From Beroe forskalii (Eukaryota > Ctenophora > Nuda > Beroida > Beroidae), in the NCBI GenBank assembly GCA_011033025.1, contig WFMF01000006.1:372001-436000 (forward strand): a stretch of 64,000 bases of DNA, written 5' to 3'. The notes below the pieces were generated by a model, which ran no database searches, was not told the DNA's origin, and saw only the letters and a list, made by a program, of their open reading frames with translations. Both the position numbers and the translations under genes were made by a program. This document shows positions 1 to 64,000 of this stretch, in pieces; the stretch's first letter is position 1; each line of letters begins with the position of its first letter.

Positions 1-71
1 GGTCTGTGCACTTACTCACTGATATCCCCCGTCCCCTCGAACGTAACCTTGCCAGGACACTATTAGTCCAA

Positions 72-2989
72 CGCATTTTTGCACTGACCCCCAAAATCGA
101 ATATAACAAGCTGATTTCACGTGGATCTGTTCATATTGAGTCCCCTGAGGTCCCACAAAAAAGTCTACCAAAATCGGAGTGGGGCAAATACGATTTTTTT
201 CAATTTTCCCTCAGGCGCATGGGCGCGTATGTTCAAAATACGATATCTCAGCCTCTGAATGAGATACAGACCTCCATGAGCATCTCAAAATGACCGCAAT
301 GGTCGACTTATGTTGGGCGAATGAGGTTTCCGAGACCCCAAATACTTTAGGTACTTTTTGAGATATCGTCAAAAAACCTATACGCAAGTAGCTTATCTGA
401 GCATACGCAGGTAATATGTGTACAATTCGAGCAATTTTCGACATTAACCATCATGAAGTGAAAATAGTGAGCTAATTATACATTGATCAGATGTTATTGG
501 ATCAGCTGAAGTAACAAAATAGTTCTGAGTGGATTGAACAATGATATTTTGGCTATGCAGTATGCAATGCCCTCATCTCAGACACATCTAAATCCAAAAA
601 TTATGATTAGGTTTATAAGTTCATCGACTCCATTTGAAGCTATTTCATGAATGACTACCAAAATAGTAGGCAGGAAAATAATTTATTGGTTTACTTAAAA
701 AACAATTGCCTTGGTTTGTGGGTACTATCAAGGCTAATTATTGGCATTTCATGTCAACCATCAGAAAGTTTCAAATGCATTGGTTCAGCAGAAAAATTGA
801 TGACACCGGATACATTTCTACAATATTATAGTCTCTAGATTAATAAAATGAATCTTTGGTTTCATAGCATATGGAACAACACATGTTAGCCTATACCTAT
901 CATGGCGCTGGACAGAAACTCAAACTTCAATCCCATCCACTCAACACACATGGTTGAGAAGCATATTAAAGTATTGAGTTAAACATCGATTATCTAGATT
1001 GATAGATAGTACGAAGGCTCATAAACTCACGAAGCATAGGTCTAGCATGGACATACAAAGATTCGTTTGCTAACCTCATGATCATGTAAAGATGAAATGT
1101 TGACTATCAGATTATCCATCATTTTCAAACCAACTCTTACTTCTCAAGAAAATGTCTTGAATGGGATGTATTCTGTTTGATGGACACAGGAACGTCCAGG
1201 AGATTTCGGAGTCTTGATTACAGTAGGCCATAGTGTTAGTTTCTATCTGCTCTCTGGGATTCTGAGTTTTCATTGCTACAAAAGTATAGAAGTCACCTAG
1301 TATACTGGTATTAAACCCACATGCCCAGTTGGCAGTTGCAATCATTATAGTTAAATGATACTCCTATGATTGTAACCATAATAACTGAGATGAACGAGTA
1401 TCAATATGCTGTTTTGGATCAATGTTCATTGAAATACCCTCAATCCTCCTTCGCTAATATGGTATGAACATTAAATGTTCAGTTGAGACAAGTTATAATA
1501 TTATTTCAAGTCTATGTTATGCATTTTAGTATGACTCTGAAGAAAATTTTCATATCAATAAAAGCTGAAGATAAGTTATAAGTAGATCGTACATTTTCCT
1601 TAAGCACATCTAACTGTCTTCTTGAGCTTTTTCAAAATTGAATTAATCATTCACACTCAATCATCCTTCCCTTATCGTTTCCAATCCAGCACCATTCTGT
1701 TACCAAATCTTCCTCAAGCATAAATCATTGCTTGAACCCCAACTCAAGAATAATTTCACTCTGTGAATCTTTCCATGGTCATCGTCCAGATTCCAAAAGG
1801 ATATATAATGACATAATGGTTTTCGAAGCACTCCAAGATTGTAAAATTTAAGTAGGCTGGGTTTTGGGATATATTCATATATCCAAACATAGCTGCTGAG
1901 CTTGGAGAATCTTTTGGCTGGGCAGTTTTATGTCCCATAATATGTAGGGCAAAGGCTTCGAAAAGTAGGGTAAAGGAGAATTGGTTCCTCTTCCTGGTAT
2001 ACAATCAGGCGACCTTTCTTTAGGTGTATTTTCGGGAAGCCCAGAAAATAGGGCTAAACCCACAAGGCAGGGCAAAAGGAGGGCTTAACAGGGCAACATC
2101 CAAACAGCAGGGCATGGCAGGACATCCTGCTAAAGGCAGGGCATTTCGGCTTCCAAACCTAACTGTCAAGAAGGAATTCACTCAAAAAACACGTGAAGTT
2201 ACATTTGAACTGCTTGCTGTTGCTTTGATAGGCTGTTCTATAACATCTGCCTCTTATTAAATTGTTAAAGTATGTCGGCACTGGTCAAATGTTGGTTTTG
2301 CTGTTCTTGTAGAAGCTGCTTACTATATTCTAGCCATACCTGCTTACTACCATGAAAATAGCTATATTTGGATTATTGAAACTCAGTTAAGACCAAAGTG
2401 GAGTCGACACAACTTCATGAACCTACAAACCTAATCATCATTTTCGACAATTCAGTTTTTGGACCTTTATGTGCCTGAGGGAATTGCATACTGCATAGCC
2501 AAAATATCAGTGTTCAATCCACTGAGAACTATTTTGTAACGTCAGCTGATCCAATGACATCTGATCCATGTATAATTAGCTCACTATTTTCACTTCATGG
2601 TGGTTTATGTCGAAAATTGCTTGACTTGTACCTACACATATTACCTGCATATGCTCAAATAAGCTACTCGCGTCTAGGTTTTTTGGCGATATCTCAAAAA
2701 GTAAAGGATTTGGGGTCTCGGAAACCTCATCCGCCCAACATAAGTCGACCATTGCGGTCATTTTGAGATGCTCATGGAGGTCTGTATCTCATTCAGAAGC
2801 TGAGATATCGTATTTTGAACATACCCACCCATGCGCCTGAGGGAAAATTGAAAAAAATCGTATTTGCCCCACTCCGATTTTGGTAGACTTTTTTGTGGGA
2901 CCTCAGGGGACTCAATATGAACAGATCCACGTGAAATCAGCTTGTTATATTCGATTTTGGGGGTCAGCCTATTTTTATGCAAAAATGCG
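72..2989. mobile_element. Foldback-type element with ~600-bp inverted arms
   Basis: The first ~620 bases (72 to about 690) recur as an imperfect reverse complement at about 2320-2989. Both outer ends read CGCATTTTTGCA, and the arms can be followed through several diverged blocks. The core (about 690-2320) shows no transposase or other recognisable coding region; the short reading frames in the arms are mirror images of each other and are not genes. The right end abuts TTA and the left end follows CCA, so a decayed TTAA target is possible but unproven. The class is inferred only from the long inverted arms. Confidence 0.6.
1880..2160. repeat. AGGGCA-rich segment inside the foldback element
   Basis: The segment opens with CATAGCTGC, as the MITE at 8971 does, and then repeats AGGGCA or GGGCA about ten times, with a GCGACCTTTCT block in the middle that the 8971 and 16091 copies also carry. 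I read it as a diverged relative of that family. A clear right terminus is not visible. Confidence 0.35.
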
Positions 2990-2992
2990 TTA

Positions 2993-3509
2993 GTACCAGA
3001 AATATAGGCGACAAGAAATTAAGGCGATTTTGGAAAAATCGCCTTGATTTCTTGTCGCCTTAATATCTGGTCGTCTAAATATCTGGTCGTCTTAATTTTT
3101 TAAAAGACTTTTTTTTCAGTTATTTTTTTCCTCGCGATCGAATTTTTCAATTTAGCAACATAGTAATAAGTAATTAGTAATTAATAAATAACTTAATAGC
3201 AAGTTATCAGTGCAACTCCTGGTATCACTGCACTGTGGCACAATGTAAAGATGCCGTTATTGACTCTAGAATGTTGATTGACCCGTTTGAAAACTCAGGA
3301 TATGATGTACTGTATTTTGAAGGCCCACTTAACAATATTTTTTTTGCATTTTCGTTCAATCTTATAATTATATCATAGCCATTTTAAATGGAAAAAATCG
3401 TTTATTTTCGAAAAAAAAACTTCAATTGGAACTCCAGGAAAAATCGCCTTAATATCTTGTCGCCTTAATATCTTGCGCCTTGATTATTAGTCGCCTATAT
3501 TTCTGGTAC
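2993..3509. mobile_element. TA-flanked MITE (Tc1/mariner-like)
   Basis: The ends are a perfect 20-bp inverted repeat, GTACCAGAAATATAGGCGAC, flanked on both sides by TA (2991-2992 and 3510-3511). The element is 517 bp and has no coding capacity. Beside the left terminus lies a hairpin built from GGCGACAAGAAAT and its complement, and the ends contain repeated GTCGCCTTAATATC words. A TA target duplication is typical of Tc1/mariner derivatives. No transposase was found in the window to confirm the superfamily. Confidence 0.78.
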
Positions 3510-3511
3510 TA

Positions 3512-4249
3512 AGGTATATACTTACAAGAAAAAGATGGGAATATTTATATACTTACTTACTTATTTCCGTCCTGGCAAGGACGGCAACCCCCTCACAGTA
3601 AGAAAAAAAAAAAAACCACAATTTGATTTGAAACTTAAACTTTTAGGGTGCAAAATAGTTGTGAACAGTATCATAAAAGAGGCTAAATGATAATAGAGCT
3701 TGATTTTGTTTCCTTATTAAAATCACTACAGAGGCGCTAAAAATCGTGAAATTTCGTAATGATGTCATTAAATTTCATGAAACTTTATAATTTTATTGTT
3801 TTTGAAAATAAAATAAGAACCGAAGAGAATAAAAAGGATGGCGTCTTCAAATATCAGTTTTGAAATAATTCAAGAACATTTTGATATCTTGAAATGGAAT
3901 TTAAGGCAATAAGGTGATAACTCAATGTAATTTATGATAATACTGCTGTTTTTAGGAGAAAAGTAATTCAAAAGGTTATAATTAGAGATATCACCTCTTC
4001 AAATTATTTTTGTAAATTAAAGTTTCGACCAAAGGTGATAACTGTCAATTTTCAGGTAATTAATTAATTGTAATTAATTAGGTGGACATCGAGGAGTGAA
4101 AACATTATCTGATCATACTACATTATTTCATACTATTTAGAAACCAAAACTTGAGAAAATTTGACCATTAGTTTTGAAGAAAATCAGTTTTTTTCGATTA
4201 TCTCAAAACTATACTTTTCAAGTTATCACCTTTTGATTTGAAGGTGACG
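3512..4249. other. Gene-free interval
   Basis: This is AT-rich sequence without a supported gene. The word AAGGTGATAACT or its complement recurs near 3912, 4032 and 4220. A short hairpin, CGTCC-TGGCAA-GGACG, lies near 3568. An A-rich run follows at about 3602. Confidence 0.5.
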
Positions 4250-4438
4250 ATGTATACTTTAATCACTATCTCTTTTGGAGCCACTTTTTGCATGTTAATC
4301 ATTTGGATACTCAAGACAAAGCCCTTTACTTGTAAGGATAGTTCTCAACCTCAACCTGAGCGAACTGAAACAGAGCCACTGCAAATGCAGGGAATTCATG
4401 AAGAGGCTGAAACCCAGGGAATGCTGGTTATTGATTAA
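4250..4438 (+). CDS. Short membrane-anchored ORF, possibly a terminal exon; not recognised
   Basis: An ATG at 4250 opens a frame of about 62 codons ending in TAA. Residues 3-21 or so form one hydrophobic segment (MYTLITISFGATFCMLIIWI), followed by KTK and a polar, Glu/Gln/Pro-rich tail ending in LVID. This is the profile of a single-pass membrane protein's tail. TTTGATTTGAAG just upstream could be a splice acceptor, which would make this the last exon of a larger gene, but I found no upstream exon. The codon content is less AT-rich than the flanks. It could equally be a chance ORF. Confidence 0.3.
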   Translation: MYTLITISFGATFCMLIIWILKTKPFTCKDSSQPQPERTETEPLQMQGIHEEAETQGMLVID

Positions 4439-5248
4439 TTCAAGTTATTTTAACGTGCTCAATACCTACCTGTAAAAACATATATCTTGGCGAAAATTGT
4501 TGATGCAATACATGCTCGTGAAAGCAATTCTCTTATAATATCACGCAGGTTGATACGTATATCAAGTGATATACGTGATAATGTAAAATCTACGCGTGAT
4601 TCAAACTATTGAGCTCGAGAGCTTAGAAAATTGAAAGGAATCACAATTAGTTATTGACACGTTGATGTAGTTGAATTTCACATGAAAGCATGAAATGTGA
4701 AATGTTGCGATTGTTCGTACTTTCGTGATCTTGATAATATTCATGATATATGGCTGTATCCGGTTAACTGTGGCTCATACAGCTACGTTCATTGTAATTT
4801 GAACAATAGAATCAAATTTATATGATTATGCCATATATGCCACTTAACAGTGCTTGCCACTTAACAGTGCTTGCCTCGCCGCGCGGCTATAGTGTCCCAA
4901 TTCACTATTGACATTAATTGGGTCGAACAACGTCCGGTAAATCCTTCCTAAGCCCGCATAGGTGTGCATCATGCACCTACAAACGTGGCACTTCCTTTGT
5001 TGTTCCGAAGAAGCGCAACACGAACAAAGGTATACATCAAGATGTTTATCAACCTGAAAGAGCCGCGCACGTATTGCAATTGTGATTCACAAATGATTTA
5101 TTTATGATTAACAAGGCACTGGATATAATTTCGGCACTGGATATAATTTCGGCACTAGATAGGCTAGAGGTCACGTGATATTATGTCAGTGTCACAGGAT
5201 ACTCCATGCTAAATGTCATGTGATGTCATTATCACGTGACATCATCGT
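4439..5248. other. Gene-free interval with short direct repeats
   Basis: No gene is visible. Small tandem duplications occur near 4845 (CCACTTAACAGTGCTTG, two copies) and near 5118 (GGCACTGGATATAATTTC, two to three copies). TCACGTGA motifs cluster around 5170-5245. Confidence 0.5.
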
Positions 5249-5849
5249 AACTGTGTGGATACTACTGTAATGATAACTGGGTGGATACTAATGGATACTC
5301 GGTGGATACTAATGGTAACTGGGTGGATACTAATGGTAACTGTGTGGATACTAATGGATACTAGGTGGATACTAATGGTAACTGGGTGGATACTAATGGT
5401 AACTGGGTGGATACTAATGGTAACTGGGTGGATACTAATGGTAGCTGGGTGGATACTAATGGTAACTGGGTGGATACTAATGGTAACTGTGTGGATACTA
5501 ATGGATACTCGGTGGATACTAATGGTAACTGGGTGGATACTAATGGTAACTGGGTGGATACTAATGGTAACTGGGTGGATACTAATGGTAACTGGGTGGA
5601 TACTAATGGATACTCGGTGGATACTAATGGTAACTGGGTGGATACTAATGGTAACTGGGTGGATACTAATGGTAACTAGGTGGATACTAATGGTAACTGG
5701 GTGGATACTAATGGTAACTGGGTGGATACTAATAGTAACTGCGTGGATACTAATGGTAACTGGGTGGATACTAATGGTAACTGGGTGGATTCTAATGGTG
5801 ACTGCGTGGATACTAATGATAACTGCGTGTATACTTATGGTAACTGAGT
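5249..5849. repeat. 21-bp minisatellite
   Basis: About 28 head-to-tail copies of a 21-bp unit of the form GGTAACTGGGTGGATACTAAT, with occasional short variants in which GGTAACTGG is replaced by a second GGATACT. Because 21 is a multiple of three, the array is open in several frames on both strands. The long reading frames across it (about 200 codons) are by-products of the repeat, not genes. Confidence 0.92.
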
Positions 5850-5995
5850 ATAGGGCTAATAAATACACCTCATTAATGCGAATGATATTTTTACGGAGCG
5901 GCAGGGGCTTGTAAGTGGTGGTAACTAATTTCTAAAATTCACATTTGTACACAGCTATTCTGGTTTTGGTAATAAATTTTATTTTGTGGATACTA

Positions 5996-6429
5996 CCTTA
6001 TTGGCCCTTATTTAACCGGCCCTTAAGGACAAAAACGACTTTGAAATTTTTGTCCGAAGGGCCGGTTAAAAAAATGGCCGGTTAAAATGGGGCCGATTAA
6101 ATTAAAGGCCAGTTGATTGAGGTCAGATGAAACTTTTGTTACTTGACTTATGTACTGGCAAATTCATTTGACCGTCATAATATAACACAGATAATGACCG
6201 AAATCATGATATAAGACCAGTATTTGAGTATTTTGATACAATTTACTTAGTGTAAGTTGGTTTTTGTGGCTATTTTTGAGCAAAATTTTCTTGTTTTGGC
6301 AACTGCTTCAAAAAATTTTGTCCAGGGGGCCGGTTAAAATGGTTCAAAAATGATTCGATTTTTGTCCATAGGGTCGGTTAAAAAAAGGGCCGGTCAAAAA
6401 AAAGGCCGGTTAAATAAAGGCCAATAAGG
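5996..6429. mobile_element. TA-flanked MITE rich in GGCCGGTTAAA words
   Basis: The ends read CCTTATTGGCC and GGCCAATAAGG and are flanked by TA at 5994-5995 and 6430-6431. The similarity continues inward through TTATTTAACCGGCC. Both subterminal regions contain many GGCCGGTTAAA or TTAACCGGCC words. Length 434 bp, no coding capacity. Minisatellite-type words flank it on both sides, so it inserted into the expanded minisatellite region. The mariner-like assignment rests only on the TA flanks. Confidence 0.75.
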
Positions 6430-6845
6430 TAGTTCATTTAGTATCCACCCAGTTACCACTAAGTTACCATTTAGTTACCAACAGTTACCATTAGTTACCA
6501 AATTTGGGCTCTAGTATCCACGAAAATTGATTTTTTACAAAGTGGTGGTAACTGATGGATACTAATTCGTCAGTGGATACTAATGGATACTAAATGGTAA
6601 CTAACGGCATTTTTTAGTATCCGTGGAAACTGGGTGGATACTAAATGGTAACTGATGGTAACTAATGGTAACTAGTGGATACTAATTTAGTATCCACGGT
6701 GGATACTATTTATTAAAAAATAGACTACTGTATCCATTAGTATCCGTGGATACTAAATCTGACATTTAGTATCCACCATAGTATCCACCCAGTATCCACC
6801 CAGTTACCACGGATACTAATGGTAACTAATGGATACTAATTTTCG
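6430..6845. repeat. Scrambled derivative of the 21-bp minisatellite, both orientations
   Basis: The two half-words of the 5249-5849 unit, GGATACTAAT and GGTAACTAAT, recur here in irregular order and on both strands (for example AGTATCCACCCAGTTACCA). Spacing is irregular, unlike the clean array upstream. It reads as an older, inverted and rearranged part of the same locus. Confidence 0.8.
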
Positions 6846-7837
6846 ATGTGTTCCTTTGCTATTATTTTGCCACACATTTCAGGTGACCCATAAAATGATT
6901 GATTTTCAGCGTAATTCACCTTCTATCGGAATACAAGTTCGAAATATTCTAAACTTACCGTTATTAAGAACCCAGTTATCCTCTGCTCACCCAGATCACT
7001 GCTTTCAGTAGCTCTGATGGGAGAGAACATAGGCTGTGTTCCTACTCTGGTCTCCCTGTTCTGTTTCTGTTACTACCTGAAAAAATGATTATGTTAGAAT
7101 AAACTCGTCGATGTACCGCTTCTGTAATCACTGATGTGTGGCAACCATCGATACAAGGATTTTTTAACAAACAAGCTTCCCACTTGCTTCAGTGATGTCA
7201 GATGGCGATCAGACTATTGAATGTAAATGAGGTACATGAAATCCATTTCTGTACAAAATAAGAAGTGCACTATTATCGAAATTTTCAACTATTCTTTAAA
7301 CACAAGGAAATATTATCTTTTGGCATATGAGGTCATATGGCTCGAATACCCTGGACAGTAACATTCACACTTCTCGAAAAGTAGGATGATGTTCCTTGTG
7401 TTCTGAGACGGTGGCAGCATTACCCTTCGTTTCAATTATGATCGCTTGACGTCGTGTCGAGTCTAACAACTTGCAGCTGAGCAGTAAACAGTGTTAATAA
7501 AGAGAATTGGCAGTAATGTGGTGATTTCAAAACCCGGTCGAGTCACATTTAGGGCCAAATCACACGGGGACGAAAATCGTGGAAACTTTCATGAAACAAG
7601 TGAGGTAGCGAGTAATGAAGGATGTGAGATGGTTTCCATGCGTTTTAGCGGTTTGGATGCGCGCGCGTCGCTCAAAAGTCACGTGATAATTACTCGCTAC
7701 CTCACCTTTCCGGGAACTGGTCATTTTTTACACATACGTATGGTTTATTTTTATAGAAATCCACATTTTTCAAGGTAGAGATTTGAAACTTTGGGAATCA
7801 CAAGTTAGATAAATTTCAGAGCGCCCGTTGATCTTAC
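6846..7837. other. Gene-free interval with a hairpin at 7600-7705
   Basis: No gene is supported. The arms GTGAGGTAGCGAGTAAT (7600-7616) and its exact complement (7689-7705) form a 17-bp perfect inverted repeat around a 72-base loop, the size of a small MITE core. No target duplication was identified. Confidence 0.5.
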
Positions 7838-7917
7838 TTTTTCGATATCATGTTCCTGAGCTTCACAGTCGTCCATGGAACACGCCACAATTGAAAAAAC
7901 TCGTTTCCTGTTCCGAG
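7838..7917 (-). CDS. Candidate further exon of the Tudor-domain gene (weak)
   Basis: On the minus strand, an AG acceptor before 7917 and a GTAAGA donor after 7838 bound an 80-base open segment. Its incoming phase fits the last clear exon upstream (8225-8357) and it leaves in phase 0. The encoded 26 residues (containing SIVACSMDDCEAQEHDIEK) resemble nothing I know, and the polypyrimidine tract is poor. It is listed only because phase and splice signals agree. Confidence 0.25.
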
Positions 7918-8224
7918 CTGTTTCAGTACATTACTTCTGACCTACTGGGAGTATTTAGATGGTCGTTTCACCATCAGAATCCTTCAACTGTGCTCTATTG
8001 AATGGTCACGGCCCAATTACACGAATCTCAAGATTGAGCAGTGAAATTGGGCCGTTTTGTCACCAAATTGGCGTTCTTCCGTAAACTGCGCACATGCAAC
8101 TAGCACGATTGGCTACCTCACCTCCGACCGAAATTTTGGCAAACTGGGGAATTTTCAAAAGCTGCTGACGGGGGAAATTTCCCTTTCTGGAAGGTAAGCG
8201 AGGAAGCAAGGAATCCCAACTCAC

Positions 8225-10283
8225 TGGAGTGCCAGGCGGGCTGGATGTCTGCCAGAGTGAGAGGGGAAGTCAGCATGGGGATCTCCGGACAGAGGAAGGT
8301 GGAGTACGCGTACTTAACATGGATCTGAAGGTCTCCTCCCGAGTCCACCAGAAGCACCTGAAGAGGAGGGAAGGTGAGGGGAAGGTGAGAGTGTGTTACT
8401 GAATGTAGGGGAGTGAGGATAAAGGGGCAGAGGAGTTCAGAGAATGAATTGCTAGAAGGGGGAATTCGAACATTGCAGAGGCAAGAAGGAGAGGGTGTGT
8501 TACTGCAAGTGAGGAAGTATGCGATGAAATTCTAATAATATTCTTGAATAACTCTAGGTTTCAATCCAAGAGTCCAGAGGTTCCATTTCCATTATACCTA
8601 ATGTCATTGCCAAACAAGGCTCACTAACCGATAGCATTTTGTTGTTGACACCAGTAACCAGAGCTCTGTAAAAGAAGTTGTCTGATTTGACAACACACGG
8701 GGCACCGACTTCCCACTTCACATCCTCAATCGAAGGAAGTTGAGCGAATTCACTCAAACTCTTCGAGAGACCATCCATGTTTGGTTTGAGAGAATCTGGG
8801 GAAGATTTCGAAACTCAGAGAGGACGATTTCTGATGAATTCAGCGAATAAATTGGAACTATGACAGTGAAACATAGGTTGAATGCAAGAAAAAAAAACCG
8901 AAGCTGCCAAGATTCAAGGACGTTACTTCACACTCTCAAGCATTTGTGACCAGCAAATGTGCCTGCAAGCATAGCTGCCGACTCTTGAAAATTCTTTGGG
9001 AGGGCACTTTTTTACCCCATTTTGGAGGGCAAATACCGTTGAATGGAGGGCAAATTTCGTAGGTATATTCTTGGAATTTATGAGGCGACCTTTTTTTTTG
9101 GACGACAACTTAAAAGTGCAATCCGAGATAGTGCTTATTAGGTAAATTTTCAGATTTGTAGGTAAATTTTCAGGACCTTAGTAAATTTTAGGTAAATTTT
9201 AGATCTTTAAGTAGGTAAATTTTTAAAATTGATTCGAGATAGTGCTTAATAGGTAAATTTTCAAAATTGATCCGAGATAGTGCTTAGTAGGTAGATTTTC
9301 AGGATTTGGCGACCTTTTTTTAGGGAACGACTAAAAATGTGATCCGAGATAGTGCTTATTAGGTAAATTTTCAGAATTTTGAGTAAATTTTCAGATTTGC
9401 CCTCCAAAAAGGTGGGTAAGGTCCAAAAGGAGGGCAAATGGAGGGCATGGGAGGGCGCCCTCCCAAAAGGAGGGCAGTTCGGCAGCTATGCCTGCAAGCA
9501 TTAGTAACGATTAACTGTACCTGGCATGAAGTAGAGAGTGCAGGTGCTGTTGACATGCAGTACCTTCCCAGGAATCCCTGGTCCTTGGAGATTCACCTCC
9601 TTGTACTCTCCCACTGGACACCGGACTGTGTTGTCACTGGGAGGTGGGAGTTGGTTTAAAGGGTTTGCATGGGGAGGGCGTATTTGACTCACAGTTACGC
9701 TGATGTCTACAGTAAAATTTCATGGAAAATCACTGAAAAACAATGCTTTAGTTTCGAAATCGATGAAAAACGGTGCATCAATTTCATCAATGAGACATGA
9801 ATCGTACGATCACTGAATCTCACATGATTATAGGTTTAGCAAGTTTGGCAGCGATCAGAGAATTAGAGACACGTTCCCTCACACCGGTGATCAGATCCTT
9901 GAGGTACATATCCACGTCCCAGGATGGGCAATCAAGCTCCTTTGCTTTCTGGGGAGGATCATTGGGGAATCAGAGGACAATAGGAAGAAAATTAGGAATA
10001 ACTGGACGTTGTTTCATCATGACGTGTTTGGAACAAATGGAATGAATCGTACCTTGACAATAATCGTGCATTCAGACTTTCTCTTCTTCACTCTCTTGCT
10101 GAAGAACTTCATCACGGCTCTCTGCTGTTCAGCAGTCGACGTTGAATCATCGATAGGTTGAACGTCGAAGATTCGACAAGAAACAGCAAACTTGGGATGT
10201 CTCTCCAGAGAGAAATCTTCGATCAGCACCTTCAAGTCGTTCAAGGAAACTTTCATTGACCGTCCTTGGTCAACATTTTCAAC
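8225..10283 (-). CDS. Tudor-domain protein, five internal exons (partial gene)
   Basis: Exons in transcript order are 10053-10283, 9824-9948, 9521-9636, 8629-8795 and 8225-8357. All have AG acceptors and GT donors, and the phases (0, 2, 1, 0, 1) link without a break into about 257 residues. The first exon (VDQGRSMKVSLNDLKVL) and the second (WDVDMYLKDL) look like the SN-like half of an extended Tudor domain. Exons 3-5 form another Tudor core: HVNSTCTLYFMP, then VGAPCVVKSDNFFYRALV, then VLLVDSGGD. Such proteins bind methyl-arginine tails, typically of Piwi partners in germ granules. In both repeats the usual VDYGN strand is altered (VDQGR, VDSGG), so an aromatic-cage residue is missing and binding may be weak. 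The start and end lie outside the recognised exons; no upstream exon was found before the repeats. Confidence 0.8.
8971..9489. mobile_element. MITE in a Tudor-gene intron, 10-bp target duplication
   Basis: The termini ATAGCTGCCGA and TCGGCAGCTAT are inverted, and GCCTGCAAGC occurs immediately outside both ends (8961-8970 and 9490-9499). Length 519 bp. Subterminal parts repeat GGAGGGCAAA; the core repeats GATCCGAGATAGTGCTTA and GGTAAATTTTCA several times. A 9-10-bp target duplication recalls Mutator-like elements; that assignment is inference. It lies inside the intron between the exons at 9521-9636 and 8629-8795, near its 5' end. Confidence 0.78.
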
Positions 10284-11803
10284 CTGAAACACATATGAGT
10301 GTTATTGAAAAATGAAAATTTCGCTGAAAAATTCAGCGACAAGAAAATCTGTGCTCCGACGAGAAGGTGTTCGGGCATTATTGTCACAAAATCGTCACAA
10401 TTTTTACATGAAGCCGGTTGAGGTTTATTGAGATGAATTCCGTCTGATTCCGTTAATTAAAGTATCACCATGTCTGTACAGCTGGAGCCTGGAGGGCTCT
10501 CTCCCTCTCTCTGTCTCCTCCAACTCTTCGATCTGTGGCTTTTACTATGTCAAGTATTGACATTATGATATGCTGATATGAATGTATGACGTCATATCAC
10601 TGCGCATTACCACAACATAAATACATGACACTTCTGCCCTTGGTTGGTAAAATGCAAGTGAAACTTAATATCTCAGTTCTGCATTTTCTCGGAAACAGCG
10701 TTACGTAGGGTTGCTTGTGTTGAGCTACGTACGCGCTGACCGGTAATCTTTGTGACAATTTTGAGCTCGAACATCTAGTTTTTTTTGGTCCGAGGCCCAA
10801 AAATTTTTTTTGGGGGCCTAACTCAAAATTTCGGTCAATAACATAAGTGCGAAATTTAGTTTCAAAGCGATTCTCAAAATTTGGTGCAAAAATATTGAAA
10901 ATTGGCGGAGGAGTAGCGAAAAATGTAAAGTCGATTTTAGCAAAATCGCAAACTGAGAAAATGGTGATTTTGTGGTTTTTAGAGTTTTTTTGGACCTCAA
11001 ATGGCCATTTTAGCAGCAATCAACCCCATACTTGCAGAGAATACATAAATCAATGAATTCTATCGAATAAAGTTGGATTCATTCAAAAATATTGATATTT
11101 GGCCAAGTTATGGGCCAAAATAGGCTTGCGCGACGCGCGTATGCCCATATATGGGCATACGTTTTTCGGCCATAACTCGGCCATTTTTTGAGATATCGAC
11201 TTCAAATTTTTTTATGGTAACTCAGGGGACCATTATCTATCGATTGCACACCTCAGATCCTGTCCAAGTCGCTTTTGAAAAAATATGCCCATTTTGGGCC
11301 CATTTTTGGGCCCGGCGCCACGGCGGCGCCAGTGGGTCTGGGGGTACCAAACCCGGCCAAAAAGTTGGCCCACGTGGTGTACCTTTTGGGTCAACCATTA
11401 TCTCAGAAACGTATTTTCCAAAAAAATTTGGGTTGACCCCCCCCCCCCTAAGTATTAACATCCCAACAATAATAGAATAATAAATGTCTTCTGGCAAATT
11501 GAAAAATCAGTCATTAAAGTGAATTTTGGATAATTGGACCAATTTCAAAACAATTAGATGAGCGAAAATTCTCAATTATATTCAGTAAAATACACAATTA
11601 TAGGTCGCTTATGCTACAAACCAAGCTCCTGTGGATCTACAGTCACATGGTAGAGATCATAAAACAATCGAATTTTAACCTAAAAATTGTTTGGAAAGGT
11701 GCTGGAAATTACTAAAATGTAACCCAAAAAAAACCAAAAAAAACCTAGCCCAAGAATCGGAAAAGTAGGGTGGGGCTTGGTTTTTTTTGGGCTTCATCCC
11801 CCC
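10284..11803. other. Gene-free interval with palindromes
   Basis: No Tudor exon or other gene is recognisable. A perfect 24-bp palindrome (CGTATGCCCATA and its complement) spans 11138-11161, nested inside GGCC...GGCC arms (11101-11116 and 11168-11182). Near 11714-11795, A-rich ACCCAAAAAAAACC and its complement form another inverted pair that abuts the satellite array. Frames at 10597-11056 are open on both strands but have no family resemblance. Confidence 0.5.
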
Positions 11804-13246
11804 CATCAATTTCTAAGTGCCAGTTTTTGAATTATTCGACTTTTTCGATTTTTTGCACGGTATACATTTTTGAAAATTTTCCTTGCGTTTAAAATAAAAA
11901 CGGATTCGTTGATTTTTATGAAACTCCCCAGGAATGTTTATCAATATCTGATAAGTAAATTTGGCAAGTTTCATCAATTTCTAAGTGCCAGTTTTTGAAT
12001 TATTCGACTTTTACGATTTTTTGCACGGTATACATTTTTGATAACTTTCCTTGCGTTTAAAGGCCCCCGAACGCAAAATTTTGACTTTGGCTAATTCCAG
12101 AGATCTTAGGGCGTGAAGTACAATGTACTATATCCCACCCTCTAACTCTAATTAGTTTAGCTGCTATGAGCGATTGAAAATAGGTCGGGCAGCAGAGAAT
12201 CCATGTTTACATACCATAATTTGAATAAAAGGCTATCTTTGATGCCTCATAAGTAGACTTCTGAACAATCAATTTTGACCAACGTTTTTTTTGGTCTTTA
12301 GGTCGGAATGGTGTCTAAAAGATTAAGTGGTTGCCGAGTATGTCAAATCATTTTTACCGATCAATAATTGCATTTTGATTTACTGCTTGAATATCCGCTG
12401 TTGCCCTGGATATATTTTGTTAGAATAACATGCGACATGCACTGTAATGTGATACGTATCATCATCACGTTCGGGGAAATATCCGCTGTACTACTGGGAA
12501 AATTCTGCTGCCCTTTGAGGAATTTCGTAACTAAATTAGCTATTAGCGGCTTGGAGCATCATATAGAAACCGGATTTTCGCCCTTGTTGTTCATACTTTA
12601 CCTATAAGAACACATTCCGCCATAAAAAATGGAAAATTAAAATTTGAAATTTCATGGTCGGGGGCCTTTAAAATAAAAACGGCTCCGTTGATTTTCATAA
12701 AACTCCATAGGAATGTTTATCAATGTCTGATAAAACTTTCCTTTGCGTTTAAAATTTTGAAAATGTTCATTAAGTAAATTTTGCAAGTTTCATCAATTTC
12801 TAAGTGCCAGTTTTTGAATTATTCGACTTTTTCGATTTTTTGCACGGTATACATTTTTGAAAACTTTCCTTGCGTTTAAAATAAAAACGGCTCTGTTGAT
12901 TTTCATAAAACTGCATAGGAATGTTCATCAATGTCTAATAAGTAAATTTGGCAAGTTTCATCAATTTCTAAGTGCCAGTTTTTGAATTATTCGACTTTTT
13001 CGATTTTTTGCACGGTATACATTTTTGATAACTTTCCTTGCGGTTAAAATAAAAACGGCTCCGTTGATTTTCATAAAACTCCACAGGAATGTTTATCAAT
13101 GTCTGATAAGTAAATTTGGCAAGTTTCATCAATTTCTAAGTGCCAGTTTTTGAATTATTCGACTTCTTCGATTTTTGATTTTTTGAAAACTTTCCTTGTG
13201 TTTAAAATGAAAACGGCTCCGTTGATTTCTATAAAACTCCTCAGGG
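11804..13246. repeat. 168-bp satellite, block A (interrupted)
   Basis: About five copies of an AT-rich monomer that can be recognised by TTTCTAAGTGCCAG, TTTTTTGCACGGTATAC, CCTTGCGTTTAAAAT and AACGGCTCCGTTGATTT in fixed order. The 168-base period was read from successive GCACGGTATAC positions in block B. The element at 12061-12667 interrupts it. Some monomers are shortened, especially the last. Confidence 0.9.
12061..12667. mobile_element. TTAA-flanked element inside satellite block A
   Basis: The ends are AGGCCCCCGA and TCGGGGGCCT, flanked by TTAA at 12057-12060 and 12668-12671. The satellite reads CCTTGCGTTTAAAATAAAAA when uninterrupted, so this is a clean insertion into the single TTAA of a monomer. 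Length 607 bp; the 79-codon ORF inside is not recognised. TTAA targets are used by piggyBac and Kolobok transposons; an AGG terminus is more Kolobok-like, which is inference. Confidence 0.82.
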
Positions 13247-13336
13247 GGGGCCAAGGCTCTTTTAGGCTCTTTTAGGCACCACTTTCTAGGGCTCTTTTCA
13301 AATTTTTTCTATCCTCTGGAGCCTAAAAGAGCCCCA
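13247..13336. repeat. Short AGGCTCTTTT inverted element at the satellite border
   Basis: GGCTCTTTTAGGC occurs twice at the left, and GCCTAAAAGAGCCC closes the right side as its complement. A diverged copy at about 18253-18325 borders the left edge of satellite block B, so the same short sequence caps two arrays. Confidence 0.6.
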
Positions 13337-13679
13337 GACTAAGTTAATTGAATTTGGTCCATGCTGCGAAAACAGCAAGGTTATTTCGATACCTAGGGAA
13401 TATCAAAGCTATAAAATGTTATTCCAAACATTATATGACATAATATATTGTGATACACGAGGTTCTTCACATTCTGTCCTCAGATGGCACACTTTTCAAG
13501 CGCCTCATTGTACTTACTGTCCTACAGGTGACCTTAATGATGGCTCCTCCTAAAAAAGTTGGTGGGAAAATAAACAGCAGGAAATCTTCAAGTAGCAAAC
13601 GTTAATTTATATTCATTGATTGTAGTACAAATAATAAAATAGTTGTTTGATTTTAAAATAGTTGTTTGATTAACTCACT

Positions 13680-15643
13680 GAAAATGAAGAGGAGAAAGCT
13701 CAACAGGAAGATAGATGACTTGAATGTGAACAATCCCTCCTCTATGCTCATTCCTGGGCTTGAAAAAGAAGTCAGTCTGATATCTTAGGCAATTAAGGAC
13801 GAAATTTTTGCCCAACTAAACCAGCGGGAGTCCTATGCAGTCAGCACTATCAAGAACAACCCAAGTACTTTTTCAGCTACGCGAAAAGTATGCTAAATGC
13901 AAGTCGAGTGTTGCACCACTAAGGAAGACAATATGTGGATCCCTCAGCACAGATCCAGTGGAAAAAGCAGAGATCCTTCAATATCAATATACCAGTGTGT
14001 TCAGTGACCCAGCCAATGTGGATCCCCGAGCATGTGTAGCAGCACTAGGTGACCCGTCATCTGCAACTTTGTGTGACATTGAGTTCTCAGTCGAGGACAT
14101 GCATGCAGCTATAGGTGAGCTAGATCCTTACTCGGCAGCACCAGATGAAGATTGAAGACATCCCAGCTAAGATTCTATGCAGCTGTAAAGACACCCTCTC
14201 TCTCTCACTCTGGCTGTTATGAACCGCCCTGTTTCTATTACATCCCACTTAGTCAAGGTCTTTGAAAGGTTCATCCGCAACTTGCAAGTGAATCATCTTA
14301 AAACTAATGGGATTCTCCCGGACAGCCAACATGGTTTTAGAAAAACTATAGGAGCTGCTTGACTCAACTACTTGAACATGAGGACTACGTACTCAAGAGC
14401 CTTAACGAGGGTAAAGAGGTTGATGTCATTTATCTGGATTACAGTTAAGCTTTTGACAAGGTAGACCATCGCTTACTTCTAGCCAAATTGGAGCATTACG
14501 GCATCAAAGGCAAGCTCTTAAAGTGGATAGAAGACTTCCTATCAAACAGACGCCAAGCTGTGGTGGTTGATGGTAATAAATCACAGTTCGCTAACGTGGA
14601 AAGTGGTGTCCCTCAGGGCACTTTACTCGGGCCAATATTTTTCATTCTCTACGTGGTGGACATGATCATTAAACTGGCCTCTTCAAAACCGCTTGCTTTT
14701 GCCGATGACAGCAAGCTTCTGCACCAGATTATTACCATGTTATGCAAGGTTTTGCTTCAAAATGATCTGGATCAAGTTGTCAGTTGGTCACTGAACAACA
14801 ATATGGTGCTCCACCAGGATAAGTTCGAGGTCATGAACTTCTGCCTCAACAACTCATACCTCCTGAGAAACCTGCCCTTCACTGCAGAGCTGAGGTGGTA
14901 CACAACGCCTGACGGTAGCATTCTCCAACCAACATCATCTGTAAGAGATCTTGGTGTCCTAATATCAGATGATTGTGGCTGGACTCTGCAGATCAACAAT
15001 GTCGTCACAGACTCCTGTAAAATGGCATCGTGGGTCCTAAGGACTTTCCGGGATAGATCGGAACTAACAATGCTGACCCTTTATAAGTCCTTAGTGAGGA
15101 GCAGACTGGAGTATTGTTGCCGTCTGGGATCCTCATCTGATCAAAGACATCCAAGCAGTAGAATCAATCCAGCAATATTTCACCAAACGCATTGCTGGGA
15201 CAAAGGATATGGACTACTGGGACCGTCTGAAAAAGATGAAACTGATGTCTCTCCAGCGTAGAAGAGAACGGTACACCATAATCCATACATGGAAGATTCT
15301 GCAGGAAAAGGCCCCGAACAGCACATGTTTAGAGTTCTACAACAATGAACGTCTTGGTGTCCGAGCGAAAATTCTTCCATTCAACTACAAGGCACAGCGC
15401 TCAGTGTCTACTGCCTACGACAATTCATTTGGGGTTAAATTTGCTCGTCTTTGGAAGTTGCTTCCCAAGCAAGTCAACTCAGTTTTAAAGGAGCTTGAGG
15501 CATTCAAAGTATCCCTTGGAGACTTCCTCGCACACCGGTTACGGGTTACACAACGCCAAACAGCAAATCCTTACTCGACTGGAGCTGCGAACGAGGAGAT
15601 GGAGTACGTGGACATCACTGATCCCAGCTGCGATCCCTGCTAA
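13680..15643 (+). pseudogene. Decayed LINE (CR1/jockey-like) reverse transcriptase
   Basis: Open segments (13835-14155, 14488-15261, 15209-15643) and the broken stretch between them match the body and C-terminus of a non-LTR reverse transcriptase. HLVKVFERFI and GILPDSQHGFRK mark the fingers. Motif A reads YLDYS-stop-AFDKVDH, with TAA at 14446-14448 where Lys is expected. SGVPQGTLLGPIFFILY is motif B and FADDSK is motif C. WDRLKKMKLMSLQRRRERY is the usual C-terminal block. Further frame changes occur near 13900, 14150-14390 and 15150-15210. The endonuclease end is missing. The copy is dead. Confidence 0.85.
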
Positions 15644-16090
15644 ACCCTTCAAAATGTATCAAAAATGTATGTTTGCAGCTTGTTGCTTTGTTGCTGACCT
15701 CGCGCAATTTACTGAAATGTGGGGCTGCACAGGCAGATGCCTGCAACCTCCTTTTCATTTTAACCTTCACCTTCTAGTTTTAGTAGCTTTATATTCAGAT
15801 ATATCACACGGTTTTAACACTCATTGATCTTTTACCTCTGGCTCTATTGAACTCTTTCTCTTTTCTCTTGCTTTCCTCTAAACTGTGTTGCTCAGGAATC
15901 CGGAGTCCTGGGTGGCCCAACCTTGCAGTTGTAAGAGCTGTGAGAGGTACATGGGCCGAAACCCCTCCGTTTCTCTTAACAACTGTAGGTTAACCGCTGA
16001 TGATCCACAGTTAAGTATCTCCCGCCTCTTATGTCAATCCTTGAATTAGAAAAATTGATTACACTATTTTGTTATGTTTGTAGTATACCC
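15644..16090. other. Probable LINE 3' tail and gene-free sequence
   Basis: Pyrimidine-rich sequence follows the reverse transcriptase stop without another coding region. No poly(A) or short-repeat tail that would fix the LINE's end is evident. The next repeat begins at 16091. Confidence 0.45.
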
Positions 16091-16640
16091 ATAGCTGCCA
16101 ACCCTTGAAAATTCTTTGGGAGGGCACTTTTAGTTTTACCCCTTTTGGAGGGCAAATTATACCGTTGAATGGAGGGCAAATTTCGTAGGTATACTCTTGG
16201 AATTTATGTGGCGACCCTTTTGGACGACTCTGAGATAATGCTTATTAGGTAAATTTTCACATTTGTAGACCGTAAATTTTCAGGACTTTAGGTACATTTT
16301 TGACCTTTGAGTAGGTAAATTTTAAAATTTATTCTAGATAGTGCTTGATAGATAAATTTTCAAAATTGATCCGAGATAGTGCTTAGTAGGTAGATTTTCA
16401 AAATTGGCGACCATTTTTTGAGGGAACGACCCGAACGACTAAAAATGTGATCCGAGATAGTGCTTATTATTTGGTAAATTTTCAGAATTTTGAGTAAATT
16501 TTCAGATTCGCTCTCCAAAAAGGTGGGCAAGGTCCGAAGACCGAAAGGGAACTAGATAGTGCTTGATAGGTAAATTCTCAAAATTGATCCGAGATAGTGC
16601 TTAGTACTTTAGTAGGTAGATTTTCAAGGCTGAATCAATT
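16091..16640. repeat. Truncated second copy of the 8971-9489 MITE family
   Basis: It begins ATAGCTGCCAACCCTTGAAA and follows the 8971 element nearly base for base: GGGAGGGCAC, GGAGGGCAAATT, the GGCGACC block, then repeated CCGAGATAGTGCTTA and AGGTAAATTTTCA words. Extra copies of the inner words replace the right terminus, and no closing inverted repeat is visible. Confidence 0.75.
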
Positions 16641-17074
16641 GTAACGTCTATTGGCTCATACGCCCTTTTTGCAACCATATGGATTGGGTCAATTCTAGAA
16701 TATAGGGTCGGTCAGACCCTATATTGCCTCTGCTAATGGATAATACCTAGCATCTTGTATAGCGACCATATATATATTATATGGTTATACTTAAAAGAAC
16801 ACATGAAATTAATTGCACGAATAACATTGTACATTATACAATAGGCAACCGAAATTACTGGAGCATATACCCAAGACCTCAACAATGAACAGCACATAGT
16901 AAAATATCAGCAAATTGTGTGTGAAAATGAAATTCAAACAAAGATATTCAGCAAAATCATCGACCTTCTTAACTGTGAAATAAAGTAAGAAAGTAGAGCT
17001 TTTTTCATTTTATGGATAAGATGCCGGCAAATTAGGGATTAGGTACCAGGAAATAATGGTAATGATACTACCAG
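16641..17074. other. Gene-free interval with an 11-bp hairpin
   Basis: AATATAGGGTC (16699-16709) and GACCCTATATT (16715-16725) form a perfect hairpin with a 5-base loop. Nothing else is recognised. Confidence 0.45.
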
Positions 17075-17082
17075 ATTACCAG

Positions 17083-17967
17083 CCCTAATCAATATCATGG
17101 CGAACGAAGGTTCATATGGGGGCGACCAAATTTGAGTGGATTAATAAAAAAATTTAATTTTTTATCAATTAGTTCTTTAAAACTTAACTCTATTAACAAC
17201 AATGCATCATTCAATCAATTTTTATAATACCTAGAAAGCCAGTACCTACCTACTTGATACTTACTACTCTATATCGGAATCATCTATTGTTTAATGTGCA
17301 GCTTGTGCTAGGTGATAGCAATTCCTGTTCCTTGTCGTAATCTTATTAAGAGCGAGCTCAAGACGAACGCGTTCGCAGGTTTCATGAATCTGACCCCCCA
17401 AACGAACGAAAATGTTACTTCAACGTTGGTCGTAATTTAGTTTGAATAATATCTCCTGGTTTCATTCGATTTGGACCCTAATCGAATTAGATTTGTAGCC
17501 TCAACGCAGTGAGGAGGAGAGTATGATTGTTGCTATATCAAGATGAGTAATCCGATACGTTACTTCGAGACTTTTGAGCCAAGCAGATATAATTTTACAT
17601 AGCTGAATGATGAAATAAATGTAACGGCGATTTGCACCTATGACCTAGGAGTTAATTTGGTTCACAAGTTACAACACTTTCACGTTCAGGCGGGAAGGAG
17701 ATATTCATTGATCCGTTTCCGCTGATTGTGTTGGATTTTCACATCGAGTACTGAGTAGGTACTATAGGTACTGACATGATTGAACATAAATTATAGAGAA
17801 TAGGATTTCAGGTGCGCATTTGATGCATAGGTTTTAGATTTTGCCATGAACTTTCGATTTTAATTTGACATCATATTAACAAAATTTCTTAATTAAATTA
17901 CGTGGCCAAAATAGGGAGACCAAATTCACTTTCGGGGGCGACCAATTAATTATGATATTGATCTGGG
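17083..17967. mobile_element. hAT-like non-autonomous element, 8-bp target duplication
   Basis: ATTACCAG flanks both ends (17075-17082 and 17968-17975). The termini CCCTAATCAATATCAT and CCCAGATCAATATCAT (reverse complement of the right end) are inverted repeats with two mismatches. A second matching block, GGTCGCCCCC, lies about 30-40 bases inside each end, inverted as well. Length 885 bp, no transposase. An 8-bp duplication fits hAT (or P) elements. Confidence 0.68.
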
Positions 17968-17975
17968 ATTACCAG

Positions 17976-18330
17976 ATTACTGTTGGGCATGAAATTGGAA
18001 ATTTGGAAAAGCAACAAAGCCACAAAGGATGAAACAAAATCATTGTGGATCGTTGCTTGTCTAAACATTTTCATTGAAATTGGATTAATTTGATATCATC
18101 ACCTTCAATTCTACAGTGTTTGTGTGTGTGTGTGTGTGTACTTACGGCAAGTACACAGTACACTAATGATCAGTTAAGATTTCACAATGTACCTACTGTA
18201 CCTGATCTGTGAAGAAACATTATTCTGGGAAAACTCTGATCATTTCACACGAATGGCTCTTTTAGGCTCTTTTAGGCCCCAATTTCTAGGGCTCTTTTGA
18301 GAATTTTTCTATCCTCGGAGCCTAAACATC
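17976..18330. other. Gene-free spacer with (GT)n and an AGGCTCTTTT copy
   Basis: A short GT repeat lies at about 18119-18139. The diverged AGGCTCTTTT element (see 13247) covers about 18253-18325 and abuts satellite block B. Confidence 0.5.
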
Positions 18331-20991
18331 CCTCCTCAGGGATGTTTATCTATGTCTAATAAGTAAATTTTGCAAGTTTCATCAATTTCTAAGAGCCAGT
18401 TTTTGAATTATTCGACTTTTATGATTTTTTGCACGGTATACATTTTTGATAACTTTCCTTGCGTTTAAAATAAAAACGGCTCCGTTGATTTTCATAAAAC
18501 TCCATAGGAATGTTTATCTATGTCTAATAAGTAAATTTTGCAAGTTTCATCAATTTCTAAGAGCCAGTTTTTGAATTATTCGACTTTTATGATTTTTTGC
18601 ACGGTATACATTTTTGATAACTTTCCTTGCGTTTAAAATAAAAACGGCTCCGTTGATTTTCATAAAACTCCATAGGAATGTTTATCTATGTCTAATAAGT
18701 AAATTTTGCAAGTTTCATCAATTTCTAAGAGCCAGTTTTTGAATTATTCGACTTTTATGATTTTTTGCACGGTATACATTTTTGATAACTTTCCTTGCGT
18801 TTAAAATAAAAACGGCTCCGTTGATTTTCATAAAACTCCATAGGAATGTTTATCAATGTCTGATAAGTAAATTTTGCAAGTTTCATCAATTTCTAAGTGC
18901 CAGTTTTTGAATTATTCGACTTTTTCGATTTTTTGCACGGTATACATTTTTGAAGACTTTCCTTGCGTTTGAAATAAAAACGGCTCCGTTGATTTTCATA
19001 AAACTCCACAGGAATGTTCATCAATGTCTGATAAGTAAATTTGGCAAGTTTCATCAATTTCTAAGTGCCAGTTTTTGAATTATTCGACTTTTACGATTTT
19101 TTGCACGGTATACATTTTTGAAAACTTTCCTTGCGTTTAAAATAAAAACGGCTCCGTTGATTTTCATAAAACTCTATAGGAATGTTTATCAATGTCTGAT
19201 AAGTAAATTTGGCAAGTTTCATCAATTTCTAAGTGCCAGTTTTTGAATTAAATTTCGACTTTTTCGATTTTTGATTTTCTGAAAACTTTCCTGAAAACTT
19301 TTCTGAAAACTTTTCTGAAAACGGCTCCGTTGATTTTTATAAAACTCCGCAGGAATGTTAATCAATATCTGATAAGTAAATTTGGCGAGTTTATCAATTT
19401 CTAAGTGCCAGTTTTTGAATTATTCGACTTTTATGATTTTTTGCACGGTATACATTTTTGATAACTTTCCTTGCGTTTAAAATAAAAACGGCTCCGTTGA
19501 TTTTCATAAAACTCCATAGGAATGTTTATCAATGTCTGATAAGTAAATTTGGCAAGTTTCATCAATTTCTAAGTGCCAGTTTTTGAATTATTCGACTTTT
19601 TCGATTTTTTGCACGGTATAAATTTTTGAAAACTTTCCTTAGTTCCTTGCGTTTGAAATAAAAACGGCTCCGTTGATTTTCATAAAACTCCATAGGAATG
19701 TTTATCAATGTCTGATAAGTAAATTTGGCAAGTTTCATCAATTTCTAAGTGCCAGTTTTTGAATTATTCGACTTTTTCGATTTTTTGCACGGTATACATT
19801 TTTGAAAACTTTCCTTGCGTTTGAAATAAAAACGGCTCCGTTGATTTTCATAAAACTCCATAGGAATGTTTATCAATGTCTGATAAGTAAATTTGGCAAG
19901 TTTCATCAATTTCTAAGTGCCAGTTTTTGAATTATTCGACTTTTTCGATTTTTTTCACGGTATACATTTTTGAAAACTTTCCTTGCGTTTGAAATAAAAA
20001 CGGCTCCGTTGATTTTTATAAAACTCCCCAGGAATGTTTATCAATATCTGATAAGTAAATTTGGCAAGTTTCATCAATTTCTAAGTGCCAGTTTTTGAAT
20101 TATTCGACTTTTTACGATTTTTTTTGCACGGTATACATTTTGAAAACTTTCCTTGCGTTTAAAATAAAAACGGCTCCGTTGATTTGCATAAAACTCCATA
20201 GGAATGTTTATCAATGTCTGATAAGTAAATTTGGCAAGTTTCATCAATTTCTAAGTGCCAGTTTTTGAATTATTCGACTTTTTCGATTTTTGATTTTTTG
20301 AAAACTTTCCTTGTGTTTAAAATGAAAACGGCTCCGTTGATTTCTATAAACTCCTCAGGGATGTTTATCTATGTCTAATAAGTAAATTTGGCAAGTTTCA
20401 TCAATTTCTAAGAGCCAGTTTTTGAATTATTCGACTTTTATGATTTTTTGCACGGTATACATTTTTGATAACTTTCCTTGCGTTTAAAATAAAAACGGCT
20501 CCGTTGATTTTCATAAAACTCCATAGGAATGTTTATCAATGTCTGATAAGTAAATTTTGCAAGTTTCATCAATTTCTAAGTGCCAGTTTTTGAATTATTC
20601 GACTTTTTCGATTTTTTGCACGGTATACATTTTTGAAAACTTTCCTTGCGTTTGAAATAAAAACGGCTCCGTTGATTTTCATAAAACTCCATAGGAATGT
20701 TTATCAATGTCTGATAAGTAAATTTGGCAAGTTTCATCAATTTCTAAGTGCCAGTTTTTGAATTATTCGACTTTTTCGATTTTTTGCACCGTGTACATTT
20801 TTGAAAACTTTCCTTGCGTTTGAAATAAAAACGGCTCCGTTGATTTTTATAAAACTCCCCAGGAATGTTTATCAATATCTGATAAGTAAATTTGGCAAGT
20901 TTCATCAATTTCTAAGTGCCAGTTTTTGAATTATTCGACTTTTACGATTTTTTGCACGGTATACATTTTTGAAAACTTTCCTTGCGTTTAA
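18331..20991. repeat. 168-bp satellite, block B left part
   Basis: About 16 tandem monomers; GCACGGTATAC recurs at 18431, 18599, 18767 and 18935, giving the 168-base period. Monomers differ in diagnostic ways: TTTAAAAT or TTTGAAAT after CCTTGCG, and GTGCCAG or GAGCCAG. One near 19255-19320 has a triplicated CTGAAAACTTT. The array stops at a TTAA (20988-20991) and resumes in register at 25084. Confidence 0.93.
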
Positions 20992-21554
20992 CCCTGCTAA
21001 AACTGGCACGAGGTTGATTCCACCTCGCCCTCCTCTTCATTTGGCCATAACTTAGCTGTTACTTCACGTATGAATTATTGACACACATGTATTTTAGCAG
21101 AATTTTATCTGCTTTAAGACCATATAACTATTATTTAACTATTATCTTAAAAACATTAAGAAATTTAGTGGTTTTTAAACATAATCAGAAAACAAGAATT
21201 GCGCCTGCCGGCGCATTTCTTGTGCCCGTTGTTCCCGTATGCAGGCGCTTAATTTCCCTCTCCTATGTGCTTGATTTAACGCGCGCATGCACGTGGGCGA
21301 ATGATCGGTCCGGATGCACGTGGCAAATTCTACGCGCGCGCAATCACCACAATTCGTACAACTCTTTAAAGATTCGTTTGTTGCGCGTCGTAAACAAGGG
21401 GTTCATTTTTGTTACGCGTTACATTTTCTTTGCTGTTGATATCAAGCCGTCGCACCTTATTGTTGCATCCCGACTACTTTTGCATGAATTCAAGAGGTCA
21501 ATAAACATGAAAATAGAAATGATGGGCAGGTACCGGAATGAAAAGATTGGGTGA

Positions 21555-21793
21555 GTCTCCCATATAAACGGGAGCCTTCATTATCTATGACAATGACGTC
21601 ACTCAGAAAAATATAATTAAGCGCACCTAGCGCTTTAAGGACTATGGTTAGGGTCAGGATTAGGGTCAGGATTTGTTAGGGTTAGGGTTAGGATTAAGGT
21701 TAGGGTTTTGGTTAGGGCTATGGATAGGTTTAGGATACAGAAAAATTGACGTTTAGATCTGTGACGTCACTCAGAGCCGTTTATATCGGAGAC
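21555..21793. mobile_element. Mini-element with telomere-like TTAGGG words
   Basis: GTCTCCCATATAAACGG at the left and the complement of GTCTCCGATATAAACGG at the right bound 239 bases. Inside each end is the same word, TGACGTCACTCAGA. The centre (about 21640-21735) is a degenerate run of GTTAGGGT and GGATTAGGGTCA words, the animal telomere motif. It is nested in the TTAA element. Confidence 0.6.
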
Positions 21794-23084
21794 ATACCAA
21801 AGATTGCAGATTTGGATATAATTACGGGGATAACTTCTGTTCAAATCCTTGGACCAATCATCATGATCCATCGCCGCACTCAAATCATTAATTCATTGTC
21901 AGTTAGATGCTCAAGCTGAAAAAAGACGAAATGTTTCAAACTCCAATCGAAACCGTGAAAATCGATAAATATTTTGAATTCATTATTTTAGCGTGAAAAG
22001 ATTTGATGAAATCGATCTAGCAAGTTTCTGAGAAAGAATCAATTTCAAGGCTAGAATGACCTGAGCATTGAACCCAAATTACTGTCAGCTAACCGCAGTT
22101 TACAATTTTTCTCGATGCCACTACACCAAAAACTCAAAAATACCCTGACTTGACTGATATTATAAAGGAGCAGTTGCATGATTTCTTACGCCATTTGTGG
22201 AAATTTCTCCCCCATTTTTAGAGATTTCTCCCCCATTTTTAGAGATTTCTCCCCCACCCGGGCACTTTTCAGAATTAACAGTACGGATAAAGGTAGTATA
22301 CACAAATTCTCCCGCAATCCTCCAAAACACGATCTCTGCTAACCCTCTCATTTGCCTTTTTGTAAAACAAAAACGCAATTGGAGAGGGAAAAAATTGGCT
22401 GATATAGTGGTTTGTCCCTATTACTCTGCATCCAGAACCCGACCCGAGGTGGAATCAACCTCGCCCTCTCAGACACGCTAATTAGCTTACTTGCAAGGAG
22501 TCGTTCCGTTGCCGTAATTTTGTAGATGTGATCACAGCACGTATCATATATCATAAGTTTGTGTGTAAAACACCGCAACTCTCGCATACAGCTTACACAA
22601 ACATCGATGAGTGGATGCTTTGCAACTTGTAATCCCCATTAATTCAGGAACCAAGACATTTTACGGCTATTTTCTAATATTTATAAAAAACAAAAAATAA
22701 TGAAAATTGAATGATATTTGTGAGAATAGAATGATATCTATCGTCGTTCATTTTTTATTGAACTTTCAACATAGGACTTCTTATGCACCTCGGGCCTATG
22801 TTTTTACAGAGCACTTTAAAAAAACCGATATGCATTCTTGCATTGTAGCGCAATTTTCATTTAAACTTGTTACATGGTCGGGTGAAGAATAATAATTTAT
22901 TACGGTGCAGTGGATCTGTGCGTGATAATCTATTATAGTATTATGCACGGTAGGGCTATTGATTAGTTGATTCATATCATAATCCAAGATATTTCCTTGA
23001 GTTCGAAAATTGAAAATACCCTTATTTCAACAAGTAATAAGGTCAGCGGTCACGAGTTTCATTAGGTACGGGACAGTGGGACAC

Positions 23085-24315
23085 TGGTGGAACTAGTATG
23101 AACAGGTGCGTGACACTGGTGGGACAAGTGTGAACAGGTGCGTGACACTGGTGGAACTAGTGTGAACAGGTGCGTGACACTGGTGGAAATAGTATGAACA
23201 GGTGCGTGACACTGGTGATACTAGTGTGAACAGGTGCGTGACACTGGTGGGAATAGTGAGAACAGGTGCGTGACACTGGTGGAACTAGTATGAACAGGTG
23301 CGTGACACTGGTGGAAATAGTGTGAACAGGTGCGTGACACTGGTGGAACTAGTATGAACAGGTGCGTAACACTGGTGGAAATAGTGTAAACAGGTGCGTG
23401 ACACTGGTGGAACCAGTGTGAACAGGTGCGTGACACTGGTGGAACTAGTATGAACAGGTGCGTGACACTGGTGGAACTAGTGTGAACAGGTGCGTGACAC
23501 TGGTGGAACTAGTATGAACAGGTGCGTAACACTGGTGGAACAAGTGTGAACAGGTGCGTGACACTGGTGGAAATAGTGTGAACAGGTGCGTGACACTGGT
23601 GATACTAGTGTGAACAGGTGCGTGACATTGGTGATACTAGTGTGAACAGGTGCGTGACACTGGTGGAACTAGTGTGAACAGGTGCGTGACACTGGTGGAA
23701 CTAGTATGAACAGGTGCGTAACACTGGTGGAACAAGTGTGAACAGGTGCGTGACACTGGTGGAACTAGTGTGAACAGGTGCGTGACACTGGTGATACTAG
23801 TGTGAACAGGTGCGTGACACTGGTGATACTAGTGTGAACAGATACGTGACACTGGTGGAAATAGTGTGAACAGGTGCGTGACACTGGTGGAACTAGTATG
23901 AACAGGTGCGTGACACTGGTGGAAATAGTGTGAACAGGTGCGTGACACTGGTGGAAATAGTGAGAACAGGTGCGTGACACTGGTGGAACTAGTGTGAACA
24001 GGTGCGTGACACTGGTGATACTAGTGTGAACAGGTGCGTGACACTGGTGGAACAAGTGTGAACAGGTGCGTGACACTGGTGGAAATAGTGTGAACAGGTG
24101 CGTGACACTGGTGATACTAGTGTGAACAGGTGCGTGACACTGGTGGAAATAGTGTGAACAGGTGCGTGACACTGGTGGAACTAGTATGAACAGGTGCGTG
24201 ACACTGGTGGAAATAGTGTGAACAGGTGCGTGACACTGGTGGAAATAGTGTGAACAGGTGCGTGACACTGGTGGAAATAGTGAGAACAGGTGCGTGACAC
24301 TGGTGGAAATAGTGA
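23085..24315. repeat. 32-bp minisatellite
   Basis: About 38 copies of a 32-base unit whose core is AACAGGTGCGTGACACTGGT, followed by a variable GGAACTAGT, GGAAATAGT, GATACTAGT or GGAACAAGT segment. The variants alternate irregularly. Minus-strand frames across it (VSRTCSHYFHQCHAPVHT-type repeats) are artefacts. Confidence 0.92.
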
Positions 24316-25083
24316 GAAAAGGGGCATGGCACTATATCAATGAAGAAAAATAATAGATACCTACCGTGTTTTCGAGATGAACAGCGTCTTAAGAGCAAAA
24401 TAATGAACAAAAACACGAGAGACAGAACGTCTACAATTGCTTAATTGAAGAATGGATGAACAAAATTATCTCAGAATTTTGCTACTCTTCATTTTGATCT
24501 AAGATGGCATCACTTCGTAGTTATATAGGTACCTATAAATGATTTGAATTTGACGATTATAAGTAGGTTATATTTCTTAATTCAGCATAATGTAATTCGT
24601 GACATCGTACAAAAGTAGGTACCTATACAGAAACCGAACTTTCAGTGACGAATTGATAGTTTTGACGAAATTTTCCTGAAAAACGTCGATCATGATATTC
24701 CTTCCTATGCACATAATTTATTATCATAACTTGTGTCATATTAAGATAGTAAGATGTTATAGGTACCTACAGTGAATGTAAACTGTGTAATGGAAGTTTA
24801 GAGTTTCACAGAATTCTATCCAGTGTACACTGTGCTGACCTACATAATACATTGTTTATCTAATAGAATTACACACATTTTGGTAATTCCCGCTTACACA
24901 TTAATCATCAAGCAAATTAGAAGGCCTGGAAGGGGAAACAATTAATAAAAACGGAATTGCGCATTCGCCGAGAAGAAGTCTGCAAATCTGTTCGTAATCT
25001 AATTATTGTGTCTAGATAGGGCGAGGTTGTTTCCACCTCGGGTCGGGATCTCGATGCAGGCAAAAAGGTCGGATTTAGCAGGG

Positions 25084-27264
25084 TTAAAATAAAAACGGCT
25101 CCGTTGATTTTCATAAAACTCTATAGGAATGTTTATCAATGTCTGATAAGTAAATTTGGCAAGTTTCATCAATTTCTAAGTGCCAGTTTTTGAATTATTC
25201 GACTTTTTCGATTTTTGATTATCTGAAAACTTTCCTGAAAACTTTTCTGAAAACTTTTCTGAAAACGGCTCCGTTGATTTTTATAAAACTCCGCAGGAAT
25301 GTTAATCAATATCTGATAAGTAAATTTGGCGAGTTTATCAATTTCTAAGTGCCAGTTTTTGAATTATTCGACTTTTATGATTTTTTGCACGGTATACATT
25401 TTTGATAACTTTCCTTGCGTTTAAAATAAAAACGGCTCCGTTGATTTTCATAAAACTCCATAAGAATGTTTATCAATGTCTGATAAGTAAATTTGGCAAG
25501 TTTCATCAATTTCTAAGTGCCAGTTTTTGAATTATTCGACTTTTTCGATTTTTTGCACGGTATAAATTTTTGAAAACTTTCCTTAGTTCCTTTGTGTTTG
25601 AAATAAAAAACGGCTCCGTTGATTTTCATAAAACTCCATAGGAATGTTTATCAATGTCTGATAAGTAAATTTGGCAAGTTTCATCAATTTCTAAGTGCCA
25701 GTTTTTGAATTATTCGACTTTTTCGATTTTTTGCACGGTATACATTTTTTTTGAAAACTTTCCTTGCGTTTGAAATAAAAACAGCTCCGTTGATTTTCAT
25801 AAAACTCCATAGGAATGTTTATCAATGTCTGATAAGTAAATTTGGCAAGTTTCATCAATTTCTAAGTGCCAGTTTTTGAATTATTCGACTTTTCGATTTT
25901 TTTTCACGGTATACATTTTTGAAAACTTTCCTTGCGTTTGAAATAAAAACGGCTCCGTTGATTTTTATAAAACTCCCCAGGAATGTTTATCAATATCTGA
26001 TAAGTAAATTTGGCAAGTTTCATCAATTTCTAAGTGCCAGTTTTTGAATTATTCGACTTTTACGATTTTTTGCACGGTATACATTTTTGAAAACTTTCCT
26101 TGCGTTTAAAATAAAAACGGCTCCGTTGATTTTCATAAAACTCCATAGGAATGTTTATCTATGTCTGATAAGTAAATTTGGCAAGTTTCATCAATTTCTA
26201 AGTGCCAGTTTTTGAATTATTCGACTTTTTCGATTTTTGATTTTTTGAAAACTTTCCTTGTGTTTAAAATGAAAACGGCTCCGTTGATTTCTATAAAACT
26301 CCTCAGGGATGTTTATCTATGTCTAATAAGTAAATTTGGCAAGTTTCATCAATTTCTAAGTGCCAGTTTTTGAATTATTCGACTTTTATGATTTTTTGCA
26401 CGGTATACATTTTTGATAACTTTCCTTGCGTTTAAAATAAAAACGGCTCCGTTGATTTTTATAAAACTCCCCAGGAATGTTTTTATCAATATTTTAGGTA
26501 GAATACCAGTGCAAGGTAGCAGTCCTCTGACCGCCCCTCGGCAGCAGTCCATGTTCATAAACAGAGGACCATGGTGCCAGCCAAGGGCTAAAACGCTAAG
26601 CGGGACATATGCTACAGAGCACCTGTCTTGCCCGGCTTTGAAGACCCAAGAAAAATATTTTCTTGCGTTTCAAAATAGGCAAAGTAGTATTCTCCAAAAC
26701 TCACTCCGAAAGTGAATTGGGTTGTAGTTTACCGCGCAAAGCAGCAGGTAAATTACAGAATCTGATAAGTAAATTTGGCAAGTTTCACCAATTTCTAAGT
26801 GCCAGTTATTGAATTATTCGACTTTTACGATTTTTTGCACGGTATACATTTTTGAAAACTTTCCTTGCGTTTAAAATAAAAACGGCTCCGTTGATTTTCA
26901 TAAAACTCCATAGGAATGTTTATCAATGTCTGATAAGTAAATTTGGCAAGTTTCATCAATTTCTAAGTGCCACTTTTTGAATTATTCGACTTTTTCGATT
27001 TTTTGCACGGTATACATTTTTGAAAACTTTCCTTGCGTTTGAAATAAAAACAGCTCCGTTGATTTTCATAAAACTCCATAGGAATGTTTATCAATGTCTG
27101 ATAAGTAAATTTGGCAAGTTTCATCAATTTCTAAGTGCCAGTTTTTGAATTATTCGACTTTTTCGATTTTTTGCACGGTATACATTTTTGAAAACTTTCC
27201 TTGCGTTTGAAATAAAAACGGCTCCGTTGATTTTTATAAAACTCCCCAGGAATGTTTATCAATA
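25084..27264. repeat. 168-bp satellite, block B right part
   Basis: About 11 monomers continue the array after the TTAA element. Monomers from 25087 on match those from 19139 on in order, including the CTGAAAACTTT triplication variant, so the array has a long-period internal duplication. A non-satellite piece (26492-26759) interrupts it. It ends within a monomer at ATCAATAT. Confidence 0.92.
26492..26759. other. ~268-bp non-satellite insertion in the array
   Basis: The monomer is broken between ATCAATAT and CTGATAAG. The insert is richer in GC than its host and contains AGTCCTCTG and CAGAGGACC as an inverted pair about 40 bases apart. No target duplication or known terminus is clear. It could be a SINE or solo terminal repeat. 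Confidence 0.5.
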
Positions 27265-27680
27265 TTATAGTATATCCGTATATCTTGGAATTTAGCTCCA
27301 AGATATTATTCATAGCTTAACATTCATAATAGCATTACTATATTATGAATATATTATAAGTAGTTAAGAGACGGAACGTCTCATAGAATTATTCCACATA
27401 TTATGAGCGGCATGATTCGTAGAGGTTGCGGTCTGGATACGGATATTGGGAAAGATCCAGGACCCAGTTAATCAAATAGAGAATCACCCCACGTTCGGAT
27501 TTATACTAATTATAGCTTAAAGTAAATATAGCGGGGCGTTCCTGCGTGAACGTGACTGAATTTGTAGGAACTAGTATTCAGTTATTCCAACAACCTCCAA
27601 CATTCGTGTCTCTCCTTTCTCCCCAAGAACTACAAAAAGTGTATACACTAAAACTGGTGGCCTCGGTGCTCAACCTTTGG
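27265..27680 (+). mobile_element. Probable 5' LTR and leader start of an LTR retroelement
   Basis: This stretch lies between the satellite edge and the leader hairpins of a gag gene. It has the hairpin CTTGGAATTTAGCTCCAAG near 27281. TGGTGGCCTCGGTGCTCAA at 27655 could be a tRNA primer-binding site just after the LTR. Neither LTR boundary nor a matching 3' LTR was found, so this is positional inference. Confidence 0.4.
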
Positions 27681-27934
27681 AAGATTTAGTCAACGGCTAG
27701 ATTTTTCAATTTGTCCTTTCACTGAAACTAGTCAACGGCTAGCTTTCAGACTCATTTAAGTTCTAAGCTATTTAGTCAACGGCTAAATAAGCTTGTACCA
27801 CTTCCAGTGTTTACTAGTCAACGGCTAGTATTCACTGCCTCACTTGTTCACGTCAGGCAATTTGTCAACGGCAAATTTGCTTTCCACTTCCACTGAGCAT
27901 CAATTGGTTGTTATAGTCAACGGCTTTAACAATC
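27681..27934 (+). promoter_or_regulatory. Six-hairpin array with invariant TCAACGG loop in a gag leader
   Basis: The loop TCAACGG, always closed by G-C (word GTCAACGGC), occurs at 27690-27696, 27732-27738, 27776-27782, 27818-27824, 27865-27871 and 27917-27923. The flanks pair in all six cases although the stem sequences differ: AAGATTTAG with CTAGATTTT; CTGAAACTAG with CTAGCTTTCAG (one bulge); AAGCTATTTAG with CTAAATAAGCTT (one bulge); TACTAG with CTAGTA, then CAGTG with CACTG; GCAATTTG with CAAATTTGC (one bulge); GGTTGTTATAG with CTTTAACAATC (one mismatch). Spacing is 42-52 bases. The last hairpin ends at the gag ATG (27935). Conserved loops with differing but paired stems point to selected RNA structure. 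Confidence 0.88.
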
Positions 27935-28611
27935 ATGCCTGAAGGAGAAGCCTTCTTACTCTCAAAACTTCTATCAGTGAAACAGTCCCTTACTCAATTG
28001 GAAAACTCAATATCAGAGGACGAAGAGAAATTAGAAATACCAGCTGGAGATGAAACAGAGATCGAAGCTTTGAATGAAAGCATCACTAAGAAGAAAGAGG
28101 AGCTCCGAGAATTGCAAGGAATTGAGGAGGAACTACGTACCAAGCTAGGAAAGATTTTAATTGCTTCCCAGAGTCCGCCCCAGGAAAAGGAAAGTTCAGA
28201 TATCTCCTTTGGATATCCTAACGAAAAGGATTTCTCACCAACTATGGACAAGGTGCACTTGATCGACGCACCTAAGTCAAGTTATAAAGTCAAGTTGAAG
28301 CAGCCTGAAACGTATACTCGGGGACAGAACTTTCCATCGTTCTGTGTGAACTTCCTTGACTATGTACGATTCTCTAAAGTACGTGATGATAATCTGTACA
28401 TCCTGTTCCTGTCGATGGTTGATGATTTTACAAAAGATAAGCTAAAGGACGTAGTCCTCACATCGACTGAGAAACGTGATGCTAGGCTTTTCGTAGCCAA
28501 ATACGAAAAGAAGATGACGCCGCTCCATGAAGCGGAGAGCTTGAAGTTTAAAGGCCAACTGATCATTTCAAGTTTTTCAACAAATGCTTGGAAAAACATC
28601 GTTCATATGAA
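27935..28611 (+). pseudogene. Retroelement gag, N-terminal half (interrupted)
   Basis: An ATG directly after the sixth leader hairpin opens about 225 codons. Residues 1-70 or so are Lys/Glu-rich and likely a coiled coil (EDEEKLEIPAGDETEIEAL). A Gag-like helical region follows (ETYTRGQNFPSFCVNFLDY, then LFLSMVDDFTKDKLKDVV). The frame reaches a stop four bases into the element at 28612. The C-terminal half, with the zinc knuckle, is at 31523-32132 and is in the same phase if one 4-base target copy is discounted. Gag proteins assemble retroelement particles and bind genomic RNA. Confidence 0.8.
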
Positions 28612-29235
28612 CCATTAAGATTCCGCATATTTTTAGTTTGCATATCTGGACAGAATTGCTGAAAATGGCACATTTAAGAACATGTTGTGACGTAGCAGGT
28701 GGGAGTTTATAGCTTAAAATTACAGGTAAAAATAATTTAGCTATTAAATTTTGGCTTAAGTACTGAAAAATGATAGTAATTAGAAATCGCAATATTTATG
28801 TTTATTGATCCGAAAATTTGTTTGGATAAAGGATTGAATTACCGCATCGCGTCATCAGAAATTAATTACGACTTAACATGCACCAGCTACAGGCTCTGGA
28901 ATGCGGCCCTTTTTACAGTAGTTTGTATTGTGATATCCCATCGATTCCCACATCATACGTAAGCAGTGATATTTCAGCTTCCTATACTGAGCGCTGTGTA
29001 CAATATATGATGCCCGGACTTTGATACATGTTATTGATATAGTGTCGGGCGTGGTTTGGCATAATTATCTCAAAATTTTTTGTAATGATCAGTTGGCCTT
29101 TAACATTTCAAACCTCAACTTTTTGTTTTTTGGGGAATTTTTGTGAAACTTCAGGAATAAGGCACTAAACGGTAGCAATGAAAATTGGCGTTGTCATATT
29201 TTAGCTAAGTGTATTACTTTTTGAGATATAGCTGC

Positions 29236-31502
29236 GTTGCTTCTGAGCAACACGGGACATGTTTCTCAGAAGCAACATCATTATTGTGACCATTTGAGTG
29301 TTATATCTCATGAATAAGCAATCAGTTTTAACTTTCCAACGGTCAGAAACCTTTACACTTGCATATGGGTTTCTGAGATTAGAGCATAGACCTGAAATAA
29401 GGATCTGTTGCTTTTGAGCAACATGGGCCATTAATCCTATATTTCCTATTTAAAGCTTTTCTGGCAACCATATATGTTTTGACATTATGAATTGTAATCA
29501 GAAGTATTAATAAATCATAATTTCTTAAGGTCCTGCCAAAATTTGTTGCCTCAGAGCAACATGGGCATCAACATTCAAGCTTTAAGTTAGGTACTCTTAT
29601 ATGTATGATAAAATATACTTAGTAGCGCTGGTTTTTTATAAAATATAGGTACTGTAGGCACTTTTTATTGATATCTGTTAAATACTTCAATAAGTAATGT
29701 TGCTTATGAGCAACATAGGCAAAGAAAGAAATATTGAAAATTATCTTAATTTTTTACTTCTCCAGCAAAGGATACGTAACAATCGAGATAGATTGATAAT
29801 GCTAACGAGATGGAAAACATTCAAAAAGCCTAAAATTATCCAAACTTCATAATACCTGCTTACCTTTTTCACTCTAAATTTACTAATCTACCACTTAAAT
29901 TGGCTGGTGAGCAGATTAAAGCACCGCCCACGGAAAAAGTCCCCAACTCGAATAATATGACTGACTTTTGTAATCCTTGGTCACACCTGTGCGAACTATA
30001 TCAAAGGTTAAGCATGGACGAGCGAGGTGTGCCACTGAGCTATGATGTCACCTAAGGAGGCATAGTGACACTGCTAGTAAGCAGCATATAGCCAGCCTCT
30101 GTTATTATCTGTAAGTTGGGCCACTTGCTAGGGTAATTAGGTTTAATGTCAGAGTTCAGATTCTATTGAAGGGTAATGGTTAGGATAAGGCAGGTTTTTC
30201 CAGGGCGAATTCCGTCTGGCCCAGGGAATTCTATGGCTAGATGCACCTCAGTAACAGACAATATAGTAAAGAAGAAACCTTGCTGGAAAAGCTTTTTTAT
30301 GCACATGCTTTTTGTAATCTATTTGAAAAGCTCTTGACAAACAATTCTCTCGTATCAGAGTATCAGTGAACCTCCCAAGTAGGAACCTGTAGTCCACAAC
30401 ATGAACTGCTTTCTGTTTATGCCTTGTAGTTTAATGGCATGAAACTTCTCATGAACAGTCATACAGTGAACTATTTTAGACATGAGGTTTGGTCGGGAAT
30501 AATATGTCAAGTTGACTTAGCTCTGATTGATTCTAGAATTTTAGGGTGATCGGTGATCACCCTAAAATTCTAGAATCAATCAGAGCTAAGTCAACTTGAC
30601 ATATTATTCCCGACCAAACCTCATTCCCGACCAAACCTCATGATCACCCTAAGAATCTATAATCCATGCATTCACATTTAAAATGAAGCGTCATATTAAC
30701 TGGAGGATGTTAAAACCTGTTGCGTGATATATTTGTGTATTGACAGTAGAGGTATTGATAAGTTCATGTACAATTAGGTCTTCATTATAAATTAGATATT
30801 CAACACAGTGACTCCTCGATGCCCATGTTGCTCAAAAGCAACATTTTTCTGACAAAATTAAGTTTTGTTAGTAATAAAAAAATTAATAAATGGCGAATAA
30901 ACGTCATTTTGACGGCTTATGACTCTAAATCTGTTATTACATAAAGAGTATTTGTTGGTTCGCCCATGTTGCTCAAAAGCAACACTTTTGAAATAAAGCT
31001 TATACAGGCTGAATATCGCATGGAACTACTTTGTACAATGAATATATGTCATCCAAAGTTTGTTACAATTTAAGATAAGCTTTCTGGGAGCTTAGATAAG
31101 CAAAAAGAATTTGTTGCTTTTAAGCAACATGCTCCGTGTTGCTTTTTAGATACACTTACTTCAAATCCTTCCTGTATCGAGTGTGATTGATGTAGGATAT
31201 TGGTTTTTTCACTAGGCTAGAGGTGCAAGGTGGATCTAAATAGAACAGGCGAGGGTTTGACTCCTTTGATAATGATCATTCATTGGTATGAGAACTAATT
31301 AAGGAAATGAAAACAGCGCGTTTTTCTTAATTAGGTGACGCAATTAGCTCTAATTACTAATTACCTGTTTTTTGATTTCCTATTAATCAACTTTCACAAT
31401 GATTTTCGAGGACTTAATGACCTAAACAAAGCAAAAACCCATTCTGTAAAAACTTTCAATGCCCTTAAAATGGCATTTAAAGATTTGTTGCTTAAAAGCA
31501 AC
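29236..31502. repeat. Dispersed GTTGC(N6)GCAAC palindromes
   Basis: Copies lie at 29236-29251, 29407-29422, 29545-29560, 29699-29714, 30827-30842, 30968-30983, 31113-31128 and 31487-31502, with half-copies near 29266 and 31138. In the left half most are followed by ATGGGC or ATAGGC (GTTGCTTTTGAGCAACATGG); in the right half GCCCAT precedes two of them. The set is thus arranged as an inverted pair of clusters around the element's centre, as subterminal transposase-binding sites often are. Confidence 0.8.
30482..30624. repeat. Perfect palindrome, 70-bp arms, 3-base spacer
   Basis: Arms at 30482-30551 and 30555-30624 are exact complements around GGT. The outer word GGTCGGGAATAATATGTC and the inner TCTAGAATTTTAGGGTGATC can be read on both sides. 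A partial third copy follows at about 30625-30658. It encodes no protein; transcribed, it would fold into a long hairpin. Confidence 0.93.
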
Positions 31503-31522
31503 GCGGAGCACTAATGGGTTAA

Positions 31523-32132
31523 GCTCGTTGACTCCAAACAGTCCTCAGAGGAGTCAGTAGAAGACTTTGCTTTTCGATTGAAGCGAATGTCCTTGAGGGC
31601 ATTTTCAATCGATGAAGAGGCCAGTAGGAAAGCCTCGTGCTATACAGCCTTTCTTAAGGGTTTAGCATCCAAAAACCTGCGTATCAAACTGAGAGAAGAC
31701 AAGCAGGTTTCTACATTTGAAGAGGCGGTAGAAGAAGCTAGTCGTCTAAATGAAATACTTGAAACAGAGACAGACGACACAGCACGCCTCTCCCAGCAAC
31801 TTGAAGTGTTAAAGATTGATGGGGATAGCCCCAGCAACAGTCAAGATCAAGATGATAGTCAACCTGGTAACTCCAGGCGTGATCATAGAGACAGCCGCTA
31901 CTCAGTGAACAGAGGCAGAACAAACTCTTACAGAGGATCCCGACAACCCTTCCATACTCAACAGAACAGCTCTCGTAACACTACATACCAAAGACATGAT
32001 GAGAGACAGTCCCACAACGCTGGTAACACCAGTAGGGGAAGACCTGGACGTAACAGAGGAGCGATCAGATGTTACAACTGTCACCAGGAGAATCACTTAG
32101 CTAAACATTGCACGTTGAATTTAAACATGTAG
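31523..32132 (+). pseudogene. Retroelement gag, C-terminal half with zinc knuckle
   Basis: The frame resumes directly after the TTAA at 31519. SEESVEDFAFRLKRM is the typical Gag motif before the capsid C-terminal helices, and the sequence then runs through TAFLKGLASKNLRIKL and an Arg/Ser/Asn-rich basic stretch. It ends in one CCHC zinc knuckle, CYNCHQENHLAKHC (C-X2-C-X4-H-X4-C), which binds RNA, then a short tail and TAG. No protease or polymerase frame follows, so the element is truncated 3' of gag. The pol at 41284-44259 is on the opposite strand and is not its continuation. Confidence 0.85.
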
Positions 32133-32810
32133 AGGATCGCAGCAGGGCGACCACTTCTCGATCCTTGGGCATGCATAAGGTCGCTCACCCTCCCCAGCAA
32201 ATTTCACTGAGTAGTTTGCTTGTGTAATGTAATTAAATCATTACAGGTGAACTCGTGATATGAAGAATTTATTATAACTTCAGATGAAAACAATATTTCT
32301 ATGGGGTAGATGGAATTCTTTTTTTAACAACAAAAGAAACTAAAAGTCGACCTCACATCTCACAGGCTCCAAAATCGTAACTGAGGAGCTTACTCATATG
32401 ATACTGAAGTAGTGACAAACACTTTTGATTATTCATTTTGCTTTTATAATGATATATTGATTGTCAGTGAAATGGCAGTAATTAATAATTATTTCACATT
32501 ACAGGAATATCATCAATGGCTGAATGTATCATCATCTGACGAAGCTTTTCAGTATATCATTCAATGGTGCAATTTATCTTCGAAAGACGAATCAAAGAAT
32601 ACGTCTTGAGCTTTTTATGCTGGTAATCTCTTGATTAATTGCTGACTGAACTCAACATTGCACAACCTTATGAAGTTATGATGGAGGTTCAAAGAAAGTA
32701 CGACCCTATCATCTAATCTTTCGCCTATCAACTGAAAAAGTAATTGGTTGTTACAAGATGCAATGTGTCAGATGCAATGTGTCAGATGCAATTCGGAAAT
32801 ATTAATAAAG
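32133..32810. other. Gene-free interval after gag
   Basis: No pol, LTR or host gene is recognised. A 65-codon frame at 32412-32609 has no visible family features. A tandem pair of CAATGTGTCAGATG occurs at about 32761. Confidence 0.45.
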
Positions 32811-33370
32811 TAATAATAATAATTTAAACTTTTATATTATAGTGGCACATCAACTTAATTTAATGCACAGCTGTGCCACGAGAACAGATTCAACATTAAA
32901 AGCAATGACAGTGCTCCAAATAACTTAATATACAAATAATTCAAAGTTTACTAAAAAGCTGGAGTCATGCTGAGTTTAAGCACTGTCAGAAAATACAAAG
33001 CATAATTCATACAAAATTAATTTTAATAAGTTAAATAAAAAGCTAAATATCAAATGCTATTTTGAATAGATAAGTTTTAAGAGTTGATTTGAATGATTCT
33101 ATGGATGAACAAGTTTTAAGTTCTAGAGGAAGACAATTCCATAATTTAGGGCCAGACTTCTGAAAAGATCGTTCCCCCAAATGAGAGAAAACTCTAGGTT
33201 CATGCAGGGAGATTGAATGATTAAAATCGACATATTTAAACATTGATTCCAAATATTCTGGAGCAAAGCCATTTAAACATTTGTATACTAAGAGGAGAAT
33301 CTTAAAATGAATACGTAATTGAACAGGAAGCCAATGCAACTCTTTGAGTGTATCTCCAAGATAGCCCCCA
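32811..33370 (-). pseudogene. 5'-truncated LINE, C-terminal end only
   Basis: The minus-strand frame 33043-33339 begins HWLPVQLRIHFKILLLVYKC and continues through GERSFQKSGPKLWNCLPLEL to LKTYLFKIAF. This is the conserved last ~95 residues of CR1/jockey-type LINE polymerases. About 230 bases of 3' untranslated sequence follow and end in an ATT-type short repeat (AATAATAATAAT on the plus strand, about 32811-32822), the usual LINE tail. Upstream sequence stops matching at about 33370, a normal 5' truncation. Confidence 0.85.
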
Positions 33371-33379
33371 CCCAGAATG

Positions 33380-33775
33380 CGGCATCGCCATGAAGAGCAT
33401 TGATATCGCTTCAGTAGAATAAGTTATCGCCTCCTTCTGAAAATTGTCGCCAGCAATTACATCATTTGCGACAATATTCTAAGTAGGCGACCATTTAGTT
33501 TTGTTTTTGTCGCCTACAATGTATTTTTTGTCGCCTAAGTAGTACTTGATTATCATAATTTGTCGCATGTAACAAAAAATAATCGCCTTCTGGACTATAT
33601 CCAAGTCTTGGGCAAATTTGTCGCCTCATGTAAGAAATTGTCGCTTACTCTGGTGATGTAATAAATCCGTCGCCTATATGAAAAATAATCGCGTTTGATA
33701 TTTTCGTAAATATCCGAATTGTAGATTAAAATCGTCGCGTATCCAGGTTGATAGTCGCTTCAGGAATCTTTTGAA
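33380..33775. repeat. Cluster of GTCGCC words
   Basis: TTGTCGCCT or close variants occur about 14 times in 390 bases, mostly in one orientation with two inverted (TTGCGACAA, AGGCGACC). Spacing is irregular. The same word fills the termini of the MITE at 2993-3509, so this may be a related but unbounded element. Confidence 0.6.
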
Positions 33776-34503
33776 ATTTAATTAGAATATATAAATAATG
33801 TTGAAACAACGTGTGGGTTACATTTTACACATGGCAGAGAGAGAGCTTGAATTGAAACATCTTTCTCAGTTTTACGATAGCAAAGAAATGAAATTGCGTT
33901 ATTCGTAATTAATGATACACACAATGAAACTATTTGAACATGATTTAATGGTGCGTGGTTTAAAACTAAAAGTAGGCAGATACGTTGACGTTATAATCAA
34001 TGGCACTATCATCATCTTTGAACTTTGATATGGACATTGGACATGCCACATACCTTTTCCTTCCTGCCCTCCCTTAATGCAAATATGCGATCGAATTAAG
34101 TGCTGCAGCTCTCTTCCGCATCCAGTTCTGATCTAATGAAGCGATCAGTGTGTGTTTGTTTAATAGCTCGTAATGAGGTTAGAAGAAGGTCTAATTTCAT
34201 ACTTGCCCCTGTCTCTCAATTCTTGTGTGTAAATGTAAGTGTTGCTGTTATGTCATCTTCACGAGTAATGTAGTACATCATGATACACGCACACATTCAC
34301 TGAAATACTGAGTGATTTTTTGTCGTGAAGTTGTGAAGTATATCGCAAAAATATCAAAACAATTGTTAAAATTTGTTTAGCATTAAAGAATAACTTAAAA
34401 CAAAATGTCAAACAATAATAATTCATATAAAAAACAATTAATTTCATGAGTGAAAAATATAAAACTTGTAAATAAGAAAATAAAAAGCTGATATTATTAT
34501 TAA

Positions 34504-36010
34504 TCGATTCGATTCGTCGATCTGATTTGTCGATTCGATTCGTCCATTCGATTCGTCGATTCGATTATTCGATTTGTCGATTCGATTCGTCGATTCGATT
34601 CGTCGATTCAATTCGTCGATTCGATTCGTCGATTCAATTCGTCGATTCGATTCGTCGATTCGATTCGTCGATTCGATTCGTCGATTCGATTATTCGATTC
34701 GTCGATTCGATTCGTCGATTCGATTCGTCGATTCGATTGCTCGTCGATTCGATTCGTCGATTCGATTCGTCGATTCGATTCGTCGATTCGATTCGTCGAT
34801 TCGATTCGTCGATTCGATTCGTCGATTCGATTTGTTGATTCGATTCGTCGATTCGATTCGTCGATTCGATTCGTCGATTCGATTTGTTGATTCGATTCGT
34901 CGATTCGATTCGTCGATTCGATTCGTCGATTCGATTCGTCGATTCGATTCGTCGATTCGATTCGTCGATTCGATTCGATTCGTCGATTCGATTCGTCGAT
35001 TCGATTCGATTCGTCGATTCGATTCGTCGATTCGATTCGTCGATTCGATTCGTCGATTCGATTCGTCGATTCGATTCGTCGATTCGATTCGTCGATTCGA
35101 TTCGTCGATTCGATTCGATTCGTCGATTCGATTCGATTCGAGTCGATTCGATTCGATTCAAGTCGATTCGATTCAAGTCGATTCGATTCGATTCGTCGAT
35201 TCGATTCGTCGATTCGATTTGTCGATTCGATTTGTTGATTCGATTTGTTGATTCGATTCGTCGATTCGATTCGTCGATTCGATTTGTCGATTCGATTTGA
35301 TTCGATTTGTTGTCGATTCGATTCGTCCAATCCATTCGTCCAATCCATTCGTCCAATCGATTCGTCCAATCGATTCGTCCAATCGATTCGTCCAATCGAT
35401 TCGTCCAATCGATTCGTCAATTTGATTCGTCGATTTGAATCGAATCGACAAATCGAATCGACAAATCGAATCGACGAATCGAATCGACGAATCGAATCGA
35501 CGAATCGAATCGACGAATCGAATCGACGAATCGAATCGACGAATCGAATCGACGAATCGAATCGACGAATCGAATCGACGAATCGAATCGACGAATCGAA
35601 TCGACGAATCGAATCGACGAATCGAATCGACGAATCGAATCGACGAATCGAATCGACGAATCGAATCGACGAATCGAATCGACGAATCGAATCGACGAAT
35701 CGAATCGAATCGACGAATCGAATCGACGAATCGAATCGACGAATCGAATCGATGAATCGAATCGACGAATCGAATCGACGAATCGAATCAACAAATCGAA
35801 TCGACGAATCGAATCGACGAATCGAATCGACGAATCGAATCAACAAATCGAATCAACAAATCGAATCGACGAATCGAATCGACGAATCGAATCGACGAAT
35901 AGAATCGACGAATCGAATCGACGAATCGAATCGTCGAGTCGAGTCGTCGAATTGAATCGACGAGTCGAATCGACGAATCGAATCGTCGAGTCGAGTCGTC
36001 GAATTGAATC
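34504..36010. repeat. 13-bp satellite that reverses strand at ~35437
   Basis: The unit GTCGATTCGATTC runs head to tail from 34504 to about 35436, then its complement runs to about 36010. Variants include a CGTCCAATCGATT block (about 35325-35420) and shortened units near 35120-35190. Because 13 is not a multiple of three, every frame reads through the same 13-residue cycle; the long frames on both strands (up to 412 codons) are artefacts. Confidence 0.93.
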
Positions 36011-36672
36011 GAATCAAATCGGATCTATAGAAAAAATCCGGTTTACCGGAACGGATCGGACCGGATCTGGATTTTTTGGCAAGATTTTACCCTAAACCGT
36101 ATCAAATCGAATAAGCAACTTTGCTTACTCAGAACACCTATACCTCATTTTTGTTTCGATATGCTGCGTTAATACTTTAATAATCCATCTCATAGAGTTT
36201 TTATATGTACATACTATTGTAAGTTACAGAGTCCGTAGTTCGATGCTTAGAATTTAGATAGGCAGTTAGTGCTTTATTGGATTGATTGGTTGGTACTGGA
36301 AATATGAACCACAGAAAATCACAAGTTAATGTCTAATTGGATGTTACTGGCTGTCAGGCAGTCAAACGACTAATGGTCAAGGGACTAATGAGCCTCAATA
36401 TACCTAGCAATGTATATATCTTTACAGCACTGAAAGGGATTCAATGAAAACTGAGACAGGGTAACTTGATCAACTTGTTATTGTACGCATCAGAGTATTG
36501 AAGTACTTATTGAATTTTCATAATTTAGGATATTCATATTTTGGTGAAACCCTCCGATACAGTAACCCTGTGATCCGGATCCAGTGAAATTTTGACCCTC
36601 AAACCGGACCGGATCGGATCGCCCAAAAAACGCCCGGATCCCGGACCGGATCTGAGATCCGGTCGGTTCCTA
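36011..36672. repeat. Segment bounded by GGATC/CCGGATC-rich ends
   Basis: The left end (AATCCGGTTTACCGGAACGG, CGGACCGGATCTGGATTTTTT) and the right end (AACCGGACCGGATCGGATCG, CCGGATCTGAGATCCGG) are made of the same short words, largely as inverted counterparts. The middle is ordinary AT-rich sequence. It is probably a MITE-like insertion in the right side of the foldback, but no target duplication was identified. Confidence 0.5.
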
Positions 36673-37370
36673 GCGTGTATCATGATGTGCTACATATTTA
36701 CTCGCGAAGATGACATAACAGTAACACTTACATTTGCACACAAGAATTGAGAGACAGGGGCAAGTATGAAATTAGACCTTCTTCTAACCTCATTACGAGC
36801 TATTAAGCAAACACGCAATTATCGCTTCATTAGATCAGAACTGGATGCGGAAGAGAGCTGCAGCACTTAATTCGATCGCATATTTGCATAAAGGGAGGGT
36901 AGGAAGGAAAAAGATATGTGACATGTCTATATCAAAGTTCAAAGATGATGATAGCGCCATTGATTATAACGTCAACGTATCTGCCTACTTTTAGTTTTAA
37001 ACCACGCACCATGAAAACATGTTGAAATAGTTTCATTGTGTGTATCATTAATTACGAATAACGCAATTTCATTTCTTTGCTAAATCTGCAATCCACTCTA
37101 TCGTAATTTTCGTAAAACTGAGAAAGATGTTTCAATTCAAGCTCTCTCTCTGCCATGTGTAAAATGTAACCCACACGTTGTATTGTGATATCTGTTCGAG
37201 TGGTCTTGGACAAGTGAGACAGCTGTTCTAGTTCATAACATAAGGACCTATAAGGAATGATACATATTACAATATCTATTACATGATAATAAAGATATAA
37301 AGTAATATCATAACAACTCCTTTATTTTCTAAAAAGATTCTCTATATCCTTATCTCCCTTTTTAACTTAA

Positions 37371-38853
37371 AGGTGCAGTCCGGGATATTTACAACTTTAG
37401 CTAAATCGGTAGTAGGGCGTGAATAAACAACATGTAGTGGGGTCTCGCATATCGGAACTAATTAGATCATGCTAAAATTAGCGTATCAAATTACACCCAC
37501 AGACGCTTGAGCAGCGTCCCGGCATGACGCGCAATACGAATTACATTGCAACAGCAACACAATCAGGGTCAGTTATGCTAACTGACATTGGAAGATTGAG
37601 CAGCACACTGATAATTGGTAGCACTACAGTATTGAGTCACAGTCTTAACAATATATCTTTGTTTTAGCACCACAGTCATAACAGTTTGGTGTCAAAAAAG
37701 CTGTTAATTTACATGAGATGTCAGCCAGTACGCCAAATATCAAGTTATTGAGTCATAGCTAGGGAGTTTAATGAGGCAATGAGGCACTAGACTGTTATCA
37801 TGATTGACTGATCAATAGTCAGATAGCAGACTGTTGTCAGAGGTAGCTCCAGTGAACGGTGAAATGACAAATGTATGGTAGACCAGTCTTTTTGCTTCCA
37901 GAATAGTATCGAATTCAAATACGGCAAAATCAAAGTTCTGATCAGGCTGGTTAGTAACTAAATATGTACTTATATTGATATGCTTTGATTTACCTCGTAT
38001 CAGGTATGGGCACAGTAAATATAACAATGGATTACAATAAAGCTTTCCTAATAAAACAGTAATACTGTCAAGTGTCAGAAGACATCAGAATACTGCTCTG
38101 ATTGTAGTCAAGCTTTTAATAACGGTCAACGGACCGGTGTTTAAGTGACTGAATAACCTGCTATCAGAAAATCTCGATAAGTCTTGTTTCAGGGCAGTGC
38201 AATCCAGATTCAAATTTTACCGAATTTGAGCTATTGGGTATCACGATAGACTGTTATACACAGTAGACATGTACATTCAGAGGCTTTTTGAAGTGCTGAA
38301 TGACTTATGGCTGAACTGTGGCAAATTTGACTGAAAAGGATAGCCATTTACTTGAATTTAGATTTAAAAGAGCAGTTGGCAAAGATATAATTTCATAAAT
38401 GATTGAGAAACGGGAAAACATTGGGTAAATATGTGAATAAGAGCAGTAGGTAACAAAAAGAAGTTCGGGAAAATTGCCTGAAATACTTCATAGCTCACAT
38501 TGGGTTTTAATTAGTGACATGTGAAAGTTAGTAAATTGCATGGAACAAGTAACCAATAATCACACAACTGTCCTATGTTTGTGTAAGGACTGAAAACAAA
38601 ACAGATAAAACAACAAACAATGGAGAGTGGTAAAATAACAACAAAACTACACGCAAATACATGAAATGTAAGCTGAGTGTAGCGGGCGGATGCTGCTCAA
38701 GGATCACACGCGCGAACTTCAGTGGCCAATTAGACGATGATACAATTATTTTCACTCGAATTCCGTTTGTAGGATTAATGTTGGCCATCATACTAATGAC
38801 TTGAGCGGAAATTTAGGAATTTTATTTTTTTGCCGATATCCCGGACTGCACCT
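37371..38853. mobile_element. TTAA-flanked element, AGGTGCAGTCCGGGATAT ends
   Basis: Perfect 18-bp inverted termini AGGTGCAGTCCGGGATAT, flanked by TTAA at 37367-37370 and 38854-38857. Length 1483 bp. The longest frames are about 70 codons and unrecognised. Kolobok-like or another TTAA-specific family. Confidence 0.88.
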
Positions 38854-39205
38854 TTAAAAAACACCTCACGCGTAGATGCGCGGCTCTACTTTTTAACGTC
38901 TTCACTGAATTCTACAATTCACACAATAAAACTGTTCGTGCGCGCATTTACGTTGCGCGTAAACACAAAATTTAACTCAGCGTCTTCCGTTTAATACTAA
39001 ATTGCCAATTTGTACCAGAGTCTAATATCGTGCGTGTCTTTCTCTTATCGTAAATCGAGATAATAGAAATGTCATCTTATCAACTAGTATACATTAAACT
39101 GAAATATCATTTCACACAAATTAGTTCAAATACAATTATTTTGTATTCAGCAATCATATAATATCTCATAAACATGGTAAAAATCTGTCTCGCATGGATT
39201 ATTAA

Positions 39206-40965
39206 AGGGGTAGTACACTCTAGAAAAAGTGCCACTTTTTATGTTTTATTTTATCTACCATTACTGCAAATATATGTTTAGTGAAATCCCTGTGTTTCTA
39301 AGTTACTCTGATCGCGAGAAATCGCACCTTTGTGTTATGGCGCGATGACGTCACGTGGGCACATCACCGCAACAAACGCTATCAGATACGCTATGTGAAA
39401 GGTAATATATGTGTTTTTCCTGCCGAAAGTTTTGTGTATTTTGAATTACTTTTTGTTTTTCATTATTGAAATTAAACTTTCTCTGAACCCATGATGTAAT
39501 GTAGGTACTTATTAACACAAGCAATAAAGAGGTAACAGGATTCAGGGTGGAAAAAAGGCACCTGAAATTATATGTCACAACTCACAAAAATGAATAATAT
39601 TATGTATTTTACATCCTGTATGATCATGATTCATGTTAATTTTTAAATAAATATCTGTGGACACAGTGAATGTGTTAATGTAGATCACAGGAATGATACT
39701 GTAGTACCACTCACGCTTAGTAATTCAGCTTTCACAGCACCCACAATGTATCTGACAGTAATTTATGGCACTTTTATAAAGTTTATACAAAACACCACAA
39801 CACAACTATGATTAAACTGTGATGATGACCGATAAGCTATTGTAAGTAAGCAGGTAAAATAGTATAATAATTTCTGAAAGCTGTGACGAACACTCCCTTT
39901 CAAGCTGCTCAAAAGAAGATGAACCCGACAACTTTACAAGATTCAAATGGCTCAAATATTATAGCAGGAAGTGAGTTTGAAGACAGGACAGCAAGGAACA
40001 CGGCAGTACTAACTACTGGTTAATACGACAATATTATTAGATTCTAGTCTCAACCAAGGGCAAGCTGCTGACGAAAAGCCGGCTTCAGTTGATCAGTTGG
40101 ATATGAACGTTAACACGACAGTTCAGAGAATGAGGTGACTAAACACAGGTGTAAGAAACAGTAAAGATGATCTTCCGACGATCTTCCGCCTGAAGATGGC
40201 TACTGTTGTCGTGTCAGCGATTCTTTCCACATTTTTATGGGCTAGAATCCTACAACAGACACTAAGGTTTATTTAGATGTGGTAGAAAAACAGGGCAATT
40301 TGATACAACTACGATTCTCACAGTAAAGGTAGTAGCACATATATGGCCAAAGGGCAGAGATGGACAATAAAGGTATTTCTATGCAATCAACTTTTGCTTT
40401 TCTGATAATTTGTCAGTCTACACGGCTATGCACTGTTGGATGAAAATTTATCAGAAAAACAAAAAAATGAATCTACGGTACATATGACTCGATAGGTAGG
40501 TACAGTCTACACATATCATTATTCAAGAAGTAGGTACACTATATAGCGTGTCATCATTTTGCAACTAAATATGTGTGTTATACTAATCATAATGATTGGT
40601 CAATATTACTCTTTTCTTGCATATGACTACTTGAAATTTATAGTTCAATACAATTGCAAACATAAAAGAAAACAAAATTTCAAACGATCAACTGAAATTC
40701 CGACAGTTGTACCCAATTTAACACCTCTATACTTCTATATTATATCAGCACAATACATAGATTTCACACGTATTGTAACGCTGCGCGGCAACCTGTTGTG
40801 CCCACGTGACGTCATCGCGCTGAAATCTATAAACCGCAATAACTCGCGACCTAATTGAGATAGAGGCATGGGGATTTCACCATTGTATAACATGCAACGT
40901 GAGAAGTGATAAAATCATAACCATTTTAATTTTCTTAAAAGTCAATTCTATAGTGAACTACCCCT
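39206..40965. mobile_element. TTAA-flanked element, AGGGGTAGT ends
   Basis: TTAA at 39202-39205 and 40966-40969 flanks AGGGGTAGTACACT and the complement of AGGGGTAGTTCACT. The ends stay similar for about 180 bases in inverted orientation, including the word GCGCGATGACGTCACGTGGG. Length 1760 bp, no transposase. The AGG start and TTAA target match the 37371 element's style, though the sequences differ. Confidence 0.85.
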
Positions 40966-41075
40966 TTAACAACTTTCATGAATTATTTAAAATCCCATTT
41001 TGGTACATAGCAAACAGAGTCAAATCACGCGGGTAAAAAACCGAACTTACCACACTAAACATAGTACATTTGATT

Positions 41076-41306
41076 CTAGTGAGCTACCGGATTTCCATAG
41101 AAATCAGGTTTCTTGCGAACTCTAGACGAACTGCGAACAGGGGGCGGCGACGGGACGGGCGGCAACGGAACGGGCGGCGTCGACGGCGGCAAAGATGATG
41201 GTAAGATCATCTTTGGTCGTTCGGTCGGAGTGTTAGCATCTTGGTTAACAGGATTTGGTAAATTAATATCATAATTCAACTTATTACCTACTACTCTTAT
41301 CGGCAA
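41076..41306 (-). pseudogene. Displaced C-terminal tail of pol
   Basis: This frame overlaps the end of pol by about 23 bases and has no ATG start at the overlap. It encodes a Pro-rich segment (PPSTPPVPLPPVPSPPPV) and then a basic end, SRVRKKPDFYGNPVAH, which resembles the usual end of gypsy-type Pol proteins. Most simply, one small indel near 41290-41306 moved the tail out of frame. A programmed frameshift is less likely at this end. Confidence 0.55.
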
Positions 41307-44259
41307 TAATCATGCGTCTGTTCCTGTTTACCAAATTGCCAGACTCATTCTGTAACAGGTACGACCGATTCGGAGTCTTGGAGTTCACAATCTGGCCGGG
41401 TTGCCAGTTTCCCTTACTAGAATCTTTGTACAAAACTAAATCACCTGTCTCAAAATTAGTTCTATTATCATTTCTAACATGACGATCATGAAACTGTTTT
41501 GATTTTATCTGGCGTTCTTCCAGGATAACTCGGTTATGGGAATCATTTTCAGTAGTTAGATTAAAACATGGCAAATTAGTTCTAAGTCGTCTATTGAAGA
41601 ATAACATTGCAGGACTATCAAGATTACTGTCTAAAGGAGTATTTCTAAACACAAGCAATGCTTTATTGAAATCAGAACCATCTTGAATACATTTTCGTAA
41701 TAAGTTCTTCACATGCTGAATAGTTCGTTCAACTTGACCGTTAGATTGAGGGTATCGAGCTGACGAAAAATGATGATCAATTTCATTCTTAAAACAAAAT
41801 TCAACAAACTGTTTCGACGTATACAGTGGATCACCATCACCCATGATACACTCGGGATAACCAAATCTACATGATAATTCATTAACATGCTTGATAACGT
41901 CTTGACTTACGGCATTAAGAGGTACTTGATTAACTTCTGGCCATTTACTAAAGTAGTCAACAGCAATCTGGAATCTCTTACCTCCATAATTGAATAAATC
42001 AATACCGATCTTCTGCCACGCTCGACTGGGAACTGTGTGCTGTCTGAGTGGCTCACGCGGCGGGTTATTTCTATACTGCAGACATTCAGCACAGTGGTCC
42101 ACTATTTTATCAATGTCCTTGTTTATATTAGGCCAGAACACAGCTGTGCGAGCTAATCTCTTACTTCGTTCCCGTCCTTGATGTCCGGTATGAAGTCTCT
42201 CAAGGATTTCAGATCGCAAAGCCATGGGTATCACAATCCTCTCACGGAATATGATAAAACCATCATACAAACAAAGTTCCGCGCGATGTGGCCAGTAGGG
42301 CTTGGCTAGATCGTTGCAATTACGAGCATTTTCAGGCCATTCTGACGTAATATAGGATTCTACTAAATTAAGCTCTGGATCATGTTTAGTTTCATTCCTA
42401 ATCTTAATACGCATAACGTCAGAACAGTTAAGATTCTTAATTACCGAATAGATTTGATAATCGGCCTCATCATTCAGCAATTTCTCACTTACACTCGGTT
42501 TTCGTGTTACCGAACAAGCTCTGCTCAGCATATCCGGGATATGTAGATCTTTTCCTGGAACATATTTGAGTGTTAGCCTGTAGCACTGTAGTCGTAGTAG
42601 TAATCGTTGTATACGGTGCGGGTTGTCAAGTAATGGTTTGTTAATTGTGTTAATTAACGGTTTGTGGTCTGTATGTACTAATACGTCTTTACCGTACACG
42701 TATTGGTTAAATCGCTCACAACCAAATACTATTGCTAGCAGTTCTTTCTCAATCTGTGCGTACTGTCGTTGTGCTGTAGTGAGTGATCTAGAAGCATAAG
42801 CAACTGGTTTCGAGTCTTGTAGAATAACTGCACCGAGTCCTTCTGAGCTAGCATCAGTCTCAAGAACAACAGGTTTGTTCACGTCATAGAACTCTAGTAC
42901 TGGTGCATTAGTCAGTATCTGTTTTATCTGAGTGAATGCATTGTCGTGTACAGTCGTCCAGTAAAAAGGTGTGTTTTTACATAGTAGATCTCGTATAGGT
43001 TGAGTAATAATACTCATGTTGGGTATATATTTAGCAAAAAAGTTCAGGGACCCTAGTAACCTTTGAACACCTTTCTTATCAACTGGAGCTGGCATATTAA
43101 TTACGTCAACAACTTTGTCTTCGTCTACCTTAATACCTTGTGAAGATATAACATGTCCAATGTATGTCACTTCAGATAGCATAAACTTACACTTCATCTT
43201 GTTGAGCTTCACTCCACACTGCTGTGCTCGTTGCAGTGCTTTCCGCAATCTGTCATTGTGCTCCTTCTCTGTGTTAGCATAAATCAGGATGTCGTCGTAG
43301 ATTACTGAAACGCCTGTCAGTCCACCAAACACTTGGGTTACACGCTTCTGGAACACTTCATTGGCGCTACTTAAGCCAAATGGTAGTCGTTTGAACTTGT
43401 ATCTACCTACATGCGTATGAAATGTGGTCAGCTTACTACTGGAGTCAGTCAAGGGTACTTGCCAGTAGCCATCTTTCAAGTCCAATTTTGTGTAGATTTT
43501 CGCACCACCAATCTCACTGTAGATGTCATCAACTGTCGGTAGTTGAATTCGCTCACGTTGAATGTAGTTATTCAACTGATTAGGATCAAGGCAGATCCTT
43601 GTCTTGTCATTCTTCTCAACAGCAACGTAGCTGTTAATCCAGTCCGTAGGTTCATCTACAGGTTCTATGATGTCTAGTCTAGTCATTCTTTCAAGTTCAG
43701 CTTCAATTCGTTTCTTCTTTGCAAACGCAACTGGTCTACATTTGCTAATCTTAGCAATGCTTCCGGGTATGAGCTTGATATCATACTCATAGTTCTTGAT
43801 ACAGCCGACTGTGCTGTTATCAAACACATCCTCGTACTCTGAAATGATTAAGTTAATGTCAGAGTTCTGTCTAGTAACTTCACCTGCCTGAACCTTGCTG
43901 GAACTCGTTTCTTCATTCTGAAATTGTGGCGTTACTTTTCCTGAAGATGTTGGTTTTATAAAATTCAATTTAATTGAGGCATCTAGGCCTAAAACTGTTG
44001 AAACATCTGAATCAACGACAATGAATTTCAATTCATGTGCATTAATTGAATTTTCTATTGATTTGCATGTAAGCAAGATTGAACCAATCACTGGGAGGCT
44101 AAAACCCCCATAAGCATTAAGCTTAACATGAGTTTGCATAACTCGAACATTTGGCCATATTTTACTAACATTAGAATTAGAAATAACGTTAGCTTGAGCA
44201 CCCGAATCAATTTTAACTTGGTGCTTCACATCATTAAAGGTGCATGACGCGATAATCAT
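41284..44259 (-). CDS. pol: Ty3/gypsy-type retroelement Pol (protease-RT-RNase H-integrase)
   Basis: A single 991-residue open frame. The protease motif DSG is at residues 18-20. RT spans about 180-410, with LDLKDGY (259-265, catalytic Asp 260) and YDD (321-323). RNase H carries ETDAS (467-471) and TDHKP (530-534). The integrase zinc finger has His 690, His 693, Cys 723 and Cys 726, and the catalytic triad is Asp 754, Asp 808 and Glu 844, with the usual 35-residue spacing between the last two. No internal stop or frameshift interrupts these domains, so the copy is young or constrained. The start chosen is the first ATG; upstream there is no gag, so the element is truncated 5'. A proline-rich tail continues in another frame (41076-41306). 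It would encode the enzymes that copy and integrate the element. Confidence 0.93.
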   Translation of the reverse strand: MIIASCTFNDVKHQVKIDSGAQANVISNSNVSKIWPNVRVMQTHVKLNAYGGFSLPVIGSILLTCKSIENSINAHELKFIVVDSDVSTVLGLDASIKLNFIKPTSSGKVTPQFQNEETSSSKVQAGEVTRQNSDINLIISEYEDVFDNSTVGCIKNYEYDIKLIPGSIAKISKCRPVAFAKKKRIEAELERMTRLDIIEPVDEPTDWINSYVAVEKNDKTRICLDPNQLNNYIQRERIQLPTVDDIYSEIGGAKIYTKLDLKDGYWQVPLTDSSSKLTTFHTHVGRYKFKRLPFGLSSANEVFQKRVTQVFGGLTGVSVIYDDILIYANTEKEHNDRLRKALQRAQQCGVKLNKMKCKFMLSEVTYIGHVISSQGIKVDEDKVVDVINMPAPVDKKGVQRLLGSLNFFAKYIPNMSIITQPIRDLLCKNTPFYWTTVHDNAFTQIKQILTNAPVLEFYDVNKPVVLETDASSEGLGAVILQDSKPVAYASRSLTTAQRQYAQIEKELLAIVFGCERFNQYVYGKDVLVHTDHKPLINTINKPLLDNPHRIQRLLLRLQCYRLTLKYVPGKDLHIPDMLSRACSVTRKPSVSEKLLNDEADYQIYSVIKNLNCSDVMRIKIRNETKHDPELNLVESYITSEWPENARNCNDLAKPYWPHRAELCLYDGFIIFRERIVIPMALRSEILERLHTGHQGRERSKRLARTAVFWPNINKDIDKIVDHCAECLQYRNNPPREPLRQHTVPSRAWQKIGIDLFNYGGKRFQIAVDYFSKWPEVNQVPLNAVSQDVIKHVNELSCRFGYPECIMGDGDPLYTSKQFVEFCFKNEIDHHFSSARYPQSNGQVERTIQHVKNLLRKCIQDGSDFNKALLVFRNTPLDSNLDSPAMLFFNRRLRTNLPCFNLTTENDSHNRVILEERQIKSKQFHDRHVRNDNRTNFETGDLVLYKDSSKGNWQPGQIVNSKTPNRSYLLQNESGNLVNRNRRMIIADKSSR

Positions 44260-44639
44260 GAAAAATTAACATATACATTTTATTGGCTTAATGTGATCCT
44301 TATAGCATAACAAAAACTTGTGGTAAGTATGGGCGTGTAAATTTCATGTATTACCGGTCTAATTGGATAAACTAATTTGTGCCGGATGCAGCAATACAGC
44401 ACCTTCGCCTCTGATCATGTATTGTTTACATTGCGTTCCATGTTTCTGTTCGTGTTTAGTGTCATGTTGTGCTGTAAAATACATGTTTCTCGTTTTATGC
44501 ACCTCGGCTAATTATGTTCTCTTGTTAACACACTGTAATAAGGTTTTTCGAACTTTTAATTGCCATAATAATAGCTTAATAGTTAAAAACGAATTAAACT
44601 ATGCATTTCAAGTTTCAACAATAACGAATCTTCAGCGTT
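44260..44639. other. Gene-free interval upstream of pol
   Basis: No gag, LTR or host gene is recognised. A 126-codon plus-strand frame (44363-44743) runs into the minisatellite and has no family features. Confidence 0.45.
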
Positions 44640-45115
44640 CTGACCAGTTACACTCAGACACCAGCGCACTCCTAGACCAATGCACTCCGAAACCAGTGCA
44701 CTCTGATCTGACACCAGTCCACTCTGACACCAATCGGTTCTGACACCAGCGCACTCTTAGACCATAAGACCAGTGCACTCTGACACCAGTACACTGCAAC
44801 ACCAGCACTCTCTTACAAACACACCCTGAGTCTGCTTTGACAGCAGCACTCTGACACGAGTTTACTCTAACACCATTACCAGTGCATTCTGATACACGCG
44901 CACTCTGAGCCTGACACCAGTAAGCTCTAATTACAGTGACACCATTAATTGCACTCTTGACACCATTCACTCTGACACTGGTGCCTTCTGTCAGCAGTGC
45001 GAGCACCAGCACCCAACTGTGACACCAGTTCAATTTCACACCAATGTCCAATGCACTCTGAGAGCTGTGCACTCTGACATCTCCACACTCCAACACCAGT
45101 TCACTCTGGACCCAC
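44640..45115. repeat. Degenerate GACACCAGTGCACTCT minisatellite
   Basis: Words such as CTCTGACACCAGTGCACTCT recur about 25 times with irregular spacing and substitutions. The basic period is close to 16 bases but drifts. Decay makes frames across it (for example minus 44632-45096) meaningless. Confidence 0.8.
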
Positions 45116-45324
45116 CCCAGTGGAATAATATGGGGAATTTAGGAATTAAATTCCCAGTCAAATTTCCAAATAAGAAATCGAAAAAAAGCTTAAATTCCTT
45201 CGAAATAAGCTTTTCTGGACACATTCTGTAATTGATGAACTCAAAATCATGAAATTCATAGAGCTGAATACCATAATCGACCTTTCCGGGTGCATAATCC
45301 GAATCCAGCAGCTGCATTCCTACC

Positions 45325-45424
45325 NNNNNNNNNNNNNNNNNNNNNNNNNNNNNNNNNNNNNNNNNNNNNNNNNNNNNNNNNNNNNNNNNNNNNNNNNNNN
45401 NNNNNNNNNNNNNNNNNNNNNNNN
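45325..45424. other. Assembly gap, 100 N
   Basis: Exactly 100 N, the conventional placeholder for a gap of unknown length. Order and orientation across it are not established by the sequence. Confidence 0.99.
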
Positions 45425-48400
45425 AGGAGGCAGAGGAGGAGTTTCACTGGTCCTGCGTACAGGAAGACTTCGTTGTGTTGTGGATTGGGGTCGCCCATCA
45501 GTATCCGGAGTGTAAAGTATGCAAATTGCAAAACAACGCATTGAGTAGGTATCGAATATGGTGCAAATGGAATGTGGGAATCAAATTCCTATAAGTTGAC
45601 CATTAACCACTTCTTTATGTTTTACACGATGTATCATTTACGTTTTTACAGTTAGTAGCAAGCTGGTGCAATTGTTTTTATCGGATCAGGTTTCAAGAAA
45701 TTAATTTTGGACACGTGGTTCTTATCTGAGATAAGAACCGTATGTCCAAAACTGACTTCATCGTATCTGCCATTGTACAACAATTTTGATACCACATGTC
45801 TATACCCTAAATCTATTCTAAAATATGTGTGTTTGCATTGTAGAAGAGTTCATTAGTATGAAAGCTACCTCATCGGATTTTATTGTTGAGTTTCCAGCTA
45901 TTTCCTCGATAATTAAATCATAATTTGGGAGAGCAAAGGGTCCATGATAACTCTATCCTGTGTCCAAATTTGCTTTGAATTAAGTTGTCCCACTCTAGAA
46001 ACCTAAAACCTATCCCTCGACAGCAACCAGATGTTTTCTCCACGGTTTGCCACAGTTTTTAAACGCTTAGGCGCATGGCTAGGTCAAGGTTCCCACAATG
46101 TATAAACTATAATGTAGACAGTGTATCAGTTTACCCACAGGTCCATTGACCATTGGCCAATCAGCGTGCGAGTTGACTGCAAACTTGTTCGCTGATTGGT
46201 CAATGTTTAGACGATTTCTCGATCCTTATGGGTAAGCTAATGGTAATATGCCCACAATCACAATGTATAAGCAGTGTTATAAACACCAGCTCTTTAAAGG
46301 ACGTCCTTAGCTCGCCTGAAAGAGCGAATAGAGAAGAGCGAACATGCTTCACTGCAATTGTGAGTAAAAGAACAAATCTTTTTTACGCGGAGTCTACCAA
46401 AACTAAACAGTAGGTATTTAGTTTTGGTAAATACCCACCCGGTATTTTTACGGACGTAACAAAAGCTGTACAGTGTGAGTGAGGATTTGTTTGTGAACCC
46501 ACGGTGGGGCTGGCATTGATTTGCTCCCTAAGTTTACAATTGGGTGTTTTAGCTGCTCCTCAAATCTATGCCTGTGTGGAGGTTGTATAACGGGTGGCAG
46601 CCAATAATCGTCATTATAACGGGTATGTAATGACGAATGCCCCATTTAAGTGCCTGCAGTAATCATCGAATTGTTGGGATTGTTATAGAATAGAAGGAGT
46701 CTTACTTATAGCGTAATTTTGTGAGGCTATTAAAATTTCCTCCGTAAACCTTTAGCAACTTAATACAGCTTATCAGATTTCACTTTATTTTGATTTCAGT
46801 GGTTTGATTTCCCCACTCTAATCCAATTAATGGATTATAAACTAAAACAGCTCTTGAGCTGTGAGAAGCGAAGTCTTAATAACAAAATAGTGAATTAATT
46901 TCTTCAGTCATCAGCACTTTTATAACTTTCGTACCTAGTTCATAATCTCAAATTTGATTGTCGGTATAAAGTAGCGTTGTAAATTTTAAAACTGGTTTAA
47001 TATATAAGCGCGCTTAGTTGTCTTTCCATGGAATTGCCACACATTGTTTGAGCTTCAACATATTGTTCAATTGATATTATAAGAATTATAATATTATGCA
47101 ATGCCAAATTCCAGTTCCGTAATGTGAGGCATTTAAAAATAGATACAAATTTGTTGAGTAAATTCCATCATATTATAACTGTCACATGCTTGTTAACTCT
47201 AGTCAGCAACACTAATGTACCTACAACTATAACAATAATATAAGCTTAGCAGCAAAGTTAGCAGCAAGTTAGTTGCGTCATCCCCTAGGGCTTGTGAGTT
47301 TCATTTTGTTAGTTCCACCTTGAACCAGCTGGTAATCCTAGGTAATCCTTGATGTGCACAGTAATGGAAAATGAACATGCCAATGGAACACAATAGGTAC
47401 ATTGTTTATCATGGTTGTGGTGAGCCATTGAAAGTATAATTGTATGAATCGAATCGTTGTTTTTATTGTTTATAGTTTTGTCGCTGCCGCTTTCTTTAGC
47501 TGCATCAGTGCAGCAGTAGGTTTAGTATCACCTAGGTCCCTATATAATAATAATATGTATTCACATACTTATATAACGATTAACGTAACCTATTGGAGGA
47601 GCAGTTAGATATACTAGGTGTGTAGCCGTCCTACGGACGGTGAATGATGGAAGGCGCATTAACTGACCGCCACAGAGATTTGGCCGAGCGAATTTGCAGT
47701 TAAAATCACTTTTGAATGATGATGAAGCGGAAGGAGATCTCCCCTCAAGATTTCCAATATTCTTTGTTCTAATCTTATTGATCTTTTTGTGGTTTTTTAA
47801 GTTATTGCTCAAAAATCAGTTATTGGCACTACTAGAAATGCCAAATATTTTCCAGGGGCTCAGCCCTCGGACCCCACTGTACAATGTACAATGTACAATG
47901 TACAATGTAGAGAGGGTTCTCTCTAAATGGATGTCTCATCGAATGCCACACAGTACCTTTAACCAGAAAATGATTTGATATAATCATCTAGGTGATTTAA
48001 TAGAGCTATTTAACGACTCCTAAAAACTACATTCAAGATGGTAATGGGATTAATCATATTGGCTCATTTCCAAACCCATAATATCTCTTTTTTTAAAGTC
48101 AAACTCTGTGTAATACATTTTACAGTATTCTGATATTGCAAACTGATATTGCAAACTTTTCTGAAATTTCACCAAAACCTAATAATATCGTTATCACTAT
48201 AGAATTCTGCTGCGGGCCTTTCTTTTTTACGGATAGTTATTAGTTGCTCCAAACATCAAAGAAATCAAGATTTCTTTCCTCACTTCCTCTCATCCATGGA
48301 TTGCGTAATTTGGATGATATTTCCAGCTGAGATCGTGAAGAATTATTATGAACTTTCATGTGATCTTTGGCATGAAGCCGCTCTTCCCTCCATTGTCTAG

Positions 48401-48784
48401 AAGTAGAATATACTATTAGTCATTGTCGAGCATTCCATGCGTTAGAATATCTATTCCATCTTATACAATAATCTTCATTGCTCTCATTGCTTTATATTAA
48501 CAAATTGCAAAATAAATACCAATAACACGCTTAATCATTCTTAGAGGTGACTTTCCGATAATTCAAAATTCCCTGGGATATTTTTATACAACTCATGTCA
48601 TATTTATACCCAGATATAAAACAATTATCATAATGGCAGAGATCGGCTGGGAGCACACCAGGTCACATTCGGAATCAGAGCAGTGAATAACAGTCACGTT
48701 TATCAGATGTGTGAACGTATCATTTGTGTGAACGTATCATTTGTGTGTTTGCAACGCCTCCATGCGTGCCAACCTCTTGAAAGT
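45425..48784. other. Gene-free interval with small hairpins
   Basis: No gene is supported over 3.3 kb. Inverted pairs: CATTGACC...AATCAGCG (46144-46166, with a 7-base extra) against CGCTGATTGGTCAATG (46190-46205), with TTACCCA/TGGGTAA further out; and TACCAAAACTAAA (46395-46407) against its complement (46417-46429). A GTACAAT unit repeats four times at about 47880-47907. Confidence 0.5.
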
Positions 48785-49215
48785 TAAACACGTAGCCAAA
48801 CCTAAACACATAGCCCAACCTAAAATTAAAAACGTAGCCCAACCTTAACACGTAACCCAACCTAAACACGTAGCCCAACCTAAACACGTAGCCCAACCTA
48901 AACACGTAATCCAACCTAAACACGTAACCCAACCTAAACACGTAACCCAACCTGAACACGTAACCCAACCTTAACACGTAACCCAACCTAAACACGTAAC
49001 CCAACCTAAAAGTAAACGCTTAAACACGTAACCTAACCTAAACACGTAGCCAAACCTAAACACGTAACACAACCTGAAAACGTAGCCCAACCTAAACACG
49101 TAACACAACCTGAAAACGTAGCCCAACCTAAACACGTAACACAACCTGAAAACGTAGCCCAACCTAAACACGTAATCCAACCTAAACGTACGTAGCCCAA
49201 CCTAAACACGAAGCC
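48785..49215. repeat. 18-bp minisatellite
   Basis: About 23 copies of AAACACGTAACCCAACCT, with AGCCCAACCT, ACACAACCTG and ATCCAACCT variants. At about 49065-49160 two variants alternate, giving a 36-base higher-order unit. The minus-strand frames reading GYVFRLGYVFRL are by-products. Confidence 0.9.
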
Positions 49216-50214
49216 CAACTTTTCGCATCCTCACGCTCTATCGATATCTGGTTGGCTATATAAATACTGTGTAGATAAACGCATAATGAGTCGGTTAGAG
49301 AGATCTAAAAATGAGTTGGTTAGAGAGTTACAAGAGATACAATATACCTATACTTTCAAATGGCCAGAATGCATGGAGGTTGTACTGTAGATAGATTGCA
49401 TTGAGTGCTTTGTTCTTTTGTCCTTTTGTTCTACACATTTACAGCGATATTGCGATGGTTCATGTAGAAGCAAAGAGTGATCTTAGAGATGAATAAATCA
49501 TCAGGACAAAATAACCAAACCCTTCCCTGATAAACCTGCAGCTTTTCATGCGTGTCTAACGTATCTTTCATGCGTGTCTAACGTATCTCTCATGCGTGTC
49601 TTTCATTCCACATAAATCTCCTGTTCCTGCCAGTCCTATCATTATCGGTTAAAAATCTAATGCCTCAGTTCGTTGCTATGCAAATATCACTGAATGATAT
49701 TCAACCTAAGCTATATAGTGTCTTCCTTTTTATGATCAAAATATCATGTTTTTCGGCGTAAAATATATTCCATCATGTTATACCGTTGTACGTGTAGAAA
49801 AATCGATAAGTTTATAATAGTACAATTGAGATGCCTAACGACTGCATTAAAGAGCTATTGATGATAAAAATGAACAGTGAATGACGCTTAAGCTTCATAT
49901 AATCCAAACCGGTTCTCGGGTGGAGTACAATAGTCAACACAGTGTTCAGCCATCTAACATGCCATCCAAAATATGGTTCAGAATCCGACCTTTTTGTCTT
50001 TTGTCTTTAATCCACGGCAATAATTTCTACTTTGTTGAATAATATATTCTTCATTTGTTCTTTCTTTAGTTTTAATTGGATATGATTTTCAGTTGCTCAA
50101 CAGCTTGGTATCTCTTCTTTTCAGATTATTGTACGGCCCAATGTTGTCGCGGTCATTCAGAGATTTTCAGAATAATGATGATACCTAACAATCTGTAAAC
50201 CTATCAGGAAGACC
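49216..50214. other. Upstream region of the first K2P gene
   Basis: About 1 kb without a coding region. TTTCATGCGTGTCTAACGTATC repeats nearly three times at about 49554-49602, in a 25-26-base period. No TATA box or initiator can be placed with confidence, and no 5' untranslated exon was identified. Confidence 0.4.
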
Positions 50215-52263
50215 ATGCCAATCAACTTAGAAGAAGACGTTTGGTCCAGGATCCGGCGTACTCTGTGTCTCGTGCTAACAGTGATAGTTGGGACTGTAGT
50301 TTTCATGGGAATTGAGGGGAACAATGAGACGCTGCGGCAGGGTAAAGCATTTCATGAACAGGAAGCCTTCAATCTGACTTTAATCAAGGTTATCAGAGAT
50401 CGAAACTTCTAATTTACTGTTAATTTGATGATATGGTAATATCGAATGAGTCATAATAACGGGGATTTCTTTTCAAATAAAACCACCGCACTATATTATA
50501 ATCATCAAACCCTACTTCTAGTGGATAGCAAACTATATGTTCATAACCAACTACCCTCAGTGGATAGCAGAGAGCCCTAGAGCAGCAGCACTACGAGAAA
50601 GCATCGGTCTTACACCCGACATGGATCCCACCTCACCCACCTACAGGTAGGAAACCGAAGTACCGGTTAACCGGGCGGTTTCAACCGAAACTGAAACCGG
50701 TTATTTTGATTTTTGCTATCAATCCTTTAGGGAAACGATCGGTTAACCGAAACCTAAGACCGGTCAATCGAGTGCTTCAAGCCAACCGAAACCTTAACCT
50801 GGATTTATTGAGAAATGGTAATCGTTTGTTTGCCACCTACAGGAGGATACTTAACCAGCAGCTTGGGAAGAACTACACCTGGATATGGCGGTGGGCTAAC
50901 GTGCAGTGCAGTGAGGATACTCTAGCAGCTATAGGCTGGAATAATAAGGACCGCAGTGACAGCATCATGTATGCCATGAGCATTGTGTCAACTGTAGGTG
51001 AGTGTACAGTCATGGGGAAAAGCGTCCATCGCTAGTATCAACATTCATGGCTTTCGTATGAAACAATTGATCATTCGGTATTAATATTGAAAGACATTCA
51101 TATAATAGAAAATCTTTGGAGAATTTTTGAAAGTATCAAAAGATCCCCTTATCTCATTCTATTTCAGGCTGGGGTGCATACTATCCTTCGAGCACACTTC
51201 TCCGGTTCATTACCATCGTATATGCCTTCATAGGGCTTCCTATCTTTGCAACACTAGTTGGTGAGTCCACCGAACCTTCCTTCTTTGGTATATTGAAAAT
51301 CTTTGATACCACTCTTAGAGAATCTTAGTGAATGAAAAGAAATTCATCTTTTGATATGAATCAGAATGTCGTTGTCGATCTATGTTTGCAAGGAGTATGA
51401 GCAGAAACAGTCTTTGAGTGTTCAGGCGTTTCTCATCTAACTAATTCGCAGGAATGATGATGAAATTCATAAAATGGATAGAGTATTCCCTCCGAAGCAG
51501 TGACTGGTTTAAGAAATACATCGGAAAGGGACAAATGATAAACATGGTCCTGCTCATCCTTTTCACTTTATCCGTTGTGATTTACAGTAAGTTTCAATAT
51601 TTACATTAGTCTTCAGTTTCAATATCATAAGCTCATAAGGAAGTAATGATCCCAAGCAACTTTGACACTGCTTACCAGCCGTACTTTTGGTGTAGAAATT
51701 TGTTTTTTATAGCTAATTATGAAGACGATCATGGATTTATTCCCTTAATGCCAATCCTTTCCCGCACAGGTGCTTTGGTCATGGAAGCCAACGAAGCAGC
51801 AAACAAAATCCAAAACGAAGAACACAAACTCCTGGTGCAGATCGGCAAGTCCTATCACTGGTCCTTCCTAACAGCCCTCTACTACACCTTCACCACCTTC
51901 ACCACCATCGGGTTTGGGGATGTCTACATGTACTCCTCTTCAGACGAGAAGTCGATTACTCCCTTTATCATGTTACTCCTCACCACCTTCCTCATTGCTG
52001 TGTTTACACGGATATTTGGGAAGATGCAGGAGGTGATAGAGAAGGGCTCGATACACACTCACGGGCCACATTGCCCTTGCATGGAAGGCACGTTGGAGGG
52101 GAGCAAGAGCATGGCTGCTACTTTGGAAGGGAGCAAGAAGAGTACGGAAGATAGCAATGGGGATGGAACTGTCCTGATAGGGCCTGTTGTCAGTGCAGCT
52201 GATGTGACAATAGCTGATAAAACTGGTGTAGCTGTAACTGATCTAAGTCTCCCATTTTCGTGA
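50215..52263 (+). CDS. Two-pore-domain (K2P/TWIK-type) potassium channel, first copy
   Basis: Six exons: 50215-50388, 50561-50646, 50843-50997, 51168-51260, 51452-51586 and 51770-52263. All have GT-AG introns, the phases link without a break, and the product is 378 residues. M1 is about residues 14-34; the extracellular cap loop follows; pore loop 1 has the filter TVGWG (137-141); M2 is at about 147-172; M3 precedes residue 215; pore loop 2 has TIGFG (260-264); M4 then leads to a Gly/Ser-rich cytoplasmic tail. K2P subunits dimerise to carry background potassium current. Trp in the first filter, where Tyr or Phe is expected, is unusual. The ATG at 50215 immediately precedes a basic segment before M1, as in the family. 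The neighbouring gene at 54529 is a tandem paralogue. The second intron appears recently gained. Confidence 0.92.
50647..50842 (+). mobile_element. Intron made by an insertion with 11-bp direct repeats
   Basis: CCACCTACAGG occurs at 50637-50647 and 50833-50843. The splice donor G is the last base of the first copy and its T is the first base of the insert; the acceptor AG lies inside the second copy. Splicing therefore restores the uninterrupted sequence. The insert (50648-50832, 185 bases) is rich in ACCGAAACC and CGGTTAACCG words in both orientations, like a MITE. The paralogue has no intron here: its single exon of 237 bases corresponds to the 86 + 155 bases of exons 2 and 3. Confidence 0.8.
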
Positions 52264-52757
52264 AAAATATTGAATGCCGGAATGGTTCAATCGAATGAAT
52301 CTGGTTTTATTTGTGTGCATTCGTATCACCGACCTTTGATATTGCTTTTGTTTATAGACCCTGATTTTATCATCACATCTTAGATTGAGTTTTTTATGGC
52401 ACTAAAAAGTAAATCATCACCTTCAGACAGATTCCCTGATCTAATTTTGAAGACTAACCTGATGTATAATTAGCGAAAATATATAGTTCAGATTAATACA
52501 TTATTGTTTGCTTTGAGTCTGACGACATATCTCATTCACATTCACTTTTACCACACGAAATTTCACAATATCAAACGCATATCATCAAAGACCAAAGTTA
52601 CTCCTTTCCCCAAACACAAAACACAGAAAATACTTTTTCAGTCTGTCAATTGACCATATTGGGGTATGTATGACTCCATTTTACTGACATTTGTGCAATG
52701 TACAGACGTTGTCCATGAATATATATTATAATATATATGCATCGCTCAATTGTCGGA

Positions 52758-52763
52758 AATAAA
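52758..52763 (+). terminator. Candidate poly(A) signal of the first K2P gene
   Basis: AATAAA about 495 bases after the stop codon, followed within 25 bases by T-rich sequence. It is the first canonical signal after the stop on the plus strand that I noticed. Confidence 0.45.
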
Positions 52764-54528
52764 ACCTCTCATATCCTCGAAGCTTGCATGTAATCGCCTT
52801 TTATTCGTGGGATCAGGGAATATAGAGTACAATTGAGTGGAATACACAATAGAGCCTTGAGATCCTACGTCTCTATAACTTCAAGATCTTGTGAGTCGTT
52901 ATTTTTAGCCGACTGACATCTAGAGTGGAGGGAGGAGGCTGGATGAAAAGCTTTCCGAATGATGATTTTCCTTCTTTATCAGCTCCAGGTGATTCCATAC
53001 GATTCCTCGCTCAGTATTTCAACTGCTTTGTCGTTTCAAGTAAAAATCGTTGTCTAAACTTCTGAACATTTCACTTTAACATTTCATTAGGCACCAGATT
53101 TCCTGATTACAGGCTAGATGAAAACCTCTCCTGGTGACACTTCCTTACGATTCCTCACTAAGTATTTCAGTACTTTGTCGAGCTTCATGTAATCATTCTA
53201 ACATTTCCCTTTACCATTTCATATTAGCTCATTAGGCACCGTTTTTCAATGAAAAAAAACAGTATGAAATCTGCCATCATTAGTATCAGGTGCAGTAAAT
53301 TTCCGGCTTTGAGTTGGCATGAAGAAAGCAACCGAGTACACATTCGTCCCAATTTCAGCAGGAGGTTCAGTGCTAAAACACCACACACGTGCCGAGTCCT
53401 TACATCATAAACAGTACATATTATGAAGCATTATAATACGAAGCTCACTACCGTCTGTGTTATTAACAGATAATTGCCAACAATCATTATAAACAATGCA
53501 ATTATAAACAATTACCAAAAGTGAGCTGATGAGCAATTATTAACAATCATGTTTCCAGCTCCTACATTATATCATGTTATGAGTTAATGAGAGGGTTATT
53601 ATTACAAGCCAGTCACTAGTAGGGTTATAATAGTACCAGTAGAATACCAACCTCATGCTGTCAGCCATGAAAAAATAAGGTACTTCCTCTAATAATAATT
53701 TTTAAGCTGATCAGGGATCTATTTCTATACTTTCCACCAGTGTTCCTACAATTTAAGATCTCGTAAAAATGAAATTACCTTATTGTAGGAAATTAAGCAC
53801 TCAAAAAATTAAGCCTACATGTCATTAAGCACCATGAAATTAGGCCCTTTTGAGAGGTCTGGTGCTTAATTACATGTTGGCGTAATTAAATGTAGGCTTC
53901 ATTTCATGAAGCTTAATGCAATGTTTTCATAATGTATTCAAATTACACGCAATTTTTTCTACATTTTCTATGCGATGAATTACACCTGTAAGTTCTCTGT
54001 AGAACAGTTCTGGTCTCCGATCACACATGGAGGGCTGGAAATCAAGAGACAGGTCAAAGCTGAATGGTCACTTGTAGAAAAGGCTAAGTTTTTGGTGCTC
54101 CGTGCTTACGTCAATGATAACTAAAGCTTCGAAAGATCTGACACGGATGATTCGAAAGCTATACTGGAGAGGATCATTGATAGCATCAAGGACGGGGAGC
54201 AAGATGCAGATGACGATGAATTGGAGTAGATATACGATATATGAATCATATTCATAAACAGCAGTATCCATACACAGCAAAATTTCCTACAGTTTGGTTA
54301 CATATTTGTATTAAAACCGAACCAACAGGCAACAAGTCAGTATATACCAAAACCACTCCGGACCGTTAGTAGGGTTGCTTATTGAGAGACTCTAAAATCT
54401 ATTCCCATCTAGCGAGCCGGTATCAGCTCCCAGTGAATCAGAAAAATCAGTTCTAATCAGCTCTCAGTGAATCAGAAGGATCAGTTCTAATCAGCATTAG
54501 AAGGACCAGTTCTAACCAGCATATTAAG
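52764..54528. other. Spacer between the two K2P genes
   Basis: No gene is visible. At about 53788-53925, TTAAGCCTACATG, TTAAGCACC and their complements recur in mixed orientation, a small inverted-repeat element. Near 54435-54515 the phrase AGCTCTCAGTGAATCAGAA is repeated with variation just before the second gene. Confidence 0.45.
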
Positions 54529-57339
54529 ATGGTTTTGTTCAGCGATAACTTTCTGATAGTTCTACGACGGAATGCTCTCCTGGTCCTCACGATCCTAATA
54601 GCTGTAATAGTCTTCATGGGGATGGAAGGGAACAATCAGCTACTGCAGAACAAGATTAACCTAGACAAGCAAATGGCTTTCAACAGCACTCTAGCAACGG
54701 TTAGATATGCCGAATTTTTTTATTTTTCAGACTGAATAGAGATCAGAGGAATAAAATTTTTTCAAATCGACGGAAAGAATTTACAAGTCTTCAAAGCCAA
54801 CTACCTAACGATCATTCCAGTGGATATACAACCACTCGAAAGCAGCAGGGTTGCGTGAAAGCATCGGACTAGGCCCAAGCCTGGACAAGCTCACCCAGGA
54901 AGAGGATCCTGCAAGCCCAGCTGCAGAAGAACTACAGCCTTCATCTCCAGAGCAGTGGCAGTACAGTGCACTGCCAGACGGAGTGAATGGAGGAGTTGGA
55001 ATGACAAGTCAGCCGGGGACTCACTCATGTACGCCATGAGTATCGTGTCCACTGTGGGTGAGTGCCGAGTGGAGGGGTGCCGAGTGGATTATCTGTATTT
55101 CTACAGGTATTCTGCAGTGCCGAGTGGGCGAGGGGTGCGTCTAGTATGTCTACTGAAGTGCAGATGTTCCTTATTCTCCACCTTAGAACATAAGGGCGAC
55201 ACTGACAACCGCTCCCCCTTTTCGGACAGAGATTTTGAATTTTGTAATGATTAGAGCTTGGAAGCAAGCAAAATAAGGCCTTTGAACAGGTTTTGAAATG
55301 TTTAACTCGCCGACCCCGACCCCTTCCTAAAACCCTGGCTATGTCCCTGGTCTTACACTGTATCAAACACCCCCGTCTTATCAGGGTGGGGAGTTTACTA
55401 CCCTCCCTCTACGACCTCTAGGATAGCTACAATAATCTACGCTATGATCGGACTTCCACTCTACGGTTCCCTCATAGGTAAAACTATTGAACTGTTATTT
55501 GTTTTATTTTGTTTATCCCTCCGTGATTCAAAGATTTTAGTTATTTCGATATTTCGGATCCTCCGAATGACTTTTAGTTTTACAGACACACAAAGATCCA
55601 CTAGACCCGCGCCAAATCGGCACAGGACCAGCATTAGATCAGCAGAGGACTTGCGATGCAACAGTTCTAAACCTGCAAAACACTTGCGCCAAACCTGCAC
55701 TAGACCTGAACTAAGAACCGTTTACATAAGATAAGAAATGCATTAGCCCAGCGTCAGGCTAAAATGGGAAAACGATCTATGCCCGACCTAACTGTATACT
55801 ACACTTCCAGTACAAAAATCAAGTTCCAACATGAAATGTAAATCATGATGTTTTAGGATTCAGGAATGGGAGCCCGAACAAATTGGAAACCTGTAATCTA
55901 GTTCCAGCACAACAGTCCAGTCCCAACATGTAAATCACACTGTGTCAAGTATCTACACCCTAAGCAAACTATGTTTCATTGTTTCAGGGATGGGAATGTC
56001 GCTGCTATCCTCGCTTGAAAATTACATGAGATGTAAGGCCTGGTACAGGAAGATAATGAATGACAGTGACTACTTCATTAATCTCGTGATAGGGATGGGA
56101 ATCTTACTGGTGGTTCTGCTTTATGGTAATTGTTGGAAAAGCGAGAACAGGAGTCATTCATAAACCTAAACCCACCCAGATTGTAAGATTACCTTACGAT
56201 TTTATGATTTTTTAATTGTCCATACGACCATATAATTCATATTCACCTGCATCCTACGATCATATTTTGATAGCCGTGGTATATCGTACTCTGTTCAGCG
56301 CTTTACTTGTCAAAGTTCCTTCACGCTTCATAATAAGTATGACATATCGATGTGCTGGAAATTTAAACTGTTCAGTCACCCAGGTACATCAAAAGCTGTT
56401 TATCTCACAACGTGTTAAAAACTGTTTTAAAACCAAACCACTACCAGCTCAGAATATGTGCATCATATGATTTGTACATTACACATGTAAACAGTGATTA
56501 CATAAGCTAACAAATGAAGAACGCCAGTCGCTAATGCCTCTTCCGATGCAGTTCCAATGAACTCAACTGAGTGATTTGGATATCACAAGTCATGGTAAAC
56601 GTGACATTTCATCATACATCGTGCAGATACGAATTTGATACACGTGTGAGATGCGCCATTCTTCATTGGTAAATGATAAGCTATGTGAATAAACATGCCA
56701 TAGGGCAAGTTAGGAGGGCGGCTGTAGACCGTGCAAATCATAAACTCTTTTATAAATCACAAAAAATTCTACTACCCAACTTCTAGGTTTAGTAGTATAG
56801 TGATCAGAATGATACATACTATTTTGAAATATAGTAGTACATACATACTATTTTGAAATAACACCCTGATGATCACTCTCTCACCAGGATACCATGCGTT
56901 GGCCAAGACCAGATACGCCATGGGGCAAGCACTGAGCGAGGAGAGGAAAGAGCTGCTGTCCGACATTGGAGCAGACCACAGGATGCGATACCTCACCTGC
57001 CTTTACTACGTCATCGTCACTGTCGCAACCATCGGTTTCGGGGATATATACGTGTATAAATACGTTAACATGGAGATTCTTATCATACCTATAGCTTCCC
57101 TGCTGCTGTCTACGTCTCTTATCTCAGTGTTCGCACATTTGATGGAAAAGTTACAGGGGGCTATAGAGAGAGGAGGTAGTTTGAGAGCTCACAACTCTCA
57201 GGTTCAGTGTGAAGGTAACCCATCTGCTGGCCCAAGTGTGATGGGACAAGAGAAAGAGACACCTGGGAGTCAGTTTGCTTTGGTTGAGTCAATGGAACCA
57301 GGGCATTCCGTTATTTCAGAGAATAATTTTGTAAAATAG
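54529..57339 (+). pseudogene. Two-pore-domain potassium channel, second copy (frame broken)
   Basis: Exons match the first copy one for one: 54529-54699, 54821-55057, 55385-55477, 55988-56125 and 56888-57339, with GT-AG boundaries. M1 (LLVLTILIAVIVFMGMEG), the pore-1 segment (SLMYAMSIVSTVG, then WGVYYP), M2, M3, pore 2 (TIGFGDIYVY) and M4 are all recognisable. The second exon is 237 bases against 241 in the paralogue: the N-terminal part (WIYNHSKAAGLRESIG) and the pore helix (LMYAM) lie in different frames, with a third frame matching in between. Unless this is an assembly error or an unseen small intron, no full channel is made. Other exons lack stops, so the loss is recent or wrongly called. 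Filter 1 is again TVGWG. Confidence 0.85.
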
Positions 57340-58479
57340 GTGCTTGTGCTGGGTGAATGATTGCTTTGTAGGAATGTCAAAACGTCACTAGAATTTATAT
57401 TCACCTATCTGTTCCCTTTAATTAACTTGAAACCTGCTCTGTTTGCTACAGATTCTAGAACTGATTGCCAGTGTTCAGTGACAACCTAATATTGAAAAAA
57501 CGATTTGATTTCGTTGATTTTTCATTTTATGCAATATTCATTGAAGGCTGTGTATTTTAACATGATTCATGGACAAATGAAACCGGTGGGTTGAGTAGCT
57601 GATTGAAGAAATTTTCAATCAGGAAAAACATGTCAAACCAACAAAAAGAACATTCAATATCTTATTATTATTATTTTGTACATCATAATATTATTGCTAT
57701 TTTCTGACACGAAGATCAACTCATAAAACACGCACAGATTACAAAATGTTGCCACAGTAGACATGATACGTAAGGAAAGCATAATAAAGTTAGGTGGGGC
57801 CGAGGATTTTTTCCTGAAGTTTTGAAGTTTGAGGTGTAGTCAGTAGAACTTCAATGATGTAACAACCATCATATTGTTATGACTGGATATTATGGTCGGA
57901 TTGACAGATTATCAATAGTGCTTTTAACTGAAGAACATTCCAGTTCTCTCGAATTATGAACTTATGAAGACTTGACTGTAACTTTTAGGAGTGAAGAAAG
58001 CTACTTAGCTAGTTCTTCGTCTTCATTTCGAATATTTGATGAATTTGCTTGGAGGCGAGCACCCTTAAACTCCAATCAGGAACCAAAGGTCCCAGACTAC
58101 AAAATGCCAAAGGATCTGCCCCCTTAGAAACCATTACAGCTCAAAGAATGTGGTTTTGTTAAAAACCGCAAAAGCGTACAAGCTCCTTTAGTCCCATAAA
58201 CCATCACATATGATTTGCAGTATAAGAAAGTAAAGTATAAACGGCATCCATTTATTAAATAACCAGCTCAAATCAACTTATGTATGTATGTATAGAAACA
58301 ACAGTCCATCATCGAGACGAGACATAATTTTAGATAATAAACAACGTACGTTACTTTCTAGTCTGTACCCGTTTTCCTTTAGATACAATAACATTATTCT
58401 GTACTGACCCTTTCTCGCCTCGTCGTGTCTTCTGAAAAGGGGAGCGCTTGGTTAATTGGTTGTGTTGTGTAGATTATAC
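57340..58479. other. Downstream of the second K2P gene, no gene seen
   Basis: AATAAA at 57783-57788 is a possible poly(A) signal. A short (ATT)n run lies near 57663. Nothing else is recognised. Confidence 0.45.
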
Positions 58480-58650
58480 ATATAAGGGCAATTCGGTTTG
58501 GGCATTTTTTGGGCATCCGGGCATAGTAAGGGCATCTTTGGGGTAAAAAGCTGGGCATACATGGGCATTATGATAATAAGGGCATCTAGGGCATAGTCGG
58601 GGCCTACGTGAGACATAATCATGGCATAGTTAATCCGAGGTATATTTCGG
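58480..58650. repeat. GGGCAT-rich segment
   Basis: GGGCAT or GGGCAA recurs about eleven times in 150 bases (CATCCGGGCATAGTAAGGGC and similar). It resembles the AGGGCA-rich families at 1880 and 8971 in style, without clear alignment or termini. Confidence 0.5.
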
Positions 58651-58923
58651 CACATCGGTCTATCAAATTTGTGGATCGATTACGACCTTGAAACCTTCTG
58701 CGCATATAATACTTTCATTGCCTTGAAATGTCATTCTTACAACAGTGTGTCTTTATTGATATTCCCAAAATATTAACGGATCGAAGGGCGCACATCCCCT
58801 GTGTCACACACAAGGCAGTCGGCTGTATGGGATGAGTCATCGTTATGGGTTTAAATTTAGAATTGATTACGCACTAGTAATATTTATTTTTGTGTACTCA
58901 GTGCTCACGTATGAGTGCACAGT

Positions 58924-58997
58924 ATTTAGCGGAGAACACACGAAGGTTATATATGTGTGCACTGCCCAATATAACCCTCGCGAGTTCTCCGCTAAAT
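58924..58997. repeat. Cruciform-forming inverted repeat
   Basis: ATTTAGCGGAGAAC (58924-58937) is the exact complement of 58984-58997. An inner pair, GGTTATAT (58945-58952) and ATATAACC (58969-58976), extends the stem after a short mismatch. Together they form a 74-base hairpin. Confidence 0.75.
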
Positions 58998-59216
58998 CCA
59001 AAATAACATGAATTATTTAAATTCTGGCTCGCGTATAACATAATACGTTATTACGTTGCATGGTAAATGACTAGGTATGGTGGACTAGTATAAAATACAC
59101 GACCATTGTCCCTTGAATTCGGAGTTAAATCTAAACCAAGATTAATATGCACAACTCTCGTTCTGTCTAATATTAATTGGGAAAAGAATAAAGACACCCA
59201 TCCCCAGGTCGGTGCT

Positions 59217-59440
59217 CTGGGGGCTAAGGAACTTTTCGATTTGGGAATGATGTAATCGTGGTGTCGCAAATTTTGAGGTGCGAAGTATAACGGACTTGGG
59301 TGGTTTTTATGCGCGATGCATTGAAAGTTCTTTGCGAACTATCACGCGCAGTGAACAAAGCACCCAGGCGCGGGCTAATACGTTCTGGGGGGGGGGGAGG
59401 GGGGCTAAGGAATTTTTGATTCGGGAATGCTGTAACTGAT
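59217..59440. repeat. Local direct duplication beside a poly-G run
   Basis: GGGGGCTAAGGAACTTTTCG at about 59219 and its variant at about 59397 start two similar 38-base stretches about 180 bases apart. The second copy follows a G-run of 12 plus 6 bases (59387-59404). Confidence 0.6.
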
Positions 59441-62400
59441 GCAAATGAAATGAACAAAGTTACTGCTTAGCGATGAATGACAAGATATTATTAATTATAA
59501 GGAAGGATGAGTGAAATCAGACTTACTCGGGGCTTCTTGGCTTTGAGGGCACGAGGGTTGACCTTACTTATCCTGTTATCAGGTTTCTTTACCTTGGAAG
59601 AGAGGAACATGATTACTATATGAAGAGTGGAAGAAATCCGACATTTATGTCTTGAAAAGATCACAATATACAGTAAAAGGCTGAGCATGATTTTATTCAC
59701 CAACATATTATCAATTATGTAAGGCTGAATATGGTTTTATTCAGTTTTGATTTCGTTTTGGTATAATAACTTCAGAATATTACTGAATAATAACTATAGA
59801 GTAACTGATAGAATAATTGATGACATTCAACCCTTTGATATGTACATTGTGCATATATTCTATGAAAGTAACTGACCTTCGCGCTATGCTCACGATGAAT
59901 GCCGTAACACCAGGTGAGACAAAGGAATGAAACATATAATGTAGCCATACTTCCTTACCGTTAGCTGAGGCAGCCTCCGTTTTATGACTATATTTATTAT
60001 GACATGTTGCTATTAAATGGTAATCCAATGATCAATTTGCATGCCTCATCGGTCGTTGTATCAATATATATATAAAACGACACAGACTTGCGGCAATTGT
60101 CAGCTGGCGGTATTACCACCTGGCTTCGTTTGTTATCAGTTCAGCTGCAGTTAGTTGCAATTTTATAGTTGGTATGTGGTGGTCAATTATCTTTTGTAAA
60201 TTATTATAGATATCTTTAGGTTTATTATAGCCGTATAAATATAAGTTGAAAGATGATGAAGAGGGAGGTGCTAATTCAAAACATTGAGCCTTTGTATTAA
60301 GCAAACTCTAAATTATTTATAGATGGGTCCTTCAAATTTGTTCATTGGCATTCTCTCCGTAAGCATCTTATGCACATCATATTTTGCATGATTATTTTTC
60401 AATCAAATACAGGGTGTTTCAAAAATACTGTCTGTTTTTTTTTGGTTTTTTGCCGAGGAGAAAATAGCCAATTGTCTGTTGCAAACTTTTTTTCAGGGTC
60501 AGGAATTTTATAGCTAGGTACAGTCCACTCGATTTGAAAAGCTCTTTTTAAGCTGGCTATTTCGTTTGAAGCAAATTTGGCGATCAATCAAGTCACTCTT
60601 CATAAAACGCCTGTACTCGAGAACACCTCCTTCAATCTGGATTAAAGAAATTGCTCAAAGTTTGCAATATTCAGAAGGTGCTGGAACAGTAGTATCATAC
60701 AATTGCCGGAAAAGTAGGAAATATTTGATTACTCCAAAGCCTTTCAATCTCCCCCAGCACGATGTTTAACGACGACTATGATAAAGGAAAAGAATTTCTG
60801 TCCTGCTGTCCTGTTACTCTGTTATAAACTTTTCATTCTGATTCGCTTTCGTATACTTGACAGAGCAACGTTTAACTGGAATAATAATTTACGTATTTAA
60901 ATTTTCGTTTAGCTACAATAACATAGGCTCCGTACATTTCATTATTATTGATTTGCTTAAATCACCGGTTTTACGAGGTTATATGAATCTGAGGAACTCT
61001 CTCGATAGCTTGAATCCCCCAAAGACCGCTGCTCGCTCTCATCACCATCTTATGAATTATGGACAATATGTCACAGATAAATATAAAACCACAAATTACC
61101 GCTTAACAACAATGGCAGCAGCTCTTATCATTGTGTAATAACGAGTTACAACCCAATATATATCACTTTTAGCAGATATATGGCCAGCACCCGGTCAAAT
61201 GTTCCAATATATATTGGGAGTGATCGACAGTATAGGTCAATATTTGTGTATGCTACATAATAATTACCAGATAGTTGTTTTTTGTTGAGTCACAAAAGGA
61301 AGGTTTTGTGTTTCATTTTTCATTTTATCTTTGAAGGCTGTCCCAGAACTTCTTGTTGTTGTGTTCCATTTGCTACTTTGCTATATGCATACAATAGCAG
61401 TCACATGCGAGTATCAGTAAGTGACATACGAGTGAATTTGAGATATGAGAACAGCACGTGCATGCGCGACGTAAAGCACGTGCATTGTGACCCTCACCAT
61501 ACAGAAGTCATTCCAGTCGATACCTTCAATGAACTCACTTGTATATCCTGACCAGCCAGTTGGTTGTTGTGAACGCCTCCTCGATGTATTTCAGCTTTAT
61601 GTCCCGGTCACCGATCACTGCTTCCCTACTTCTGTCAAAACCTGGTGCTTCCCTGTGGTCAACCTGCAGGGTGGGAGGGCGTTCTAAAACATTGATATTG
61701 CTTCAAAATGGGGGCAAACACATTACCGGTCATGAAATTTGACTTTCAAGTAACTATTCAACACTAAATAGTGATAAATTTTAGCACTTTGGTTTCCAAA
61801 CTGAGATTGAAAGTCGACTAAGTAGTCGCACCCCGACCAACACCCACCACCCAGAGCTTAAATAAATGCACGGACACAATATATTCCCTATTCTGTGTAC
61901 AGTTTGTCAACAATTTCCATGTTATTGAGAGGGGTGACTCCATGATGGTGCTCATTGTTTACGCGTAACCAACAACTCCAACAAATTAATAATTAATCAC
62001 TCTGTTCAATTTGGTTTGTTTCGATTAATCATGTTTACAATAATAATAATTATTTCTGAAATTTGCGTCGATCGTTGAATAATTTTCAGGCATCACGTTT
62101 GAGTTAGTTGACCATAGCCTTCAAAAGTTCATATTCAAAAACAAGTTTCAAATTCATATTCTATCTTTCTTAGTTCACAAATAAAAGTCTTGATTGTTCT
62201 TTAGATTGAGTATTTTTTCGTTATCATAATTGGAGGCTTTGAAAGCTGTCAGCTGTGCCTTTAGACCACTAAAGCACTAACATAAAATGGCACCATAACC
62301 TTGACAAGTATAAGGTGGGAATTGAGAGGGACTAATATAATCAAAATAGAGATATTTTTGTCTCCGAGACCCAAGTATTGTAGAATTCAGAGCAGAATAT

Positions 62401-64000
62401 TTTCCTTGATATTTTCTTATTTTCTTGCCCATTCTAAGACAATATCAAAGCACTTTCTCTGCACTTTCTATTATATCTGCACTCTGCAGGTATATTGCCG
62501 TATATCTATCATCACATAGGTTTAGCATACAGTTACACACACGACAGCAGTTGACGCAGTAGCGTTTGACTTGGAACAACGTTGAACAAAAGCTTCATTA
62601 TAATCCACTATGCCTACATGAATCTATAATTTTGAACAATGGACAGGTTAGGCGCTCATCCCAGAAGTCAGAAGTATGCCAATTTTAGGCCAAACATTTT
62701 TACGTATTTCCAACTTTTTTAACTTTAGGACATTCCTGTACCACGGTCAACACAGAAATACGACAATTGTCGCAAATTTTGAATTGCTTATACTCTTGTG
62801 TATCAACAGCAGTTCTACTGAACTAAAAGGAAAAGCCAGTAGTACAGTGGCACGTTGTAATACCAACCTACTCCTGTAATAGAGACACTTGGTGGATGTT
62901 AATTGCACTCGAGCAAGCTGGAATTCAGTCACTTTTGTTAAACTAGAGCTGCCTTTTTGTGTCTCACTTGCCTGCTACCCTAATACAAACATCAAGCATG
63001 CGTCACATCAAAATTCAGATTGTCGTCAGAGAGGGAAATACATGATTAAAGCAATCTTAGGATTAGCTTCGTATAATGTCTTTCAATCGGGACTCAAGAG
63101 CAAGGGAGGGTGGCTGCACTTTTAATGAGATAGAAGGTCAGTGGAAGATGAAGGGATGTCAGTGTTTACTGACTTAGATTTAATTACGCACAGTTGATTA
63201 ATTAGCTGATGAGGATTGTGTTGACTGTTGACGTAGAGACTTCTCCTATATCATTAGTCAGTACTTACAGTACTACAGTGGTTTGATGAGTGGTTTCATT
63301 CATTGGTGACTCATTTCATGCTTCGAGAAACACGTAGAAGGCAGATGTCACAATTTAGAAGAGCAGTTCATATTATGGATGAATCATTTGGGTACTTACA
63401 TACTTTGTGACACCTATGTGCGTAGCATTTAAACGTTTAGAGATTTAAAGATAAGTACTTATCAAGGCCACCATCCGGTAGGTAGTATTAGAGTTGCCCA
63501 ATGCAATGGATGAGTTGAGACTTGAGGGCGTCAACTTAAGACCTCTAAGTTGAAGCATCGAATACGTCCCAACGAATTACTGAATTAGCAGCAGCCGTGA
63601 ATAAATATATTCCAATCATGACTCACTGTGGCATTTGTTTCCAGACTCACTCAACCTTTAAATTTTCTGGATGCGTAGTGCTTTTACTGATTTGGTGATT
63701 CTACTATTTACATTTTACGTTCATAAATCCCAGTTTAGGAAAAGTGTACGAAAAAGAAAACGGGACATGGACACAACTTCATTCTTTGTACTGCCGGGCA
63801 GCTACCAGGAAATGTTTGCTTTGATAGTGGAGAAGGAAAGGCAGCAAACTAAACCCTTGCTTATTGCCAGCTGCATTATCAGGTACCATTTGTCATGACC
63901 TACAAATTATAGAACACAAGGTTGAAGTCTTCTGTGGACTGGACAGCTATTGGTAATGACACAGAAGGCAAAAATTACGATAAAACCTTGGGTTTTAATT
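59441..64000. other. Gene-free right end of the window
   Basis: Over 4.5 kb no protein family, RNA gene or bounded transposon can be supported. At 60406-60425 the phrase ACAGGGTGTTTCAAAAATAC resembles the outer end of many mariner-type and related elements, but no partner end was found. Short frames at 61282-61551 and 63671-63898 are open but unrecognised. Confidence 0.4.

Follow-up and report, generated by a model that had tools for sequence, protein, structure and literature searches.

In the ctenophore Beroe forskalii, a Ty3/gypsy-type LTR retrotransposon carries six short predicted hairpins in its leader, in which the stems vary in matched pairs and the loop is nearly constant, and other gag families of the same genome repeat this architecture with other loops. 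The array is probably a multivalent docking site for Gag that serves packaging, with a loop specific to each family, Gag being the presumed reader. The element lies in a stretch of 64 kb (the window), part of a 216-Mb genome assembly that was searched throughout. The window copy has a single LTR and an interrupted gag, and its parts are the following:

27268..27650, plus strand: 5' LTR, TAGTATATCC...TATACACTA, 383 bp, ends approximate, aligned with the LTRs of copies C547 and C825
27655..27672, plus strand: primer-binding site TGGTGGCCTCGGTGCTCA, with TGGTGGC also present 5' of gag in related loci
27935..28618, plus strand: 5' part of gag, an ORF with codons 1 to about 206 followed by foreign sequence
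28553..31523, no strand assigned: insertion splitting gag, about 3 kb, boundaries approximate
31524..32132, plus strand: 3' part of gag, an ORF with one CCHC zinc knuckle

The interruption of the gag frame after codon ~206 by the ~3-kb insertion corrects the earlier reading of this gene. Over these 206 amino acids the window gag is 100% identical to that of C547. The zf-CCHC match in the 3' part (E 0.0024) is under Pfam's cut-off, and the CCHC columns are nearly invariant in the gag alignment. TGGTGGC was found upstream of gag at 23 other related loci, and at two more after sequence extension; in C825 it reads TGGTAGC. None of the nine LTR matches was a second LTR on the window's contig, and Rfam gave no match above the gathering score in the window. 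The first codons of the insertion (28553-31523) match 23 other places of the genome at 57-92%, as repeated mobile sequence. Diverged tandem repeats of ~168 bp (25084-27191) reach almost to the left edge of the LTR, so that the element lies at or in a satellite. Also in the window are 32-bp tandem repeats (24000-24383), a 13-bp minisatellite turning into its own inverted copy (34431-35981, with 373-nt arms 88% complementary) and a minus-strand ORF (33043-33423), whose product we take to be similar to a LINE-type reverse transcriptase protein in its C-terminal region.

The C547 copy is nearly identical to the window element (leader 98%, gag of 408 codons), and its two LTRs differ at 0 of 379 sites. 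A 2.3-kb piece of its pol matches RVT_1 (E 2.7e-22) and RT_RNaseH_2 (E 6.1e-19). It belongs to the Ty3/gypsy type by its two LTRs, primer site, CCHC gag and reverse transcriptase with RNase H.

The word GTCAACGGC occurs six times in the window, always on the plus strand (27689, 27731, 27775, 27817, 27864 and 27916) and at spacings of 42-52, against a shuffle mean of 0.16 and with none of 100 shuffles reaching six. Over the whole genome the word shows no enrichment (555 matches vs 554 for the reversed control word), and its clustering in the window is therefore local. The corresponding hairpins occupy the leader from the primer site to gag:

27678..27708, plus strand: hairpin 1, 14 bp, loop AAC (or UCAACGG)
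27722..27749, plus strand: hairpin 2, 12 bp with one bulge; its outermost C-G is G-C in C825
27765..27794, plus strand: hairpin 3, 13 bp with one bulge
27806..27836, plus strand: hairpin 4, 8+4 bp with a 2x2 internal loop; its neck G-C is A-U in C825
27855..27882, plus strand: hairpin 5, 12 bp with one bulge
27905..27935, plus strand: hairpin 6, 13 bp with one mismatch; the A of the gag AUG takes part in its last pair

As 31-mers, each of the six folds into a stem of 12-14 pairs, a count that includes the three within the 9-mer. When arms were exchanged between hairpins, the mean energy was -10.0 kcal/mol for own arms and -3.4 kcal/mol for swapped ones, and 19 of 20000 permutations paired at least as well as the true order, about as many as a true order ranking first among all 720 would give. 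In a free hairpin search, which asked for a shared loop and differing arms, the window leader gave six of six and each of 60 dinucleotide shuffles at most one. The sense strand of the whole leader (27656-27940) outdid all 200 shuffles in folding energy (z -5.42), and its minimum-energy structure contains the six hairpins, whereas the antisense strand did not stand out (z -1.45; 16 of 200 shuffles). Prediction of the hairpins in the sense RNA is thus far above the chance level.

An earlier note on the window had described a loop word repeated six times at intervals of 42-52 between arms that differ and yet pair, and both the shuffles and the arm swap bear this out. Its stems of 8-11 bp were right as to pairing and too short, reaching 12-14 bp once the inner pairs are included. 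The loop that it called invariant is so within the window copy; between copies of the element it varies as NAC on a constrained neck. The array does end at the gag ATG, as had been stated, since hairpin 6 can close with the A of the AUG as its final paired base.

As for the loop itself, the G-U-C and G-G-C of GUCAACGGC, read as RNA, can pair (G-C, U.G, C-G) and leave an AAC triloop, which is the choice of the fold program. Changes between copies support the triloop: in hairpin 6 of C547, which forms 14 bp without mismatch, a U-A replaces the U.G, and in C825 an A-U replaces the G-C in hairpin 4 and a U.G replaces the C-G in hairpin 6. The first loop base in C825 is A, G or U. The loop is therefore probably a NAC triloop on a G-C, U.G, C-G neck, and a pentaloop YNACG closed by U.G or U-A would explain the same changes. 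No GACG tetraloop was found among the loops read in the arrays; two C825 loops hold the string GACG, read here as a GAC triloop with the G paired.

The C825 copy (C825:294721-296895, which includes both L043 and L023 of our locus list) has a leader at 76% and an LTR pair with 0 differences over 348 sites, separated by an interior of ~1.5 kb in which gag consists of fragments with stops. By these features it is a recently moved, non-autonomous and internally deleted relative. Four of its six hairpins fold at -7.8 kcal/mol or better, hairpin 6 folds poorly (-1.8) and hairpin 5 has lost the loop motif. In the arm swap, 24 of 20000 permutations were equal to or above the true order for C547, and 159 for the five pattern-fitting hairpins of C825. 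Across window, C547 and C825, 96.4% of the pair cells remain paired and both sides change in three cases (a count reached by 14 of 500 shuffles; 0 to 2 in slid controls), one of which falls in C825 hairpin 5, without the loop motif. Retention of the array in a recent mover unable to make its own proteins fits, as one case, a cis-acting packaging signal.

Related gag genes were searched for in the genome with the window gag, giving 66 places, 23 of them short matches to the inserted tail and not to gag. Upstream sequence was examined for 29 gag places (L030-L058, window included) and for 30 more (L060-L089), the latter at estimated positions, of which two missed the leader and one was an antisense duplicate; L061 had no leader and L062 looked like other coding sequence. 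Arrays with a constant loop and varying stems, each of 6 to about 20 hairpins, were found upstream of gag or inside it in about ten further families, six of which pass an unsupervised test and four only a targeted one. Short loops are found in L033 (UCACU), L034 (UUACU), L057 (UCAUU), L065 (GCAUU), L069 (GGAUY) and L060 with its relative L119 (GACCU), and a longer constant part in L048 (a bulged G, CACU-GYCUN-AGUG), L035 (mostly NNC triloops), L067 (CAG-UCUU-CUG) and L073/L077/L079 (UAACU).

In the targeted arm swap, the permutations of 20000 that equalled or exceeded the true pairing numbered 0 for L033, L035, L048, L065, L069, J060 (L122+L060) and J065, 1 for L057, 2 for L067, L079 and L119, 4 for L034, 10 for L060, 303 for L077 and 338 for L073; as the loop patterns used in this and in the AUG and G.T tests below were picked by eye after seeing the pairing, these counts are somewhat optimistic. 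The free hairpin search and a test on 6-mers are cleaner controls. In the latter, an unsupervised arm swap applied to every 6-mer with at least five copies, the floor p of 0.0005 was reached only by eight leader stretches (window, L033, L034, L057, L069, J060, L119 and L080, of which the last reads the L033 leader on its reverse strand and is not independent). J065 gave 0.0015 and C547 0.0025, and the lowest value among the 30 testable controls (17 of 28 gag-coding and 13 of 16 random genome pieces) was 0.011. The test is blind to families whose constant part exceeds the word, and it was failed by L048, L035, L067, L073/L077/L079 and C825 (corrected 0.77); a short L065 stretch gave 0.08. Corrected p values below 0.05 were also obtained for five sequences not labelled as arrays, the L046 and L056 leaders and the coding controls L035, L054 and L040 (1-3 words, raw 0.0085-0.0175), and the uncounted leaders L089, L036 and L066 had raw p of 0.0055-0.008 with 16-33 words. 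The free hairpin search found 3 distinct arms in L035, L048, L065 and L067, against 2 in the largest shuffle, and 4 against 3 in L057; L069 and L077, with 2 each, were not above shuffles (largest 3). With the first detector, the coding controls L049 and L040 had shown 5 copies with 3 arms and 4 copies with 4 arms, respectively.

Several candidates were rejected as arrays: L041 is a 35-bp tandem repeat; L066, L086 and L089, flagged by the first detector, are low-complexity or plain tandem repeats; the repeats of L036 lie upstream of the primer site; L052/L053/L063/L064 have two or three hairpins only; and L068/L083 are weak. The two CGGAYYG words of L063 are like those of L069 and too few for an arm swap (9945 of 20000).

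Among loci with a recognised primer site, 15 of 27 (near-copies included) carry an array. It is absent from the other twelve (L036, L052, L053, L055, L056, L063, L064, L070, L071, L072, L075 and L078), so not every relative needs one. Absence at many of the other loci means little, because the leader was placed by estimate and the stretch read holds no primer site; L089, with a gag almost the same as that of L069, shows neither array nor primer site in the stretch read. In a gag tree with 50 rows, five changes are needed for the ten array-labelled rows, below all 500 label shuffles (mean 9.3), a count that would differ if L073, L077, L079 and the gag row of L119, labelled array-less, were included. 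Close gag relatives share the same or nearly the same loop (GACCU in L060/L119; UCACU and UUACU in L033/L034), whereas distant relatives differ. The L057 gag had no match at E 0.001 among 5.8 billion proteins, and none was confirmed for the C547 gag among viral contigs.

Covariation was scored within the two arrays L033 and L065, with hand-picked hairpins as rows. Across the 19 hairpins of L033, 27 cells change on both sides, against 8.8 in shuffles (none of 500 as high; at most 10 in slid controls), and such changes affect 9 of 11 pairs. The 12 hairpins of L065 show 13 two-sided cells vs 4.2 (0 of 500), and the three L065 pairs with a two-sided change are not above shuffles (200 of 500), a slide of +3 reaching 4. 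The hairpins of one array probably share ancestry, so that these cells are not independent events. The covariation that the earlier note had asked for is therefore present, above shuffles, in L033, in L065 and among the three window-family copies; the closest relatives do carry the array with covarying stems, and the array-less primer-site loci lie outside this group.

The own stems of 12 arrays contain 78 G.T against 26 A.C oppositions, which the scoring treats alike; the control ratio from swapped arms of the same composition is 1.47, and the excess has a p of 0.0013 if this ratio is taken as exact. The bias is not found in every array (G.T:A.C of 5:0 in the window, 8:5 in J065, 5:2 in L069 and 4:3 in L119). 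Because G.U pairs exist only in the sense RNA, the excess points to structure in that RNA. The folding z of the sense strand ranged from -3.8 to -12.2 in eleven array leaders (30 shuffles each), with a clearly weaker antisense value in eight of them and a similar or slightly stronger one in L065, L069 and L048, while three array-less relatives gave -0.7, -0.6 and +1.3. Arm swapping, covariation, strand specificity and recurrence near related gag genes all favour the idea, already put forward in the earlier note, of an RNA structure with re-invented stems and a putative reader.

The array lies between primer site and gag in the window, C547, C825, L033, L034, L035, L048, L057, L065 and L069, and in all of these except C825 it is preceded by the same primer site. 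In L067, L073, L077 and L079 it precedes the primer site and presumably belongs to the LTR (the site of L067 is less certain, only TGGTGGC matching), and these arrays (L077 17-420, L079, L073, L067 21-500) are likewise free of ATG. A role in priming, one of three that had been suggested together with packaging and translation, is unlikely, as the loops differ between families that share the primer site TGGTGGCC.

The stretches from array to gag contain no AUG in 10 of 10 leaders, where about 74 would be expected in all, a test in which window and C547 are near-duplicates and the expected counts treat repeats as independent. No ATG occurs from primer site to gag in L031, L033, L034, L035, L057, L065 and L069, or in C825 from the primer site to beyond the former gag start; the single ATG of L048 lies 117 nt past the primer site and precedes the stretch tested. 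L060 has a 189-nt leader without array, and its loops lie downstream of the first AUG, the GACCU loops of this family (J060, L119) being within the open gag frame. In L060 (1-900), 17 of 17 loops are in frame 0 and encode QRPA/QRPV, so that an RNA code and a peptide repeat share the same letters, and the peptide repeat could explain part of this family.

A constant loop on stems that need only pair is a familiar sign of a partner that reads the loop, and the different loops of co-resident families suggest that this partner is encoded by the element. Gag is favoured on account of its CCHC knuckle and of the precedent of retroviral packaging hairpins in the same place. The unit would be a short hairpin whose loop (in the window, NAC on a G-C/U.G/C-G neck) is recognised and whose stem needs only to pair. 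Ribosomes would scan through the array, and the element's own Gag, with its capsid and CCHC nucleocapsid, would bind the loops; lying side by side, these would recruit many Gag molecules to the full-length RNA and nucleate the particle, so that an element would pack its own RNA instead of that of a neighbour family. With differing stems, each arm would pair only with its own partner, avoiding mispairing between hairpins and perhaps also the long direct repeats that lead to jumps of the reverse transcriptase.

Control of translation is the strongest of the alternatives, and still an unlikely one. The array might slow or gate scanning, or Gag or a host protein might repress gag translation through it once Gag suffices. 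Its end at the gag AUG in the window, its abutting the AUG in L048 and the modest stability of the hairpins would suit such a role, and the absence of AUGs suggests that ribosomes do scan through it. In L060, however, the loops lie downstream of the start codon, which argues against a pure initiation role and fits packaging better, and gating does not call for a different loop in each family. Gag autoregulation could coexist with packaging. Of the two, packaging seems to us the likelier function.

It is rather improbable that the loops are read by the host, through an RNA-binding protein or an RNA that serves localisation, export or stability. A constant loop on variable stems implies just some reader of loops, and several loops resemble NNAYU, so that a common one can be imagined; a reader shared by the many families of one host would nevertheless favour a single loop, and their loops differ.

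Somewhat less probable again is a neutral and functionless product, in which tandem hairpins are kept palindromic by template switching. Such quasi-palindrome correction, to which reverse transcriptase is prone, alters both arms at once. Against it stand the bias of G.T over A.C beyond composition (although G.U could also arise if A or C were edited in the hairpin RNA), the constant loops, the sense-biased stability in the window, the absence of AUGs and the retention of the array in the recently moved C825, none of which is decisive outright.

A DNA-level array of protein-binding sites, comparable to the Su(Hw) sites in the gypsy insulator, is very improbable; in its favour, short sites cluster between LTR and gag. 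CAACGG resembles what we take to be a Myb site, and the C825 loops GACGG and UACGG presumably break that consensus. The gypsy insulator has 12 sites in 340 bp of 5' UTR (PMC2374998), and so shares with the window array the tandem short motifs and the position in the 5' UTR of a Ty3/gypsy element; its sites are DNA sites for a zinc-finger protein, for which passages of that paper mention no matched inverted arms. A DNA site needs neither matched arms nor a sense-strand G.U bias, and both features point to RNA instead. Dimerisation through kissing loops is equally improbable even though hairpins mediate the dimerisation of retroviral leaders, in some cases with loops other than long palindromes (GACG, CAG; passages of PMC516450), since 19 of the 20 loop spellings checked have no self-complementary stretch above 2 nt (the exception being the rarer GGAUC of L069, with 4 nt), in agreement with the earlier remark that the loop is not self-complementary.

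The nearest precedents for a Gag-docking array are the GACG hairpins of retroviruses and the dispersed packaging signals of RNA viruses. The retroviral GACG hairpins form a pair, whereas the arrays have 6 to ~20 hairpins with a family-specific loop and orthogonal stems, and belong to an LTR retrotransposon. Leader hairpins with a recurring GACG loop take part in RNA packaging in alpha- and gammaretroviruses (PMC516450), as does the double hairpin of spleen necrosis virus (PMC5086612); the recurring loop and the leader position are common to both systems, packaging being known there and proposed here. In single-stranded RNA viruses, multiple dispersed signals promote assembly (PMC6281560), and packaging motifs are short and mostly in the loops of stem-loops (PMC9065705); these are dispersed through the genome, whereas the arrays are packed in one stretch with a near-constant loop. 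Ty3, of the same element class as the window element, has a Gag whose single CCHC finger is critical for packaging (PMC4974528). Passages of this 2016 review of Ty1 and Ty3 describe no repeated-hairpin leader, and the terms 'hairpin' and 'packaging signal' are absent from its text. In searches of the open-access literature, no description of such arrays was found, as the earlier note had supposed for retroelement leaders.

A broader reading, to which we lean less, is that the arrays could act as a lineage-wide RNA barcode. Each family would show its own loop, on an array of orthogonal stems, to its own Gag; loop and Gag would co-evolve, co-resident families would sort their RNAs, and the array would move between leader, LTR and gag coding sequence with the RNA code kept. 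On how LTR retrotransposons select their own RNA, the 2016 review states that packaging sequences 'have not been precisely defined' (PMC4974528); in the present arrays a candidate signal is legible by eye and recurs up to about twenty times. As many natural loop variants occur among the families of one genome, the specificity of Gag for RNA and its co-evolution would be testable with short RNAs, and the arrays offer a set of modular, mutually orthogonal hairpins.
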